DNA of 64,000 bases from Ignatzschineria rhizosphaerae (GTDB lineage: Bacteria; Pseudomonadota; Gammaproteobacteria; Cardiobacteriales; Wohlfahrtiimonadaceae): positions 2,290,501-2,354,500 of the forward strand of contig NZ_CP093379.1 in the NCBI RefSeq assembly GCF_022655595.1, given 5' to 3'. How positions within the stretch are numbered: the first letter of the stretch is position 1; each line of letters begins with the position of its first letter. The notes beneath the pieces were generated by a model. It saw only the letters and a program-made list of their open reading frames with translations. It searched no databases and was not told the origin of the DNA. The position numbers and the translations under genes were made by a program. Shown here piece by piece: positions 1 to 64,000 of this stretch.

Positions 1-150
1 TAATCGAGGTTGTTGCAAACGTATACCAATGACTTTATCAAGCACCAAAGCTTCATATTCTGATTTCTGTTTTTGTCGAGCTTTCCATTGATAATAGGCT
101 TGTCTTGAAAAACCTAAATAGTTACAGATCTTACTGATTGAGGCTGTTAC
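1..150 (-). CDS. IS3-family transposase OrfB, N-terminal fragment cut by window edge
   Basis: Fifty codons are open from 150 to the window edge. They read SISKICNYLGFSRQAYYQWK early on, the usual start of IS3 OrfB before the rve (DDE) integrase domain. The frame differs from OrfA, and the two overlap by a few bases at 147-150, as in IS3 elements that make OrfAB by programmed -1 frameshifting. An A-rich stretch in the last orfA codons could be the slip site. The catalytic part lies outside the window. Confidence 0.7.
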
Positions 151-533
151 TTTCCCTTCTCTTTTAGCCTCTGTGATAGCTTTTTTGGTAACTCAATTCC
201 CATATCATTTTCCATATAACTAAAAAGTTCTTCAAAAAATTGGTTTTTATCTTGGCTGTCAGTTAACTTCTTCTCAAGCTCTTTGATTCTCTGTTCAGGT
301 GTCTTTTCAATAGGTTTGTTCATGATATCGAGCCTTAATATATTGGGAGTTTCTGATTTCCAATTTAGCACGCCATATTTCCTCAACCAAACTAAAACCG
401 TTGAACGACCTTGAATACCATAATGGTGTTGGGCTTGTTTATAAGTCATTGCACCAGCTTCAACCTCTGCAACTACGGCAAGTTTAAAAGCCAAAGTGTA
501 ATCTTTTTGAGTTCGTTTAATGTACGTTGTCAT
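147..533 (-). CDS. IS3-family transposase OrfA
   Basis: 128 residues. Residues about 10-55 form the helix-turn-helix of the IS3 OrfA family (AFKLAVVAEVEAGAMTYKQA, then a W-L-R-K-YG motif). Residues about 75-105 form a leucine-zipper-like coiled coil, EQRIKELEKKL, that normally mediates multimerisation. This protein binds the element ends and supplies the N-terminus of the OrfAB transposase. It appears intact, but activity depends on the part of the element beyond the window. Confidence 0.85.
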   Translation of the reverse strand: MTTYIKRTQKDYTLAFKLAVVAEVEAGAMTYKQAQHHYGIQGRSTVLVWLRKYGVLNWKSETPNILRLDIMNKPIEKTPEQRIKELEKKLTDSQDKNQFFEELFSYMENDMGIELPKKLSQRLKEKGK

Positions 534-600
534 CTAGTTTCTCCAAATTAAACCAGTAAAGTTGTCAACGTTATTTAGGACGGATCATCTAAAACAAAAA

Positions 601-632
601 AGCCTACATCCTATGGAAGATAAGATGTAGGC
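601..632 (-). terminator. Rho-independent terminator of the His-rich gene
   Basis: AGCCTACATC pairs with GATGTAGGCT across a 12-base loop. On the minus strand it is followed by a run of T, 37 bp past the stop of the histidine-rich gene. Confidence 0.8.
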
Positions 633-668
633 TTTTATATGATGTCTTAATTTCCCTTAACAGAAAAA

Positions 669-1115
669 TTATCTATTATTAAAATGGCGTCTTTGATGGC
701 GAGGCGTATGATCTCTTCGCTCTGAACGAGAACCTTGGTGCATCTCTTGACGATGACCAGAATGCTGTCTCATTTCACCACGATGCTGATGAGCTTTACG
801 ATATTCTCCATGATTTCGTCCACTATGATGATATTGCTGAGGTTGATGGCGGGAACCATCACGATGATAACCTTGTTGATTCATCTGACGATGTCTTGGT
901 CCTTCTGCTCGATGATTATCATGGCGCATATTTTGATGATTTCGAACGTGGTTAGGTTGTCCCTTATCACTATTCATACGAGGATGATCTTGCCATTGCC
1001 CCATATTATCGCGTCTTGGTTGAGAATCACGCTCAACTGTTGGACCTGTAAACTGTGCAAAAGCAACCGATGAACTTAAAACTAAAGCTGATACTATAAT
1101 GAATTTACGCATCAT
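669..1115 (-). CDS. Secreted histidine/arginine-rich protein of unknown function
   Basis: 148 residues. A signal peptide (residues 1-20, MMRKFIIVSALVLSSSVAFA) is followed by QFTGP, nearly the mature N-terminus of the neighbouring ygiW-type BOF protein. The rest has no BOF fold and is dominated by His, Arg, Gln, Asn and Gly with many HH, HR and NH pairs; it is hydrophilic and has no cysteine. I do not recognise a family. A periplasmic metal-binding role (zinc, nickel or copper) is inference from composition. Its upstream region carries a QseB/PmrA-type CTTAA repeat, so it probably belongs to the adjacent two-component regulon. The start is set by AGGAG just upstream; a second ATG follows immediately. 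Confidence 0.75.
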   Translation of the reverse strand: MMRKFIIVSALVLSSSVAFAQFTGPTVERDSQPRRDNMGQWQDHPRMNSDKGQPNHVRNHQNMRHDNHRAEGPRHRQMNQQGYHRDGSRHQPQQYHHSGRNHGEYRKAHQHRGEMRQHSGHRQEMHQGSRSERRDHTPRHQRRHFNNR

Positions 1116-1178
1116 TCAATCTCCTTATGAGTTGGTTTCGTGATACTGCTTTTCATAGTTCTATTACACCATTCAAAC

Positions 1179-1195
1179 CTTAACGAAATCTTAAG
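1179..1195 (-). promoter_or_regulatory. QseB/PmrA-type box upstream of the His-rich gene
   Basis: CTTAACGAAATCTTAAG: two CTTAA half-sites 11 bp apart in direct repeat, ending 64 bp upstream of the start codon. The spacing matches the known PmrA/QseB recognition pattern. The bases between box and gene (a TAATA-AACTATGAAA stretch on the minus strand) are shared with the box at 1924-1940, suggesting a conserved promoter. Confidence 0.65.
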
Positions 1196-1245
1196 AGAAA
1201 TTAAATAACCCATTGAATTAGAAAAGATATCATTTTCCCCTACCT

Positions 1246-1278
1246 AAAAAAATAGCCCCATAATAAATTATGGAGCTA
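1246..1278 (-). terminator. Rho-independent terminator of the ygiW-type gene
   Basis: TAGCCCCATAAT pairs with ATTATGGAGCTA with one bulge. On the minus strand it is followed by seven T. It separates the ygiW-type gene from the promoter of the His-rich gene. Confidence 0.75.
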
Positions 1279-1372
1279 TACCCTTATTAAGATTCACACT
1301 TGCTATATAAATCTCTATTAAGAGGGATTTGGGAGACTTGTACTACATTTATAAGGAATAATTTATAAAATG

Positions 1373-1744
1373 TTATTTTTTGATAATACGATCAACATCT
1401 ATATCTGTTGCTCTATGGCGATGATGATCTACTTCACCATAAATAATAACTGTATCTTCAGGACCTACTTGCACGCCTCTCCAATCATCATGATCGATCT
1501 CAATGGAGATTTCGCCAGTTGCATCTCTAAAGAGATAATTTTCACCACCAAGATGCTTCACTATAGAACCTTCTAAAGTGACTTTTGTATCATCTCTGAG
1601 GGTTAATGCTTCTTTAACCGTTGTTGTACTATTATTTGTTGCGCTTTGACCTTTAAAGCCACCCGTTTGTGTCTCACCTGTAAATTGAGCAAATGCTACT
1701 GATGATCCTACTAAAAGTGCTGCAACCAATGTTAATTTACGCAT
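1373..1744 (-). CDS. ygiW: YgiW/YdeI-family BOF (OB-fold) periplasmic protein
   Basis: 123 residues from ATG at 1744, chosen because AGGAG sits 8 bases upstream. The signal peptide ends at AFA-Q (about residue 19). The mature part has the family pattern: TGGFKG, then SLRDDT-like LTLRDDTKVTLEGSIV, YLFRDATGEISIEIDHDDW, and a C-terminal DTVIIYGEVD followed by IDVDRI. The family is a bacterial OB-fold (BOF) periplasmic stress protein; E. coli ygiW lies next to qseBC, as here. Two CTTAA-type boxes lie upstream, supporting control by the adjacent regulator. The ligand is unknown in this organism. Confidence 0.88.
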   Translation of the reverse strand: MRKLTLVAALLVGSSVAFAQFTGETQTGGFKGQSATNNSTTTVKEALTLRDDTKVTLEGSIVKHLGGENYLFRDATGEISIEIDHDDWRGVQVGPEDTVIIYGEVDHHRHRATDIDVDRIIKK

Positions 1745-1810
1745 ATACAACTCCTATTATTAACAAATGTTAGATATCGCTATCTATATGAGTCATTAGA
1801 ACATTCTTTT

Positions 1811-1827
1811 CTTAAAGAAGTCTTAAG
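1811..1827 (-). promoter_or_regulatory. QseB/PmrA-type box proximal to ygiW
   Basis: CTTAAAGAAGTCTTAAG: CTTAA half-sites 11 bp apart, 67 bp upstream of the ygiW start. The placement relative to the start codon is nearly the same as for the His-rich gene. Confidence 0.65.
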
Positions 1828-1923
1828 ACAAAGATTTAAAATATGGGTTTATGATGTTCGAATCTTTTTGTCTTTGGGGAAACTCTCAAGATTCATTTCA
1901 TAGTTGTATTACAACCTATTAAC

Positions 1924-1940
1924 CTTAACTAAATCTTAAG
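1924..1940 (-). promoter_or_regulatory. QseB/PmrA-type box between qseC and ygiW
   Basis: CTTAACTAAATCTTAAG: the same 11-bp direct repeat, 30 bp past the sensor-kinase stop and about 180 bp upstream of ygiW. The flanking bases toward ygiW match those beside the box at 1179-1195, so this pair looks like a duplicated promoter. Confidence 0.6.
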
Positions 1941-1969
1941 CTATTCAATTAATTTATAAATCTCTGTAT

Positions 1970-3370
1970 TTAATTTCTAGATATGATCTTTCTAGGGATT
2001 GTGATTGTCACTTCTAGACCTTGATATTCAGGCTTTGAGCGGAATTTTAATTCCCCTTGATGAAGCTCGACGATTTTCTTCACAATCGATAATCCTAAGC
2101 CACTTCCTGTCTCTTTAGTCCCTAAAATTCGATAAAATCGTTGAGATAATCGTGATAACTCTTCCTGATTAACACCGGCCCCATTATCGCCAATAACTAA
2201 TTCGATCTTATCTCCAACGACTTTTGCATCTACTGTAATCGTTGTGGAAATCGGAGAATACTTAATCGCATTACCTAAGATATTTTTTAAAGCAACGAGT
2301 AAAAGATCATGATTTACAAATATCGATAGATGAGTTACCTCTTGTTTAATACACATCGATTTTGCTTTTAAAGCATCGCGATACGCTTCAAGCATCTCTG
2401 CATAGAGTGTATCCACTTGAACCTCCTCTTTTGGTAATTCATCTGAGGAGTCCATCGACATCGGATCTAAACGTGCCAAAATTAAGAGATGCTCAATTAA
2501 ATGAGTCGCTCTTCTTACATCATGTTGTAGCGGCGCTAATGCGCTTGTTAATTCCGGTGCTTGGCGCTGCAGAAGCTGAAGCTTCATCTGAATCGCACTT
2601 AAAGGCGTTCTTAACTCATGAGAAGCATCGGCGGTAAATTGTCTCTCATGCTTTCGGGCAATCTCTAAATTCGTTAATAACATATTGAGTGAATCCTCAA
2701 TCGCAACGATTTCTTGGCTATGAGCATTGACTGAAATAGGCGTTAAACGCTTAGGAGAAAGTTTTGCTAATTGATGCGAAATCTTCGTTAAGGGTTTTAA
2801 CCCAAAAAAGACTAATAAAGCATTAAATAAGATAGAGATTAAAAGAACTATTAAACCGGCAAAGACTAACTCTTCAATTAGATCTTCTAAAAACTCATGG
2901 CGCATTTCAACCGCGTGCCCCACTTGAATCTCATAAGCAGAATGTTTACGTTGTAAAACAAAAACCCGCCAAGGATCGCCATTAATGCTCACTTCAGCAA
3001 AGCCTTTATGCCCTTTAAAACGTTGCACAAAAGGGATATTAGGTGCTCTACTACTTTTAGCAATGACCTTGCCATCGCTAATGACCTGAAAATAAAAATG
3101 GTCCTCATCAAGGTCTACTCGCCCGTAACCTCGGCGCAACCAATCACGATTAGGCTCTGAACCTCGATCGACAAACTGTGATAAAACTTGAGCTGAGCGA
3201 ATTAAGGCTTCATCTAGCACATCTTTTGTCTGATTCCAGCTGACAAATGTTGTAATCGCAAAACTGATTCCCCAGAGAATCAGTGTTGAAGTAATAATGC
3301 CGGCAATAAGAGTACCACGAAGCGAATAGGTTCGTTTTCGTCTGAAAAATTTTCGAATCTTCTGTTTCAA
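1970..3370 (-). CDS. qseC: QseC-like sensor histidine kinase
   Basis: 466 residues. TM1 is at about 19-44, a periplasmic sensor at 45-165 (with DPWRVFVLQ and a VGHAVEMRHE stretch resembling QseC), and TM2 at about 166-190. A HAMP-like linker follows, then a HisKA domain with phospho-accepting H251 in ASHELRTPLS. The HATPase domain has N (NAIKYSP), DNGAGV and GSGLGLSIVKK motifs. It should autophosphorylate in response to an envelope signal and phosphorylate the response regulator encoded 26 bp upstream. QseC/PmrB relatives sense iron, other cations or catecholamines; the ligand here is not deducible. It is cotranscribed with qseB. Confidence 0.88.
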   Translation of the reverse strand: MKQKIRKFFRRKRTYSLRGTLIAGIITSTLILWGISFAITTFVSWNQTKDVLDEALIRSAQVLSQFVDRGSEPNRDWLRRGYGRVDLDEDHFYFQVISDGKVIAKSSRAPNIPFVQRFKGHKGFAEVSINGDPWRVFVLQRKHSAYEIQVGHAVEMRHEFLEDLIEELVFAGLIVLLISILFNALLVFFGLKPLTKISHQLAKLSPKRLTPISVNAHSQEIVAIEDSLNMLLTNLEIARKHERQFTADASHELRTPLSAIQMKLQLLQRQAPELTSALAPLQHDVRRATHLIEHLLILARLDPMSMDSSDELPKEEVQVDTLYAEMLEAYRDALKAKSMCIKQEVTHLSIFVNHDLLLVALKNILGNAIKYSPISTTITVDAKVVGDKIELVIGDNGAGVNQEELSRLSQRFYRILGTKETGSGLGLSIVKKIVELHQGELKFRSKPEYQGLEVTITIPRKIISRN

Positions 3371-3396
3371 TGATGCCTCCTATCTAAGGGATTTCG

Positions 3397-4050
3397 TTAC
3401 TGAATTAACGTATACCCAAGTCCCCTTCTTGTACGAATAAAGGTATTTCCTAACTTTTTACGAAGATGATGAATATGGACTTCCACCGCATTACTCTCCA
3501 CCTCATTGCCCCATGCATAGAGCTTATCTTCTAGCTCTTCTCTCGTAAAGGTTCGCGTTGGATGCTGCATCAATGTATGCAATACGGCATACTCTTTAGC
3601 CGTTAAGCTCACGGACTCTTCAGACTTTTGTACAATCTTTGTCGCAGGGTCTAATGTGACATCCGCGTGTGTAAAAATTGCCGAAGTTTGCTGGCTAGTT
3701 CTCCGAGAGATTGCCCTGATTCTTGCCGATAATTCCTCAAGATCAAATGGCTTAACTAAATAATCATCAGCCCCAAGATCTAACCCTTCAATCCGATCAG
3801 CGATACTATCTCTTGCCGTAATCATAATAATTGGCAGGGACTTTTTCTGCCCCCGAAAGAGCTTTAATATCATATCCCCTGATAATCCAGGAAGCCCTCT
3901 ATCTAATAGAAGGCAATCATAGGTATCGACCGTCACATTTTTTGCATCTGCGCCATTGCTTAACCAATCGACAATATAGCCATCAAGCTCTAACCATTTT
4001 TGTATGGTTTCACCCAGCGAAAGATCATCTTCTATTAATAATATTTTCAT
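3397..4050 (-). CDS. qseB: QseB-like OmpR-family response regulator
   Basis: 217 residues. The receiver domain (1-115) has the acidic pair ED (7-8), phospho-acceptor D50 in LLLDRGLPG and K in DYLVKPFD. The C-terminal winged helix includes LTAKEYAVLHTLMQHP and NAVEVHIHHLRKKLG, close to QseB/PmrA. It precedes qseC by 26 bp in one operon. Direct CTTAA repeats typical of this subfamily occur upstream of itself, ygiW and the His-rich gene, so it probably autoregulates and drives both secreted proteins. Confidence 0.9.
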   Translation of the reverse strand: MKILLIEDDLSLGETIQKWLELDGYIVDWLSNGADAKNVTVDTYDCLLLDRGLPGLSGDMILKLFRGQKKSLPIIMITARDSIADRIEGLDLGADDYLVKPFDLEELSARIRAISRRTSQQTSAIFTHADVTLDPATKIVQKSEESVSLTAKEYAVLHTLMQHPTRTFTREELEDKLYAWGNEVESNAVEVHIHHLRKKLGNTFIRTRRGLGYTLIQ

Positions 4051-4072
4051 ACGCTTACCCTAATCCTTTTTT

Positions 4073-4089
4073 CTTAAGAAAGTCTTAAC
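4073..4089 (-). promoter_or_regulatory. QseB/PmrA-type box upstream of qseB
   Basis: CTTAAGAAAGTCTTAAC: half-sites 11 bp apart, only 23 bp upstream of the qseB start. That leaves little room for a promoter between box and gene, so it may lie downstream of the start point and act as an autoregulatory operator. Confidence 0.55.
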
Positions 4090-4179
4090 AAGCCATCGTT
4101 CATATAAAAATATATGATCTCTCTATCATAAGGGAAAATGCGTATCTGAATCTAAATCTTCATCAAAAAATTAATGCTT

Positions 4180-5139
4180 TTAACTAAAAGATGCTCTTTT
4201 AACGGGAATAAAGAGTAAAAGCACTAAAATGACTGCTAACGCTGAGCCAATCATCGCATAATGAAAACCAGATACCCAAGCATCTTGCACCCAAGTAATA
4301 GATAGATCTTCCGGCAACATATTATGAATAATAATATCACTTGCAATCTGTCCATTTCCCCCACTAAAGGCTCCTAATCTTTCAGATAAGGTGGAAATGG
4401 CGCCTTTAGTCATCATTGCGCCTAAAAGAGCGATACTAATTGTCATCCCTGTTTGTCTAAAGGCATTCATTAATCCTGAAATAATGCCTAATCGATTTTT
4501 GGGCGCATCTTGCAACAAAAGTAGGCTAATTGCCGGAATAGAAACCCCCATACTGATTCCAAAAATCGTTAATTGAAGGGCGATGATCCAATAACTTGTC
4601 TCCCTGCCAATAAAAGCTAAAGAGAGAGATGCAATCGTCAATAAAACCATCGCGACCATTAATAATCCTTTAGCGGAAAGATAGCGAGAGTAAACCCCAT
4701 AAGTCATGCAACAAACGCCCATTGCTAAAAACTCTGGCGTCATCCGCAATCCTGTTTCAATCGCACTATAACCTTGTGCATTTTGGAAAAAAAGCGATAA
4801 GAAGAAGATATTGCTATAAGTGGTAAATCCTATGACAAAAGAGACAATATTGAAACGGGAGAATTGCCAATCCTTAAAGAGATCTAAGGGCATTAAGGGA
4901 TTTTTGCTATGAAACTGCTGCCATAAAAAGAGCCATAATAAGCATGCAACTATCATAAATAGCAATAGGCTCTGCAGTGATAAATTATTAGCAGAAAGAT
5001 TGATCAGCCCATAAGTTAATCCTGAAAGGATGAGAATTGCAAGAATTTGCCCAATAGGATCCATCGACCGTTTATGATTCAAATCTTCTTCTCGCTTAAT
5101 GCCATATAATCCTAATCCTGCGACTAAAAAACCAATAGG
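4180..5139 (-). pseudogene. DHA2-type MFS multidrug transporter, N-terminal part lost
   Basis: The frame is open from the IS481 edge at 5139 to the stop at 4180, about 318 codons, with no native start; coding begins in the middle of PIGFLVAGLGLYGIKRE. The sequence covers the second half of a 14-TM EmrB/QacA-like transporter: R-S-MDPIGQ loop, then eight or so hydrophobic helices, and PKNRLGIISGLMNAFRQTG, a conserved DHA2 loop. The missing half should contain the first six helices and motif A. An IS481 copy without target duplication sits exactly at the break, so loss was by recombination or deletion rather than simple insertion. The fragment cannot be functional. Confidence 0.85.
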
Positions 5140-6011
5140 TGTTAGAAATCGGCGGGTTGTTTACACTTCAGTGTTAAAATAATTTTCTAAAACTTCATAA
5201 GGCGTTAAACCATTAATACCCTTATGAGGTTTTACTGTGTTGTAATAGTTCAAAAATCGTTTTAGCTTCTTTTTCCGATCATCTGAACTGATAAACTCTT
5301 CCTGATTATGCCACATTTCCATGAGTGTTCGAATGACTCTTTCTGCTTTTCCATTCGTTTGAGGGCAAGCTGGCTTTGTAAACTTTTGATTAATCTTATG
5401 TGTTAGACACATTTCGACAAAGGCATGTTCTGATGTACCTTTATACTCACGACCATTATCCGAATAGGTGCATTCTACAGTATAGGGACACTGTTCTAAC
5501 AGATCCCATCGAAGAAATTCAGCAGCACTAAACTGTGATTTATCAGGATAAATACCGGCATAAAGTTCTCTTGAAAAATCATCAATTCCTACAAATAAAT
5601 ACTCTCTAGTGCGATTTTTAAGATCTCCTTTTAAAAGAGGGAGCCGTTTAGTATCCACATGGACCATCTCGCCAGGATAGTTTTTGTTATAACGTTTAGC
5701 CCTCTTTTTAAGTTTCTCTTCAATAGATTTTTCAATCTTTGCAAGACGTTTAATGCCATACTTAATTGTTCTATAACGTTCATTTTTACTAGCTAATGGC
5801 ACAAACAAGTTCAATCTACCTTGTTTTAGTACTTTATAGATCGTAGGTCTGCTTACCATAAAACGCTCAGCTAGATAGGTTACGGTAAATTTTTCTTGAT
5901 GATGTAATCGCCAAATCTCTTCTCGATGAAACGGCGTTAATTTTGTTTTTCGATGGATATTCATAACAGTATTTTCTCCTAATACTGTAAACAACGCGAT
6001 AAAATCCTACA
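5140..6011 (-). mobile_element. IS481-family element, copy A (872 bp, no target duplication)
   Basis: Ends are TGTTAGAAATCGGCGGGTTG on the left and the complement of TGTAGGATTTTATCGCGTTG on the right, imperfect inverted repeats sharing GTTGTTTACA. Left flank AACCAATAGG and right flank CATAAATGAT share no duplication. It joins a truncated MFS gene to a truncated tniQ, so it marks a recombination or deletion junction. Confidence 0.9.
5161..5964 (-). CDS. IS481-family transposase (copy A)
   Basis: 267 residues from ATG at 5964, preceded by AGGAG; a longer reading from 5994 lacks a ribosome site. An N-terminal helix-turn-helix (LAERFMVSRPTIYKVLKQG) is followed by an rve integrase core with the DDE triad: D in HVDTKRLP, D in SDNGREYKG, E in NGKAERVIRTL. 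It has the compact IS481 layout with one ORF and TGT...ACA ends. The frame is intact and probably active. Confidence 0.92.
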   Translation of the reverse strand: MNIHRKTKLTPFHREEIWRLHHQEKFTVTYLAERFMVSRPTIYKVLKQGRLNLFVPLASKNERYRTIKYGIKRLAKIEKSIEEKLKKRAKRYNKNYPGEMVHVDTKRLPLLKGDLKNRTREYLFVGIDDFSRELYAGIYPDKSQFSAAEFLRWDLLEQCPYTVECTYSDNGREYKGTSEHAFVEMCLTHKINQKFTKPACPQTNGKAERVIRTLMEMWHNQEEFISSDDRKKKLKRFLNYYNTVKPHKGINGLTPYEVLENYFNTEV

Positions 6012-6755
6012 CATAAATGATTTTTGTGAGCCAAAAAAGGGAAGAGAAATATCATCTAATATCTCTAACGATAATGGCATTTTTTTATCATTCTTATCTT
6101 TATATAAGATACTCTCAAGACTCCAACTTGCTAATTTAATTACAAACTGATCTCGATCTGCTAAAGACATATCTTCAGCCTTTACATTTGCAAGTGCTTC
6201 TCCTGACTGAAATGACTTTCTTTCAATAAAAAATTGTAGATTTAATGCTGATTGACTGGCTTTTATCATTGGCAGAATGCTTAAATCAGCGCCACAAATA
6301 CAGTACCCTACACGCCCCTTGCCTACAGGAATCTTGTTCAAACACTCAGGACAATACTCTTGTAAATACACCTTATGAACTAAACAAACAAGAGCTGACT
6401 TCCTTTGCCACTGCATACGATAGTATCTTTTTTCCATTAAACACTCTGGACAAAACTTAATTGTTTGTTTATTCAGGAGTACAGCAGGAAAGCTCACAAT
6501 TTCTTCTGTTAATAGTGATGCCTTATAGTCTAACCACACGGTTGACTTTAATAAGTAAAAAGTTGCATGGTGTGTTAAAGCAAAGCGCTTTTCTGTCTTA
6601 GAAAATATCATCCATGCTATAGCATTATAAGAGTTACTATTCACAAGCCGCATTAAATAACTTATAGGATCTTCATCCATATAAGGTTTAACATGTATTA
6701 AAGGCTTAATGATTTCAAAATTAGGAATTGAACCCACTGTAGCCTCCTGCAACAT
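6012..6755 (-). pseudogene. tniQ: TniQ/TnsD-family target-selection protein, C-terminal part lost
   Basis: About 248 native codons remain before IS481 sequence replaces the rest. The N-terminus has the TniQ pattern (P-DEDPISYLMRL), then zinc-binding pairs C102/C105 with C124/H127 and C135/C138 with C152/C154. TniQ/TnsD proteins recognise the attachment site and recruit TnsC. The lost C-terminal region normally carries the DNA-binding helices, so site recognition is probably abolished. It overlaps tnsC by 35 bp, consistent with one operon. Confidence 0.85.
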
Positions 6756-7671
6756 GGAATGGCATATTTAATTGAGTTAACGATTTCCATGTAAATTTAT
6801 CATGAAAAGGATTTAACTCATCCGGAGCATCACTCCAAATATATCGTTTAAACGCTTCATAAAAAGACTCTTGAGTAATCGAAACATTTCCATTTAACAA
6901 TGCAGTCTCACAAGCTCCAATCATAACTTTAACTATATAATCAATTATTCCATTGGAAGCATAATGTAACCTTTCTAATACCTCAGAATCTCGAATATTG
7001 ATATCCATTGGGTAATCGTGCAACTCTTGTAATTTAAAAACAACACCAGCAAAGGTTTGATAGTCATCTTTATCTTTCAAATCAAAAGCTTTTAAATGAA
7101 TTCTTTGATTAAAGCGACGGCGTAACTGCTCATTCACTTTTAAAATTTGTTCACTACGCTCTAATCCCATTAAAACTGTTGGTATATTAGCTTTATCAAC
7201 AAGATTTTTAAGCCAATCCGCAACTTGATAAGGTGTATTTTTTCTTCCTTGATCTATAAAATGTTGCAGTTCATCAAAAATAATTAGTTGAACTCTGCAT
7301 TTTTCTAAAAAGGACAATATACGTACAGTCTTGTTTTCAGCAGTACCTTTTCCTGCTAATGGGTCCCCAAAGGCTAAAAGCATTGTTTCAGCAATATTTT
7401 TTACTGTTGGTATTGCTGGTGTATCAACTGTTAGAACTGGGATGATAGGTACTCCTACAACTTCTTTTCTAGGGTAAGCTTTCTCTACCTCCTTCTTTAT
7501 AGTACTTTTTCCCGTCCCTGCAGCACCAATACATAATAAGTTCTGTGAAATTCCCGTAAATTTTTTAAGCTCTAAAATGGACTGTATTTGTTGATAGGCT
7601 ATTTCAAACTGTGGATAACGAATTACTTTTTGTTTTAACAAAGCTATCATCCTAAACCGTTGACTATTCAT
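6721..7671 (-). CDS. tnsC: TnsC/TniB AAA+ transposition regulator
   Basis: 316 residues from ATG at 7671, chosen because GGAGGAGG precedes it and it overlaps the tnsB stop; an upstream start at 7692 would have no ribosome site. Walker A is GAAGTGKST (49-57), Walker B LIIFDELQH (129-137), and an arginine-rich sensor region LRRRFNQRIHL follows. It belongs to the TniB/TnsC family that links the TniQ target complex to the TnsB transposase. The frame is intact. Confidence 0.92.
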   Translation of the reverse strand: MNSQRFRMIALLKQKVIRYPQFEIAYQQIQSILELKKFTGISQNLLCIGAAGTGKSTIKKEVEKAYPRKEVVGVPIIPVLTVDTPAIPTVKNIAETMLLAFGDPLAGKGTAENKTVRILSFLEKCRVQLIIFDELQHFIDQGRKNTPYQVADWLKNLVDKANIPTVLMGLERSEQILKVNEQLRRRFNQRIHLKAFDLKDKDDYQTFAGVVFKLQELHDYPMDINIRDSEVLERLHYASNGIIDYIVKVMIGACETALLNGNVSITQESFYEAFKRYIWSDAPDELNPFHDKFTWKSLTQLNMPFHVAGGYSGFNS

Positions 7672-9586
7672 TATCCTCCTCCTTGTCCCCAAGCACCTTA
7701 AAATCAGGAATCTTATCTAATAAAAATCGCGGGCTTTTCTTATTTATCTTTTTTAGAGGAACAGCCTCAATATTAAAAGTGTTAATATCTCCGATACGCA
7801 CTGCTTGAGAGCGTTTTTTAATACCTTTACTGCTACTCAATCTTTTCAGTTTTTCATTCAATTTTGTTTTAGCTTCTCTTAAACTATTCACGGTCTCTTC
7901 TTCTACTATTTTTTGCTGCTCTAACCTCTCCTTTAAAACCATTTCTTGCTGTAATAGTGTTAAGTTTTTTGCATATTCTTCATCTGTACAGGGTACTTCT
8001 ATGAAAACATCATTACCTTGATCATAAACCCATATTTTTTCTATATTTTCTGGGTCAACACGTATTTGCACTTTAGCCCTATTTCCATATAAAATTCTCA
8101 GCATTCTTAACGACTCCGAGTTATAGGTTAGCCTCTTAAAATGAATCCCCTCATGACTCATTGATCTGTCGTATTGCTTAGCACAAATTAAATTAAATTG
8201 ATCTCTATCTTTAGGTAAAATAGCAGGAACTCTTTGAATATCTTTGATCCACTGCTGATAAGGTGTCGTTCCTAATGTTCCATGAACGGTTTGTAAGTAA
8301 ATATCTACAATCCAAAAATAAATAATATTTTGTAGCTCCAAGAGAGTAATCGTTGCTTCTGATATCGAATTATAATCACCTCTTTCCCTAATATTCGAGA
8401 AAGTAGTTCCACGAATTCTTTGAGAAACTTGCCCATTAAGTGTTCCTAAAAATCGCTCAACGCGACCTTTATAATTTGGTTCATGCTTAGGACAGAACAT
8501 TAGTTCAATGTTAAGTTCTCCACAAATTCTGCGAAGATGGGCAGAATGAAACTCAAGTCCATTATCACAAACTAGTAGTGCGGGAATCCCAAATGCAGGC
8601 CATGCCCCTTTAATATCAGGTACATTTTTTATTAAATCATCTTTCCCCCAAATAGCCTGCTTCAATGCTCGTACAACTGATAGTTCAGAAGGCGGCTCAA
8701 ATCCTATAGAAACAGCTAAAGGCATTCGTGTATGGCTGTCTAACAAACAAGTTAAATAAGGCCTTCCAATGACTAGTCCTGTTCTTTCATCTAAAACCAT
8801 TACATCCAAAGGTGTATGGTCGATTTCTACTCGTTCTAGTGGGTAAGTTGTTCTAACACCTTTACCTGAAATCCGATAATACTTATTAGCTGCTTTAATA
8901 CCATGTCTTTCAGCCATAACTGTATAATCATCTAACTCACCTATCATCCTATAAACTGTCGCTCTTGATGGAGACTCAATAGCGGTTTTCATAACATGGT
9001 TATAATGTTTAATCCGACTTATCAAGCTAAAATATACTTCCTGCTTACTTTGTCGCTCCTTAGTTAAGTAAATTTCGTTAACAACTTCATAAAAAATATC
9101 ACCAATCGTTTCTTTATATTTCCGATATCCTTTTTTTCCATCAGGTTTATTTTCTAACGAGTTTAATTGATGTCCAGATTCTTCCCACTTTTTCCACCAC
9201 CTGTAAAGAGTAAGGCTAGAAGGAGGGGAACAATCATCAATATTGTTAGCAACCCGAACAATTAACTCTTCTAATCCGACTCTTTGAGGCCATGGATATT
9301 CTTTTTGGGCCGCCTTCACATACTCATATCTCCTTAAAACTTCTTCTCTTTGTGATTCAGATATCAACGAAAAAACTCGACCTTCATCTGTTAAAATTAA
9401 ATTTTCTTCAATAAATTTTATAGTTCCTAATCTAAGCAATCTCTCAGCTTCATTCAAAGCAAGTTTAAGCTCTTGCGGACTTCCAGCTTCTTTTAAAATA
9501 ATTTCTTCATGAGAGATAGAGAATATTTGGTAATATATATTATTAAAAATCAGGTGCTGACCGATATTGAAATAAGCATGTTTCAT
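7664..9586 (-). CDS. tnsB: TnsB/TniA-type DDE transposase
   Basis: 640 residues from ATG at 9586; an in-frame ATG at 9592 lies too close to the AAGGGA ribosome site. N-terminal helix-turn-helix DNA-binding domains span about 90-240. The catalytic core has D258 (VEIDHTPLD), D343 (VCDNGLEFH) and E379 (KGRVERFLG), numbered from the upstream Met. A Mu-transposase-like C-terminal domain and a charged coiled tail that should contact TnsC follow. It overlaps tnsA upstream and tnsC downstream. It probably binds the 20-bp repeats at 11741-11840. Confidence 0.93.
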   Translation of the reverse strand: MKHAYFNIGQHLIFNNIYYQIFSISHEEIILKEAGSPQELKLALNEAERLLRLGTIKFIEENLILTDEGRVFSLISESQREEVLRRYEYVKAAQKEYPWPQRVGLEELIVRVANNIDDCSPPSSLTLYRWWKKWEESGHQLNSLENKPDGKKGYRKYKETIGDIFYEVVNEIYLTKERQSKQEVYFSLISRIKHYNHVMKTAIESPSRATVYRMIGELDDYTVMAERHGIKAANKYYRISGKGVRTTYPLERVEIDHTPLDVMVLDERTGLVIGRPYLTCLLDSHTRMPLAVSIGFEPPSELSVVRALKQAIWGKDDLIKNVPDIKGAWPAFGIPALLVCDNGLEFHSAHLRRICGELNIELMFCPKHEPNYKGRVERFLGTLNGQVSQRIRGTTFSNIRERGDYNSISEATITLLELQNIIYFWIVDIYLQTVHGTLGTTPYQQWIKDIQRVPAILPKDRDQFNLICAKQYDRSMSHEGIHFKRLTYNSESLRMLRILYGNRAKVQIRVDPENIEKIWVYDQGNDVFIEVPCTDEEYAKNLTLLQQEMVLKERLEQQKIVEEETVNSLREAKTKLNEKLKRLSSSKGIKKRSQAVRIGDINTFNIEAVPLKKINKKSPRFLLDKIPDFKVLGDKEEDNE

Positions 9587-10292
9587 AAACATTCCCTTTT
9601 TTTATATTTGAAAAAATAAATGTATTGCTCGTTAATTCATCATTTAAATCACAAACTAGATACCCATTCGCAATAGCACTATAAATAAATTCCATTTCAT
9701 AAAAGCAAGCCAAATCCTTTAAAGTCATTGAGTTACAATTACTTCTAGCATAAGCTTCATTTAATGAAAGCTGATCTTCTCTAGTTATTTCTAAATTTTG
9801 AAATTGCCTTAGTATCAATAAATTATGCTCTCTTATTGGATTTATTAACTCTTTATCAGTCAATACAATAAAATCAATATTTTGCTTTAAAAAATAAAGA
9901 GCAACATGATTAAAATAGTCTTTTAAATTAATTAATTTATTTAATGGCTTTATTTCACAATAACTAATCTCTCCAAATTGATTTATAATTTCAAAATCAG
10001 GAGTGTAACGTTTAATTTCACTTTGAAATGGAATAGAAAAGCGTTCTGGCTGCTCTTTAAAAGATAAAATATTAGATGAAAATTCAAATAGATAACATGC
10101 TCTACGCTCTAACTGAGACTCCCACGCAATCATTCTTTGCATCTTTTTAGAAGGAAACTGTCCTCGTACAGTCATACGCGAAGGCGTTACTGGATTCCTA
10201 ACTCTATAATTATTTTTTTCTGCCAAGCTTCTCTTCAGTATTGAAATACCAGATAACTTCTGCACGATAAGTCGTTTGTTTTTTACAGACAT
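9543..10292 (-). CDS. tnsA: TnsA endonuclease of Tn7-like transposon
   Basis: 249 residues from ATG at 10292, with AAGGA 6 bases upstream; the open frame continues to 10439 but that extension lacks a ribosome site. Catalytic signature: E58/E62 in AWESQLER, D99 in YTPDFEI, and E113-x-K115 in CEIKPL, the restriction-endonuclease fold of TnsA. TnsA cuts the 5' ends so the element moves by cut-and-paste. It overlaps tnsB by 44 bp. The 178-bp gap to the next gene holds an AT-rich likely promoter and a hairpin (about 10423-10456) ending in T6 on the plus strand. Confidence 0.92.
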   Translation of the reverse strand: MSVKNKRLIVQKLSGISILKRSLAEKNNYRVRNPVTPSRMTVRGQFPSKKMQRMIAWESQLERRACYLFEFSSNILSFKEQPERFSIPFQSEIKRYTPDFEIINQFGEISYCEIKPLNKLINLKDYFNHVALYFLKQNIDFIVLTDKELINPIREHNLLILRQFQNLEITREDQLSLNEAYARSNCNSMTLKDLACFYEMEFIYSAIANGYLVCDLNDELTSNTFIFSNIKKGNVYETCLFQYRSAPDF

Positions 10293-10471
10293 AAAAGATC
10301 CTTGCCAAACTATTTTGACAATAAAAAAATATATAAATGGAAGGATCAACTTGACGTAGTCTTTAATAAAATAGATACTTACAACGACCAAGGAGTAAGA
10401 ATTTATCTTATTCATTACAAGACGGGGCAAGTTAATCACTTCGCCTCGTTTTTTATTTACAATGCTTTAAA

Positions 10472-10645
10472 TTACTTATTTTCCACCTCCCTTTCTATTT
10501 GCAAGATGTATTCCTCTTGCATTAATTGTTCAAGTACTACAGTAATAAAACTAGCAAGAGACCTATGGTTCTTTTCAGCCTTATTCCGAGCCCAGTCTCG
10601 AACATTAACAGGGACTCTAATATTCATTTGAACTTTATTTTCCAT
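10472..10645 (-). CDS. Small Arc/MetJ-type ribbon-helix-helix regulator
   Basis: 57 residues, from ATG at 10645. It begins MENKVQMNIRVPVNVRDWAR and continues KAEKNHRSLASFITVVLEQL: a beta strand of alternating residues, then two helices, the Arc/MetJ RHH fold. It lies between tnsA and the divergent RHH+HTH gene, in the same direction as tnsABC. Palindromic TAGCATAATGCTA sequences lie just upstream. It probably represses its own and the tns transcription. Arc-like similarity rests on pattern only. Confidence 0.8.
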   Translation of the reverse strand: MENKVQMNIRVPVNVRDWARNKAEKNHRSLASFITVVLEQLMQEEYILQIEREVENK

Positions 10646-10669
10646 CAGTATCTCTTCTCTTTTTCAGAC

Positions 10670-10743
10670 TAGCATAATGCTAACCTAGCAAAACAATAGT
10701 ATTGCGTCAAGCTATAGATTAATCTACCATTAGCATAATGATA
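10670..10743. promoter_or_regulatory. Divergent promoter/operator region with two TAGCATAATG sites
   Basis: TAGCATAATGCTA at 10670-10682 is a near-perfect palindrome; TAGCATAATGATA at 10731-10743 repeats its left half. They flank the divergent promoters of the two ribbon-helix-helix genes, 25 and 28 bp from the respective starts. This is the arrangement expected of cooperative RHH operators. Confidence 0.65.
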
Positions 10744-10771
10744 GCTTTTCAACAATCAAGGAGTGATCAAT

Positions 10772-11686
10772 GTGTCGAAAGTAGATATACAATTTAACTT
10801 ACGAGTCCCTAGCGAGTTAAAAGAAAAAATTGAGGTATCGGCTCAACATAACAATCGTTCTATTAATGCAGAGGCTGTATCTCGTTTATATAATTCTTTT
10901 TCAGAATCTCAGCAAAATTTATCAGCTAGTATTAAGGCTTTTGAAGATATTTTGAGAAAAAATCAACCATCTTCTAGAAGAACTGAAATAGCAACTCGTC
11001 TCAATATTTCTCTAAAAAAGATTAATGAAGCACTCATGTACAGCAAGAAGCTATCCCCTGCTCGCATCGCAAAAAGCATGGGAAATAATTATGCTGAGCC
11101 TATGGAAAATTTTTTCATGGGGCTAGAAGAACCCTCTTTTTCTCAACTCGAAGATATTGCCAAATACCTGAATATTAATTCAGACTGGTTATTATTTGGA
11201 GAAGGTTCTATCTTTTCTATATCATACGCTCGCGTTCCAACACCAGAGCAAGAAGGTGTAAATTGGCTTACAGATAAAAATCTAAATAATAATTTAACTC
11301 ACTTATACTTTTTACGACAAGATAATGAGGCTGGGGAGCTTATAATTATCAAACAATATGGTAATTGGCATTGCACAGTATTTAAGACCCCATATCATAT
11401 TAGCGAAGTAATAGGTGCTACGGGGGAGGCCAATCTTATACGTCTATTTTCAACCTGGAAGCTTCTTGATAAACAAAGCTCACCACCTTCAGTAAGAAGC
11501 TTTCTAATCTCACCAAATGACTACCAAACCATATTATCAGGTGAAACTCATCCTTTAACCATCATTAATCAACTAACAAATAAACCTTGGTGGGAAGATA
11601 TATGGGATCATAATGTGTATGAAAAAATGAATTACTGGGAAGGATGGAAATCTCTTTGTAAAAGAATAAATAATTTAAGAAAGTAA
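10772..11686 (+). CDS. Transposon regulator: RHH domain fused to XRE-like HTH
   Basis: 304 residues from GTG at 10772, 8 bases after AAGGAG; the GTG at 10763 overlaps the ribosome site. Residues 1-45 form a ribbon-helix-helix (QFNLRVPSELKEKIEVSAQ, then NRSINAEAVSRL). Residues about 75-145 look like an XRE/CI-type HTH ending in NSDWLLFGEG, a phrase common in phage-type repressors. The remaining 150 residues are unrecognised and rich in aromatic residues. It is divergent from the small RHH gene and shares its operators. It is probably the transposon's own transcription switch; the fusion of two DNA-binding folds is unusual. Confidence 0.75.
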   Translation: MSKVDIQFNLRVPSELKEKIEVSAQHNNRSINAEAVSRLYNSFSESQQNLSASIKAFEDILRKNQPSSRRTEIATRLNISLKKINEALMYSKKLSPARIAKSMGNNYAEPMENFFMGLEEPSFSQLEDIAKYLNINSDWLLFGEGSIFSISYARVPTPEQEGVNWLTDKNLNNNLTHLYFLRQDNEAGELIIIKQYGNWHCTVFKTPYHISEVIGATGEANLIRLFSTWKLLDKQSSPPSVRSFLISPNDYQTILSGETHPLTIINQLTNKPWWEDIWDHNVYEKMNYWEGWKSLCKRINNLRK

Positions 11687-11701
11687 TAAATTACATAAAA
11701 A

Positions 11702-11729
11702 ACAAGCCCCTTCTTAAGAAGGGGCTTGT
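11702..11729 (-). terminator. Strong hairpin terminator at transposon end
   Basis: ACAAGCCCCTT pairs with AAGGGGCTTGT around CTTAAG. On the minus strand it is followed by six T. It would stop gyrB read-through entering the transposon; on the plus strand it lacks a U-tract. Confidence 0.8.
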
Positions 11730-11740
11730 CTATACAACCC

Positions 11741-11840
11741 TTGAATTTGGTATCACAGTTTGAGATTTGGTATCACAGTTTGAGATTTGGTATCACGGTT
11801 TGAGATTTGGTATCACGGTTTGAGATTTCATATCACAGTT
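11741..11840 (+). repeat. Five tandem 20-bp repeats, probable TnsB-binding sites
   Basis: Five head-to-tail copies of TGAGATTTGGTATCACAGTT: the first begins TTGAATTTGG, two have CACGG for CACAG, and the fifth has TTTCA for TTTGG. A degenerate sixth start (TGAGACACC) follows. The 20-bp period without spacers rules out CRISPR. The position at the tnsA-proximal end of a Tn7-like element matches clustered TnsB sites such as those of Tn7R. Confidence 0.85.
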
Positions 11841-11883
11841 TGAGACACCGTTTCATCATTCATGAGATTCGACAACAATTTAA

Positions 11884-14277
<2,394 letters not shown>

Positions 14278-14331
14278 TCACAATACCTCTTTATGATTCT
14301 TATAAAACTTTTTTATTAATATAGCCCAAGA

Positions 14332-15426
14332 TTATACCATTTTTTGAGCAACTCCGTCATTAAGTTCATAATGATTCATCTGCTCTTTTAATAGAGGATC
14401 TGTCAGCTCTGGAAACTCGCTCTCTTCTAAACAAGTGACAAATAACTGAGATTTCTGGGCGATTAATTCTTCTAATAATATTATCCGTTTATTTTCATCT
14501 AATTCTGCCGTTAAATCATCCATTAATAATATGGTAGAAGATTGATTTAATGCTTGATGTAAACGAATTTGGGAGAGCATTAAGGCAATGGTTGCCAATT
14601 TAATCTGCCCTCGTGATAAATGTTGCGCTACCAAACGACCATTACTTTTTAAGGAGAAATCCGCACGATGTGGGCCCGTTCTCGTAAAGGTCATTTGACG
14701 ATCTCTTGCTCTTGTTTCAGCAAGTTCCTCGCGCAGTTTTCCTTCTGTAAAGCCAGGCTGATACTCTAAAGCCCATTCGATATCCCTATCGATCAATCTT
14801 GCTAAAAGATCTAATACAAGGGGCGCTAACTCTGCTACAAATGCCTTACGGAAAATATTGAGGCTTTCACCAGCCTCTGCCATCTCATCTTCAATACTTG
14901 CTAGTACTGGGTCAGGATAATGCCCTTTAAGTGCGGCATTACGCTGAGATAAGGCCCTATCATATCTTTGCCAAACACGAAGATATGATTCATAATTTTG
15001 AAATAATCCCCAATCCATAAATTGCCGGCGAGCTTTGGGCTCTTGCATGAGATTAGTCCCTGTATCTGGTCCTAAAAAGAGCATTGGCAATAATTTTGCA
15101 AGGTGAGAGCGACGCTGGATAGTCTCCCCATCTTGGCGAACTTTAACCTCTCCGCGAGTACGCTCAAGCCCAAGCAAGGATTCTACCTCTAACTGAGGTG
15201 AATAGAGCTTAGCAATTACGCGAAAATACTCCTCTCCTTCACAGATTGCCTGATTGATACGAGAAGTTCTAAAGGAGCCTACTTGGGAGAGAAAATAGAG
15301 AGATTCTAAAAGAGAGGTTTTGCCGGATGCATTTTTTCCGACAATTAAATTAAATCGCGAGTCAAACTCAAAGGTTTGACTCGCTAAATGTCTGAAATTT
15401 TCTACTTGGAGGGATCGGATAATCAC
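14332..15426 (-). CDS. recF: DNA replication and repair protein RecF
   Basis: 364 residues. ABC-type ATPase: Walker A GKNASGKTSLLE (about 30-41), signature LSRGQIKLA, Walker B ILLMDDLTAELD. RecF with RecOR loads RecA at single-strand gaps. It starts 7 bp after the dnaN stop, so translation is probably coupled in the dnaN-recF-gyrB operon. Confidence 0.97.
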   Translation of the reverse strand: MIIRSLQVENFRHLASQTFEFDSRFNLIVGKNASGKTSLLESLYFLSQVGSFRTSRINQAICEGEEYFRVIAKLYSPQLEVESLLGLERTRGEVKVRQDGETIQRRSHLAKLLPMLFLGPDTGTNLMQEPKARRQFMDWGLFQNYESYLRVWQRYDRALSQRNAALKGHYPDPVLASIEDEMAEAGESLNIFRKAFVAELAPLVLDLLARLIDRDIEWALEYQPGFTEGKLREELAETRARDRQMTFTRTGPHRADFSLKSNGRLVAQHLSRGQIKLATIALMLSQIRLHQALNQSSTILLMDDLTAELDENKRIILLEELIAQKSQLFVTCLEESEFPELTDPLLKEQMNHYELNDGVAQKMV

Positions 15427-15432
15427 TCGAAA

Positions 15433-16533
15433 TTAGAGTCTCATTGGCATTACAACATAACGGACACTATCGCTATCTGAATTTTGAATCAAACAGCTTG
15501 AATTGGTAGCAGTAAAGCTTAAACGAACCATATCATCATCTAATGCTTTAAGGGCATCAATTAAATAACCCACGTTAAATGCCGTTGCAAATGATTCGCC
15601 TTGGTAGTTTACTTCCACTTCTTCTTCTGCTTGCTCTTGCTCTGGGTTATTGACCTGAAGCTTTAAGAGGTAATCAGAAAGCGTGAAGCGAATGCCACGG
15701 AATTTATCTTGTGAAAGCACAGATGCACGCGTTAAAGCCTCAATCAAGCCTTGGCGATCTGCCACAATGATCTTATCCCCAAGCGGTGGAACTACTCGGT
15801 TATAATCTGGGAATTTCCCATCGATCAATTTTGTGGTAAAGACAATACTCCCAAGCTCTACTCGTAAATGATTTTCACTTAACTCTAAGTGAAGCGGTGC
15901 TGATTCATTCTCAATCAGTTTAAGTAACTCTTCAACCCCTTTACGTGGAATGATGAGCTGTTTTTGTAAACCTGATGTTTCTGATAACTCAAGATAGGAT
16001 ACTGATAATCGGTGCCCATCTGTAGCCACAGCATTAAGCTGCGTGCCATTGACATCAAGCAGTAGACCATTTAAGAAATAACGCACATCTGACACAGCCA
16101 TTGAGAACGCTACGCGCTCAATCAATTTACGCAGTTCATTTTTAGGAAGCGTTAATGTTTTCTCAAACTCTAAATGATCTGATACAGGATAATCATCCAC
16201 AGATAAGCAGCTTAGCGTAAAGCGTGAGCGTCCTGCGGTAATCGTTGCACGAAGATCTGAAACCTCGATCTGTACTTCAATCCCATCTGGCAGGGCTTTT
16301 AAGATATCAAATAACTTACGCGCCGGAAAAGTAACCGCCCCTTGCTCGATTGGGATATGGGGAAATGAGCAGGTTAGCTCAATCTCTAAATCTGTCGTTG
16401 TTAAAGTGATTTCATCTTCACTGACTACACACTTTACATTCGCTAAAATCGGGAGCGTTTGTGTTCTATCAATCACACCGATGATTGCCTGTAATGGCTT
16501 CATCAACTGTTCTCTTTGAATAACTAACTTCAT
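15433..16533 (-). CDS. dnaN: DNA polymerase III beta sliding clamp
   Basis: 366 residues, the family length. Three clamp domains of about 120 residues are visible; it starts MKLVIQREQLMKPLQAI and ends RYVVMPMRL, the conserved clamp C-terminus. It forms a ring dimer tethering polymerase III. It is first in dnaN-recF-gyrB. Unusually, dnaA is not upstream: a 320-bp AT-rich gap with one DnaA box and then unrelated genes follow. Confidence 0.98.
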   Translation of the reverse strand: MKLVIQREQLMKPLQAIIGVIDRTQTLPILANVKCVVSEDEITLTTTDLEIELTCSFPHIPIEQGAVTFPARKLFDILKALPDGIEVQIEVSDLRATITAGRSRFTLSCLSVDDYPVSDHLEFEKTLTLPKNELRKLIERVAFSMAVSDVRYFLNGLLLDVNGTQLNAVATDGHRLSVSYLELSETSGLQKQLIIPRKGVEELLKLIENESAPLHLELSENHLRVELGSIVFTTKLIDGKFPDYNRVVPPLGDKIIVADRQGLIEALTRASVLSQDKFRGIRFTLSDYLLKLQVNNPEQEQAEEEVEVNYQGESFATAFNVGYLIDALKALDDDMVRLSFTATNSSCLIQNSDSDSVRYVVMPMRL

Positions 16534-16855
16534 ATGTCCTCTTCTAGAATCTTATGTTAGTGAGTAATTAGTACATGCCGTTTTGATGTGAACTCTTTAT
16601 TAAGGCTCAGATCACTGTATAAGATCGTATCAGTAAAATAGAATAACTAATCTTCAAAAATTATAGCACGATATTTTAAAGCGTGCCATTTGTAAAAAGC
16701 GAGCAAAAATGCGAGATTTGAAGCTTTCATCACAAATTATCTAGCTCTACAAGGCTTATCCACAAAGTTGTAAACAGCTTCCTTCCATACTACTGCGAAA
16801 CCCCGCAAAAAGTAAAGCCCATCAGTCATTTAAGCTTTTCTGATAAATTTACTTT
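16534..16855. other. Intergenic region upstream of dnaN with one DnaA box
   Basis: AT-rich 322-bp gap. A perfect DnaA box, TTATCCACA, is at 16756-16764. No cluster of boxes or obvious 13-mer array is seen, so calling it the replication origin would overreach. The dnaN promoter should lie here. Confidence 0.55.
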
Positions 16856-17257
16856 TTAAAAAGGTGGGTGATAGTCTCTAAAAGGCATTATAAAATTAAT
16901 ATCGAACGTCTCATAAAACCCTAAATATCCTAAAAGATAGAAAGTGACGCCCACAAAAATAAGTAACATCAAAATTCTGGTAATGATCAATCCCATCGAT
17001 CCTCTACCCTTGATGGTAAAAGGGCGAATTACATTTATCATCATGAGCATAGTACTTACCGCATAAAGGATTAGTGTTAAAACAAACACTTTCGTGAAAA
17101 TCACGTCCACATAATCGTAATCATTATAGATATCCACAGGCGGTGGAAATTTAATAAAGAGAATGATCGTGATAATAAGTAGCACGATATTGCCGGCTAA
17201 TAAGCCGTAAGAAAGCAATCGACTATTTTGATTCTCAATATCCATTTTTGTGCTCAT
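16856..17257 (-). CDS. Small integral membrane protein, unknown function
   Basis: 133 residues with three hydrophobic segments at about 14-37, 50-75 and 85-112, and a short polar C-terminus ending in RDYHPPF. No family recognised. It follows the gamma-carbonic anhydrase gene by 27 bp on the same strand and is probably cotranscribed. Confidence 0.7.
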   Translation of the reverse strand: MSTKMDIENQNSRLLSYGLLAGNIVLLIITIILFIKFPPPVDIYNDYDYVDVIFTKVFVLTLILYAVSTMLMMINVIRPFTIKGRGSMGLIITRILMLLIFVGVTFYLLGYLGFYETFDINFIMPFRDYHPPF

Positions 17258-17284
17258 TCAAGATTCCTTTCTTATTCAACAAGC

Positions 17285-17833
17285 TTACAATTTTCCAGCC
17301 CAATCTTTTAAATAACGATCTTTCAATGTCACATATTGCTCAGCTGAGAAGAATAGCCCTTCAATCTCTTTATCGGTTAAGGTCTTAATACGGCGAGCAG
17401 GAGCGCCGACCCAAACCTCACCCGTTTTGACGGTTTTCCCTGGTGCTAAAAGTGCGCCTGCCCCTAAAATACTGTGCTTTTCTACCTTAGAGCCATCTAA
17501 TAAAACAGCGCGCATTCCAATTAAAACCCCCTCCTCAACAATGCAACCATGAAGCATCGCACCATGCCCAACTGTCACATCTGCACCAATCACGGTTGGA
17601 TAACCATGAGGGGGATTAGCGCCTTCATTCGTGACATGGATAATAGAGCCATCTTGAATATTCGTACGATCCCCAATCACCACAGAATTCACATCAGCGC
17701 GGATAATAACGCCCGGCCAAATCGAAACATCATCCCCCAAGGTAATATCCCCAATCAATCTTGCACTTGGATCAATCCAAACACGTTTACCTAACTCTGG
17801 ATTTTTGCCTTCGAACCCCATAATATTACTCAT
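17285..17833 (-). CDS. yrdA: Gamma-carbonic anhydrase family protein (YrdA-like)
   Basis: 182 residues of left-handed beta-helix hexapeptide repeats (IGDITLGDDVSIWPGVIIRADVN and following). Metal-site histidines are present in SIIHVTNEG, TVGHGAMLHGC. The C-terminal helix includes GAPARRIKTLTDKE. It is a YrdA/PaaY-type trimer; the members vary in carbonic anhydrase activity, so the exact reaction is uncertain. Confidence 0.9.
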   Translation of the reverse strand: MSNIMGFEGKNPELGKRVWIDPSARLIGDITLGDDVSIWPGVIIRADVNSVVIGDRTNIQDGSIIHVTNEGANPPHGYPTVIGADVTVGHGAMLHGCIVEEGVLIGMRAVLLDGSKVEKHSILGAGALLAPGKTVKTGEVWVGAPARRIKTLTDKEIEGLFFSAEQYVTLKDRYLKDWAGKL

Positions 17834-18011
17834 TGTTCACCTTCAATTTTATGCAATGACTATTTAAAGCCATATTTTGATTCTTGTTTTATCGTTTTGA
17901 TAGTAGTATTCATAAATCATACAGCATATTGTAAGGACTTTTTGATAAACCCAGCAGAATATTGAGATCGCCAAGTAACTATATGGCGCTCATTGATAAG
18001 ATGGAATAACA

Positions 18012-19103
18012 ATGACAAACGAAATAAAACCTGATCCTTTAGCGCCACATCGCAAAGCGATTGATCAGATCGATAGTGAAATTTTAAGACTTCTTAATGA
18101 ACGTGCAATTGAAGCCAAAGCTATTGGCGATATTAAAATTGCCAGCGGTGATACCGAAATGTATCGCCCAGAGCGTGAAGCGCAAGTGCTTAGTAATAAG
18201 ATGAAAGCCAACCCTGGCCCGATTGCAGATACCGATATTGCAAGACTCTTTAGAGAGATTATGTCCGTTTGCTTATCCTTAGAAAAACCACTTAATATTG
18301 GTTATCTTGGTCCTGAAGGCACCTTTACTGAGGAAGCGACTATCAAGCACTTTGGTGGATCTGCTCATCGCACGCCCATTCGTACTATTGATGAGATCTT
18401 CCATGCTGTTGAATCAGGAAAATATGACTTTGGCGTTGTACCTATTGAAAACTCTACAGAAGGCGCAGTTAATCAAACGTTAGATTGCTTCTTAAGCGCT
18501 AATGTTTATATCTGCGGGGAAACAGAGCTTAAGATCCATCAAAATTTGATGTCAAATGAGACTGACCTTAAAGCGATTAAAACACTCTATGCTCACCCTC
18601 AATCCTTAGCACAATGCCGCTCATGGATTGAAGAGCATCTTCCACATGTTGAACAGATCGCCACCAATTCAAACGCCGGTGCTGTAGAAAGAGCCGCAAA
18701 GGAAGCAGGAACAGCAGCACTTGGTGGCAAACAAGCAGCTGAAGTCTATAATATTCCTATATTAGAGAAAAACATCGAAGATAATCTCACCAATAGTACT
18801 CGATTTTTAATTATTGGGAGCAAGCGGATTCCCGCAAGTGGCAATGATAAAACAACGATTCTCGTTTCAGCAAATGATCGCCCGGGATTACTGCTCCATC
18901 TTATTGCGCCGCTCTCTAAATACAATATTACAATGACACGCATTGAATCTCGCCCATCAAAAAACGGTAACTGGAGCTATGTCTTCTTCATTGATGTGCT
19001 TGGCCACTTTGAAGAACACGGTTTAAAGCTTGCACTAAAAGAGATTGAAGATGTCTCCTCTTTCTTTAAGGTCTTAGGCTCATACCCTGTTGCTCTCTAC
19101 TAA
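18012..19103 (+). CDS. pheA: Bifunctional chorismate mutase/prephenate dehydratase
   Basis: 363 residues. Chorismate mutase type II domain at 1-90 (R-KAIDQIDSEILRLLNERA). Prephenate dehydratase at about 95-275, with GYLGPEGTFTEEA, VPIENSTEG and NSTRFLII. ACT regulatory domain at about 285-360, with RPGLLLHL and ESRPSKNGNWSYVFFID, which binds phenylalanine. It converts chorismate to phenylpyruvate via prephenate. No leader-peptide attenuator is evident upstream. The downstream terminator is built from two TGCCGG words. Confidence 0.97.
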   Translation: MTNEIKPDPLAPHRKAIDQIDSEILRLLNERAIEAKAIGDIKIASGDTEMYRPEREAQVLSNKMKANPGPIADTDIARLFREIMSVCLSLEKPLNIGYLGPEGTFTEEATIKHFGGSAHRTPIRTIDEIFHAVESGKYDFGVVPIENSTEGAVNQTLDCFLSANVYICGETELKIHQNLMSNETDLKAIKTLYAHPQSLAQCRSWIEEHLPHVEQIATNSNAGAVERAAKEAGTAALGGKQAAEVYNIPILEKNIEDNLTNSTRFLIIGSKRIPASGNDKTTILVSANDRPGLLLHLIAPLSKYNITMTRIESRPSKNGNWSYVFFIDVLGHFEEHGLKLALKEIEDVSSFFKVLGSYPVALY

Positions 19104-19153
19104 GATGAATAATTATTTCTAGTCGATACCAAACAAGAAGATTGATCAAACAT

Positions 19154-19183
19154 AATGCCGGTCATTTTTAAATTGCCGGCATT
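19154..19183 (+). terminator. Terminator of pheA made from inverted AATGCCGG words
   Basis: AATGCCGG at 19154-19161 pairs with CCGGCATT at 19176-19183, followed by T-rich DNA. The two arms are copies of the over-represented genomic word. Confidence 0.75.
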
Positions 19184-19825
19184 TTTAATGACTGCTTAAA
19201 ATTCCCGCCCTATATAGTAAAATCGATTGGAAGCCTCTGAATCATCTTGCCGGCACATCAGCTATGAGAAGCACAAGAATCGTTCTATCCGGCATTGCGC
19301 AAGCTTATTTGCTTCACACGCTGTACTGTTTTGTTTTAAAAACTACGTTTCTTAAACCTAATCAACAATTTTATAATCAAAGGAATTCTCAGATGGTGAC
19401 ATTAAAGCCGATGAACCAAACGCAATATCAACAATTTCTTGATAGAGCGATTATTGATTTTGCGAAAGATAAAGTGGATGCCGGCACTTGGGAAGAGGCT
19501 CAATCCCTACAAAAATCGCAAGATAGTTTTAAGCAATTACTGCCAAAAGGTCTTGATACCGATAATGAGCATCTATTTGTGATTTGTGCTCAAGATTCTA
19601 TGATTGGATATACGTGGTTACATCTTGATCATCTTGGTCAAAAATCTGCCTTCATCTATGATCTTTTAATTCTGGAAGCTTTCCAAGGGCAAGGCTATGG
19701 TGAGAAAATGATGCAAGCACTTGAATATAAGGCAAAAGAGATGGGTTGCGTGAAGCTCTCTCTGCATGTCTTTGCCCATAATGAACGCGCCATTAATTTA
19801 TATAAAAAGAGAGGGTTTCAATTTA

Positions 19826-20676
19826 GGGTCTGTTGAACATTTGGAATAAAAAATAGAGAGTTGTAAAATGTAATCGTCAAAAAAACATTACAAACTCTCT
19901 ATTCTATGCCCCAAACGTTACTGAATGACCAGCTTTGGTTGAAGCTAAAACCTATTCTCCTAGATTTAAATATTTATGACAAACCAAATTTAAGAAATAT
20001 TTTTACAGGCATTTTATTTCGCCTTAAAACAGGCTGCCAATGGCGCTATCTTCCCGAATGCTTTGGAAAGCCTAATACGGTTTTTAAAGCTTTTAGGCGA
20101 TGGTCCAAGCTTGATAAGTTTTCTAAAATATTCAAAATGTTAATTCAAGATCCTGATATGGAATGGCTATCCATCGATGCGACTCACATCAGAGCACACC
20201 AAAGTAGGGCTAGGTCTTCTAGCCTAGAATCTCAAGCTATTGCCAAAAGCGCTGGCGGTAATAGTACTAAAATCCATCTTATAGTGGATGCTCATGGTAA
20301 CCCTCTCGACTTTATAATCAGCGATGGGGTAACTCATGATGTCAAAGTTGCCCCAGAGCTGATTGAAAAAGTTTATTTAAATGAAACAAAATTACTAAAT
20401 GCCGATCGAGGATATATATCTGAAAAAGTAAGTGAATCCTTATCTCATCAAGGAGTTCACCCTAATATTCCTAATAAAAGAAACAGCTTATCTGGCAATA
20501 CCCACATGGACTGGCATATTTATAAAGCTCGGCATGTTGTCGAGAATATGTTTGCAACTTTAAAGCATTTCAGAGGCATAGCAACACGATATGATAAGTT
20601 GAAAAATAGCCATATCAGTAATGTTGCTTTAGCCTGTGCTTATATTTGGTTGAAATTATGAATGTTCAACAGACTC
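19826..20676 (+). mobile_element. IS5-family element (851 bp, TA duplication)
   Basis: Ends GGGTCTGTTGAACATT and the complement of GAGTCTGTTGAACATT. TA is duplicated at 19824-19825 and 20677-20678. One ORF spans it. The TA target and ends suggest the IS427-like branch of IS5; the subgroup is tentative. Confidence 0.88.
19906..20661 (+). CDS. IS5-family transposase
   Basis: 251 residues in one frame. N-terminal DUF4096-like region (FTGILFRLKTGCQWRYLPE). DDE core: D in LSIDATHIRAH, D in NADRGYIS, and E in ARHVVENMFATLKHFRGIATRYDK read as the Y-x2-R...E-x6-K-type signature. It appears complete and potentially active. A second, truncated copy lies at 51872-52327. Confidence 0.9.
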   Translation: MPQTLLNDQLWLKLKPILLDLNIYDKPNLRNIFTGILFRLKTGCQWRYLPECFGKPNTVFKAFRRWSKLDKFSKIFKMLIQDPDMEWLSIDATHIRAHQSRARSSSLESQAIAKSAGGNSTKIHLIVDAHGNPLDFIISDGVTHDVKVAPELIEKVYLNETKLLNADRGYISEKVSESLSHQGVHPNIPNKRNSLSGNTHMDWHIYKARHVVENMFATLKHFRGIATRYDKLKNSHISNVALACAYIWLKL

Positions 20677-20869
20677 TACCGATTATTCAATGAGTAAGGT
20701 TCTCTAAACTTCCCTTCCTTAAGTTTAAAGAATCCGATCTAGTCATATAAAGCCCTTCTAATAAACCTACCAATGAGTTCTTGTGCAAAACTACTAAAAG
20801 TCCGTAGAATAATCCCTTCTAAAAGGAACTTTACTTTACCCGCCAGTTTTACTCAGAGAAAAAACCACT

Positions 20870-21271
20870 ATGCAAAATATCCACCTCCCAAGACCTGATA
20901 TTGTCTTTATTAAAAATCTTGCACTAGATGTTATCATCGGCATCTATCCCCATGAGCGTACCAATATCCAACCAATTACTTTAAATATTGAGATGGAATG
21001 GGATAATCGCCCTGCTGCCAATAACGATGATATTGCGCTGACGCTTGATTATGAAAAGGTGAGCAATTATATTAAAGCGTTTGCTAAAAACTCGGCATTC
21101 TTACTAGTGGAAACCTTTACCGAAAAACTGGCAAAAGAGCTGATCGAAACCTTTAATATTCCGGCATTAACCATCGAGCTTAATAAGCTTGAGGCGATCA
21201 GCCAAACAGATGCGGTGGGCGTTCGTATCTATCGTGAGAAAGCGCACTATCTAGATTCTGCACTAACTTAA
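20870..21271 (+). CDS. folB: Dihydroneopterin aldolase
   Basis: 133 residues, near the family size. It opens IVFIKNLALDVIIGIYPHER, with conserved G-ypHER, followed by DYEKVSNYI and ETFTEKLAKEL (substrate-binding Glu), and ends with VRIYR. It cleaves dihydroneopterin to 6-hydroxymethyl-dihydropterin in folate synthesis. It stands alone with its own terminator. Confidence 0.93.
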   Translation: MQNIHLPRPDIVFIKNLALDVIIGIYPHERTNIQPITLNIEMEWDNRPAANNDDIALTLDYEKVSNYIKAFAKNSAFLLVETFTEKLAKELIETFNIPALTIELNKLEAISQTDAVGVRIYREKAHYLDSALT

Positions 21272-21324
21272 ATTAAAAAGCACAATCAACGTATAGATAC
21301 ATAAGAGACTTAAAAGTCATTAAA

Positions 21325-21350
21325 AATGCCGGAGATTTATTGCCGGCATT
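21325..21350. terminator. Terminator from inverted AATGCCGG words after folB
   Basis: AATGCCGG (21325-21332) pairs with CCGGCATT (21343-21350) across a 10-base loop, followed by GTTCTTTT. It lies between the convergent folB and lipoprotein genes and resembles the pheA terminator. Confidence 0.75.
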
Positions 21351-21378
21351 GTTCTTTTCCCTTAAAAAAATCACGCAT

Positions 21379-21756
21379 TTATTGTGATGGACCCTTTTGA
21401 ATATTCGATGTTTGGACATTAGATTGCTTCAAACCCAATCCTTGCCAAAAGTTAGGATCATAACTTAATTCAGGAGTGCCAACCCAACCCCGAATCACAT
21501 TAAGCTCATAACCCTCGATAAGCTTTTTATACTCTACTGATGAGAGCGCTATCGTATCCCAATCCCCAATATATTGAAGATCACTTAGCTCTGCCGGATA
21601 ATCCCCCGTTCGCACTTTATGTAATTCAATTAATGCAATAGATGTTTTGAAATGCTGATCTCCAAATTGCGTCTCAATAATCGGTTGATTAAAACCATCA
21701 CAAGCCACTAACAGCATTCCGATAATCATCGTTATTAATATTTTTCTAATAGGCAT
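21379..21756 (-). CDS. Predicted lipoprotein, unknown function
   Basis: 125 residues. Signal peptide with lipobox LLVAC (Cys at about 19), then a globular domain with GDYPAELSDLQYIGDW and a C-terminal SYDPNFWQGLGLK. The TGDYPAEL phrase resembles pilin-like or DUF-type periplasmic domains but I do not assign a family. It starts 9 bp after the HAD gene and is probably its operon partner. Confidence 0.75.
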   Translation of the reverse strand: MPIRKILITMIIGMLLVACDGFNQPIIETQFGDQHFKTSIALIELHKVRTGDYPAELSDLQYIGDWDTIALSSVEYKKLIEGYELNVIRGWVGTPELSYDPNFWQGLGLKQSNVQTSNIQKGPSQ

Positions 21757-21765
21757 TACTAACCT

Positions 21766-22497
21766 TTACATCAGTTCACTCGCTAAGCAGGTTATTGTCC
21801 TTGCCACATCTTTCGCTTCAATATATTTTGCATTTGGTACATCCTGTAACAAATCCCCAACGACATAATTTACACTAGCCTTCTCAAACATTGGGAGATC
21901 ATTCGTATCATTCCCAAACATCATCAAAGAATTACTGCTTTTAATCTGTTGATAACCTTCCCACTTTGAAACACCTTGAGGAGAGATAACAATTAATGAT
22001 TCAGAACCATGACGATGCACACAAAGATCGGCGCTTAGTAAAGTATTAACAATCTCCTCTTCCATCGTAAAGAATACCGCTTTAACAATGGATGGCAATT
22101 CTCTCAAGGGGAGATTTGCTGCAAGCTTAAGTGGATCAACATTCAAATAAAGCGGATGATTCAAATCTCCACGATAGGCATAATCCCGATCACTATCGAC
22201 CATATAATCTAACTGATAATGATGGATCAAATCAATAATCAACGCTCGCTCTCTATCTGTAAAAGATATTGTAGAAATCTTCCCATCATACTGAATAAAA
22301 GCGCCATTACCTCCAATCAAGGTAAATTCATGAAAGGCCTTCGGCAATACCGGTAACATATCCCGAATCGGCCTTGCCGAAGCAAAAACAACCTCACTCA
22401 CACGACTTAAAGTTGTGATCGCCACCTCAATTTCCAAAGACATTTTTTGTCCTTTAAAAATCGTTGTACCATCTAAATCAAATACGACTGTGGTCAT
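21766..22497 (-). CDS. Cof-type HAD phosphatase
   Basis: 243 residues. Motif I is VVFDLDGTTI (nucleophile Asp8 region), motif II SAR in VFASARPIRDM, the C2B cap at about 80-180, motif III K in SKWEGYQ, motif IV FGNDTNDLPMF. Family members dephosphorylate sugar phosphates or cofactors such as FMN and PLP; the substrate cannot be told. It precedes the lipoprotein gene in an operon. Confidence 0.88.
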   Translation of the reverse strand: MTTVVFDLDGTTIFKGQKMSLEIEVAITTLSRVSEVVFASARPIRDMLPVLPKAFHEFTLIGGNGAFIQYDGKISTISFTDRERALIIDLIHHYQLDYMVDSDRDYAYRGDLNHPLYLNVDPLKLAANLPLRELPSIVKAVFFTMEEEIVNTLLSADLCVHRHGSESLIVISPQGVSKWEGYQQIKSSNSLMMFGNDTNDLPMFEKASVNYVVGDLLQDVPNAKYIEAKDVARTITCLASELM

Positions 22498-22545
22498 TTA
22501 ATCCTTTGCTCCATTTGGTGTTCCTCTGCCCATCCCATCTGCCAT

Positions 22546-23444
22546 TTATTCATTTGATAAATACTCTTTCATCTTTAGACCTTCACCCAAATCCATTGCA
22601 CTTTGATCTAATGTTTGATTAATGAATTGCAAAATCTTCTGCTGTACGGCAATTTCTTCTAGCGTTAATATGTGTGCTACTCTCTCAACAAGATATAGCT
22701 CTTTAGGTGCATTAGCTTTTTGATATAGCATTTTTGAATGCTGATAAGGAACGATTTGATCCTCAAGCCCATGAATAAAGAGAATGAGAACTGTCACGGA
22801 CTCAATATAATCGGATGCACCATAACCTTTAGAGACAAAAAAGCCAGAGCGCCTGGCAGATAATAATTTGCAATCGATTGATGATTATAAAAAGCACCAT
22901 CCACAATGAGTCCTTTCACGGCCGAATCTTGATTTTTGCCAAGCATCACGATCATGCTCTGCCCAAGAGCGATTATCTTATCGGGATCGATCCCCTCTAA
23001 ACTTTTAAGGTAATGTAAAGCACTAATTGCATCTAACTCCGTACCTTTAAAGGTTGATCTTCCTTTTGATTGACCAAAACCTCGATAGTCAAAGATAAAA
23101 ACATTAATCCCAGCTTTCGGCATCCATGATAATAGCCAATAATGCGTTGTAATATTGGCAGCATTACCGTGAGCAAATAAAACAGTTCCCATCGCCTCTT
23201 CCATCAAAGTTCCTTCTCTTTGCGCTGGAATGAGCCAACCATGTAAGGTGACGCCATCTGCCGTTTGCCAATAATGATCACTATAAACTTGGCTATGCTG
23301 CTTGGGCCCTGATTCATAATCTTTTTGATTCGGGAAATAAAAAAGAGAGTTCATGCATCCCACCAAGATCAATAAAATCATGGTAGATAACAGAAATCTC
23401 ACGATAACGAAAACAGATCTATGAAGGTATTTAACGTCTCTCAT
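22546..23444 (-). pseudogene. Alpha/beta hydrolase (lipoprotein-type), frameshifted
   Basis: Two frames overlap at 22794-22797. The upstream part has a lipobox-like ILVGC, then LFAHGNAANITTHYWLL and DYRGFGQSKG, the alpha/beta hydrolase oxyanion and strand motifs. The nucleophile elbow reads LGQSMIV instead of G-x-S-x-G-G, so it is already abnormal. Reading the next frame gives FFVSKGYGASDYIE then LFIHGLEDQIVPY, the expected continuation; the shift falls at the A6 run at 22837-22842. The C-terminal His is in ERVAHIL. Either a true pseudogene or a homopolymer sequencing error, but the elbow change favours decay. Confidence 0.8.
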
Positions 23445-23519
23445 TAAAGTTTTCCTAAAATCCCCTTACTTTTACCTAATCAACATTCCTAAGCAAATCT
23501 CACCAATAATTCTAATAAC

Positions 23520-23972
23520 TTATAACGTATAAAGTAGCTCGACACGATCAGTACATTGCATCCCATCTTCATAGATCGGCTCTGAATAATGTTCTAAAAA
23601 GTAATTTTCAATAACTTGATCAATCACAAAGCCACAAGATTGATAGAGCTTTAACTGGTGAATACTACTATTGCCAGTCGCAATTTTTACAAAATGAAAC
23701 CCTGCTTCTTTCGCATATTCTAATGCTGCAAAAATAAATTTTCTTCCAATGCCTCGGCGCCGATAATCCTCACCCACAGCAAGATTCATGATCTCTAGCA
23801 TCTTCTGATCAAGCTTTTGAAGCACGATGATGCCGGCAATCTGATCATCAATTTTGGCAACCCACAAGATACTTGTTCCCAAATATTCAGCAATGGCCGC
23901 TTCACTCGGATCTGCAAGTAATAATAACTCCATCGGCGCGCTTTTATAATCGACTAATTGCTCAATTTGCAT
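23520..23972 (-). CDS. GNAT-family N-acetyltransferase
   Basis: 150 residues. The acetyl-CoA motif A is NLAVGEDYRRRGIGRKFIFAAL, followed by HFVKIATGNSSIHQLKLYQSCGF, the GNAT motif B. The acceptor substrate is unknown. It stands alone, 115 bp after dadA in the same direction but separated by a terminator. Confidence 0.88.
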   Translation of the reverse strand: MQIEQLVDYKSAPMELLLLADPSEAAIAEYLGTSILWVAKIDDQIAGIIVLQKLDQKMLEIMNLAVGEDYRRRGIGRKFIFAALEYAKEAGFHFVKIATGNSSIHQLKLYQSCGFVIDQVIENYFLEHYSEPIYEDGMQCTDRVELLYTL

Positions 23973-24023
23973 CCTAACTATCTCATCCTTGTTAATAATA
24001 TCTCGTAGTTATAAATCCATAAA

Positions 24024-24048
24024 AAAGGCTAGTCAATCGCTAGCCTTT
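24024..24048 (-). terminator. Rho-independent terminator of dadA
   Basis: AAAGGCTAG pairs with CTAGCCTTT across TCAATCG; on the minus strand six T follow. Confidence 0.85.
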
Positions 24049-24086
24049 ATATCGTTGAGTCTACTCAATATTTCTAATAGGAATAA

Positions 24087-25346
24087 TTACTTCTTATAAC
24101 GAGTAATATCTAAACCTTCTGTACTGATTTCAGGCGTAACGCCAGCAATTAAGTCACTGACATAACGCCCGCTTCCTGCTGCCATTGTCCAACCTAATGT
24201 CCCATGACCAATATTAAGGAAGAGATTATCATATTTAGCACGGCCCAAAATTGGCGTACCATCTGGCGTTGCTGGGCGTAAACCTGTCCAAAATTCCGCT
24301 TTAGGAATATCGCCACCTTCAGGATAGAGATCATTGGTCACAAACTCTAATGTTTCACGGCGACGAGGATCGAGTGTTAAATCGTAACCCATCACTTCAG
24401 CCATTCCACCCACACGGATACGATCATCAAAACGGGTGATCGCAATTTTATAAGTCTCATCTAAGATCGTTGATTTTGGTGCCATCTCAGAATTGGTAAT
24501 CGGAATCGTCAGAGAGTAACCTTTAAGCGGGTAAACAGGAATATTAATGCCAATAGGCGCAAGCTTCTCAGCACCATAGCTCCCTAAACAGACCGCATAA
24601 GAGTCTGCGACTAAACGCTCACCATCCACCCAAACACCAATCACTTTATTATCTTGAACTTCAATAGATTCAACCACGCAGCCAAATCTAAATTCCACAC
24701 CAAGCGCTTTTGCTTTCTCCGCTAAACGAGTGGTATAGAGATAACAATCCCCTGTTTCATCATTAGGTAAGCGTAAGCCGCCGGCAAGTTTATGAGCTGT
24801 TTTTGCAAGAGCGGGTTCTGCGGCAATAATGCCCTCTTGATCTAACACTTCATACGGGACTTTAAATTCTTCTAAAACAGCAATATCACTCTTAATCGCT
24901 TCCATCTGTTTAGCCGTACGAAGCAGCTGCGTTGTGCCTAATGTGCGCTCTTCATAATGAAGATCTAGTTCACTACGAAGATCCTTTAAGCAATCACGGC
25001 TATATTCTGCCACACGCACCATACGGGCTTTATTTTTGGCATAACTCTTCTCATTACAGTTTAAAAGAAGATCAATCATCCATTTATACTGCTTCATGCT
25101 TGAAGTTGGGCGAATCGCAAGTGGTGCATGTTTACGTTGCATCATCCATTTTGCAGCTTTCATCGGAATACCTGGTGCCGCCCAAGGGGATGAATAACCT
25201 GGAGAAATTTGACCTGCATTGCCGTAACTTGTCTCAAGCCCAGCGCCATCTTGACGATCAACAACCGTGACTTTAAAACCTTTTTTCGCTAAATAATATG
25301 CGAGTGATGTTCCAACTGCACCACTTCCTAATACTAATACTTGCAT
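24087..25346 (-). CDS. dadA: D-amino acid dehydrogenase small subunit
   Basis: 419 residues from ATG at 25346, with GGGGGAG 7 bases upstream; the frame reaches 25373 without a ribosome site. FAD-binding [21 protein letters not shown] near the N-terminus; [31 protein letters not shown], and C-terminal [14 protein letters not shown] are DadA hallmarks. It is a membrane-associated flavoprotein that oxidises D-alanine and other D-amino acids. No racemase gene (dadX) is adjacent. Confidence 0.95.
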
Positions 25347-25670
25347 GTTCAAGCTCCCCCTATCACATAACATCCTGTGGATAATTGATTCAAAAAAATC
25401 ATACCTATAAATTCATTTGCCTATCTATCTTCAAAAAGGATATCCAATAATCATTATAGATAAGTGGCAGGCACATTATACAGGCTTCCTTAGCAGAGCT
25501 GAAAATCTTTCATCAATATCTTGCGCTTTGTCTATCTTCATAGTAAATAAACAATGATTTAGCGGAATAATTTTAAGCTTTCTTGTGCCAAGTCATGTCA
25601 CCTGATACACCAAAACGAATTTTTACAAAATTCTTGATATTTTCATAATCCATTTATAATTATTATTGTG
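25347..25670. other. Intergenic region between dadA and small lipoprotein
   Basis: AT-rich. A DnaA-box word TGTGGATAA lies at 25376-25384 in the dadA leader. A possible promoter for the lipoprotein is TTGATA (25634-25639) and TATAAT (25655-25660), with a short 15-bp spacer. Nothing else recognised. Confidence 0.5.
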
Positions 25671-25829
25671 ATGTTTTATCTGAATATTATCAAGGCGTTG
25701 ATAACAACTATAGCGGTTTTAATAATAACGGCTTGTAGCTCAACTGAAATCCGTGACTTTGTACGTAGACCTGATCCTACAGGAATTGCTAAAGTCGCTA
25801 CTCGAGCTTCTGTTGATGAGGAAATGTAA
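25671..25829 (+). CDS. Small predicted lipoprotein (52 aa)
   Basis: ATG at 25671 or the preceding GTG. Signal peptide with a hydrophobic core (TTIAVLIITAC), Cys22 in a lipobox, then SSTEIRDFVRRPDPTGIAKV and a short acidic end. No ribosome site is clear, though TATAAT lies 11 bp upstream, so the transcript may have a very short leader. The size resembles small peptidoglycan- or entericidin-like lipoproteins, but I do not assign it. It could be a chance frame, but the lipobox argues for a gene. Confidence 0.6.
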   Translation: MFYLNIIKALITTIAVLIITACSSTEIRDFVRRPDPTGIAKVATRASVDEEM

Positions 25830-25957
25830 TCCTCTCCTTTTTAATACCATCCAAAAGTAGAAGATTTTCCTTGGTTTATTGACCTTTCGTTATTATAACT
25901 CCATAGCCATTTTGTAGAATAAATTTGTACTTCATTGATCGTTTCAAACAGATAGCT

Positions 25958-26654
25958 CTATAGTAATTCTTCCCTTACTGTTCTGCTAAACCGTTCAATA
26001 TAGGCATTTTGTGTAGGTTTTCCAGGCTGAGTATAGATCAAGGTAATTTTCTCGGAATTGGCCCAATCAATTAATTTCTGGCTAATATATTCAGGACCGT
26101 TATCACATCGAATCGCCGCAGGCTTTCCTCGCCACTCAATAACTCTCTTTAAAGAGCGAATCACTTTTTCTGTCGGTAAACTAAAATCAATATCCACGCA
26201 AAGTCCTTCCCGATTATAATCATCAATTACATTGAACGCTCTGAAATAACGTCCATTTCGCAAGCTGTCAGACATAAAATCCATCGACCATATTTGATTA
26301 ATATCCGTCGCTAAACCTAGTTTTTCTGGACGCTTTCTAACAATTTGTTTTCTTGGTTTAATTCTGAGATTAAGTTCTAACTCCCGATAAATTCTCAAAA
26401 CTCGTTTATGATTCCATCGGAATATTTTAAATATTTCTTAAATAATCAAAACATAAGCCAAAGCCCCAGCGCCTATGAGTTTTAGTTAACCTTAGCAACC
26501 ACATTTCAATGAGTTTGTTTTCTGAGCTAGTTTTGCCCTGATAGTTAAAAGTCGTTTTGCTAATTCCAAATATCTCACAAATCAAATGAATAGAGGCATT
26601 TTGAGTTTTTAAAACAGCTTTAGCCATCTCTTTTCGTTGAGACGGCTTTACCAC
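25958..26654 (-). pseudogene. IS3-family transposase OrfB, frameshifted and truncated
   Basis: The N-terminal part (26654-26427) reads MVKPSQRKEMAKAVLKTQN and HRRWGFGLCFDYLR, then stops. Coding resumes at 26398 with IYRELELNLRIKPRKQ, IWSMDFMSD (first Asp), CDNGPEYIS (second Asp) and NAYIERFSRTVREELL (Glu). The normal C-terminal helix after REELL is absent. Inactive. Confidence 0.85.
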
Positions 26655-26914
26655 TTTCCCTCTAAGGCTTCTTTGCGAATACGGGATTTAAGGCACTCTT
26701 CGGCATACATTTTCTTGAGTTTTGCATTCTCAGCTTCGAGTTCTTTTAGCCGAGTGATCATTGACGCATCCATACCCCCATATTTTGAGCGCCATTTATA
26801 AAATGTTGCGGAGCTAATGCCATATTCTCGACATAAATCTGGGACTTTCACGCCAGATTCATTCTGTTTTAAGATCGACATAATTTGTGAGTCTGTGAAT
26901 TTTGATTTTTTCAT
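26648..26914 (-). CDS. IS3-family transposase OrfA
   Basis: 88 residues: MKKSKFTDSQIMSILKQNES, HTH with YGISSATFYKWRSKYGGMD, then a leucine-zipper LKELEAENAKLKKMYAE. Intact frame, overlapping OrfB by 7 bp as in IS3-group elements. It is not useful without a functional OrfB. Confidence 0.88.
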   Translation of the reverse strand: MKKSKFTDSQIMSILKQNESGVKVPDLCREYGISSATFYKWRSKYGGMDASMITRLKELEAENAKLKKMYAEECLKSRIRKEALEGKW

Positions 26915-26996
26915 AGTTAATTTCTCCTGAGTAAATAATACGAGAAAATTCTACTTATGATCGGTATTATTTCTAGGGAGGATTACAGATCTTAAT

Positions 26997-27868
26997 TGTT
27001 AGAAATCGGCGGGTTGTTTACACTTCAGTGTTAAAATAATTTTCTAAAACTTCATAAGGCGTTAAACCATTAATACCCTTATGAGGTTTTACTGTGTTGT
27101 AATAGTTCAAAAATCGTTTTAGCTTCTTTTTCCGATCATCTGAACTGATAAACTCTTCCTGATTATGCCACATTTCCATGAGTGTTCGAATGACTCTTTC
27201 TGCTTTTCCATTCGTTTGAGGGCAAGCTGGCTTTGTAAACTTTTGATTAATCTTATGTGTTAGACACATTTCGACAAAGGCATGTTCTGATGTACCTTTA
27301 TACTCACGACCATTATCCGAATAGGTGCATTCTACAGTATAGGGACACTGTTCTAACAGATCCCATCGAAGAAATTCAGCAGCACTAAACTGTGATTTAT
27401 CAGGATAAATACCGGCATAAAGTTCTCTTGAAAAATCATCAATTCCTACAAATAAATACTCTCTAGTGCGATTTTTAAGATCCCCTTTTAAAAGAGGGAG
27501 CCGTTTAGTATCCACATGGACCATCTCGCCAGGATAGTTTTTGTTATAACGTTTAGCCCTCTTTTTAAGTTTCTCTTCAATAGATTTTTCAATCTTTGCA
27601 AGACGTTTAATGCCATACTTAATTGTTCTATAACGTTCATTTTTACTAGCTAATGGCACAAACAAGTTCAATCTACCTTGTTTTAGTACTTTATAGATCG
27701 TAGGTCTGCTTACCATAAAACGCTCAGCTAGATAGGTTACGGTAAATTTTTCTTGATGATGTAATCGCCAAATCTCTTCTCGATGAAACGGCGTTAATTT
27801 TGTTTTTCGATGGATATTCATAACAGTATTTTCTCCTAATACTGTAAACAACGCGATAAAATCCTACA
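26997..27868 (-). mobile_element. IS481-family element, copy B (872 bp, TCTTAAT duplication)
   Basis: Same ends as copy A. TCTTAAT occurs at 26990-26996 and 27869-27875, a clean 7-bp target duplication. It is a simple insertion between the IS3 relic and the alanine symporter. Confidence 0.95.
27018..27821 (-). CDS. IS481-family transposase (copy B)
   Basis: 267 residues, same protein as copy A, intact DDE core and HTH. It differs from copy A at the nucleotide level by a silent C for T in the GATCTCC/GATCCCC segment. Confidence 0.92.
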   Translation of the reverse strand: MNIHRKTKLTPFHREEIWRLHHQEKFTVTYLAERFMVSRPTIYKVLKQGRLNLFVPLASKNERYRTIKYGIKRLAKIEKSIEEKLKKRAKRYNKNYPGEMVHVDTKRLPLLKGDLKNRTREYLFVGIDDFSRELYAGIYPDKSQFSAAEFLRWDLLEQCPYTVECTYSDNGREYKGTSEHAFVEMCLTHKINQKFTKPACPQTNGKAERVIRTLMEMWHNQEEFISSDDRKKKLKRFLNYYNTVKPHKGINGLTPYEVLENYFNTEV

Positions 27869-27880
27869 TCTTAATAGATA

Positions 27881-27907
27881 AAAAAGCGCTTCTAGAGCGC
27901 TTTTTTT
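27881..27907. terminator. Hairpin terminator beside IS481 copy B
   Basis: AAAAAGCGCT pairs with AGCGCTTTTT around TCTAG, followed by T7 on the plus strand and preceded by A-rich DNA, so it can work in both directions. The gene it once served may have been lost. Confidence 0.7.
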
Positions 27908-28089
27908 ATTGCGATGACTTCTATATTTCATATTTTATGCTTATAATGATCGCTTTTAGAGATAGATGAGATCTTAAAGAAGAAATAACGCACATAAAGC
28001 CCAACTCCCCCTGGTTTTTATTAGCTTTTCCTCTGATTCAATCTATCTCTCTCTCTTTTAATGATTACTTTGCAGGGCTTATTTGAAGT

Positions 28090-29517
28090 ATGTTTGAGTC
28101 AATTTTGACAACGATCCAGACGATTCTCTGGGATTACCTTCTTGTCTATCTCCTTTGTGGAATTGGGATTTTCTATACATTTCTATTAAAAGGCATCCAG
28201 ATACGAAAATTTAAAACAGCGCTAAGCGCCCTATTTTCTAAATTTACCTTATCAGGAAAAAAAGCCGATAAAAGCGGAATGAGCTCATTCCAAGCAGTAT
28301 CAACGGCTATTGCAGGGCAAGTGGGGACTGGGAACTTAGCAGGCCCTGCTACCGCAATTATCGCCGGAGGTCCTGGGGCGATTTTCTGGATGTGGGTCTC
28401 TTCATTCTTTGGAATGGCAACCATTTATGCTGAAGCGATGCTAGCACAAAAATACCGTACAAAAGATCGTACAGGGCAAGCCGTGGGTGGCCCTGCTTAC
28501 TATATTGAAAAAGGCTTAGGTATTAAGTGGCTAGCAGTACTCTTTGCTGTTCTTATCATTGTAGCGCTTGGCTTAATTGGTAACATGGTGCAATCAAACT
28601 CTATCGCCTCAGCTTTTGAGAAGTCACTGCATATTCCAACATGGGCAACAGGGCTAATTGTGGCAGTACTTGTGGCATTTGTCGTCATTGGTGGTATTAA
28701 AAACATTGCCTCTTTTACCGAAAAAATTGTCCCCTCCATGGCATTTTTCTATCTTTTAGGGGCGATCATTGTTCTTGCGATGAACTATCAGTTTATTTTA
28801 CCTGCCTTTAAAATGATCTTTATAGCCGCCTTTAACCCTGCAGCGGTACTTGGCGGCGGCGCAGGTATTGCGATTCAGCAAGCGATGCGTCTTGGAATTG
28901 CTCGTGGACTTTTCTCTAACGAAGCAGGAATGGGGTCAACGCCACATGCCCATGCCGTAGCAAAAGTTAAAACACCAGAAGAACAAGGTTATATTGCGAT
29001 GATGGGGGTCTTTGTTGTGGGAGTTATTGTCACCCTTACAGGCCTTGTTATTATCACATCAGGTATTCGGGGTTGGGAAGCATCGGGCGCAACGGGTCCT
29101 TCCTTTTTAAGCTTCTTTGAAGGTCATGGCACAGGGATTACGATTACCCAATATGCCTATGAGCTTGTTTTTGGCTCTGTGGGCGGTATTTTTATTGCAT
29201 TTTCCCTCTTCTTCTTTGCATTCTCCACCATTATTGGTTGGTATTATTATGCTGAAACCAATGTCCGCTATCTTTTTAAAAGCAGAGCGGCGGTACCAAT
29301 TTTCCAGCTATTGGCGGTCATTGGGATCTTTAGTGCCTCCTTTATCCAAGTAGATGTTGTTTGGCAATTAGCTGATCTCTTTAATGGATTAATGGTATTA
29401 CCCAATATTACGGCACTTTTTCTATTAGCACCGATTGTGGTGATGGAAACATCAGGTTTACGCTTAGAAAACATTCCACTTCTTAACAAATTCAAATGGC
29501 ATAAAAAAGAGCTCTAA
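28090..29517 (+). CDS. Alanine/glycine:cation symporter (AGCS family)
   Basis: 475 residues, about 10-11 transmembrane helices. Family signatures: GTGNLAGPATAIIAGGPGAIFWMW near residue 75-100, EAMLAQKYR, GLFSNEAGMGSTPHAHA. It imports alanine or glycine with sodium. A TATAAT at 27942-27947 could drive it with a 140-nt leader; I see no glycine riboswitch. It sits beside IS481 copy B, whose insertion may have displaced an upstream promoter. Confidence 0.93.
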   Translation: MFESILTTIQTILWDYLLVYLLCGIGIFYTFLLKGIQIRKFKTALSALFSKFTLSGKKADKSGMSSFQAVSTAIAGQVGTGNLAGPATAIIAGGPGAIFWMWVSSFFGMATIYAEAMLAQKYRTKDRTGQAVGGPAYYIEKGLGIKWLAVLFAVLIIVALGLIGNMVQSNSIASAFEKSLHIPTWATGLIVAVLVAFVVIGGIKNIASFTEKIVPSMAFFYLLGAIIVLAMNYQFILPAFKMIFIAAFNPAAVLGGGAGIAIQQAMRLGIARGLFSNEAGMGSTPHAHAVAKVKTPEEQGYIAMMGVFVVGVIVTLTGLVIITSGIRGWEASGATGPSFLSFFEGHGTGITITQYAYELVFGSVGGIFIAFSLFFFAFSTIIGWYYYAETNVRYLFKSRAAVPIFQLLAVIGIFSASFIQVDVVWQLADLFNGLMVLPNITALFLLAPIVVMETSGLRLENIPLLNKFKWHKKEL

Positions 29518-29666
29518 TCTATTTACCTCTCTAAAAAAAATCCCCTAAAAGCATTATTGATACTTTTTAATAGTGCTTTTTTGATTTTAGCGATATTAGA
29601 CAAGTTCTCGTCACAAAAAAAAGGTACAATCAGGCAAAGTTTAATCTCATTTTCAAGAGGATATTT

Positions 29667-30062
29667 ATGAAACCACTATCCATTGGTCTTGTTGCACATG
29701 ATGCAAAGAAAAAACTCCTTGTCGATTGGGTTGGTGATTATCTCCCCTACTTCCGTCAGCATGAGCTCTTTGCAACCGGAACCACAGGACAACACATCTT
29801 AGAAGCATACCCTGATCTTAGCCTCACTCGTCTTAAAAGTGGGCCATTAGGCGGTGATCAGCAACTCGGTTCAATGATCTGCTCCGATAAACTTGATATG
29901 CTCATTTTCTTTACTGATGCATTAACCCCGATGCCACATGATGTTGATGTGAAGGCTTTAATCCGCCTGTCAACACTCTACAATATTCCTATCGCTTGCA
30001 ATACGGCAACCGCAAGCTTATTAATGAAAGCCATCTTGATCGATAATGATTATGATCATTAG
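29667..30062 (+). CDS. mgsA: Methylglyoxal synthase
   Basis: 131 residues. IGLVAHDAKKKLLVDW, FATGTTGQHI, SGPLGGDQQLGSMI (phosphate binding, catalytic Asp), FFTDALTPMPHDVDVKAL and NIPIACNTATA are all conserved. It converts dihydroxyacetone phosphate to methylglyoxal and phosphate. AGAGG lies upstream of the ATG, and a strong terminator follows. Confidence 0.96.
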   Translation: MKPLSIGLVAHDAKKKLLVDWVGDYLPYFRQHELFATGTTGQHILEAYPDLSLTRLKSGPLGGDQQLGSMICSDKLDMLIFFTDALTPMPHDVDVKALIRLSTLYNIPIACNTATASLLMKAILIDNDYDH

Positions 30063-30109
30063 GAAATAGATCATAATCACTATTACACAACATATTATCT
30101 TCACAAATA

Positions 30110-30140
30110 AAAAGTCGCATCCCATTTAGGTGCGACTTTT
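30110..30140 (+). terminator. Rho-independent terminator of mgsA
   Basis: AAAAGTCGCA pairs with TGCGACTTTT across 11 bases, followed by T. Confidence 0.88.
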
Positions 30141-30170
30141 TTATTAAAGCAATATACCTATTGATATATC

Positions 30171-30318
30171 TATAGTCGAATTGATTTAAGAAACATTATT
30201 TTTAAAAATAAAGCGCTGTAGTGTTCATCAAACGAGCTTTCACAATGCAGACTCTTACGCTTCTCATAACCGATACTCTAATAATCTAATTCAATGACTT
30301 TTAAACCGATTTTACTGC
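30171..30318. repeat. MITE-like relic with IS630-type inverted ends
   Basis: Left end TATAGTCGAATTGATTTAAG; right end is the complement of AGTAAAATCGGTTTAAAAG. Both resemble the IS630 ends at 50976 and 51873. The interior, about 110 bp, has no coding frame. It lies just past the stop codon of the broken membrane-protein gene. Confidence 0.55.
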
Positions 30319-30454
30319 TCTTAAAACAGCGCCTCTTTTCTGACAGAAGGATCATTTAAAAGATACATATAAATCATGCTATGCACTAACCAAATAAAAG
30401 GTAAAATCCATAATGAAGCGATAAATAGTAATAGATAAGGGATCAACATATAAG

Positions 30455-31326
30455 TGTTAGAAATCGGCGGGTTGTTTACACTTCAGTGTTAAAATAATTT
30501 TCTAAAACTTCATAAGGCGTTAAACCATTAATACCCTTATGAGGTTTTACTGTGTTGTAATAGTTCAAAAATCGTTTTAGCTTCTTTTTCCGATCATCTG
30601 AACTGATAAACTCCTCCTGATTATGCCACATTTCCATGAGTGTTCGAATGACTCTTTCTGCTTTTCCATTCGTTTGAGGGCAAGCTGGCTTTGTAAACTT
30701 TTGATTAATCTTATGTGTTAGACACATTTCGACAAAGGCATGTTCTGATGTACCTTTATACTCACGACCATTATCCGAATAGGTGCATTCTACAGTATAG
30801 GGACACTGTTCTAACAGATCCCATCGAAGAAATTCAGCAGCACTAAACTGTGATTTATCAGGATAAATACCGGCATAAAGTTCTCTTGAAAAATCATCAA
30901 TTCCTACAAATAAATACTCTCTAGTGCGATTTTTAAGATCCCCTTTTAAAAGAGGGAGCCGTTTAGTATCCACATGGACCATCTCGCCAGGATAGTTTTT
31001 GTTATAACGTTTAGCCCTCTTTTTAAGTTTCTCTTCAATAGATTTTTCAATCTTTGCAAGACGTTTAATGCTATACTTAATTGTTCTATAACGTTCATTT
31101 TTACTAGCTAATGGCACAAACAAGTTCAATCTACCTTGTTTTAGTACTTTATAGATCGTAGGTCTGCTTACCATAAAACGCTCAGCTAGATAGGTTACGG
31201 TAAATTTTTCTTGATGATGTAATCGCCAAATCTCTTCTCGATGAAACGGCGTTAATTTTGTTTTTCGATGGATATTCATAACAGTATTTTCTCCTAATAC
31301 TGTAAACAACGCGATAAAATCCTACA
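30455..31326 (-). mobile_element. IS481-family element, copy C (872 bp, imperfect duplication)
   Basis: Same ends as copy A. Flanks are ...ATATAAG on the left and TATAAAG on the right; the host gene frame shows an original CTTTATA, so the duplication has one base changed or lost. It interrupts the membrane-protein gene. Confidence 0.9.
30476..31279 (-). CDS. IS481-family transposase (copy C)
   Basis: 267 residues, same protein as copy A with one substitution (Gly to Ser in IKYSIKRLAK). DDE residues unchanged. Confidence 0.92.
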   Translation of the reverse strand: MNIHRKTKLTPFHREEIWRLHHQEKFTVTYLAERFMVSRPTIYKVLKQGRLNLFVPLASKNERYRTIKYSIKRLAKIEKSIEEKLKKRAKRYNKNYPGEMVHVDTKRLPLLKGDLKNRTREYLFVGIDDFSRELYAGIYPDKSQFSAAEFLRWDLLEQCPYTVECTYSDNGREYKGTSEHAFVEMCLTHKINQKFTKPACPQTNGKAERVIRTLMEMWHNQEEFISSDDRKKKLKRFLNYYNTVKPHKGINGLTPYEVLENYFNTEV

Positions 31327-32147
31327 TATAAAGGAACATTTGCCCTTGCGTGATCATAAAAGGGTTCATTCCGCCCATTAATAATTGCATAACAAGGACA
31401 ATTACAAAAAAGAACACGACGAACAATATATATATTAAGATCATAAAAACGATATAAAAAATAACTAGCTTTAATAATCGCCCCATCACAAGCTTCCTTG
31501 AGCTCTCCATTACTTGCCAAAAGCCCATTCCAGGATTATCTGCCATAATATAAAAGACAAAAGAATAGTAAGCTAATTCCCAAGATAACAATTAAAATAG
31601 TGATAGAAATAATTACTTGCAGTGTTTCATTGTGGCTATATCTCATTAGATAAGCTAAGCCATAAGGGATGATTAATGTAAAAATACTCCATAATAACCA
31701 CACCATAAAAACTCTACCCGCATCTGGGAAAAAGCCAAATAAGCCCGGTATAAGAGGATTGTCTTCTTGACGAATATGCCTCATAACAATCAGTGTCATT
31801 CCGCCGGTAAAAATCATACTTACCAATGAGAGAACAATATATATCCCCCAAAGAGAGACACTCATTATCAAAAGGTCCGATGCGGCATATCTAAAATCCA
31901 TGCGATATATAGATGTCGGCATTGGTATCAATTGTGCCATTAAAAAAAAGAGCGCAAAAAAAACTAAAAGAATGATGATGCCGGATAAAAAGAATTTAAA
32001 CTTTAACCCCTTAATGCCTGAAAATGCTTTTAAAATTACCTCCTTTACAGGAAAATTATAACCTTCTGCAATCGCATTATTGATTGTGTCTGTTGAAAAC
32101 CTGTGAGCATCGTTTTGAGATCCGTGACCGGTGAAATCCGCAGACAT

Positions 32148-32531
32148 ATACCTTCTCCAATTAAATTAACAACTAAAATAGAACTATCGTATTCTAATTC
32201 ACTAATATTCAATATTGGTAAAAATATTATAAAAGCGATTAATAGATACTTTTAAAATCGATTTTAATATTTCTTTAATCCCCCTCTTAGGTACAAATAC
32301 ATTTAGAAGCGCTGAGTTTCTATCCATATCGCTTTTTAAAAGTTTTTAGCTAAAAAAACATCCATATTCATTTACCTAGAATCCTATATTTTTCTTTTTC
32401 TAACGATATCCTTCATAAAAAATGATTGACCTGATCCAAAAAAAGCGCCTATTTGCGTGCAACTCGCCAAAATCAATAGTAGACTAAATCTTTTTTTAAA
32501 TTATCTTTTGAACTCTTAATGAAGGATCGTC
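32148..32531. other. Intergenic region between membrane pseudogene and OPT gene
   Basis: 384 bp, AT-rich, holding the divergent promoters. AAGGATCGTC just before 32532 gives the ribosome site of the OPT gene. No other element recognised. Confidence 0.5.
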
Positions 32532-34589
32532 ATGAATCAAATGCGAGAACTGACGCTCCGGGGAATGATCCTTGGAGCGTTAATCACGATAATATTTACC
32601 GCCTCAAACGTCTATCTTGGTCTTAAAGTTGGACTCACCTTCTCATCTGCAATCCCTGCAGCTGTCATTTCGATGGCTGTTTTAAAGCTCTTTGCAGATT
32701 CCACCATTTTAGAAAACAACATGGTGCAAACCCAAGCATCAGCTGCCGGCACCCTCTCTTCGATTATCTTTGTAATCCCTGGACTTTTAATGATTGGCTA
32801 CTGGAGTGATTTTCACTTCATGATGACATTCTTTATCTGCGCCGCTGGTGGAATGCTTGGGGTTCTCTTCTCAATTCCCCTTCGCCATGTCATGGTTGTT
32901 AAAAGCGATCTACCTTACCCAGAAGGCGTTGCCGCAGCTGAAATTTTAAAAGCAGGATGTAGTGAAGAAGTCGATAGCAATGGTAAGAGCTCCTCTAAAG
33001 AAGGTCTTAAAGATATTCTTTTTGGTAGTGCAATTGCAGCCGTTGTCACACTCTTTACCGGCGGTTTTAGAATCTTAGCGGGGAGCGCATCTTATTTTGC
33101 TGTTGCAGGTAAAGCGGTTATTCAAATTCCGATGGGCTTTTCTCTTGCATTAATGAGTGCCGGTTACTTAGTTGGAATTGTCTCTTCTGTTGCAATTATC
33201 ATTGGTGCCTTAATGGCGTGGGGGGTTGCGGTTCCTATTTTAAGTAGCATCGGGGATTTCCCAGCAGATATGACAGCTTCTGCCATTGCTTCAAAAATCT
33301 GGGCAGAAGATGTTCGCTTTATTGGCGCAGGTACTTTAGCAATTGCGGCACTTTGGACGCTTTTAACGCTCTTTAAACCCGTTGTTGAAGGGATTAAGAT
33401 GTCACTTGGTGCATTAACGGGAGAAACAGGTAACTCTGCAAACCGTACCGAGCAAGATCTCTCCCCTAAAACGATCCTGATGATCATGATCGCAATGCTG
33501 GTGATCTTACTGGGAACCTTCTATACCTTTATCGCTGATGCAAATCTCTCCACAGGATTTGCTTGGACTTTAGTGGTTATCTCTGTAATCTTTGCCTTTA
33601 TCATGGGCTTTTTAGTTGCAGCAGCAAGTGGTTATATGGCGGGATTAGTCGGATCATCGGCAAGCCCTATCTCTGGTATTGGGATTGTTGCCGTAACGAT
33701 TGTTGCACTTTTACTCCTTGTAGTCGGGGAAGCCGGCGGCTTAATGGAAACAGCTGATGGGAAAAAATTTGCCACAGCCTTAGCCCTTTTCACCACAAGT
33801 GCTGTCGTTGCCATTGCAAGTATCTCAAATGATAACTTACAAGACCTTAAAACAGGTTTCCTTGTGCACGCAACACCGTGGCGTCAGCAAGTGGCGCTCT
33901 TAATTGGCTGTATTGTTGGAGCGATTGTTATTGCCCCTATTTTAGATATTCTCTATCAAGCCTATGGCTTTACAGGCGCAATGCCAAGAGCGGATATGGA
34001 TCCTACCCAAGTATTGGCAGCGCCACAAGCGACATTAATGGCGACGATCTCTACGGGTATCTTCTCCCACAACCTTGAATGGACCATGATTATTATTGGT
34101 CTTATCATCGGTGCGGTAGTGATTGCTTTAGATCTCTTCCTTAAAAAAAGTGGCTCAAAATTCCGTTTACCAGCACTTGCGGTAGGCATGGGAATCTATC
34201 TTCCACCAAGCATTACAACGCCAATCTTTATCGGGGGTCTACTCTCATGGATTATCAAGCGCGCAGTACATAAACGCCTTGCAAAAGAATCAGAAGAGAC
34301 TCGTAATGAAGAGAATCGCAAAGCTGACCGCAAAAGTGCCCTTATCGCATCTGGCCTTATTGTTGGTGAGAGCTTAATCGGCGTTATCATGGCGGCAATT
34401 ATTGTAGTGAGCATGAACGTTGATGCCATTTCGGATGATCGTAAAAATGCCCCATTATCACTTTTGGGTAGCATGACTGAGATCTTTGGTAGTTCAACAC
34501 CGATGGTTCAACAATTATTAGGATTATTTATCTTTATCCTTGTGGCAGTGATCTTTGTAAGACGCGCACTTTCAGCGGCAAAAAAATAA
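32532..34589 (+). CDS. OPT-family oligopeptide transporter
   Basis: 685 residues with about 14-16 transmembrane helices. It opens RELTLRGMILGALITIIFTA and NVYLGLKVGLTFSSAIPAAV, the OPT signature; LPYPEGVAAAEILKAG is also conserved. OPT proteins import oligopeptides or metal chelates with protons. The AAGGA ribosome site precedes the ATG. It stands alone with its own strong terminator. Confidence 0.93.
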   Translation: MNQMRELTLRGMILGALITIIFTASNVYLGLKVGLTFSSAIPAAVISMAVLKLFADSTILENNMVQTQASAAGTLSSIIFVIPGLLMIGYWSDFHFMMTFFICAAGGMLGVLFSIPLRHVMVVKSDLPYPEGVAAAEILKAGCSEEVDSNGKSSSKEGLKDILFGSAIAAVVTLFTGGFRILAGSASYFAVAGKAVIQIPMGFSLALMSAGYLVGIVSSVAIIIGALMAWGVAVPILSSIGDFPADMTASAIASKIWAEDVRFIGAGTLAIAALWTLLTLFKPVVEGIKMSLGALTGETGNSANRTEQDLSPKTILMIMIAMLVILLGTFYTFIADANLSTGFAWTLVVISVIFAFIMGFLVAAASGYMAGLVGSSASPISGIGIVAVTIVALLLLVVGEAGGLMETADGKKFATALALFTTSAVVAIASISNDNLQDLKTGFLVHATPWRQQVALLIGCIVGAIVIAPILDILYQAYGFTGAMPRADMDPTQVLAAPQATLMATISTGIFSHNLEWTMIIIGLIIGAVVIALDLFLKKSGSKFRLPALAVGMGIYLPPSITTPIFIGGLLSWIIKRAVHKRLAKESEETRNEENRKADRKSALIASGLIVGESLIGVIMAAIIVVSMNVDAISDDRKNAPLSLLGSMTEIFGSSTPMVQQLLGLFIFILVAVIFVRRALSAAKK

Positions 34590-34630
34590 AGAAATGATCC
34601 AATTTTAATATCATCAAAATTAGATACTTA

Positions 34631-34662
34631 AAAAGGCTTTAAGAGACATCTTAAAGCCTTTT
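34631..34662. terminator. Bidirectional terminator after OPT gene
   Basis: A perfect 14-bp stem, AAAAGGCTTTAAGA with TCTTAAAGCCTTTT, and a four-base loop. It lies between convergent genes and has T or A on both sides. Confidence 0.92.
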
Positions 34663-34703
34663 ATTTTATCTTAAAACCGCTAAAAATCAGGATTTTATTA
34701 CCG

Positions 34704-35156
34704 CTATGAAGAGAGGTACTCCTCAATATCCCTCATTCTTAATCCCACATAAGGGCTCGTTAAAATTAAACGCGCTTTAATATCACTGGGCAAACCATTA
34801 AGTGAGTGGTCATCATCTATAATAAGAATTTGATCCACCTTTAGATGTCGATGATCAACCCAATCCTGAATCTCTTCACAACGTGATTTTTGAGGTGTCA
34901 TCACCGATTCAATTCGACTAATAATAGGAATCTTGATTCCGCGATTAGAGAGTAGTTGTTGCCACTCTGTGAGCGAAAAACTGAAACGATGAGAGGTTGA
35001 TAAAATGATCTCTTCAATATCAATATTAGCCAAAAGATACATTAATGCTTCCATTGCACGAATATCAAAACGATAAAATCCATCCTCATCATGATCGATC
35101 TTACGATGAGGATTTGCATGAACCATCACGCCATCAATATCTAGAAACAGCTTCAC
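34704..35156 (-). CDS. HAD-fold protein (Swiss-army-knife-type HAD domain)
   Basis: 150 residues. It opens KLFLDIDGVMVHANPHRK (motif I D-I-D), with ILSTSHRF (motif II Ser/Thr) and ILIIDDDHSLNG (motif IV DD). Short, without a cap domain. It resembles HAD domains found in RNA-repair proteins, but no partner is fused. It starts 15 bp after sppA and is cotranscribed with it. Confidence 0.75.
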   Translation of the reverse strand: MKLFLDIDGVMVHANPHRKIDHDEDGFYRFDIRAMEALMYLLANIDIEEIILSTSHRFSFSLTEWQQLLSNRGIKIPIISRIESVMTPQKSRCEEIQDWVDHRHLKVDQILIIDDDHSLNGLPSDIKARLILTSPYVGLRMRDIEEYLSS

Positions 35157-35171
35157 GCTACACGCCTTAGA

Positions 35172-36206
35172 CTATCGCCATTCTACTTCAGGGAAAGCCG
35201 CTTTAACGCCGGAAACAACCCCCATGCCAAGCTCTTTCATCATCTTCTCAAAAGGATCATCCTTAACTGTAAAATTGACTAAGAAAGGGGCTTGAAACTC
35301 TTCGCGTGCGATCGTTGCGGTTGAGCCTAAGCCATCAATTAAACCAATTTCTAAAGCTTGCTCTCCATTCCAGATTAAACCGCTATAAAGATCAGGGTTA
35401 TCTCGAACATTAAGACGTTTACCACGCCCTTTTTCAACGGCATCGATAAACTGATCATGAACGCCTGTAAGTACCTCTTCCCAGAAGGCAGTTTCAATGG
35501 CGTTTTGTGGAGAGAAAGGATCTAAAAAGGCTTTATGTTCACCTGAAGTATAAAGGCGGCGCTCAATCCCTACTTTTTCAATTAAGCCAGTAAACCCAAA
35601 ACTCGCAGCAGTAACACCGATGGAACCCACTAAACTTGCTTTATCCGCATAGATATTATCGGTTGCAGCAGCAATATAATACGCGCCTGATGCCCCAATA
35701 TCCTCAATCACACTCACAATCGGTTTATCAGGTTGTAATGACCGTAAACGGTTAATCTCATCATAAACATAGCCACTTTGCACCGGCGAGCCTCCGCCTG
35801 AATTAATCCGTAGCACAATACCGGCAACATTAGGATCTTTATAAGCCCGCTGAATCCCATTAATCACTCTTGCAGCACTTGCCTCGCTATTATCTGCAAT
35901 CATCCCTTTAACATCGACCACTGCCGTATAACGGGTAATGATATTTCCTTGTTCATCCATTTGAATACCACTGCTACTAAGTCCCTTAGCCCCGATAAAT
36001 CCAAGGACTATCAAGATAAAAATCAATAAAAAGATTATCCGAAAGAAAATATTCCAGCGTCTTTTACGTCTTGATTCTACCGTTGCGTTATTTAATGCAT
36101 CGGCTAAAGCCTTGGTTAATAGCGTATTATCAATGCTAGAAGAATGATGACTAATAGCTTGTCCATCTAATTGTGGTGGTCTGCCTTGTGATTGAAACTC
36201 ACTCAT
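35172..36206 (-). CDS. sppA: Signal peptide peptidase SppA (S49, single-domain)
   Basis: 344 residues, the short SppA type. A cytoplasmic N-terminus and TM at about 48-70 precede the S49 domain: INSGGGSPVQSGYVYDEI, DIGASGAYYIAAATD with nucleophile Ser, and GEHKAFLDPFSP with catalytic Lys. It cleaves leftover signal peptides and membrane protein fragments. Confidence 0.93.
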   Translation of the reverse strand: MSEFQSQGRPPQLDGQAISHHSSSIDNTLLTKALADALNNATVESRRKRRWNIFFRIIFLLIFILIVLGFIGAKGLSSSGIQMDEQGNIITRYTAVVDVKGMIADNSEASAARVINGIQRAYKDPNVAGIVLRINSGGGSPVQSGYVYDEINRLRSLQPDKPIVSVIEDIGASGAYYIAAATDNIYADKASLVGSIGVTAASFGFTGLIEKVGIERRLYTSGEHKAFLDPFSPQNAIETAFWEEVLTGVHDQFIDAVEKGRGKRLNVRDNPDLYSGLIWNGEQALEIGLIDGLGSTATIAREEFQAPFLVNFTVKDDPFEKMMKELGMGVVSGVKAAFPEVEWR

Positions 36207-36364
36207 TTATGGGGTCCTTTTGTAAAAACAGGTAGATCTAACAGCTTCATTTAACTAAAGAATCAGATAATACTCAACGCAATAAAGCGCATTATCAAAC
36301 TTATTCTACCCTCACAATGGGGATTGACGCTATCTCAATATCGCTAAAACCTGCCGGCATAAAA

Positions 36365-36394
36365 AAGAGAGACATCGATAACAATGTCTCTCTT
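36365..36394 (-). terminator. Rho-independent terminator of ffh
   Basis: AAGAGAGACAT pairs with ATGTCTCTCTT; T-rich on the minus strand. A TGCCGGCA word lies immediately past it at 36352-36359. Confidence 0.88.
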
Positions 36395-36424
36395 AGCGAT
36401 TGATTACTTTAATTTCTAAACGGC

Positions 36425-37774
36425 TTAACGGCGCGGCATTTTACCTTTTAAAGAGCGCATCATCTTACGAACACCACCCCCTTTAAATTGCTTCATCATG
36501 CGCTGCATCTGATCAAATTCTTTAAGGAGCTTATGCACCTCTTGAATATTCACCCCAGCACCATCTGCAATACGTTTACGGCGAGGCGCTTTAATGAGCT
36601 TATGATCTGCTCTTTCTGCCGGCGTCATTGAGTTAATCATCGCAATTTTTTGCACAAAGATCTTATCATCGACTTTCCCTTTTGCTTTTTCAGCAATGTC
36701 CCCCATTCCCGGCAATTTAGTTAAAAGCGTATTAATTCCACCCATATTCAGCATCTGTTCCATCTGCGCTTTAAAGTCGTTTAAATCAAGGCCTTCCCCT
36801 TTTTTAAACTTATTGGTGATTCTTTCAGCTTCCTCACGATCAACTTTTGATTCCATCTCTTCAACAAGTGATAACACATCACCCATATCCAAAATACGTG
36901 AAGCTAAGCGATCAGGATGAAATGGCTCTAATGCTTCAAGCTTTTCGCCCACCCCAAGGAACTTAATCGGTTTTTGGGTAATATGACGAATTGATAATGC
37001 CGCACCACCACGCGCATCCCCATCAATTTTTGTGAGAATAACCCCGGTTAAAGGCAGTGCATCATTAAAGGCTTTTGCCGTATTTGCCGCATCTTGCCCT
37101 GTCATACTATCGACAACAAAGAGCGTTTCAACAGGATCCAGTACTGCATGAACCTCTTTGATTTCGCCCATCAGCTCATCATCGATATGCAGTCTTCCTG
37201 CGGTATCGACAATCAAGACATCAGCGTTCATGAGCTTAGCACTTTCTACCGCTTTTCGAGCAATATCTTGCGGCTTTTCACTCGCCGTTGAAGGGATAAA
37301 TTCAGCACCTACTTGCCCCGCAACCGTTTTAAGTTGCTCAATAGCGGCAGGTCTGTAAACGTCCGCACTCACAACCGCAACTTTCTTCTTCTCACGCTCT
37401 TTTAAGAAACGCGCTAGTTTTCCCACACTTGTGGTTTTACCCGCACCTTGTAACCCCGCCATTAAAATAATAGCCGGTGGCTGCACACGAAGATTTAAAG
37501 ATTCATTACTCTCACCCATAATCTTGATGAGCTCTTCATGAACCACTTTAATAAAGACTTGCCCAGGATTAAGGCTATCAATCACTTCACGCCCTACCGC
37601 ACGCTCTTTAACCTGATTAATAAACTCACGTACTACAGGAAGGGCAACGTCTGCCTCTAAGAGCGCCATACGGACTTCACGAAGCGCATCCTGAATATTG
37701 CTCTCTGTTAATCTCGCTTGCCCACGCAGCGAGCGCATCGTTTGTCGTAAACGATCACTTAAATTCTCAAACAT
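36425..37774 (-). CDS. ffh: Signal recognition particle protein Ffh
   Basis: 449 residues. N domain helices, then G domain with GLQGAGKTTSVGKLARFL (P loop), ADVYRPAAIEQLKT, VDTAGRL, LTKIDGDARGGAALS. The Met-rich M domain (EQMLNMGGIN, FDQMQRMMKQFKGGG) binds 4.5S RNA and signal sequences. It targets inner-membrane proteins with FtsY. It is divergent from the ypjD-type gene, a common arrangement. Confidence 0.98.
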   Translation of the reverse strand: MFENLSDRLRQTMRSLRGQARLTESNIQDALREVRMALLEADVALPVVREFINQVKERAVGREVIDSLNPGQVFIKVVHEELIKIMGESNESLNLRVQPPAIILMAGLQGAGKTTSVGKLARFLKEREKKKVAVVSADVYRPAAIEQLKTVAGQVGAEFIPSTASEKPQDIARKAVESAKLMNADVLIVDTAGRLHIDDELMGEIKEVHAVLDPVETLFVVDSMTGQDAANTAKAFNDALPLTGVILTKIDGDARGGAALSIRHITQKPIKFLGVGEKLEALEPFHPDRLASRILDMGDVLSLVEEMESKVDREEAERITNKFKKGEGLDLNDFKAQMEQMLNMGGINTLLTKLPGMGDIAEKAKGKVDDKIFVQKIAMINSMTPAERADHKLIKAPRRKRIADGAGVNIQEVHKLLKEFDQMQRMMKQFKGGGVRKMMRSLKGKMPRR

Positions 37775-37902
37775 AAAAACCCTTTTTAGCTTTTATTTAT
37801 ATTTCTTGTGAAATTTCTAGTAAAATCACTGTATAGTTTACTTGAAATAGGGACTTGTTTAAAGTTCCCTCCTAGATATAAAAAGGTAAGAATCTTAAGA
37901 CC

Positions 37903-38688
37903 ATGACGTTAGTAACACTCAATATTGGACTCTATCTTTTGTCAACACTCTTCTTATTATGCGCTCTTTGTAAAAAGGGGCAAAATTGGTGTTTACAGCT
38001 GAGCTTTGTCACGCTAATTGCCGGTATCTTATCGCAAGGAACTCTTCTAAGCTACCAAATTGCTCAGGGCGACTTTGAACAAGTAAGTGCCATAGAAGCG
38101 CTCTCAGTTGCCGTATTTATCATGCTACTGATCATTATTCCCTATGTTAGAAGACATTTAAATACCGCTATAGGGCTCACCTTTTTTGCCACAATCGTGC
38201 AAGCCCTTTCACTCTTTCATACCAACGAAGTGAGCTTTAGCACCCCTTCTCCTTGGCTAAGTGCGCACATTTTAACCTCAATTGTCGCTTATGCAATTCT
38301 TTTAATGGCTTCTATTCAAGCACTTTTAGTCTACCTAAGAGATCGAGCATTGAAGCAAAAAAAATCAATAACGCACAAATTACCACCAATTATGCGGATG
38401 GAGTTACTGCTTTTTAGACTCCTTTTAATCGGTTTTATTGTGCTAACTATCAGTTTATTAACCAGTTTTGCATTCTTCGATCAATGGTTTAGCCCACACT
38501 TTATCCATAAAACGGTATTAACAGGGCTTGCGTGGATCTTATATGGAGGCATACTATTTGCCCATCATTATTATGGATTACGAGGAAAAGCTGCAACCAA
38601 GTTTATTCTCCTTACCGCCATTATTTTACTGCTTGGGATTACCGGTACTCGCTTAATTCAAGAATATATGTTTGCCGAGCCTCTTTAA
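37903..38688 (+). CDS. ypjD: CcsA/YpjD-family inner membrane protein
   Basis: 261 residues, about eight transmembrane segments, with paired His in LSAHILTSIVAYA and HFIHKTVLTGLAW, and HHYYGLRGK near the end. This matches the cytochrome c assembly (CcsA/CcmC-like) YpjD family usually found beside ffh. A role in haem handling is by family; direct function is unproven. It leads a tatC-containing pair. Confidence 0.87.
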   Translation: MTLVTLNIGLYLLSTLFLLCALCKKGQNWCLQLSFVTLIAGILSQGTLLSYQIAQGDFEQVSAIEALSVAVFIMLLIIIPYVRRHLNTAIGLTFFATIVQALSLFHTNEVSFSTPSPWLSAHILTSIVAYAILLMASIQALLVYLRDRALKQKKSITHKLPPIMRMELLLFRLLLIGFIVLTISLLTSFAFFDQWFSPHFIHKTVLTGLAWILYGGILFAHHYYGLRGKAATKFILLTAIILLLGITGTRLIQEYMFAEPL

Positions 38689-38708
38689 GCTTTAACCACG
38701 TTTAATAC

Positions 38709-39524
38709 ATGACCACTATGACCAATAGCAACAGCAATAGCACCTCTACTAAAGAACAGACCTTTATCCATCACCTTATTGAATTAAGAGATAGACTTAT
38801 TCGCGCGGGGATCGGGATTTTAATTGTCTTTGTTTGTCTTGTTTACTTCTCAAATGATATCTATCAATTTGTGGCAACACCTTTGCTTTCAGTCATTCCT
38901 GAAGGTGGAAAAATGATTGCAACAGATGTTATTGCCCCCTTTATTGTGCCAATTAAACTCACCCTTTGGGTCTCTTTCTTTATCGCCATTCCTTGGGTTT
39001 TATACCAAGTCTGGAGCTTTGTGGCCCCCGGGCTTTATCAGCATGAGAAAAAGGTCGCTTTCCCCATTATTTTTACTAGCGTTCTGCTCTTTTATCTTGG
39101 AATGGCTTTTGCTTACTACGCTGTGATGCCGGTGATGTTTAAGTTTCTGTCAGGCTCTGCGCCAAGCGGTGTTGAGATTGCAACGGATATCAGTAAATAT
39201 CTTTCCACTGTTCTTCGCTTATTCTTCTTCTTTGGCGTTGTTTTTGAAATACCGATTGTGCTAATTATTCTAGTCTCTCTACGTATTTTAAAAACCGAAA
39301 GTTTAACTAAAAAACGTCCCTACATTATAGTCGGTGTCTTTACGGTATCTGCCATTGCAACGCCACCAGATCCCTTCTCAATGATCATCTTTGCAACCGC
39401 TGCACTCCTTCTTTTTGAGATCGGACTCTATATCGGTAAACGTATTGAAAAACGCCGCGCAGAAAAAGGGGAAGATGAATCCCTTGAGACAAATCATGAA
39501 ATGACAGAAAAACCTCAAGAGTAA
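38709..39524 (+). CDS. tatC: Sec-independent translocase TatC
   Basis: 271 residues, six transmembrane helices. It opens with FIHHLIELRDRLIRAGI (HL-ELR-R), then PLLSVIPEGGKMIATDV, FVAPGLYQHEKK (conserved FAPGL-EK), and SAIATPPDPFSM near the fifth periplasmic loop. TatC binds twin-arginine signal peptides. The tail is charged and longer than usual. No tatA or tatB gene lies beside it, so they must be elsewhere. Confidence 0.95.
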   Translation: MTTMTNSNSNSTSTKEQTFIHHLIELRDRLIRAGIGILIVFVCLVYFSNDIYQFVATPLLSVIPEGGKMIATDVIAPFIVPIKLTLWVSFFIAIPWVLYQVWSFVAPGLYQHEKKVAFPIIFTSVLLFYLGMAFAYYAVMPVMFKFLSGSAPSGVEIATDISKYLSTVLRLFFFFGVVFEIPIVLIILVSLRILKTESLTKKRPYIIVGVFTVSAIATPPDPFSMIIFATAALLLFEIGLYIGKRIEKRRAEKGEDESLETNHEMTEKPQE

Positions 39525-39558
39525 TCTCTTAAACAGTTGCAAAAATCACCGATTTATC

Positions 39559-39587
39559 TGTGGATAAAGTTATAGAAGTGCTATAAT
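39559..39587 (+). promoter_or_regulatory. Predicted gltX promoter with DnaA box over the -35
   Basis: TATAAT at 39582-39587; the -35 position is occupied by TGTGGATAA (39559-39567), a perfect DnaA box, with about 17 bp between. DnaA regulation is inference. Confidence 0.45.
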
Positions 39588-39661
39588 AACAGGCTAAATA
39601 TCCGCATAAATCGGTTTTTTTTATTCATTTTTATTTAAAACGGACAGTGTGATCAATTATT

Positions 39662-41077
39662 ATGATTAAAACTCGCTTCGCCCCATCTCCAACGGGCTAT
39701 CTTCATATCGGTGGCGCAAGAACTGCGCTTTTTTCTCACCTTTTTGCGTTACATAACAAAGGGACTACAGTCCTTCGCATTGAAGATACTGACCTTGAAC
39801 GCTCAACACCTGAAGCTGTTGAAGCAATTATGGAGAGCTTAGCGTGGCTTGGCTTTGATTACGATGAAGGTCCTTACTATCAAACTAAACGTTTTGATCG
39901 TTATAAAGAGGTTGTCGAAGAGCTACTTGAAAAAGGTCACGCTTACTACTGCTACTGTACCCAAGAAGAGCTCGCAGAGATGCGTGCGGTGGCGGAAGCT
40001 AAAAAAGAGAAACCTCGTTACGATGGGACATGGCGCCCAGAGCCTGGGAAAACGCTTCCGACGATTCCTGAAGGTATTAAACCTGTTGTGCGCTTTAAAA
40101 ACCCACAAATGGGTGCTACAAGCTTCTCTGACCTTGTTCATGGCAATTTAAGTGTTCAAAACAGCGAACTTGATGACCTTATTATTGCTCGTGGTGATGG
40201 TTCTCCTACTTATAACTTCTGCGTGGTTGTGGATGATGTGGATATGGAAATTACCCATGTTATTCGCGGCGATGACCATATCAATAACACTTATCGTCAA
40301 GTTAATATATTTAAAGCGATGGGGAAACCTGTACCGCAATTTGCGCACCTTGCGATGATTCTTGGGGATGATGGGCAAAAACTCTCTAAACGTCATGGCG
40401 CCGTTGGCGTGATGGAATATTATGATCGCGGTTTCTTACCAGAAGCGGTAATTAACTACCTTGTGCGTTTAGGTTGGTCACATGGTGATCAGGAGATCTT
40501 CTCATGGGATGAGATGGTGCAATTCTTTGATCTTAAAAATGTGAACAAATCAGCAAGTGCATTTAACACATCAAAACTGCTCTGGCTCAATCAGCATTAT
40601 ATGATTGAGAAAAATCCCGCAGAACTTGCGCAGCTTCTTAAACCATTCCTTGCGAAAATCGGCGTAGCAACAGAAGATACACCAGCTTTTGATAACTTCT
40701 TAACAAAAGCGGTAGAAGCACACGTTAAACGTTCTGAAACATTAGTTGAGCTTGCGGAGATGATCAAATATCTCTTTATTGATGAGATCGAAATGGATGA
40801 ATCAGCTAAAGCTAAACAGATCACAGAAGCATCAAAACCTGTTCTTGAAGAGCTCGTTCGCCTTCTCTCTGCGCTGTCTGAGTGGGAGCCTGAAGTTCTT
40901 GATGCAGCCGTAAAACAAGTCACACAAAATCTTGAAGTAGGAATGGGAAAAGTGGGAATGCCACTGCGTACAGCTATTGTTGGCCGTACAAACTCACCAA
41001 ACTTAGATGAGACGCTTTACCTTGTTGGAAAAGAGCGTACGCTTGAGCGCCTTGAAAAAGCGATTGCAATGATCTAA
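39662..41077 (+). CDS. gltX: Glutamyl-tRNA synthetase
   Basis: 471 residues. Class I motifs: PSPTGYLHIGGARTALF (HIGH-like), VIRGDDHINNTYRQ and KLSKRHGAVGVME (KMSKS-like). The C-terminal alpha-helical anticodon domain ends ERTLERLEKAI. It charges tRNA-Glu with glutamate; whether it also serves tRNA-Gln cannot be told. Confidence 0.97.
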   Translation: MIKTRFAPSPTGYLHIGGARTALFSHLFALHNKGTTVLRIEDTDLERSTPEAVEAIMESLAWLGFDYDEGPYYQTKRFDRYKEVVEELLEKGHAYYCYCTQEELAEMRAVAEAKKEKPRYDGTWRPEPGKTLPTIPEGIKPVVRFKNPQMGATSFSDLVHGNLSVQNSELDDLIIARGDGSPTYNFCVVVDDVDMEITHVIRGDDHINNTYRQVNIFKAMGKPVPQFAHLAMILGDDGQKLSKRHGAVGVMEYYDRGFLPEAVINYLVRLGWSHGDQEIFSWDEMVQFFDLKNVNKSASAFNTSKLLWLNQHYMIEKNPAELAQLLKPFLAKIGVATEDTPAFDNFLTKAVEAHVKRSETLVELAEMIKYLFIDEIEMDESAKAKQITEASKPVLEELVRLLSALSEWEPEVLDAAVKQVTQNLEVGMGKVGMPLRTAIVGRTNSPNLDETLYLVGKERTLERLEKAIAMI

Positions 41078-41108
41078 GCTCATAAAGCTAAAGATAATTT
41101 ACAAATGC

Positions 41109-41141
41109 AAAAGCCCCGCAATTATCCATAGCGGGGCTTTT
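41109..41141 (+). terminator. Rho-independent terminator of gltX
   Basis: AAAAGCCCCGC pairs with GCGGGGCTTTT. Confidence 0.93.
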
Positions 41142-41171
41142 TATCGTCTCATCAAAAATTCAGGAAGAATC

Positions 41172-41612
41172 ATGGCTAAAGAAATTACGACAGTTGAAGC
41201 AATATTAGAAGATCAGTTACGTGTTAAAGTGAATGCACGTCAACACTCCATCATCTTAGATGAACCTAAAGAGTTTGGCAGTAGTGATGCCGGCATGACG
41301 CCCATTGAAGCGCTACTAGGTGCGCTTGGTGCTTGTAAATGTATTGTTGCTAAAAGCTATGCGAAAAAATTCAATGTCACCTTTACCGATATCTCTGTCA
41401 AAATTGATGGCGAGCTAGATACAGATGGTTTTTTAGGCTTAAATTCAGCAGCTAAAATCGGTCTTAGCCAAGTTAAAACCACTTATCGTTTTGAATCTTC
41501 ATCTAAAAAAGAGGATATTGAAGCCTTAGTCGCTTTTGTCGATCAAACTTGCCCTGTGGCAGACTCAATGCTTAATACTCCGGCATTAGAATCTGCAATT
41601 ACGATTGCTTAA
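41172..41612 (+). CDS. OsmC-family protein
   Basis: 146 residues. MTPIEALLGALGACKCIVAKSYAKK carries the first redox cysteine; the second lies in FVDQTCPVADSMLNT. This is the OsmC/Ohr fold; OsmC-type rather than Ohr is suggested but not certain. Possible role in organic peroxide or osmotic stress defence. Confidence 0.88.
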   Translation: MAKEITTVEAILEDQLRVKVNARQHSIILDEPKEFGSSDAGMTPIEALLGALGACKCIVAKSYAKKFNVTFTDISVKIDGELDTDGFLGLNSAAKIGLSQVKTTYRFESSSKKEDIEALVAFVDQTCPVADSMLNTPALESAITIA

Positions 41613-41634
41613 TAACCATTAACCAATTCTCATA

Positions 41635-41679
41635 TAAAAAAGCCCCTATTTTCAAGATTGATTGAAGATAGGGGCTTTT
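41635..41679. terminator. Terminator between osmC-like and rarA genes
   Basis: AGCCCCTATTTTC pairs with GAAGATAGGGGCT, flanked by A6 and T4. Convergent genes share it. Confidence 0.88.
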
Positions 41680-41726
41680 GTAAATCTCAAATCTCTTACT
41701 ATTTATCATTCATTAAATAAGCAGGC

Positions 41727-43055
41727 TTAACGTTGTCCTTTTCTTGCTTCTTCATCTAATGACTCAAGATATTTAAGCTTCTCACCAATCTGCTTTTCTA
41801 AACCTCGATTAGTCGGCTCGTACCATTTCATCTCTTGCATCCCTTCTGGGAAGTAATATTCCCCAGCGGCATAGGCACCTGGCTCATCATGCGCATAGCG
41901 GTAATGCTTGCCATGACCAAGTTCTGCCATAAGTTTTGTGGGTGCATTACGAAGATGAAACGGTACAGGGCGGGTTTGATCGCCGGCAACAAAGTGACGC
42001 GCAGCTTTTGCGGCTAAATAGCCGGCATTAGATTTTGCAGCGCAAGAGAGATAAATAACCGCCTGCGCTAAAGCTAAATCCCCTTCAGGGCTACCTAAGC
42101 GCTCATAGGTTGTTAGGGCATCTGTAGCAATTTGCGTGCCACGAGGATCGGCTAATCCCACATCTTCCCATGCAATCATTAGAATTCGGCGACCTAAATA
42201 ACGGGGATCAACACCACTTTCCATCATTAAGGAAAACCAATAGAGCGCGGCATCAGGGTCTGAGCCCCGAATCGATTTATGAAGCGCTGAGATCTGATCG
42301 TAAAAATAATCACCGCCTTTATCAAATTTCTTCGGCTGACTTGTTAAAGTCTTCTCTACAAGCGCTCGACTTACCATAACTTCATCATGGCTTTTAGCAA
42401 ACGTCAAAAGCTGCTGTAGTAAATTAAGAGAGCGCCTTCCATCACCGCCGGCATATTGAATGAGTAGCTCTCTACCAGTCTCTTCTATTGAAAACTCCGG
42501 ATAATAGCGTTCTAAGGCACGATCTATTAACTCTGAAATCGCAGCGTCATCAAGCGGTTCTAGCACATAAACAAAAGCTCGTGATAAAAGTGCTTGGTTA
42601 ATCTCAAAAGAGGGATTTTCTGTAGTTGCGCCAATAAAAGTGACTAAGCCTGATTCTACAAAAGGAAGTAGCGCATCTTGCTGCCCCTTATTAAACCGAT
42701 GAATCTCATCGATAAATAAAATGGTGCGTTTATCTTGTAACCGATAGCTTTCTGCCTCTTTAATCGCTTCACGGATCTCTTTAACCCCAGAGAAAACAGC
42801 AGAAAGGGAGATAAACTCCGCATCGAAGGCTTGTGCTACTAAATTGGCAATGGTGGTCTTACCAACACCAGGCGGACCCCAAAAGATCATCGAATGCGGC
42901 ACGCCACCTTTAAAGGCTTCATAAAGTGGCTTTCCCTCGCCTAAAAGATGTTTTTGCCCCACAACATCGCTTAATTGTTTCGGACGTGCTAAATCTGCTA
43001 AAGGTGAGAACTTAAGATTCGCCTCTTCAATCAGATTATCAAACAGATCACTCAT
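41727..43055 (-). CDS. rarA: Replication-associated recombination protein A
   Basis: 442 residues. AAA+ core: [15 protein letters not shown] (Walker A), [16 protein letters not shown] (Walker B), [18 protein letters not shown] (sensor 1). The C-terminal tetramerisation region includes [15 protein letters not shown] and the family's conserved YFP-GM sequence. It acts at stalled replication forks. Its start overlaps the lolA stop as TAATG. Confidence 0.96.
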
Positions 43056-43741
43056 TACTTTGTCTCATTAATGATATCGACATCTTTAGGAATCGAAAAA
43101 TCAAAAACTGAAGAATCAACAGGCTTATTCTCTACCACGCTTCTCATCACAAAAGAGATCGTTTGCCCAGTCACATCTTCGACTTTAAAGGAGTAGATTT
43201 TACGATTCGCAAAAATAAGCTGAATATCTGTAATTTGCATATCACCACTTTGTACCTTAGGTGTTAAAAGATATTCTCTGCGATCACGAACTGTTTTAAT
43301 ATTAAAATTTTGATCTAACGTTTTATCACTTAATAATATTTGTAAAACAGGATTGTTAACAACCTCTTTTACCGGCTTAATAATGACCTGCATTAAGTCC
43401 ACATCGTAGAACCAAAATTTGCTACCATCACTGACTAAAATTTGATGATAAGGCTTTGTATAATCAAACAAAAACTTAGGCCCCTGGAGCTTATTATTCA
43501 AATTCCCTTTAGCTGATTGTGCCCCGTTATCTTGCTCTTTAGTAGAAGGCTCTTTTTCAATAATTAACTGTCCAGAAGTTGTGTCTTCACGATCTTTAGT
43601 GATAATCTCTTGTGTGAAGTTTGCCTCTAGCGTCTGAAAATTTTTGAAATAATCGACAACAAACCGCTGATCTGCAAGTGCTCCCATAGGTGCCATTGTC
43701 ATCACTGCCGGTAAGATTATTTTTAAGATATTTTTCATCAT
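43055..43741 (-). CDS. lolA: Outer-membrane lipoprotein carrier LolA
   Basis: 228 residues. Signal peptide to about residue 23 (ending GALA-D), then the LolA fold: QTLEANFTQEI, FLFDYTKPYHQILVSDGSKFWFYDVDLMQVIIKP, and a C-terminal FDFSIPKDVDII. A Gly/Asn/Gln-rich insertion follows the GQLIIEKEPS strand. It ferries lipoproteins across the periplasm to LolB. It is cotranscribed with rarA. Confidence 0.93.
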   Translation of the reverse strand: MMKNILKIILPAVMTMAPMGALADQRFVVDYFKNFQTLEANFTQEIITKDREDTTSGQLIIEKEPSTKEQDNGAQSAKGNLNNKLQGPKFLFDYTKPYHQILVSDGSKFWFYDVDLMQVIIKPVKEVVNNPVLQILLSDKTLDQNFNIKTVRDRREYLLTPKVQSGDMQITDIQLIFANRKIYSFKVEDVTGQTISFVMRSVVENKPVDSSVFDFSIPKDVDIINETK

Positions 43742-44015
43742 AGATGCCAGCCTTTGGTTAATTTCTACAAAGTTTTAGATAAGTGAGTATAGCAGATCAA
43801 CCCTTGTTATAGAATCATCAAAAGGGATAAAACCTAATGATTCTAGGGCGATAACAATCGGGGTCTTGCCATATTTTTATTTTTTATCGTTATTGACCTA
43901 ATGGAAATAGTTTTGAACCATATTTACCAAATATGTCTTCATATCAATTTCTGATTAGCTAATAAAACAGGATATTAAAAATTTTATAACAAATTAAATT
44001 TATAGGAGTCACCTA

Positions 44016-45278
44016 ATGATAAGCTCAAACATGATATCGTTCGATGTCTATGGCACGATGGTCATGGCCTGTTTAACCCTTCTTCTAGGCCGTATCGTTG
44101 TTGCAAAAATCCCCGCACTAGACAAATTTACAATTCCAAGCCCTGTAGCTGGTGGTTTACTTGTTGCTTTTACCATCTTAATTCTTAAGAGCTATTTCGA
44201 TTTTGAAGTTAAATTCGATACCGTGTTACAAACCCCTTTAATGCTCATGTTCTTTGCAACTATCGGGCTCAATGCTAACTTTAGAAGCCTTCTTTCTGGC
44301 GGGCTTTCGCTTGTGATCTTCCTTTTAGTGGTGGTACTTTTCTTAATCATTCAAAATGGCGTGGGCGTTGGGCTTGCCTCAGCACTTGGACTTGATCCTT
44401 TAATGGGGCTTCTCGCAGGTTCAATTACCCTTTCAGGAGGACATGGAACAGGGGCCGCTTGGGGAGATGTCTTCTCTAAACAATATGGATTTGCTAATGC
44501 AACAGAGCTTGCTATGGCTTGTGCAACCTTTGGTTTAGTCTTAGGAGGGCTCGTAGGTGGTCCTGTTGCAAGATTCTTACTTCGTAAACGCCAACCTGAA
44601 CTTGATAATGAAATCTTAAATAGTAAACCGGAAGAAGCTTCTGATAACATTACCGCTTTTGAACAACCTCGCCGTAGCCGCCGTATCACGTCAACAGCGC
44701 TTCTTGAGACGATTACCATGGTTTTAATCTCTATTGCCTTAGGTTCTTTGATTTCAGAAGCTCTAAGCACTACAAAATTTGCATTACCGACCTTTGTTTG
44801 TGTACTTTTTGTAGGGGTTATTATCAATAATGCTCTATCACTTATTAGCAAGCAGATCATTTTTGAGCGCTCAGTTTCTATTGTCGGTAATGTGAGCTTA
44901 TCACTCTTTTTAGCTATGGCACTTATGAGCCTTAAACTCTGGGAGCTTAAATCACTCGCTGTACCAATGATTATTATCCTTGCCGTACAAGCTTGCTTCA
45001 TGGCACTTTATGCGATTTTTATAACCTATACAGTAATGGGTAAAAATTTAGATGGTGCAGTATTTGCAGCAGGTCACTGTGGATTTGGTTTAGGGGCAAC
45101 CCCCACTGCAATTGCCAACATGCAAGCAGTGACAGAGCGTTTTGGTCCATCACCTAAAGCATTCTTAGTGGTTCCGATGGTAGGAGCATTCTTTATAGAC
45201 CTTGTGAACGTCATCGTCATTAAGCTCTATCTCTTATTACCGATCTTTCCACAAGTAGCCGTCACTGCTGGTAGCTAG
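44016..45278 (+). CDS. gltS: Sodium/glutamate symporter GltS
   Basis: 420 residues, with about ten or more helices and two re-entrant loops: IPSPVAGGLLVA, SITLSGGHGTGAAWGDVF, and AAGHCGFGLGATPTAIANM. These GGHGTGAA and GFGLG motifs are the ESS/GltS signatures. It imports glutamate with sodium. RBS AGGAG precedes the start. Confidence 0.95.
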   Translation: MISSNMISFDVYGTMVMACLTLLLGRIVVAKIPALDKFTIPSPVAGGLLVAFTILILKSYFDFEVKFDTVLQTPLMLMFFATIGLNANFRSLLSGGLSLVIFLLVVVLFLIIQNGVGVGLASALGLDPLMGLLAGSITLSGGHGTGAAWGDVFSKQYGFANATELAMACATFGLVLGGLVGGPVARFLLRKRQPELDNEILNSKPEEASDNITAFEQPRRSRRITSTALLETITMVLISIALGSLISEALSTTKFALPTFVCVLFVGVIINNALSLISKQIIFERSVSIVGNVSLSLFLAMALMSLKLWELKSLAVPMIIILAVQACFMALYAIFITYTVMGKNLDGAVFAAGHCGFGLGATPTAIANMQAVTERFGPSPKAFLVVPMVGAFFIDLVNVIVIKLYLLLPIFPQVAVTAGS

Positions 45279-45305
45279 TTCTTTATAAAATACAAACTAA
45301 CAATC

Positions 45306-45344
45306 AAAAAATCCCGTGATCAAACTGATTGCGGGATTTTTTTG
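45306..45344 (+). terminator. Rho-independent terminator of gltS
   Basis: AAAAAATCCCG pairs with CGGGATTTTTT around a loop including TGATCA. Confidence 0.9.
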
Positions 45345-45369
45345 ATCTCCAAGTGCAGCAATAGATGAC

Positions 45370-45582
45370 TATAGTAAAATTGGTTTATGAAAAGCAAGGC
45401 TTAACCAGCTGGCACGGGATTTTAGAGTCGATTCGGTTTAAGAAAAACTATCTTAAAAGTAAAAACAGGACAACGGGGGAATCAAATCAGCTTGTACGAT
45501 ACCAAATAGAATGGTTTTTGCACTTATCATAACTGGTGCGCCGGCAATCTGGCTCAGTCACTTTTAAACCGATTTTACGATA
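45370..45582. repeat. MITE-like element with IS630-type ends
   Basis: Left end TATAGTAAAATTGGTTTATG and right end complement of TATCGTAAAATCGGTTTAAA match each other and the IS630 ends. No coding capacity. A TGCGCCGGCAAT word lies inside at 45538-45549. Confidence 0.6.
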
Positions 45583-45738
45583 GAAAACATACGAAACATT
45601 CCCTCTATCCTTGCATAAATCTATAAAAATACGTATTAAACAGCACTTACAAAATGCCGGACAGCACATATTTCTGATTATTAATAGCCGATTCGCCGGC
45701 ATTTCAATCAGCCTGTTTTGAACCTATTTCACTATATA
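45423..45738. repeat. Second overlapping IS630-type inverted-end relic
   Basis: Left end TAGAGTCGATTCGGTTTAAG starts inside the previous element; right end is the complement of TATATAGTGAAATAGGTTCA. An inverted pair of the AATGCCGG word (45653-45660 and 45696-45703) lies within. It looks like two or more nested decayed elements. No gene is seen between 45279 and 45823. Confidence 0.45.
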
Positions 45739-45823
45739 AAGATGTCATAGTAGATATTCAATGATAGAACGTGATAAAAACTCATAACACGAGCTTCATC
45801 TTAAACGACACATTTTGAATAAT

Positions 45824-46510
45824 TTAAGCGTCTACACTAGAAAATAGATTCACAATTGGTAATAACTCAAGCATATCACTGATGACATAAGTAGGATTCT
45901 CTGCTGTAATTGATCGCCCAAAGTTATAACCATAGGTTACCCCTATCGTTTGTACGCCTGCATCTTTTGCCGAATCAATATCATTACGAGAATCCCCAAC
46001 AAATAGTAATTCTTCTTGACGAAGTCCAAAATGACCTAGTGTTAAGAAAATGGGTGCTGGGTGAGGCTTTCTCGCAGCAACATCATCAGCGCCTAAAACG
46101 AGATCAAAATAATCTGTCATTTTGAGTTCAGCTAGTAAAGTGGGCAGAAAACGTGAAGGTTTATTGGTAATAAGCGCTAATTGATAGCCTTCCGATTTTA
46201 ATGCCTCTAACGTTTCATATACATGAGGATATACTTCGCTCCCTTTTTTTAGGATCTCAGTATAAAATTTTGTGAAGAGCGCAAACCCTGCTTCAAACTT
46301 CTGAATACCGGCTGATGGATCAATATGTTTTAGCGCCGTTTCTACTAAATTAATTGCGCCATGACCGATCCAAACAGAAACCTGATTAAAGCCAACAGGC
46401 TCATAGCCTAACTCTACCAAAGTCTGATCAACGGCTTCAGCTAATCCCTTTGCACTATTAATTAAAGTCCCGTCTAAATCAAAAGCGACTGCTTTTACTG
46501 CTAAATTCAT
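45824..46510 (-). CDS. gph: Phosphoglycolate phosphatase (HAD)
   Basis: 228 residues. Motif I is VAFDLDGTLINSAKGLAEAVD, the cap domain follows, motif II is ALITNKPSRFL, motif III K in ARKPHPAP, motif IV FVGDSRNDIDSAKDAG, with VTYGYNFG near the end. Gph removes phosphoglycolate formed from repair of oxidised DNA. Assignment of substrate is by family. Confidence 0.9.
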   Translation of the reverse strand: MNLAVKAVAFDLDGTLINSAKGLAEAVDQTLVELGYEPVGFNQVSVWIGHGAINLVETALKHIDPSAGIQKFEAGFALFTKFYTEILKKGSEVYPHVYETLEALKSEGYQLALITNKPSRFLPTLLAELKMTDYFDLVLGADDVAARKPHPAPIFLTLGHFGLRQEELLFVGDSRNDIDSAKDAGVQTIGVTYGYNFGRSITAENPTYVISDMLELLPIVNLFSSVDA

Positions 46511-46858
46511 GCTCGTCTCCTAAAACTGTCGTAGTGAAACTAGTAATGAAAAATTTTCATGCGCATATTGTAAGCGAAATAATTTTAAAATCATAAAAAG
46601 CCATTAAAAAAACACTACTGTTTCTTTTATTGATAAGAAAACTATTTATAAAAATATGCCGAATAAAACCTTTCTAGTATAAAAATCACGTGCCACAAAA
46701 ACTGCAGAAACATTTACTTAAGATAAATATCAGCATGATTTTCAAAATTTACATGTTAAAACTGTTAACCACTCGATTTTTAAAGAACATTTAGGTATAT
46801 TGCCCTTTTACCGAACAGCTCGGTACTCATTTCAATCTTGCATGGAGATCGCGTAACA
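46511..46858. other. Intergenic region between gph and yjdM
   Basis: AT-rich divergent promoter region of about 350 bp with no recognised element. GGAGATCG before 46859 is a weak ribosome site. Confidence 0.45.
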
Positions 46859-47197
46859 ATGCATAACTTACCGCCTTGCCCACAATGTGGAATGGAACAT
46901 ACTTATACCGACACTGAGTTTTACTTTTGCCCAGATTGTGGCAATGAATGGTCTACTAAAGAAGAAGCACCCAAAGAAGAGACGGGCTTAACCGCTCGTG
47001 ATGCACACGGAACACCACTCGTTGATGGTGACTCTGTTACTGTCATTAAAGATCTTAAAGTGCGTGGATCATCAATGGTCATCAAACAAGGTACTTTAAT
47101 TAAAGGTATTCGCATCATCGAAGGCGATCACGATATTGACTGTAAAGTCAATGGCACAAGCCTTCAGCTTAAATCTGAGTTTATGAAAAAAGCTTAA
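46859..47197 (+). CDS. yjdM: PhnA/YjdM-family zinc-ribbon protein
   Basis: 112 residues from ATG at 46859; the frame extends upstream to 46838 but conservation starts at LPPCPQCG. Zinc ribbon CPQC and CPDCGNEW, then the PhnA domain (DAHGTPLVDGDSVTVIKDLKVRGSS, VKQGT-like IKQGTLIKGIRI). Despite the name, no phosphonoacetate hydrolase activity is implied. A terminator follows. Confidence 0.93.
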   Translation: MHNLPPCPQCGMEHTYTDTEFYFCPDCGNEWSTKEEAPKEETGLTARDAHGTPLVDGDSVTVIKDLKVRGSSMVIKQGTLIKGIRIIEGDHDIDCKVNGTSLQLKSEFMKKA

Positions 47198-47229
47198 ATA
47201 TCTGCATCTAGTTAATACTTAGATCTATC

Positions 47230-47258
47230 AAACCCCATTCATATCTGTCTGGGGTTTT
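47230..47258 (+). terminator. Terminator of yjdM
   Basis: AAACCCC pairs with GGGGTTT across 14 bases, followed by a T-rich stretch. Confidence 0.75.
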
Positions 47259-47362
47259 ATTTTTCTCTAGGGATTGTTGAACATTGACACATAACCTATT
47301 GTTTTTACTGAAAAAATTCATTTTCATTAATTTTAAAAAATGACTCAAAAGTATTGGTTATT

Positions 47363-48234
47363 TGTTAGAAATCGGCGGGTTGTTTACACTTCAGTGTTAA
47401 AATAATTTTCTAAAACTTCATAAGGCGTTAAACCATTAATACCCTTATGAGGTTTTACTGTGTTGTAATAGTTCAAAAATCGTTTTAGCTTCTTTTTCCG
47501 ATCATCTGAACTGATAAACTCCTCCTGATTATGCCACATTTCCATGAGTGTTCGAATGACTCTTTCTGCTTTTCCATTCGTTTGAGGGCAAGCTGGCTTT
47601 GTAAACTTTTGATTAATCTTATGTGTTAGACACATTTCGACAAAGGCATGTTCTGATGTACCTTTATACTCACGACCATTATCCGAATAGGTGCATTCTA
47701 CAGTATAGGGACACTGTTCTAACAGATCCCATCGAAGAAATTCAGCAGCACTAAACTGTGATTTATCAGGATAAATACCGGCATAAAGTTCTCTTGAAAA
47801 ATCATCAATTCCTACAAATAAATACTCTCTAGTGCGATTTTTAAGATCCCCTTTTAAAAGAGGGAGCCGTTTAGTATCCACATGGACCATCTCGCCAGGA
47901 TAGTTTTTGTTATAACGTTTAGCCCTCTTTTTAAGTTTCTCTTCAATAGATTTTTCAATCTTTGCAAGACGTTTAATGCCATACTTAATTGTTCTATAAC
48001 GTTCATTTTTACTAGCTAATGGCACAAACAAGTTCAATCTACCTTGTTTTAGTACTTTATAGATCGTAGGTCTGCTTACCATAAAACGCTCAGCTAGATA
48101 GGTTACGGTAAATTTTTCTTGATGATGTAATCGCCAAATCTCTTCTCGATGAAACGGCGTTAATTTTGTTTTTCGATGGATATTCATAACAGTATTTTCT
48201 CCTAATACTGTAAACAACGCGATAAAATCCTACA
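47363..48234 (-). mobile_element. IS481-family element, copy D (872 bp, GGTTATT duplication)
   Basis: Same ends as copy A. GGTTATT at 47356-47362 and 48235-48241 is a clean 7-bp duplication. It is nested in the MITE. Confidence 0.95.
47384..48187 (-). CDS. IS481-family transposase (copy D)
   Basis: 267 residues, identical to the copy A protein as far as I can read; HTH and DDE core intact. Confidence 0.92.
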   Translation of the reverse strand: MNIHRKTKLTPFHREEIWRLHHQEKFTVTYLAERFMVSRPTIYKVLKQGRLNLFVPLASKNERYRTIKYGIKRLAKIEKSIEEKLKKRAKRYNKNYPGEMVHVDTKRLPLLKGDLKNRTREYLFVGIDDFSRELYAGIYPDKSQFSAAEFLRWDLLEQCPYTVECTYSDNGREYKGTSEHAFVEMCLTHKINQKFTKPACPQTNGKAERVIRTLMEMWHNQEEFISSDDRKKKLKRFLNYYNTVKPHKGINGLTPYEVLENYFNTEV

Positions 48235-48441
48235 GGTTATTCAATATATTGCATCCCTTCAACTTTGAATGTTCAACAGACCCTAAATAAAAGATAAAAA
48301 ATATTATTACTTTAAAAATAACCATAAAAATTACTGATTATGTAATAACACCAAAAGAAGGCATTATAAACCTACAGGATACCAAAATAAATTCCCACTA
48401 TTATTAACACTATTTCCCATTTATGAGCGGAGGAATAAATT

Positions 48442-48969
48442 ATGCATAAGTTATTTAGTACGACATTAGCGACTGAGCGCCGCTATAGCTTAGCTGTTTT
48501 TATAGGTATTATTGCAGGATTTATCTCTGCTCTAGTTAAATCGGGTTCTGAAGAAATTCTTCCACCAAGATCCCCAAATACAATACCGCCTCCAGTAGAA
48601 CTTTTAGAAAAGCTTGGAGTTCATGTCAACGAATATGTGTATACTTTTTCAGATCAAACTGTTGCGTGGGCTGGAAATGCTGTACATATTCTTTTCTCTA
48701 TTGTTATTGCTGTGATGTATTGTTTTTTATCAGAGATATTTCCTAAGGTTAGAATGCTTCAAGGAGTTATATTTGGATTAATTATTGCCATCGGCGCCCA
48801 CGGTATAATTCTTCCCATTTTAGGATTATCTAGCACCCCATTTAATGTGCCTATAGATGGAATAATTTCTGAATTAATCGGTACCCCTCTTTGGATATGG
48901 ACAATAGAAATTATCCGAAGAGATCTACGTAATCGCATTACTAAGCTGCCTGATCCTCAAATTGCTTAA
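48442..48969 (+). CDS. yagU: YagU-family inner membrane protein (DUF1440)
   Basis: 175 residues. FIGIIAGFISALVKSGSEEILPPRSP is the DUF1440 opening; four hydrophobic segments; HGIILPILGLS and E-GTPLWIWTIEIIRRDLR close to the C-terminus. GGAGG lies upstream of the start. E. coli YagU contributes to acid resistance; a similar role here is inference. Confidence 0.88.
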   Translation: MHKLFSTTLATERRYSLAVFIGIIAGFISALVKSGSEEILPPRSPNTIPPPVELLEKLGVHVNEYVYTFSDQTVAWAGNAVHILFSIVIAVMYCFLSEIFPKVRMLQGVIFGLIIAIGAHGIILPILGLSSTPFNVPIDGIISELIGTPLWIWTIEIIRRDLRNRITKLPDPQIA

Positions 48970-48983
48970 ACCTTACCCCATAT

Positions 48984-49016
48984 AAAAAGGCTACTTCTTC
49001 CTAGAAATAGCTTTTT
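48984..49016 (+). terminator. Probable terminator of yagU
   Basis: AAAAAGGCTA with TTCT pairs with AGAA and TAGCTTTTTT, with small bulges, followed by T. Confidence 0.65.
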
Positions 49017-49110
49017 TATATTCTCACTTTAACTTTGATCGATAACTTTATATCGTAAGGATCAGCCAAATATCTTCAATCTAAAAGTCTCAAAAAAACC
49101 TTAATAAAAA

Positions 49111-50091
49111 TTAATTACTACCTTGAGCAATATTACCATTAGGGTAAAGAGATTTTGCATACGCTTCTAAATGAGAGACTAAATCAGGTCGTTCAATACG
49201 TTTCATGTAAGAAATCACCGCTGCTAAATAAGGTTCACTAGGCTCCATTTTAACGCCTAAAGAGTCGCTTAATACTGCATATTGCTCTTTAATCAAATCA
49301 GGATTATCTGGAATGGCTTTAATATTTAAACGCATACCATCAAAGACATAACGTAAGCCATCTAAATTTCCTTTCATCGGAACGCTACCGTGATCTTCAC
49401 CCTCATAACCAATAAAAGCATAATCTAAGCCCTTAATGGGTGCCGTTTCCATATAGGCATTAAATCCTTGTACATTATTATAATGATCTAATTGCCCATC
49501 TTTTACAGCTTCCCCAGCTTGCGTAACAAAAAGCTTCGTCGGCGCTATTTCACTTCCCTTTAAAGCTTGATAGCGTTTTAACATCTCACCAGAATCCCAC
49601 CAAATACTTGGGTCATGAACAATATAAGCTTTCATCTTTTTTTGCCCATTAATCAAATGATTTAACGCCGTAATGCCGCCAAAGGAGTGACCGACAAATA
49701 CAGTGTAATCTGAAGTGCGATAATTCTTCTCAATTTCCGGCATCACTTCTGTTTCTAAAAACTGGAAGAACTCAGGGTTACCACCATTTTTACTACCTGC
49801 GCGCTCTTTCGTAACATCTTCACCAGCTTCCGGCAAAACAACGGAAGGTGTTAAATCTCGAGTACGATCTGTATTAACGATACCGACCACAATCATCTCA
49901 GGAATTGCAGGATAAGGAGCTCTTGAAAGCTTATTGATCATACCGGTTAAATAATAAAAATTACTCTCCCCATCCAATAAATAGAGAACAGGATAAGTCT
50001 GTGTCGAAAATTCATCATAAGAGGCAGGAAGTGCTACTTGAATAATACGATCTTCATCTAATACATTAGAATGCAAAGTAACACTATTACC
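49111..50091 (-). pseudogene. Esterase (IroE/Fes-like alpha/beta hydrolase), N-terminus lost to IS481
   Basis: Open from the IS481 edge at 50091 to the stop; the first in-frame Met, at 50076, lies inside the domain. It has PVLYLLDGESNFYYL, VVGIVNTDRTRDLTP, VGHSFGGITALNHL with nucleophile Ser, and YEGEDHGSVPM with catalytic His. The missing segment would hold the signal peptide and first strand, so secretion is lost. Esterase D/PF00756-type enzymes include siderophore esterases; the substrate is unknown. Low chance of function. Confidence 0.82.
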
Positions 50092-50967
50092 TGTAGGATT
50101 TTATCGCGTTGTTTACAGTATTAGGAGAAAATACTGTTATGAATATCCATCGAAAAACAAAATTAACGCCGTTTCATCGAGAAGAGATTTGGCGATTACA
50201 TCATCAAGAAAAATTTACCGTAACCTATCTAGCTGAGCGTTTTATGGTAAGCAGACCTACGATCTATAAAGTACTAAAACAAGGTAGATTGAACTTGTTT
50301 GTGCCATTAGCTAGTAAAAATGAACGTTATAGAACAATTAAGTATGGCATTAAACGTCTTGCAAAGATTGAAAAATCTATTGAAGAGAAACTTAAAAAGA
50401 GGGCTAAACGTTATAACAAAAACTATCCTGGCGAGATGGTCCATGTGGATACTAAACGGCTCCCTCTTTTAAAAGGAGATCTTAAAAATCGCACTAGAGA
50501 GTATTTATTTGTAGGAATTGATGATTTTTCAAGAGAACTTTATGCATGCCGGTATTTATCCTGATAAATCACAGTTTAGTGCTGCTGAATTTCTTCGATG
50601 GGATCTGTTAGAACAGTGTCCCTATACTGTAGAATGCACCTATTCGGATAATGGTCGTGAGTATAAAGGTACATCAGAACATGCCTTTGTCGAAATGTGT
50701 CTAACACATAAGATTAATCAAAAGTTTACAAAGCCAGCTTGCCCTCAAACGAATGGAAAAGCAGAAAGAGTCATTCGAACACTCATGGAAATGTGGCATA
50801 ATCAGGAGGAGTTTATCAGTTCAGATGATCGGAAAAAGAAGCTAAAACGATTTTTGAACTATTACAACACAGTAAAACCTCATAAGGGTATTAATGGTTT
50901 AACGCCTTATGAAGTTTTAGAAAATTATTTTAACACTGAAGTGTAAACAACCCGCCGATTTCTAACA
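50092..50967 (+). mobile_element. IS481-family element, copy E (876 bp, no duplication)
   Basis: TGTAGGATTTTATCGCGTTG to CCGCCGATTTCTAACA on the plus strand. The four extra bases are a tandem ATGC duplication near 50545. Left flank CACTATTACC and right flank GATGATAATA do not match, so the copy is a recombination junction. Confidence 0.9.
50139..50946 (+). pseudogene. IS481-family transposase, frameshifted (copy E)
   Basis: The protein matches copy A up to FSRELYA, then a 4-bp tandem duplication (ATGCATGC) shifts the frame; the rest continues in another frame from GIYPDKSQFSA. The first catalytic Asp is in one frame and the second Asp and Glu in the other, so this copy is inactive. Confidence 0.9.
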
Positions 50968-51019
50968 GATGATAATATAGTAAATTCGGTTCAAGAAAAC
51001 CCAAATAATCTAGGAAATT

Positions 51020-51352
51020 ATGGCTTACGAAATTTCATTTAGAAAACGCATCTTAAATACTCTTGATGAGGGTAAAAGTATTACTGAAACGGCTCGTTTG
51101 TTTAATATCTCAACTTCGAGTATTAAGAAATGGCGGAAAAAAATGGCTGAAGGATCTTTAGAGGATCCTGTTCGCCGATGTAACTTTAAAAAAATTGATC
51201 CGATTCAACTCAAAGCCTATATTTTGGAACATCCTGATGCTTATCTTTCTGAAATTGCTGAAGTTTTTCAATGTGCGACATCTTCTGTTCATGAAGCGCT
51301 TACTAAACTTGGTTTTAAGCATAAAAAGAAAAGTACAATTTATCGGGAATAG
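51020..51352 (+). CDS. IS630-family transposase OrfA (HTH part)
   Basis: 110 residues: AYEISFRKRILNTLDEGKSI, HTH with ARLFNISTSSIKKWRKKM, and a second HTH (SEIAEVFQCATSSVHEALTKL). The frame ends at a TAG just before the A-rich slip site; in IS630b this codon is CAG, so this stop is a mutation. Confidence 0.8.
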   Translation: MAYEISFRKRILNTLDEGKSITETARLFNISTSSIKKWRKKMAEGSLEDPVRRCNFKKIDPIQLKAYILEHPDAYLSEIAEVFQCATSSVHEALTKLGFKHKKKSTIYRE

Positions 51353-51855
51353 GATCAAAAAAAGTTAAAGCATTTTTAGAAATTATCACAAATCTTCCTC
51401 AAGAAAAAATCGTTTATTTAGATGAAACGGGCTTTGATCAATACCTTTATCGCACGCATGGGAGAGCTTTAAAAGGCGATATAATCAAAGGTTTTGTAAG
51501 TGGCAAACGATTTCGTAGGACAAGTTTAGTAGCAGGTTTAATTCATCGAAAAATATTAATTTCCCCATTTCAATATGAGGGCACTATGGATAGTGTGCTG
51601 TTTGAATATTGTTTTACAAACCACTTAGTACCAGAGCTACCTCAAAATAGCATTATTGTTATGGATAATGCTAGATTTCATCGTAAATCCCAATTGAAAG
51701 AGATTCTTTCAAAAACAGGGCATCGATTATTACTCTTGCCTCCATATTCGCCAAATTAAAATCCTATAGAGAAATACTGGGCAATCCTAAAGCGAAAAAT
51801 GAGAGAAATATTACGCTATTCCTCGAATTTTGAGGAAGCATTTTTTAGTCTTTTT
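51353..51855 (+). pseudogene. IS630-family transposase OrfB (DDE part), degenerate
   Basis: Continues in the -1 frame after CAAAAAAAG: KKVKAFLEII, VYLDETGFDQ (Asp), VMDNARFHRK (Asp), LLLLPPYSPN, then a TAA where Leu is expected before NPIEKYWAILKRK (Glu). Not functional. Confidence 0.8.
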
Positions 51856-51871
51856 TGAACCGATTCCACTA

Positions 51872-52327
51872 TAAGATGGATTTTAGTACTATTATCGCCA
51901 GCGCTTTTGGCAATAGCTTGAGATTCTAGGCTAGAAGACCTAGCACTACTTTGGTGTGCTCTGATGTGAGTCGCATCGATGGATAGCCATTCCATATCAG
52001 GATCTTGAATTAACATTTTGAATATTTTAGAAAACTTATCAAGCTTGGACCATCGCCTAAAAGCTTTAAAAACCGTATTAGGCTTTCCAAAGCACTCGGG
52101 AAGATAGCGCCATTGGCAGCCTGTTTTAAGGCGAAATAAAATGCCTGTGAAAATATTTCTTAAATTTGGTTTGTCATAAATATTTAAATCTAGGAGAATA
52201 GGTTTTAGCTTCAACCAAAGCTGGTCATTCAGTAACGTTTGGGGCATAGAATAGAGAGTTTGTAATGTTTTTTTGATGATTACGTTTTACAACTCTCTAT
52301 TTTTTATTCCAAATGTTCAATAGACCC
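51872..52327 (-). mobile_element. Truncated IS5-family element with IS630a inserted
   Basis: The 5' part of the same IS5 element as at 19826, ending in the complement of GGGTCTATTGAACATTTG at 52327. The minus-strand transposase reads MPQTLLNDQLWLKLKPI to STKIHLI and then runs into IS630a. The remaining 3' part is not present on the other side of IS630a, so a later deletion occurred. Confidence 0.85.
51874..52247 (-). pseudogene. IS5-family transposase fragment
   Basis: About 125 native residues identical in pattern to the intact copy, including LSIDATHIRAH (first Asp), then truncated by IS630a; the second Asp and Glu are missing. Confidence 0.85.
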
Positions 52328-52351
52328 TAAACAACTTGTCGATTTCTAACA
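52328..52351 (+). repeat. Relic of an IS481 3' end
   Basis: TAAACAACTTGTCGATTTCT then AACA closely matches the IS481 terminal TAAACAACCCGCCGATTTCT. It directly abuts the IS5 end at a TA, as if IS5 had inserted into an older IS481 copy. Confidence 0.7.
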
Positions 52352-52645
52352 AATAACTATATCAGTGGCGCTGTTAATTTTCAGTGTAAACATTACCATT
52401 TATTTGTAAATAATCCCTTTTTTTGGAAAATTTTTAAGGGATGCTGATCTTTATTCTTTTTTTAACCGTTGATATTGCTGGTGTTTTTAGATATTTGTTT
52501 TTGTGAGTAATTATTGATGATTGATATTGTTTATTATTTATAGATAATATTTCTACTGTTAATTGATTGTGTTTATTTTTTTTAAAGAAATCATATTAAA
52601 TTAATAGTTAAAATTTAATTAATTATTTAATAGGAAGTATAAATT
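52352..52645. other. AT-rich upstream region of the fimbrial operon
   Basis: Very AT-rich, with GGAAG before the first fimbrial ATG. No invertible repeat pair of the fim-switch type seen, so phase variation by inversion is not supported. The promoter is not resolvable. Confidence 0.5.
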
Positions 52646-53176
52646 ATGAAAAAAATTGTATTAGCACTTGCTGCAACTACATTATTCTCAAGCGCATTTG
52701 CACAAACTTTTGAAAATTCATCAAGTGGTGAAATTACTTTTTCTGGTGAAGTGACTACTGCAGCATGTTCAATGACTAGTGAAAATGTACCACTTTATTC
52801 TTATACTGTAAGAGATCTCGCTGGTGCAACAGCTACAGGTGAATGGGGTCAAGGATCTATTCGCTTTATCAACTGTGATTTAGGAACTGGCAATGATGCG
52901 ATTTCATCTGTTGATGTATCTTTTGCTAAATCAACTGGTGTTGGCACGAATAACAGATTCTGGAGCAATCAAGGTACAGCAACTAACGTAGGTGTTGAAA
53001 TTCAAGTTGCAGGCGCTCCATTACTTCCAGCAACAGCAGATGCGCCTATTAACGTAGCACTTCAAGCGACAGGTAGCACATTACTAGTTCAAGGTCGTAC
53101 AGTTAAGTTGAGTGCTGATGACGCAACTCCAGGTACTGTAAAACAAGCTTTAAGATTTAATGCTGTTTATAAATAA
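52646..53176 (+). CDS. Type 1-like major fimbrial subunit
   Basis: 176 residues. Signal peptide to about residue 19 (MKKIVLALAATTLFSSAFA). The mature part has ITFSGEVTTAACSM with the first Cys, INCDL with the second, and a C-terminal ALRFNAVYK with the penultimate-type Tyr recognised by chaperones. It should polymerise by donor-strand exchange. First gene of a four-gene chaperone-usher operon. Confidence 0.9.
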   Translation: MKKIVLALAATTLFSSAFAQTFENSSSGEITFSGEVTTAACSMTSENVPLYSYTVRDLAGATATGEWGQGSIRFINCDLGTGNDAISSVDVSFAKSTGVGTNNRFWSNQGTATNVGVEIQVAGAPLLPATADAPINVALQATGSTLLVQGRTVKLSADDATPGTVKQALRFNAVYK

Positions 53177-53270
53177 GTAGTAAACAATTTAGGTAATGTG
53201 AAAGTGCGCCCCTATTTGTTTTAGGGGACACTTTTTGTATTGCTTTTTTTCCTTGAAAAGAGATTCTCTT

Positions 53271-55814
53271 ATGTCAACTAACAAATTATTTAAAAAAATA
53301 TTTCTGTCATCTCTGTTATTGAATATGTTTGGAGCTGTAGCCTATTCTGAACCTGAAATGATCGAGTTTGATAATAATATTTTAGAGAGCTTAGGATTTG
53401 ATAATGTTGACTTGAGTGCATTTTCCAAAAGTAGTAATCAAGGAATTGTGGGAGAGTATGTTGTTGATCTTCAACTTAATAGCGAAATGATTTCAAGAGG
53501 ATATCCCGTACTTTTTTATTCCAATGATGATGATGATGATGTCGGTGTTTGTTTTACAGATGCTTTGATTCAAAAACTTGCTTTAAGAAAAGAGTATTTA
53601 CCAAAAACCTCTCAAAATGAAGTGGTCATAGAGGTAGATGGACAAGAATGTAGACCGTTTCAAGCAGTTGATCAGTCAATACATGCTGAGTTTAATCCTA
53701 GAAACCAAAGATTAAATTTGATAATACCTCAAAAATATTTAGGCCCTATAGATCCTGATTGGGTAACCCCAGCAGAAAGAGATTACGGCGTTGCAGGCGT
53801 TGTTTTGGATTATAATCTTTTCTGGAGTCACTTTAGAAGTAATTATAGTGGATTTGGTCGAGTGAGTGATACATCTTTGCGAAGTAATGGTACAGCAGGG
53901 TTTAATATAGGTCGTTTTCGTTTTAGGTCGGATTATCAATATAATTCATCTCAAAAATATGGTAATAAATTAGATTGGACTCAAACTTATGCTTTTACTG
54001 ATATACCATCTTTAAACTCCAAGCTTTATATGGGGGAACTCTCTTTAAGAAGTAATATTTTTGATAATGTGAGAATTAAGGGGATATCTCTATATAGTGA
54101 TGAAAATATGATGCCTGCCTATTTAAAAGGATACGCCCCTCAAGTTACAGGAACAGCCCAAACTGATGCTATAGTAACAATTAGGCAGTATGGTAGGGTT
54201 GTTAGGATGCTTCAAGTTCCTCCTGGCCCCTTCGTTATAAGTGATCTTCCTTCTTATGTAAATGGTTTAATAAATGTAGAGATTGAGGAAAGTAACGGAG
54301 AAGTTCAAACGTACGATTTCGAAGTGGCTAGTGTTCCCTTTTTGACTCGTAAGGGGGGGATGCGTTATTCATTAAATGCAGGTAAGTTAGATCCATATCG
54401 TAAAGTAGAAGGATTAGATGCTAAAGTCATTTCGGGTGATATCTCATATGGGATTACTAATTACCTTTCTATTTATAGTGGTGGGCAAGCTCTTACTAAT
54501 GGTGAATATCTAGCTCTAAATTTAGGGCTAGGGGTGAACATGGGGCAGTTTGGTGCTATTTCTCTAGATTATACACGGGCTAAGAATAAAGCTATAAAAA
54601 CAGAAGAAGGTGCAAATTATAGAGGTAATAGTTTTCGAGTTAACTATGCAAAACGATTCGACGATAATATAGCACTGAATATTGCAGCTTATCGATTTTC
54701 AAGTCGTCAATTTACCACTTTAAATAATTATATCACATATAAGGATGCTGGATTTAGAGATACTCTTATAGAAAAAAACCGTCTTTCTGTGAGTCTTTCT
54801 TATTCAATTCCTGAGTGGAACATGGGTATATCAGGCACTTTATCAAAGTCTAGCTATTGGAATCGTCAAGGTGATAGTGCTTATAATATTACCGTTAATA
54901 GAACTATTAGAGATGGTAGTTTTTACGGAACAATGCTGAGTCTTAGTCTCTCTCAAACTAAAAATAATTTAAATACAAGATCTAATCAAATTGGTTTTTA
55001 TGTAACTATGCCCTTAGATGATCTAATTTCTAGTAGGGGAACGGCGACATATTCTGCAAACTATGATTCATATGCTAAAGATGTTACTCAGAGCGTAAGA
55101 TATAGTGGCTACAATAGAGTTGGAGATAACTATGCATTAGGTATTAATGCAAGGAATAAGCGTGATTTTAGTGGAAGTATTGATTACACAGTTTCGGGCT
55201 CATATAGTAAGGAAACAGGTTATGGGCAATTGTATTTGTCGGGAGATTATACCAAAGACAGACAAAGCCTAAGAGCATCATTCGATGGGTCTTTAACGTT
55301 AACACAACATGGTATAGCAACTCATAAACGAGTATATGGCGATGAGAGTCGTTTAATACTAGATGCAGGTGTACCAGGAGTTTCTCTTGAAGGGCGAGAT
55401 AAAGAGAAAAGTAATATCTTCGGTTTAATGGGGGTTTCTAATCTTACAAGTTACTATCATGGGACCTACCGTGTTGATAATGATAGATTGCCAGATGATG
55501 TTGAAATTCAAAATGGTGTTGTTAATGTTGCAGTAGCGACAGGTACAATAGCATATCGCCCATTAGGAGGAGTGACTGGTGATAAAGCTATAGCAGTTAT
55601 TACTTTATCTGATGGTAGTTACCCTCCTTTTGGCGCCGTAGTTTTAAAAGAAGGTGAGGATAATCCTCTTTCGATTGTATCAGAGGATGGGTTGACTTAT
55701 TTGGTCGGAATTAATAAAAGAGATCTGTATTTTGTCAAATGGGGCGATTTTTCTTGTGAATTGAATTTGAAGTCTTTAAACTCGAAAGATATTAATAATT
55801 TATTATGTAATTAG
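53271..55814 (+). CDS. Fimbrial outer-membrane usher
   Basis: 847 residues from ATG at 53271; the frame extends to 53235 but conservation and the signal peptide start here. The N-terminal domain is FDNNILESLGFDNVDLSAFS, the 24-stranded barrel follows, with a plug domain around RQYGRVVRMLQVPPGPFVI and DLPS, and C-terminal domains (FGAVVLKEGEDNPLSIVSEDG). FimD/PapC family; it secretes and assembles the fimbria. Confidence 0.92.
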   Translation: MSTNKLFKKIFLSSLLLNMFGAVAYSEPEMIEFDNNILESLGFDNVDLSAFSKSSNQGIVGEYVVDLQLNSEMISRGYPVLFYSNDDDDDVGVCFTDALIQKLALRKEYLPKTSQNEVVIEVDGQECRPFQAVDQSIHAEFNPRNQRLNLIIPQKYLGPIDPDWVTPAERDYGVAGVVLDYNLFWSHFRSNYSGFGRVSDTSLRSNGTAGFNIGRFRFRSDYQYNSSQKYGNKLDWTQTYAFTDIPSLNSKLYMGELSLRSNIFDNVRIKGISLYSDENMMPAYLKGYAPQVTGTAQTDAIVTIRQYGRVVRMLQVPPGPFVISDLPSYVNGLINVEIEESNGEVQTYDFEVASVPFLTRKGGMRYSLNAGKLDPYRKVEGLDAKVISGDISYGITNYLSIYSGGQALTNGEYLALNLGLGVNMGQFGAISLDYTRAKNKAIKTEEGANYRGNSFRVNYAKRFDDNIALNIAAYRFSSRQFTTLNNYITYKDAGFRDTLIEKNRLSVSLSYSIPEWNMGISGTLSKSSYWNRQGDSAYNITVNRTIRDGSFYGTMLSLSLSQTKNNLNTRSNQIGFYVTMPLDDLISSRGTATYSANYDSYAKDVTQSVRYSGYNRVGDNYALGINARNKRDFSGSIDYTVSGSYSKETGYGQLYLSGDYTKDRQSLRASFDGSLTLTQHGIATHKRVYGDESRLILDAGVPGVSLEGRDKEKSNIFGLMGVSNLTSYYHGTYRVDNDRLPDDVEIQNGVVNVAVATGTIAYRPLGGVTGDKAIAVITLSDGSYPPFGAVVLKEGEDNPLSIVSEDGLTYLVGINKRDLYFVKWGDFSCELNLKSLNSKDINNLLCN

Positions 55815-55821
55815 GATAAAC

Positions 55822-56568
55822 ATGAAAAAAATTGTTTTATTGTTAGTAAGTACTATTTTATTTTCGAAATTTTCTTTAGCTCAGATCGGCTTTGATAGAT
55901 CAAGAATAATTTTTGATGCGTCTACTAGAAGTTCTCAATCATTAGTTCTTAGAAATGAAGATTCAGTTTCCCCCTTTTTAGCTCAAGCATGGATTGAAGA
56001 TGAGAGGGGGCAAAAAATTGTCTCACCGTTAGCCGCTTTGCCTGTATTACAAAGATTAGATCCTCAGGAAGAAAAAATGCTTCGAATTAGTCCGATTGGA
56101 TCAGATGCTAATTTAGCATCTGATAGAGAGACTATGTATTTTCTTAATGTTGTTGGAGTTCCACCTAAATCTCCAGATAATCTTAATGAAGTAAGTATGG
56201 TTATTCAATCTAAACTTAAATTGTTTTACAGACCAGCAGGATTACCAAAATATAAAGAGAATCAATGGTTTATAGATATTGTTGTTAAAAAGACGGGAAC
56301 TAATACTATTGTCTTAGAAAATCCATCACCATTTTATAGTGTGATTTATGGTTTTGTAGATGCAAGGGGTAAGACGGTAGAAAAAGATATAAATTTAAAA
56401 CCTTTTGGGACTAGTGAGGTTAGATCCTTTAATGCCGGTAATAGCTTTTCAATGTTACTAATTGATGATTATGGCGCATCTATTAAAATGAATTATAGTT
56501 GTAATTCATCCAATATCTGCTATGGCGAATATGCAGATGAGCTTAGAAGAGCTAGAGTTAAAAAATAA
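55822..56568 (+). CDS. Periplasmic fimbrial chaperone (PapD/FimC family)
   Basis: 248 residues. Signal peptide to about 20, then IGFDRSRIIFDASTRSSQSL, PFLAQAWIEDERGQK, LPVLQRLDPQEEKMLRI, and DRETMYFLNVVGVPPKSP: the G1/F1 strands and the Arg/Lys pair of the family. The C-terminus (NYSCNSSNICYGEYADELRR) carries an unusual Cys pair and a charged tail. It starts 8 bp after the usher, so it is translationally linked. Confidence 0.92.
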   Translation: MKKIVLLLVSTILFSKFSLAQIGFDRSRIIFDASTRSSQSLVLRNEDSVSPFLAQAWIEDERGQKIVSPLAALPVLQRLDPQEEKMLRISPIGSDANLASDRETMYFLNVVGVPPKSPDNLNEVSMVIQSKLKLFYRPAGLPKYKENQWFIDIVVKKTGTNTIVLENPSPFYSVIYGFVDARGKTVEKDINLKPFGTSEVRSFNAGNSFSMLLIDDYGASIKMNYSCNSSNICYGEYADELRRARVKK

Positions 56569-56595
56569 ATATTAGGGCTGAAGAGGTGTTGTGTT

Positions 56596-57732
56596 GTGTT
56601 AAAGCTAAAACGTTACTTATTGGTTATATTTTATGGAATTATGCTGTATGCTTTAGGATCAGTTGCTAATGCAATATGCGTGCCAACCGGATATATTGTT
56701 GGTGATACTAATAATTCATATAGGTCAGTCTTTGATTTAAATCAGGGAAAGGGGCTAGATGGAAATACCCTATTTTTTAATGTTCATTGTACTGGTTCCG
56801 GAACTATAGGTCCAATTTTACCACCTGCAGGTGACCGAGGGAATTTTATAAATGAAGTAAGAGCTTTAATGGCAGACACTAATCCTACTTCAGGTCCCAA
56901 CGATACTACTCATAATCGACTCTGGGTTCTGATTAGTACTATGACTATTGGTACTGCTACAAGCCCTGATCTATGTCCTCGTACTACTTTTGCGCCAGGT
57001 AGTGAACTGGTCAGTTCATTATCGATATACTTCTCAGGAGCAAATTCTGTTGGTTATTCTGTAGGAACTGGTAGGACACCTTATTATACTTATTCTAATA
57101 ATCAATGCCTAACAATAGGCGTTAACCATCAAAGCGATTTTATAGGAACTCGAAATTCTGCAATTGTACTTGATCCTAATGTATCGTATTATCAGCTGTT
57201 TGATCTATCTGGTACTATAGTAACTTATGCAGTAAGATATCGTACTGACCCAGATTTACCAGATCCTCAGGCTTGTATGCCTAACTATCAATATTTAGTA
57301 TCGCCTAAAAGATTTGATTTTGGTAAAGTTGATCAAACCGTTTTTAATAATGGCGGGGAGAGAGTGTCATCAGATATTGAATTTACTATTAGAAGAGCTC
57401 GTCAAAATGTTGGCACTTGTGATCAAGAAATATTGGTACCAAAGTTAACATTAACTGTAGAATCAGGCCCAACGGGATATTCTGTTGCTGGAAATAGAGT
57501 ATATCTTAATAATGGAACTTCATTGGGTATATATAGGGTGGCCCCAGGAACACAAACAGAAATTCCTTTTAGTAGTGGTGAAGTTGTCGATTTTGGTGCT
57601 TTAGGAGGGCCTTCATCAATCTTAGAGTCTACACAATTTGTCAGAGTAAAGTGGAGAGGAAATCCTGGAGAAAGGGCAGTGGTTGGTAGCCCGTGGTCTG
57701 TAGTAATGCGATATTTAATTGATATTAGATAA
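56596..57732 (+). CDS. Two-domain fimbrial tip adhesin
   Basis: 378 residues from GTG at 56596, with AAGAGG upstream. Signal peptide to about 27 (SVANA). The lectin-like N-terminal domain has Cys pairs (residues about 28, 61, 127, 171) and a linker; the pilin domain starts near YLVSPKRFDFGKVDQ and ends VVMRYLIDIR, with the alternating hydrophobic tail. It should cap the fimbria and bind a receptor; the ligand is unknown. Confidence 0.82.
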   Translation: MLKLKRYLLVIFYGIMLYALGSVANAICVPTGYIVGDTNNSYRSVFDLNQGKGLDGNTLFFNVHCTGSGTIGPILPPAGDRGNFINEVRALMADTNPTSGPNDTTHNRLWVLISTMTIGTATSPDLCPRTTFAPGSELVSSLSIYFSGANSVGYSVGTGRTPYYTYSNNQCLTIGVNHQSDFIGTRNSAIVLDPNVSYYQLFDLSGTIVTYAVRYRTDPDLPDPQACMPNYQYLVSPKRFDFGKVDQTVFNNGGERVSSDIEFTIRRARQNVGTCDQEILVPKLTLTVESGPTGYSVAGNRVYLNNGTSLGIYRVAPGTQTEIPFSSGEVVDFGALGGPSSILESTQFVRVKWRGNPGERAVVGSPWSVVMRYLIDIR

Positions 57733-57769
57733 ATGGAAATATTATAAATTTAAATTATTTTATGCTTGG

Positions 57770-57819
57770 GTGTTAAAGTAATTATCTAAAACCTCATAAG
57801 TGTTAACTTATGAGGTTTT
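57770..57819 (+). terminator. Fimbrial operon terminator made from IS481 relic
   Basis: AAAACCTCATAAG (57788-57800) pairs perfectly with CTTATGAGGTTTT (57807-57819) across TGTTAA. The preceding GTGTTAAAGTAATTATCTAA nearly matches the IS481 3' end GTGTTAAAATAATTTTCTAA, and the stem corresponds to the two arms of an IS481 segment with about 20 bp removed from the loop. Confidence 0.8.
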
Positions 57820-57820
57820 A

Positions 57821-58251
57821 TTATATATTAATAATTAAGTCATCGTTTTATAGTGTCGTAAAATTATAATCTTCCCTAAAAATAATTAGCCGGAGATATC
57901 TCTAGTTATTAACTGTGCGCTTAACCGTAAGTGTACGGTTTGAGGTTCAAACTTTTAGAGGTCTTTTGACTCAATCGGTGCCGTTTGAATCTTCATTTTA
58001 TGCTTCTAATGATGCAACCTTAGGAGTCGGAGGAACTTTAGGAATGTTCCCAGTATGGGATGCGCTAATAATGCATATACTGCCCGTATTGCTGTTAGCG
58101 TTGTATGTCCCGAAGTTAAAATCTATGTAGCAGGAGTTAGTGTGGTATATGACAATACTAATTGGTTGAGTTTTCAGCATAACAAGAACACCGCTGTCGA
58201 CAGCAACGGCAAGATCAAAGCAGCAAGTCCAATCATTAAACTCTTCACTAA
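57821..58251. other. Unrecognised decayed sequence between adhesin and IS630b
   Basis: About 430 bp, less AT-rich than the fimbrial genes at its right end. One frame at about 58055-58240 gives ARIAVSVVCPEVKIYVAGVS and a polar continuation, with no start or family. Nothing complete is encoded. Confidence 0.45.
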
Positions 58252-58933
58252 TATAGTAAAATCGGTTCAAGAAAACCCAAATAATCTAGGAAATTATGGC
58301 TTACGAAATTTCATTTAGAAAATGCATCTTAAATACTCTTGATGAGGGTAAAAGTATTACTGAAACGGCTCGTTTGTTTAATATCTCAACTTCGAGTATT
58401 AAGAAATGGCGGAAAAAAATGGCTGAGGGATCTTTAGAGGATCCTGTTCGCTGATGTAACTTTAAAAAGATTGATCCGATTCAACTCAAAGCCTATATTT
58501 TGGAACATCCTGATGCTTATCTTTCTGAAATTACTGAAGTTTTTCAATGTGCGACATCTTCTGTTCATGAAGCGCTTACTAAACTTGGCTTTAAGCATAA
58601 AAAGAAAAGTACAATTTATCGGGAACAGGATTAAAAAAAGTTAAAGCATTTTTAGAAATTATCACCAATCTTCCTCAAGAAAAAATCGTTTATTTAGATG
58701 AAACGGGCTTTGATCAATGCCTTTATCGCACGCATGGGGGAGCTTTAAAAGGCGATATAATCAAAGGTTTTGTAAGCGGCAAACGATTTCGTAGGACAAG
58801 TTTAGTAGCAGGTTTAATTCATCGAAAAATATTAATTTCCCCATTTCAATATGAGGGCACTATGGATAGTGTGCTGTTTGAATATTGTTTTACAAATCAC
58901 TTAGTACCAGAGCTACCTCAAAATAGCATTATT
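58252..58933 (+). mobile_element. IS630-family element, truncated (IS630b)
   Basis: Begins TATAGTAAAATCGGTTCAAG and matches IS630a up to the codons for LPQNSII, where IS481 copy F cuts it. It has its own damage: TGA in VRRC and TAA before the slip site. Frame disruption is partly by the natural -1 shift. Confidence 0.85.
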
Positions 58934-59803
58934 TGTTAGAAATCGGCGGGTTGTTTACACTTCAGTGTTAAAATAATTTTCTAAAACTTCATAAGGCGTT
59001 AAACCATTAATACCCTTATGAGGTTACTGTGTTGTAATAGTTCAAAAATCGTTTTAGCTTCTTTTTCCGATCATCTGAACTGATAAACTCCTCCTGATTA
59101 TGCCACATTTCCATGAGTGTTCGAATGACTCTTTCTGCTTTTCCATTCGTTTGAGGGCAAGCTGGCTTTGTAAACTTTTGATTAATCTTATGTGTTAGAC
59201 ACATTTCGACAAAGGCATGTTCTGATGTACCTTTATACTCACGCCCATTATCCGAATAGGTGCTTTCTACAGTATAGGGATACTGTTCTAACAGATCCCA
59301 TCGAAGAAATTCAGCAGCACTAAACTGTGATTTATCAGGATAAATACCGGCATAAAGTTCTCTTGAAAAATCATCAATTCCTACAAATAAATACTCTCTA
59401 GTGCGATTTTTAAGATCCCCTTTTAAAAGAGGGAGCCGTTTAGTATCCACATGGACCATCTCGCCAGGATAGTTTTTGTTATAACGTTTAGCCCTCTTTT
59501 TAAGTTTCTCTTCAATAGATTTTTCAATCTTTGCAAGACGTTTAATGCCATACTTAATTGTTCTATAACGTTCATTTTTACTAGCTAATGGCACAAACAA
59601 GTTCAATCTACCTTGTTTTAGTACTTTATAGATCGTAGGTCTGCTTACCATAAAACGCTCAGCTAGATAGGTTACGGTAAATTTTTCTTGATGATGTAAT
59701 CGCCAAATCTCTTCTCGATGAAACGGCGTTAATTTTGTTTTTCGATGGATATTCATAACAGTATTTTCTCCTAATACTGTAAACAACGCGATAAAATCCT
59801 ACA
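58934..59803 (-). mobile_element. IS481-family element, copy F (870 bp, no duplication)
   Basis: Same ends; 2 bp are missing from a T run near the transposase C-terminus. Left flank is IS630b sequence, right flank (TCATCCGC) is the feoA upstream region; they share no duplication. Confidence 0.9.
58955..59756 (-). pseudogene. IS481-family transposase, frameshifted near C-terminus (copy F)
   Basis: Matches the other copies up to LNYYNTV, then a 2-bp deletion ends it after two residues, losing about 20 C-terminal residues. It also has several substitutions (VESTYSDNG for VECTYSDNG, Tyr for Cys in LEQYPYT). The most diverged copy; probably inactive. Confidence 0.88.
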
Positions 59804-59858
59804 TCATCCGCTCTATATTTTCAGAAATAGTTCATTATATCTTCTATGAGAATATCCT

Positions 59859-60098
59859 ATGGGAACCTTAACTTTAGATCAACTCTCCCTCAATGATACC
59901 GCCCTTATCACCAAGCTTAATACCTCAAACTTAAGCTATCGTAATAAGTTATTAGCCATGGGAATTACGCCAGGATGCAAAGTCACCATTGTTCGTAAAG
60001 CCCCACTTGGTGACCCTATTCAAATTACTATTCGTGGTTTTCAGCTCTGCTTACGCAAAGCCGAGGCTTCCGGTATTCAAGTAGCCCTTGAGGATTAA
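59859..60098 (+). CDS. feoA: Ferrous iron transport protein FeoA
   Basis: 79 residues, an SH3-like FeoA domain: LLAMGITPGCKVTIVRKAPLGD, then IQITIRGFQLCLRKAEA. It is thought to interact with FeoB. Frame intact. IS481 copy F lies 55 bp upstream and may have removed the Fur-regulated promoter; I see no clear Fur box. Confidence 0.93.
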   Translation: MGTLTLDQLSLNDTALITKLNTSNLSYRNKLLAMGITPGCKVTIVRKAPLGDPIQITIRGFQLCLRKAEASGIQVALED

Positions 60099-60102
60099 TC
60101 CC

Positions 60103-62366
60103 ATGACAACAAAAACTATCGCTCTACTGGGGAATCCCAACTGTGGTAAAACAACACTTTTTAACGCACTAACAGGTAGCAATCAAAAGGTTGCAAACTG
60201 GCCTGGCGTCACTGTTGATAAGAAAACGGGAAAATTCACAATTGAAAATCAAGAGATTAATGTTGTAGATCTTCCTGGAACATATTCCTTTGAAAATAGT
60301 TTTAGCAATACCTCTCAAGATGAACTAATTGTACGTCATTATCATTAATGTCATTGATGCCTCAAATCTGCAACGAAGCCTCTATCTCACCTTCCAATTA
60401 TTAGATCTTAAACGCCCCATGATCATTGTTCTTAATATGATGGATGTGGCAAAAATGGAGGGTTATGAAATCTATACAGCACTTTTGCAAGAAAAGCTCC
60501 ATTGCCCGGTCGTTGCTGTTAGCGCTAGTCGCAAAGAGGGAATTTTAGAGCTTAAAAAGGTGATCTCTGCATACGATTCAAACCTTTACCTCAATCACCT
60601 CCCCTACAATACCTTAAACCCTACGATTACCGGTATTATTGATCATGAACTAAGGGCTTTAGCCAATCATAGTCCCTTCAATCAGATGACTCAATGGGAG
60701 CTTTTAGAGACTATTAAAAATGATGCTAACGCTCTTCAGATCACTGATTTTTCGGCAGCTGACAAAGCTTCCCTACAAACCATGCGTAATAAAATCAGCG
60801 CATTCTCGGAAGGTGAGTTCGACATTGCTTTAGCAAGCTCTCAACTGACCCACAAAATTGATAAATGGGCACTGGGTAGAATTACCGGCATTCCCCTTTT
60901 TTTACTCGTGATACTCCTCATGTTTGCTATCTCCATCAATATTGGTTCGGCATTTATTGATTTTTTGAGATCCTCTTTGCTACCATTTTTGTCGATGGTT
61001 TAGCGTAGCTTTTAGCAAGTATTCATACCCCGAATAGCTCATCGCCTTCCTCGCAAACAGAATCGGTGAAGGGATTAAAATCGTAGCCTCCTTTATCCCT
61101 GTTTTAGCAATAATGTTTTTCTTTCTTTCGCTCTTAGAAGATTCTGGCTATATGGCGCGCGCGACTATGGTGGTCGATCGAGGAATGCGCGCGATTGGCT
61201 TGCCGGGAAAAGCCTTTGTTCCGATGCTAGTTGGTTTTGGCTGTAATATTCCCACCATTATGGGAACGCGCACCTTAGAAAATCACAGAGATCGTTTAAT
61301 GTCGATCATGATGATTCCCTTCATGTCTTGTGGCGCAAGATTACCTGTTTATGCGCTATTTGCGGCAATCTTTTTCCCCAATAGCGTTGGATTTATCGTC
61401 TATTGCCTTTATCTTTTAGGTATTGTTGTTGCAATCTTAACCGGATTTGCCTTAAAATTCTCCATTTTAAAAGGTCCCAATACACCCTTTATCATGGAAT
61501 TGCCGGCATATCATTTGCCGACTATTAAAGTAATTACTCTCGCTACTTGGGAGCGTTTAAAAAGTTTTATCGTACGAGCTGGAAAAGCGATTATCATCGT
61601 TGTTACCGTACTAGGAATCCTCTATAGTTGGGGGAATGATGGCTCCTTTGGCAATGCGGATACAGAAAAATCAATGCTCTCATCTATCGGTAAAACAATT
61701 ACGCCGGCATTTGAGCCTATGGGAATTACTGAGCAAAACTGGCCGGCAACAGTGGGGATTTTTACCAGCATTTTTGCCAAAGAAGCCGTGATTGGCACCA
61801 TGAATTCCCTCTACTCAGAAGGTAGAAGTGATGAGGATTTTGATTTTTGGGAAACGGTAAAAGAAGCCTTTGTCACCATTCCTGAAAATTTAGCCGAAAT
61901 TCCTTCTCTTTTACTAGATCCTTTAGACATAAATGAACAAGTTGCCGATGGAGATTTAAGTGCCATTCAAGAAGCCCATGAAGTAGATGATGAAACCGTT
62001 ACCAAAATTCAAGCTTACTTCACCTCAGAAGCAGCCGTTATTGCCTATCTTATCTTCATTTTACTCTATACGCCATGTGTTGCGGCACTAGGGGCTGTTT
62101 ATCGAGAAGCTGGATTAAAATGGACAATTTTAGTTGCCACTTGGACCTTTATTATCGGCTGGATTTTAGCAACGGGTTATTATCAATTCCATTTACTCCT
62201 AAGCGGTTCTTCTAGCGCTACTATCTGGCTCGTGAGTTTAGCGATCGCGCTATTGGCTCTATTTATGCTATTAAGATGGATGGGAAAAGTAGAAATCTTC
62301 GCCGAAAGCCAAACAATCATTGCCTCTAGTCATGTGAAAAAATCTCCTAATAAGTGCAGTCATTAA
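60103..62366 (+). pseudogene. feoB: Ferrous iron permease FeoB, multiply disrupted
   Basis: Start at 60103 with GAGGA upstream. The G domain opens IALLGNPNCGKTTLFNALTG and DLPGTYSF; then a deletion and frameshift near 60340 precede IINVIDASNLQRSLYLTFQL and VLNMMDVAKMEG (G4). A frameshift at the T5 run near 60990, stops TAG at 61006 and 61035 (the latter where Trp is expected), and another shift between them break the gate region. The permease core resumes at 61113 with FFLSLLEDSGYMARA and continues intact to the end. At least four lesions, so decay rather than sequencing error. Confidence 0.92.
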
Positions 62367-62367
62367 G

Positions 62368-62631
62368 ATGATACTTCTTAACATTCGAGATTATATTCTC
62401 AAACAGCAGGAAATAACCTTAATAGAACTTGCTTCACACTTTCAAATTCCAGAATCTGCCATTAAAAAGATGGCAGATCATTGGCTACAAAAAAAGATCA
62501 TCGACAAAATTATCCAACAATGCGACAGCATTGGCACTTCCATTTGTGGAAATTGCGCTACTTCTTGTGCATTAAAACTAGAAGAAAAGGCATCACAAAA
62601 GCCTGTTATTCTCTATCGAGTTTGCAATTAA
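62368..62631 (+). CDS. feoC: FeoC-like transcriptional/assembly regulator
   Basis: 87 residues. A winged-helix start, LLNIRDYILKQQEITLIELA, then SAIKKMADHWLQK, and a Cys cluster CGNCATSCA typical of FeoC [4Fe-4S] candidates. Directly after feoB. Its frame is intact although feoB is not. Confidence 0.85.
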   Translation: MILLNIRDYILKQQEITLIELASHFQIPESAIKKMADHWLQKKIIDKIIQQCDSIGTSICGNCATSCALKLEEKASQKPVILYRVCN

Positions 62632-62751
62632 TCAGTTATAAACTCACTGATTCTATCTGACTCTTCATAATAGATTCATTGTCAGAAACCCAAATCGTAG
62701 GCACTTAAAGAGACTTCTTTCATCCTTTGCTCTCATCAATATAGACAATAA

Positions 62752-62786
62752 AAAATCCTGAATCAATCGAACGAGCTCAGGGTTTT
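62752..62786. terminator. Terminator between feoC and zntA-like gene
   Basis: AAAATCCTGA pairs with TCAGGGTTTT with one G-T pair; A and T on either side allow both directions. Confidence 0.75.
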
Positions 62787-62829
62787 ATTCTATTACTGAA
62801 TACCGAATAGATCTTACTAGTAATGATGC

Positions 62830-64000
62830 TTAGATCTTCTCTTTTAAAATACGAAGGCTGTTCATAATAACGAGTAAGCTTGCGCCAACATCGGCAAATA
62901 CAGCTGCCCACATACTCTCATAACCAAAAAGTATCGCAATAAAGAAGATGGCTTTAATTCCTAATGCCGCAATAATATTTTGTTTAATCAATCTCACTGT
63001 TTTACGTGAAACATCCACAAAAAATGGGAGCTTTGCTAAGTCATCATCCATGATGGCGACATTTGCAGTTTCAATAGAGACATCACTACCAATCGCGCCC
63101 ATCGCAAAACCAACATCCGCTTGGGCTAGCGCCGGCGCATCGTTAATACCATCTCCAATCATTCCAATCGCCTGTTTCCCCACTTGATGACTAGCGAGAA
63201 TCGTGAGTTTATCTTCCGGTAAAAGTGCACCATGAGCTTCTTCAATTCCGATCTCTTTCGCCACATGATTTACTGCTCCCACATGATCGCCAGAGAGAAG
63301 GATTGGTTGAATACCTTGCACTTTTAACTCATTGAGGGAAGCTTTTGCATTCTTTTTAATGGGGTCTGCCACTGTAAAGATCGCCCGCACCTTCCCTTGA
63401 TAACCAAAGATCGTTAAACTTGCGCCCATCTTTTCAATACATTCAAGCTCAACCTCAACTAAACTCAAATCAATATTGTTAGTCTGCATCATTTTGCGGT
63501 TACCTAGCAGAAGAAGCTCAGCATCTACCCACCCTTTCGTCCCATGCCCAGCTACCGCAGCAAAATCATCGACATTGATAAAGGTAACATCACTCCCAGC
63601 GACAATCGCTTTTGAGATCGGGTGATCTGAACGTGAAGCAAGGCTTAGCGCTAAACGCTCCAATAATTCGTCAGCTATCTCAAGTTTCTCGCCCTCTTCT
63701 GAGAAATAGAGTACTTCGCTTAAAACGGGTTTGCCGATTGTTAAAGTCCCGGTTTTATCAAATGAGATATGCGTTAAATGCGCTCCTTTTTCAATAAACT
63801 CGCCCCCTTTTACTAAAATACCATGACGCGCAAGCTGCGTTAAGGCACTTACTACCGCAACAGGCGTTGAGATTACTAAAGCACACGGACAAGCAATAAT
63901 AAGAACAACAAGCGCTTTATAGATAGACTCAGACCACGTCAGATCAAACATTGGTGATATCACTGCGATCAAAATCGCCACCACAAAAACAATAGGCGTA
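62830..64000 (-). CDS. zntA: ZntA/CadA-like P1B-type metal ATPase, N-terminus outside window
   Basis: About 389 residues are visible and the frame runs off the window. CPCALVISTPVAVVS is the metal-binding CPC helix; DKTGTLTIGKP carries the phosphorylated Asp; HPISKAI the HP motif; GDGINDAPALAQADVG the hinge. The C-terminal pair of helices ends LLVIMNSLRILKEK. Exports zinc, cadmium or lead by family; the metal cannot be told without the N-terminal domain. Confidence 0.9.
   Translation of the reverse strand, partial: TPIVFVVAILIAVISPMFDLTWSESIYKALVVLIIACPCALVISTPVAVVSALTQLARHGILVKGGEFIEKGAHLTHISFDKTGTLTIGKPVLSEVLYFSEEGEKLEIADELLERLALSLASRSDHPISKAIVAGSDVTFINVDDFAAVAGHGTKGWVDAELLLLGNRKMMQTNNIDLSLVEVELECIEKMGASLTIFGYQGKVRAIFTVADPIKKNAKASLNELKVQGIQPILLSGDHVGAVNHVAKEIGIEEAHGALLPEDKLTILASHQVGKQAIGMIGDGINDAPALAQADVGFAMGAIGSDVSIETANVAIMDDDLAKLPFFVDVSRKTVRLIKQNIIAALGIKAIFFIAILFGYESMWAAVFADVGASLLVIMNSLRILKEKI

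Follow-up and report, generated by a model that had tools for sequence, protein, structure and literature searches.

The signal sensed by the QseBC two-component system is disputed, and the sequences bound by its regulator QseB disagree between species; the QseB of Aggregatibacter reportedly has a CTTAA-N6-CTTAA site. In Enterobacterales (E. coli K-12, Salmonella), the gene for a BOF (bacterial OB-fold) protein, ygiW, adjoins the QseB/QseC-type pair, named QseBC or PreAB. The orthologue of QseB in Salmonella, PreA, is a strong activator of ygiW (355-fold), of a cytochrome b561 gene (372-fold by qRT-PCR) and of its own operon, and the ygiW start was mapped at -161 (PMC2653508). The BOF gene of Haemophilus and other Pasteurellaceae is under autoregulated QseBC-type control (ygiW-qseBC/FirRS), in one operon with ygiW first, and Fe2+, Zn2+ and cold are the reported inducers (review PMC12737762). 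A related regulator, PmrA (BasR), has a box in Salmonella, Klebsiella and E. coli composed of two CTTAAG-like hexamers, head to tail, with five bp between them (PMC3973317; PMC10729948); in its verified Salmonella form the first base of half-site 2 is free (PMC3973317). The consensus described for E. coli QseB, G(C/T)(G/A)ACAAT(A/T)A-N4-TT, is different from the PmrA-type box (PMC10729948).

Here we analyse a locus in a 64-kb stretch of DNA from Ignatzschineria rhizosphaerae (the window). It is a known kind of system, to which the analysis adds a more precise promoter layout and a small number of likely further targets. A BOF gene adjoins a QseB/QseC-type pair, as in both families above. The gene order on the minus strand is qseB, qseC, ygiW and a gene for a His-rich exported protein (Table 1), whereas ygiW and qseBC are divergent in E. 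coli; two boxes at ygiW and a His-rich neighbour with its own box further distinguish the locus from the QseBC of Enterobacterales. The Pasteurellaceae order ygiW-qseB-qseC is not found here either, since ygiW follows qseC and has promoters of its own. Taking all lines of evidence together, we consider it highly probable that the boxes are sites at which the regulator activates ygiW, the His-rich gene, probably qseBC, and unlinked copies of the promoter, and that the His-rich gene probably acquired its promoter and signal peptide by duplication.

Results and Discussion

Table 1. Genes, boxes and predicted promoter elements of the locus (window coordinates).
Feature	Coordinates	Strand	Description
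His/Arg/Gln-rich exported protein	669..1112	(-)	147 aa; YgiW-like signal peptide; mature part low-complexity, basic
Putative -10 of His-rich gene promoter	1163..1168	(-)	TGTAAT; spacing 10
His-rich gene box	1179..1195	(-)	CTTAAG-atttc-GTTAAG
Terminator-like hairpin	1252..1279	(-)	12-pair stem then T run; parts ygiW from the His-rich unit
ygiW, BOF exported stress protein	1373..1744	(-)	123 aa; PF04076, E=2.8e-30
Putative -10 of proximal ygiW promoter	1795..1800	(-)	TCTAAT; spacing 10
Proximal ygiW box	1811..1827	(-)	CTTAAG-acttc-TTTAAG; core kept in G008, N5 diverged
Putative -10 of distal ygiW promoter	1908..1913	(-)	TGTAAT; spacing 10
Distal ygiW box	1924..1940	(-)	CTTAAG-attta-GTTAAG; conserved in G008
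qseC-like sensor histidine kinase	1970..3370	(-)	466 aa; 2CSK_N, HisKA and HATPase_c
qseB-like response regulator	3397..4050	(-)	OmpR family, 217 aa; Pfam PF00072 and PF00486
Possible qseB -10	4057..4062	(-)	TAGGGT; 10 bp after box; ends 6 nt before ATG
qseB box	4073..4089	(-)	GTTAAG-acttt-CTTAAG; 22 bp before ATG

YgiW scores well above the cut-offs of the YgiW/NirD BOF family (PF04076, 104.9 bits against 25.8; NF033674, 128.6 against 35), and the His-rich protein matched no family in Pfam or NCBIfam searches. Upstream of qseB (window 4180-5994), a DHA2-type MFS transporter gene is present as a C-terminal fragment only (300 aa). After it come a transposase with rve domains (5161-5994; second copy at L281:2223-2999) and TniQ, TniB and a Mu-type, TniA-like transposase (5979-9592), a Tn5053/Tn7-like transposition module adjoining the locus.

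An earlier note on this DNA had placed CTTAA-N6-CTTAA at 1179, 1811, 1924 and 4073, with one or two boxes ahead of the His-rich gene, ygiW and qseB alike. A scan of the window bore out both positions and places, ygiW being the gene with two boxes, and these are the sole exact matches in the 64 kb. The expectation from window shuffles is 0.62, with four or more matches in 2 of 100 shuffles, and a period of 11 gives four sites, whereas none of the other periods between 5 and 21 has more than two (range 0-2). Dinucleotide shuffling of the three upstream regions (611 bp; n=20,000) yielded no box in 19,818 cases, one in 180, two in 2 and never more. The bare pattern occurs 24 times in the 3.07-Mb genome, approximately what the window shuffles predict, and was dropped as a genome-wide target finder because of this background frequency. 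The reservation that such spacing might be common in random DNA therefore holds for the bare pattern but not for four boxes in 611 bp, and the signal rests on clustering and context.

As the genes lie on the minus strand, the functional reading of the boxes (GTTAAGactttCTTAAG, CTTAAGatttaGTTAAG, CTTAAGacttcTTTAAG and CTTAAGatttcGTTAAG on that strand) is NTTAAG-N5-NTTAAG, and downstream means towards lower coordinates. Like the PmrA box, they consist of two direct hexamers of the type (C/T)TTAA(G/T) five bp apart: the spacing and the TTAAG cores are present in 4/4. C or T opens both halves only at 1811, whereas one half-site starts with G at 1179, 1924 and 4073, and the half-sites end in G, not T. 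A relaxed YTTAAK box followed by T-N4-T at spacing 10 was rejected as too noisy, a reversed control having 145 matches to its 217. A tandem run of the 11-bp unit TTTAATAGAGG at G000:C1:1225647-1225712 surfaced as repeated box-like matches.

Each of the ygiW and His-rich boxes is followed, after exactly 10 bp, by a TNTAAT hexamer, and a promoter scan found no ordinary sigma-70 -35/-10 promoters at the box sites. Similarity to TATAAT in the ygiW/His-rich set peaks at spacing 10 with 4.93 of 6 (next spacing 3.27), and in other BOF promoters with 4.88 (next 2.88). The corresponding peaks are 5.0 for small-membrane-protein promoters, 3.75 for those of an RND adaptor and 3.88 for qseB; every promoter group peaks at spacing 10 and at no other. 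The picture is one of putative activator-dependent promoters at ygiW and the His-rich gene, with the box standing in for the -35. In the proposed mechanism, a dimer of the phosphorylated QseB-like protein would occupy the head-to-tail repeat and bring RNA polymerase to the -10 exactly 10 bp on, replacing the -35, as at PmrA-type promoters. Through such binding and activation the regulator would turn on ygiW from two promoters, the His-rich gene and, probably, its own genes qseBC. Unlinked promoter copies would extend control to a small membrane protein encoded beside dapB and to an RND-efflux adaptor. By analogy with QseBC and FirRS, the signal may be envelope or metal stress.

The earlier note had also seen about 30 bp shared downstream of two boxes, as in a duplicated promoter. 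The sharing was confirmed, its extent had to be revised. Around boxes 1179 and 1924, an alignment of ~45 bp includes the box itself (score 59; shuffles reach at most 26). A second alignment, of ~165 bp (score 54; at most 31 in shuffles), pairs the promoter, leader and signal-peptide region of the His-rich gene with the promoter and signal peptide of proximal ygiW, so that promoter, leader and signal-peptide coding region are all involved. The signal peptides are near-identical (MRKFIIVSALVLSSSVAFAQFTG and MRKLTLVAALLVGSSVAFAQFTG) and the mature parts unrelated. The promoter and signal-peptide region of the His-rich gene thus probably derives from duplication of the ygiW region, and the simplest reading of the alignments is that a promoter-plus-export cassette was duplicated and the mature part then changed fast. 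In relatives the partner, encoded before ygiW in some and after it in others, is likewise exported, basic and of low complexity (137-189 aa). Its composition varies from one species to another (H/R/Q-rich; Q/G/H/M repeats; GPKGEHRKHE repeats; K/E-rich). For the His-rich protein, a buffering role for metals or protons, or chaperone activity, would be a guess.

Because the qseB box is only 22 bp from the start codon, its role may differ from that of the other boxes. This distance is common to our genome and the relatives G008 and G007, in which a -10-like element (TAGGGT, TAGGGT and TAAGGT, respectively) ends 6 nt before the ATG; a transcript from this promoter would therefore be leaderless. In the other five species the box ends 37-43 bp before the ATG, giving a normal leader. 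We tentatively entertain, as somewhat doubtful, the idea that QseBC in this genus acquired a second, fast-evolving output: a basic, His-containing, low-complexity exported protein, in which duplicated ygiW sequence (promoter, leader and signal peptide) was joined to an unrelated mature part and only the promoter and export signal can still be recognised across species. On this view the autoregulated qseB transcript would begin at the ATG, without a leader, in three species. It is likewise possible, if not what we expect, that the regulator binds all boxes and activates at ygiW and the His-rich gene, but that the qseB box acts as an autorepressor site or roadblock in the leader of a further-upstream transcript. 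The short distance to the ATG in the three genomes would suit such a role, as would the weakness of the -10, which overlaps Shine-Dalgarno-like bases, and a TATGAT that all three genomes have ~75 bp upstream; the TAGGGT/TAAGGT bases could instead be the Shine-Dalgarno of a transcript starting from this TATGAT. Against repression, T-A-N3-T is retained at spacing 10 in 8/8 qseB promoters compared, and the five species with the longer distance have the box placed as in an ordinary activated promoter. The sequence is compatible with activation, repression or both at the qseB box.

At 48% identity the regulator is closer to E. coli QseB than to BasR (43%), also in its DNA-binding half (49% and 41%), and the kinase shares 34% of its residues with QseC and 25% with BasS. 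Unlike PmrA itself, the regulator groups in a tree with QseB-type proteins, apart from BasR, CusR and PhoP. The NCBIfam equivalog models for QseB (NF007663) and QseC (NF007664) are the best matches of the two proteins but score below cut-off (227.9 against 345 bits and 214.2 against 475 bits), and the regulator also falls below the cut-off of the PmrA model (219.3 against 330 bits). Since both proteins miss the equivalog cut-offs, membership stops at 'QseB-like'. The EVHIH-LR-K recognition-helix region is common to the locus regulator and PmrA.

The match to a PmrA/QseB direct repeat of 11-bp period, as the earlier note had it, stands for its PmrA half: the boxes are of PmrA type and conserved in the genus. 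The E. coli QseB consensus, allowing up to two mismatches, has 67 matches in the window against 69 by chance and none in the three upstream regions, and was rejected as the identity of the box. That this consensus is a different sequence (PMC10729948) counts against regulation by the QseB-like protein. In G007 an extra BasR-like regulator and kinase pair lies near the qseBC locus (L144:10091-11760), with no counterpart near the locus in the window. We regard it as improbable that another PmrA-type regulator, rather than the neighbouring one, binds the boxes. The G007 pair and the cross-talk of PmrA and QseB at the E. coli arn promoter (PMC10729948) speak for such an arrangement; yet the regulator of the locus is the sole one of PmrA/QseB type in our genome, where the next closest are only 33-38% identical to it, and therefore no better candidate for a PmrA-type box is encoded there, and in distant bacteria the boxes accompany BOF genes and qseB-type regulators.

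Within the genus, a protein search found qseB in 7 of the 8 other genomes; all seven have a box ahead of qseB, together with one or more at ygiW or the His-rich gene. In the eighth relative (G001), the kinase shares one contig with ygiW and a His/Gln-rich gene, and a box precedes each of the latter two. Between the window and G008 the box cores are identical at 40/40 positions (ten core bases in each of four boxes), compared to 14/20 for the N5 spacers and 259/392 for the remaining upstream DNA (core against rest, Fisher p=2.6e-7). Fourteen perfect box-N10-TNTAAT promoters exist in the nine genus genomes, every one in the qseBC-ygiW locus.

Beyond the genus, the 300 bp upstream were searched at 80 distant regulator loci from other bacteria: 12 contain a box (shuffles, 0.35), and in all three with a BOF gene nearby that gene has the box. 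As here, a box with a -10 at spacing 10 faces ygiW in E. coli K-12 (CTTAAG-aagtt-GTTAAG, ten bp, TTAAAT), and the layout recurs at ygiW in Providencia, an Enterobacterales isolate and Massilia. The start mapped at -161 in Salmonella is not where the box layout would place it in E. coli, which counts against activation from these boxes. A search of 369 genomes of the class for perfect CTTAAG-N6-TTAAG-N10-TNTAAT promoters matched 13 genomes, with 2 control matches. None of the readable genes downstream of these promoters outside the genus encodes a BOF protein; the layout is therefore general, which does not imply that the regulon is. Three genomes (G122, G144 and G336; L284-L301) have two to five perfect CTTAAG-N6-TTAAG-N10-TATAAT promoters each at BOF-unrelated genes, a pattern that suggests larger PmrA-type regulons there. 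Chance AT-rich repeats without function have next to no probability as an explanation: the bare pattern is at genome background and one-mismatch matches are common, but the clustering, a conserved core rather than spacer, the fixed -10 spacing and the recurrence at ygiW in distant genera all oppose it, and the conservation tests already contradict it.

The notion of a compact regulon, confined to the cluster, did not survive, as conserved box-N10-(-10) promoters also precede unlinked genes. In our genome alone, off-locus boxes followed at spacing 10 by a -10 hardly exceed the background, and we therefore trust those conserved between species. The relatives G002 and G006 carry two further unlinked BOF genes each, and the box, with its -10 at spacing 10, precedes 4/4 of them; no box is present at the second BOF genes of our genome and G001, which counts against control by the regulator. 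The layout precedes the small membrane protein gene beside dapB in six genomes including ours; its product matches no family above cut-off. Upstream of this gene there are three half-sites with an 11-bp period (CTTAAGAAATATTTAAGCAAGTCTTAAG; L150:6631-6663, G000:C1:3070630-3070662). An RND-efflux periplasmic adaptor gene (TIGR01730) has the layout with a weaker -10 in our genome, G003, G004 and G007; a near-identical site in G005 lies ahead of a gene that was not read. From this conservation, the other BOF genes of the two relatives, the dapB-adjacent membrane protein and the RND-efflux adaptor are likely off-locus targets. In our genome, a cytochrome b561 gene likewise has a box in front of it, with GATAAT at spacing 10; genus searches found no such site elsewhere in the genus, and since PreA targets include a cytochrome b561 gene, the site counts in favour of control by the QseB-like regulator. 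A MacA-like adaptor gene (TATGCT) and a ferric-reductase-like gene (TAGGAT) have candidate sites only.

Conclusion

At ygiW promoters from Massilia to E. coli, NTTAAG-N5-NTTAAG followed after 10 bp by a -10 would offer a simple rule for finding direct targets of such regulators. The predicted targets point to a core output of envelope proteins, comprising BOF proteins, a cationic exported protein, an efflux adaptor and a small membrane protein.
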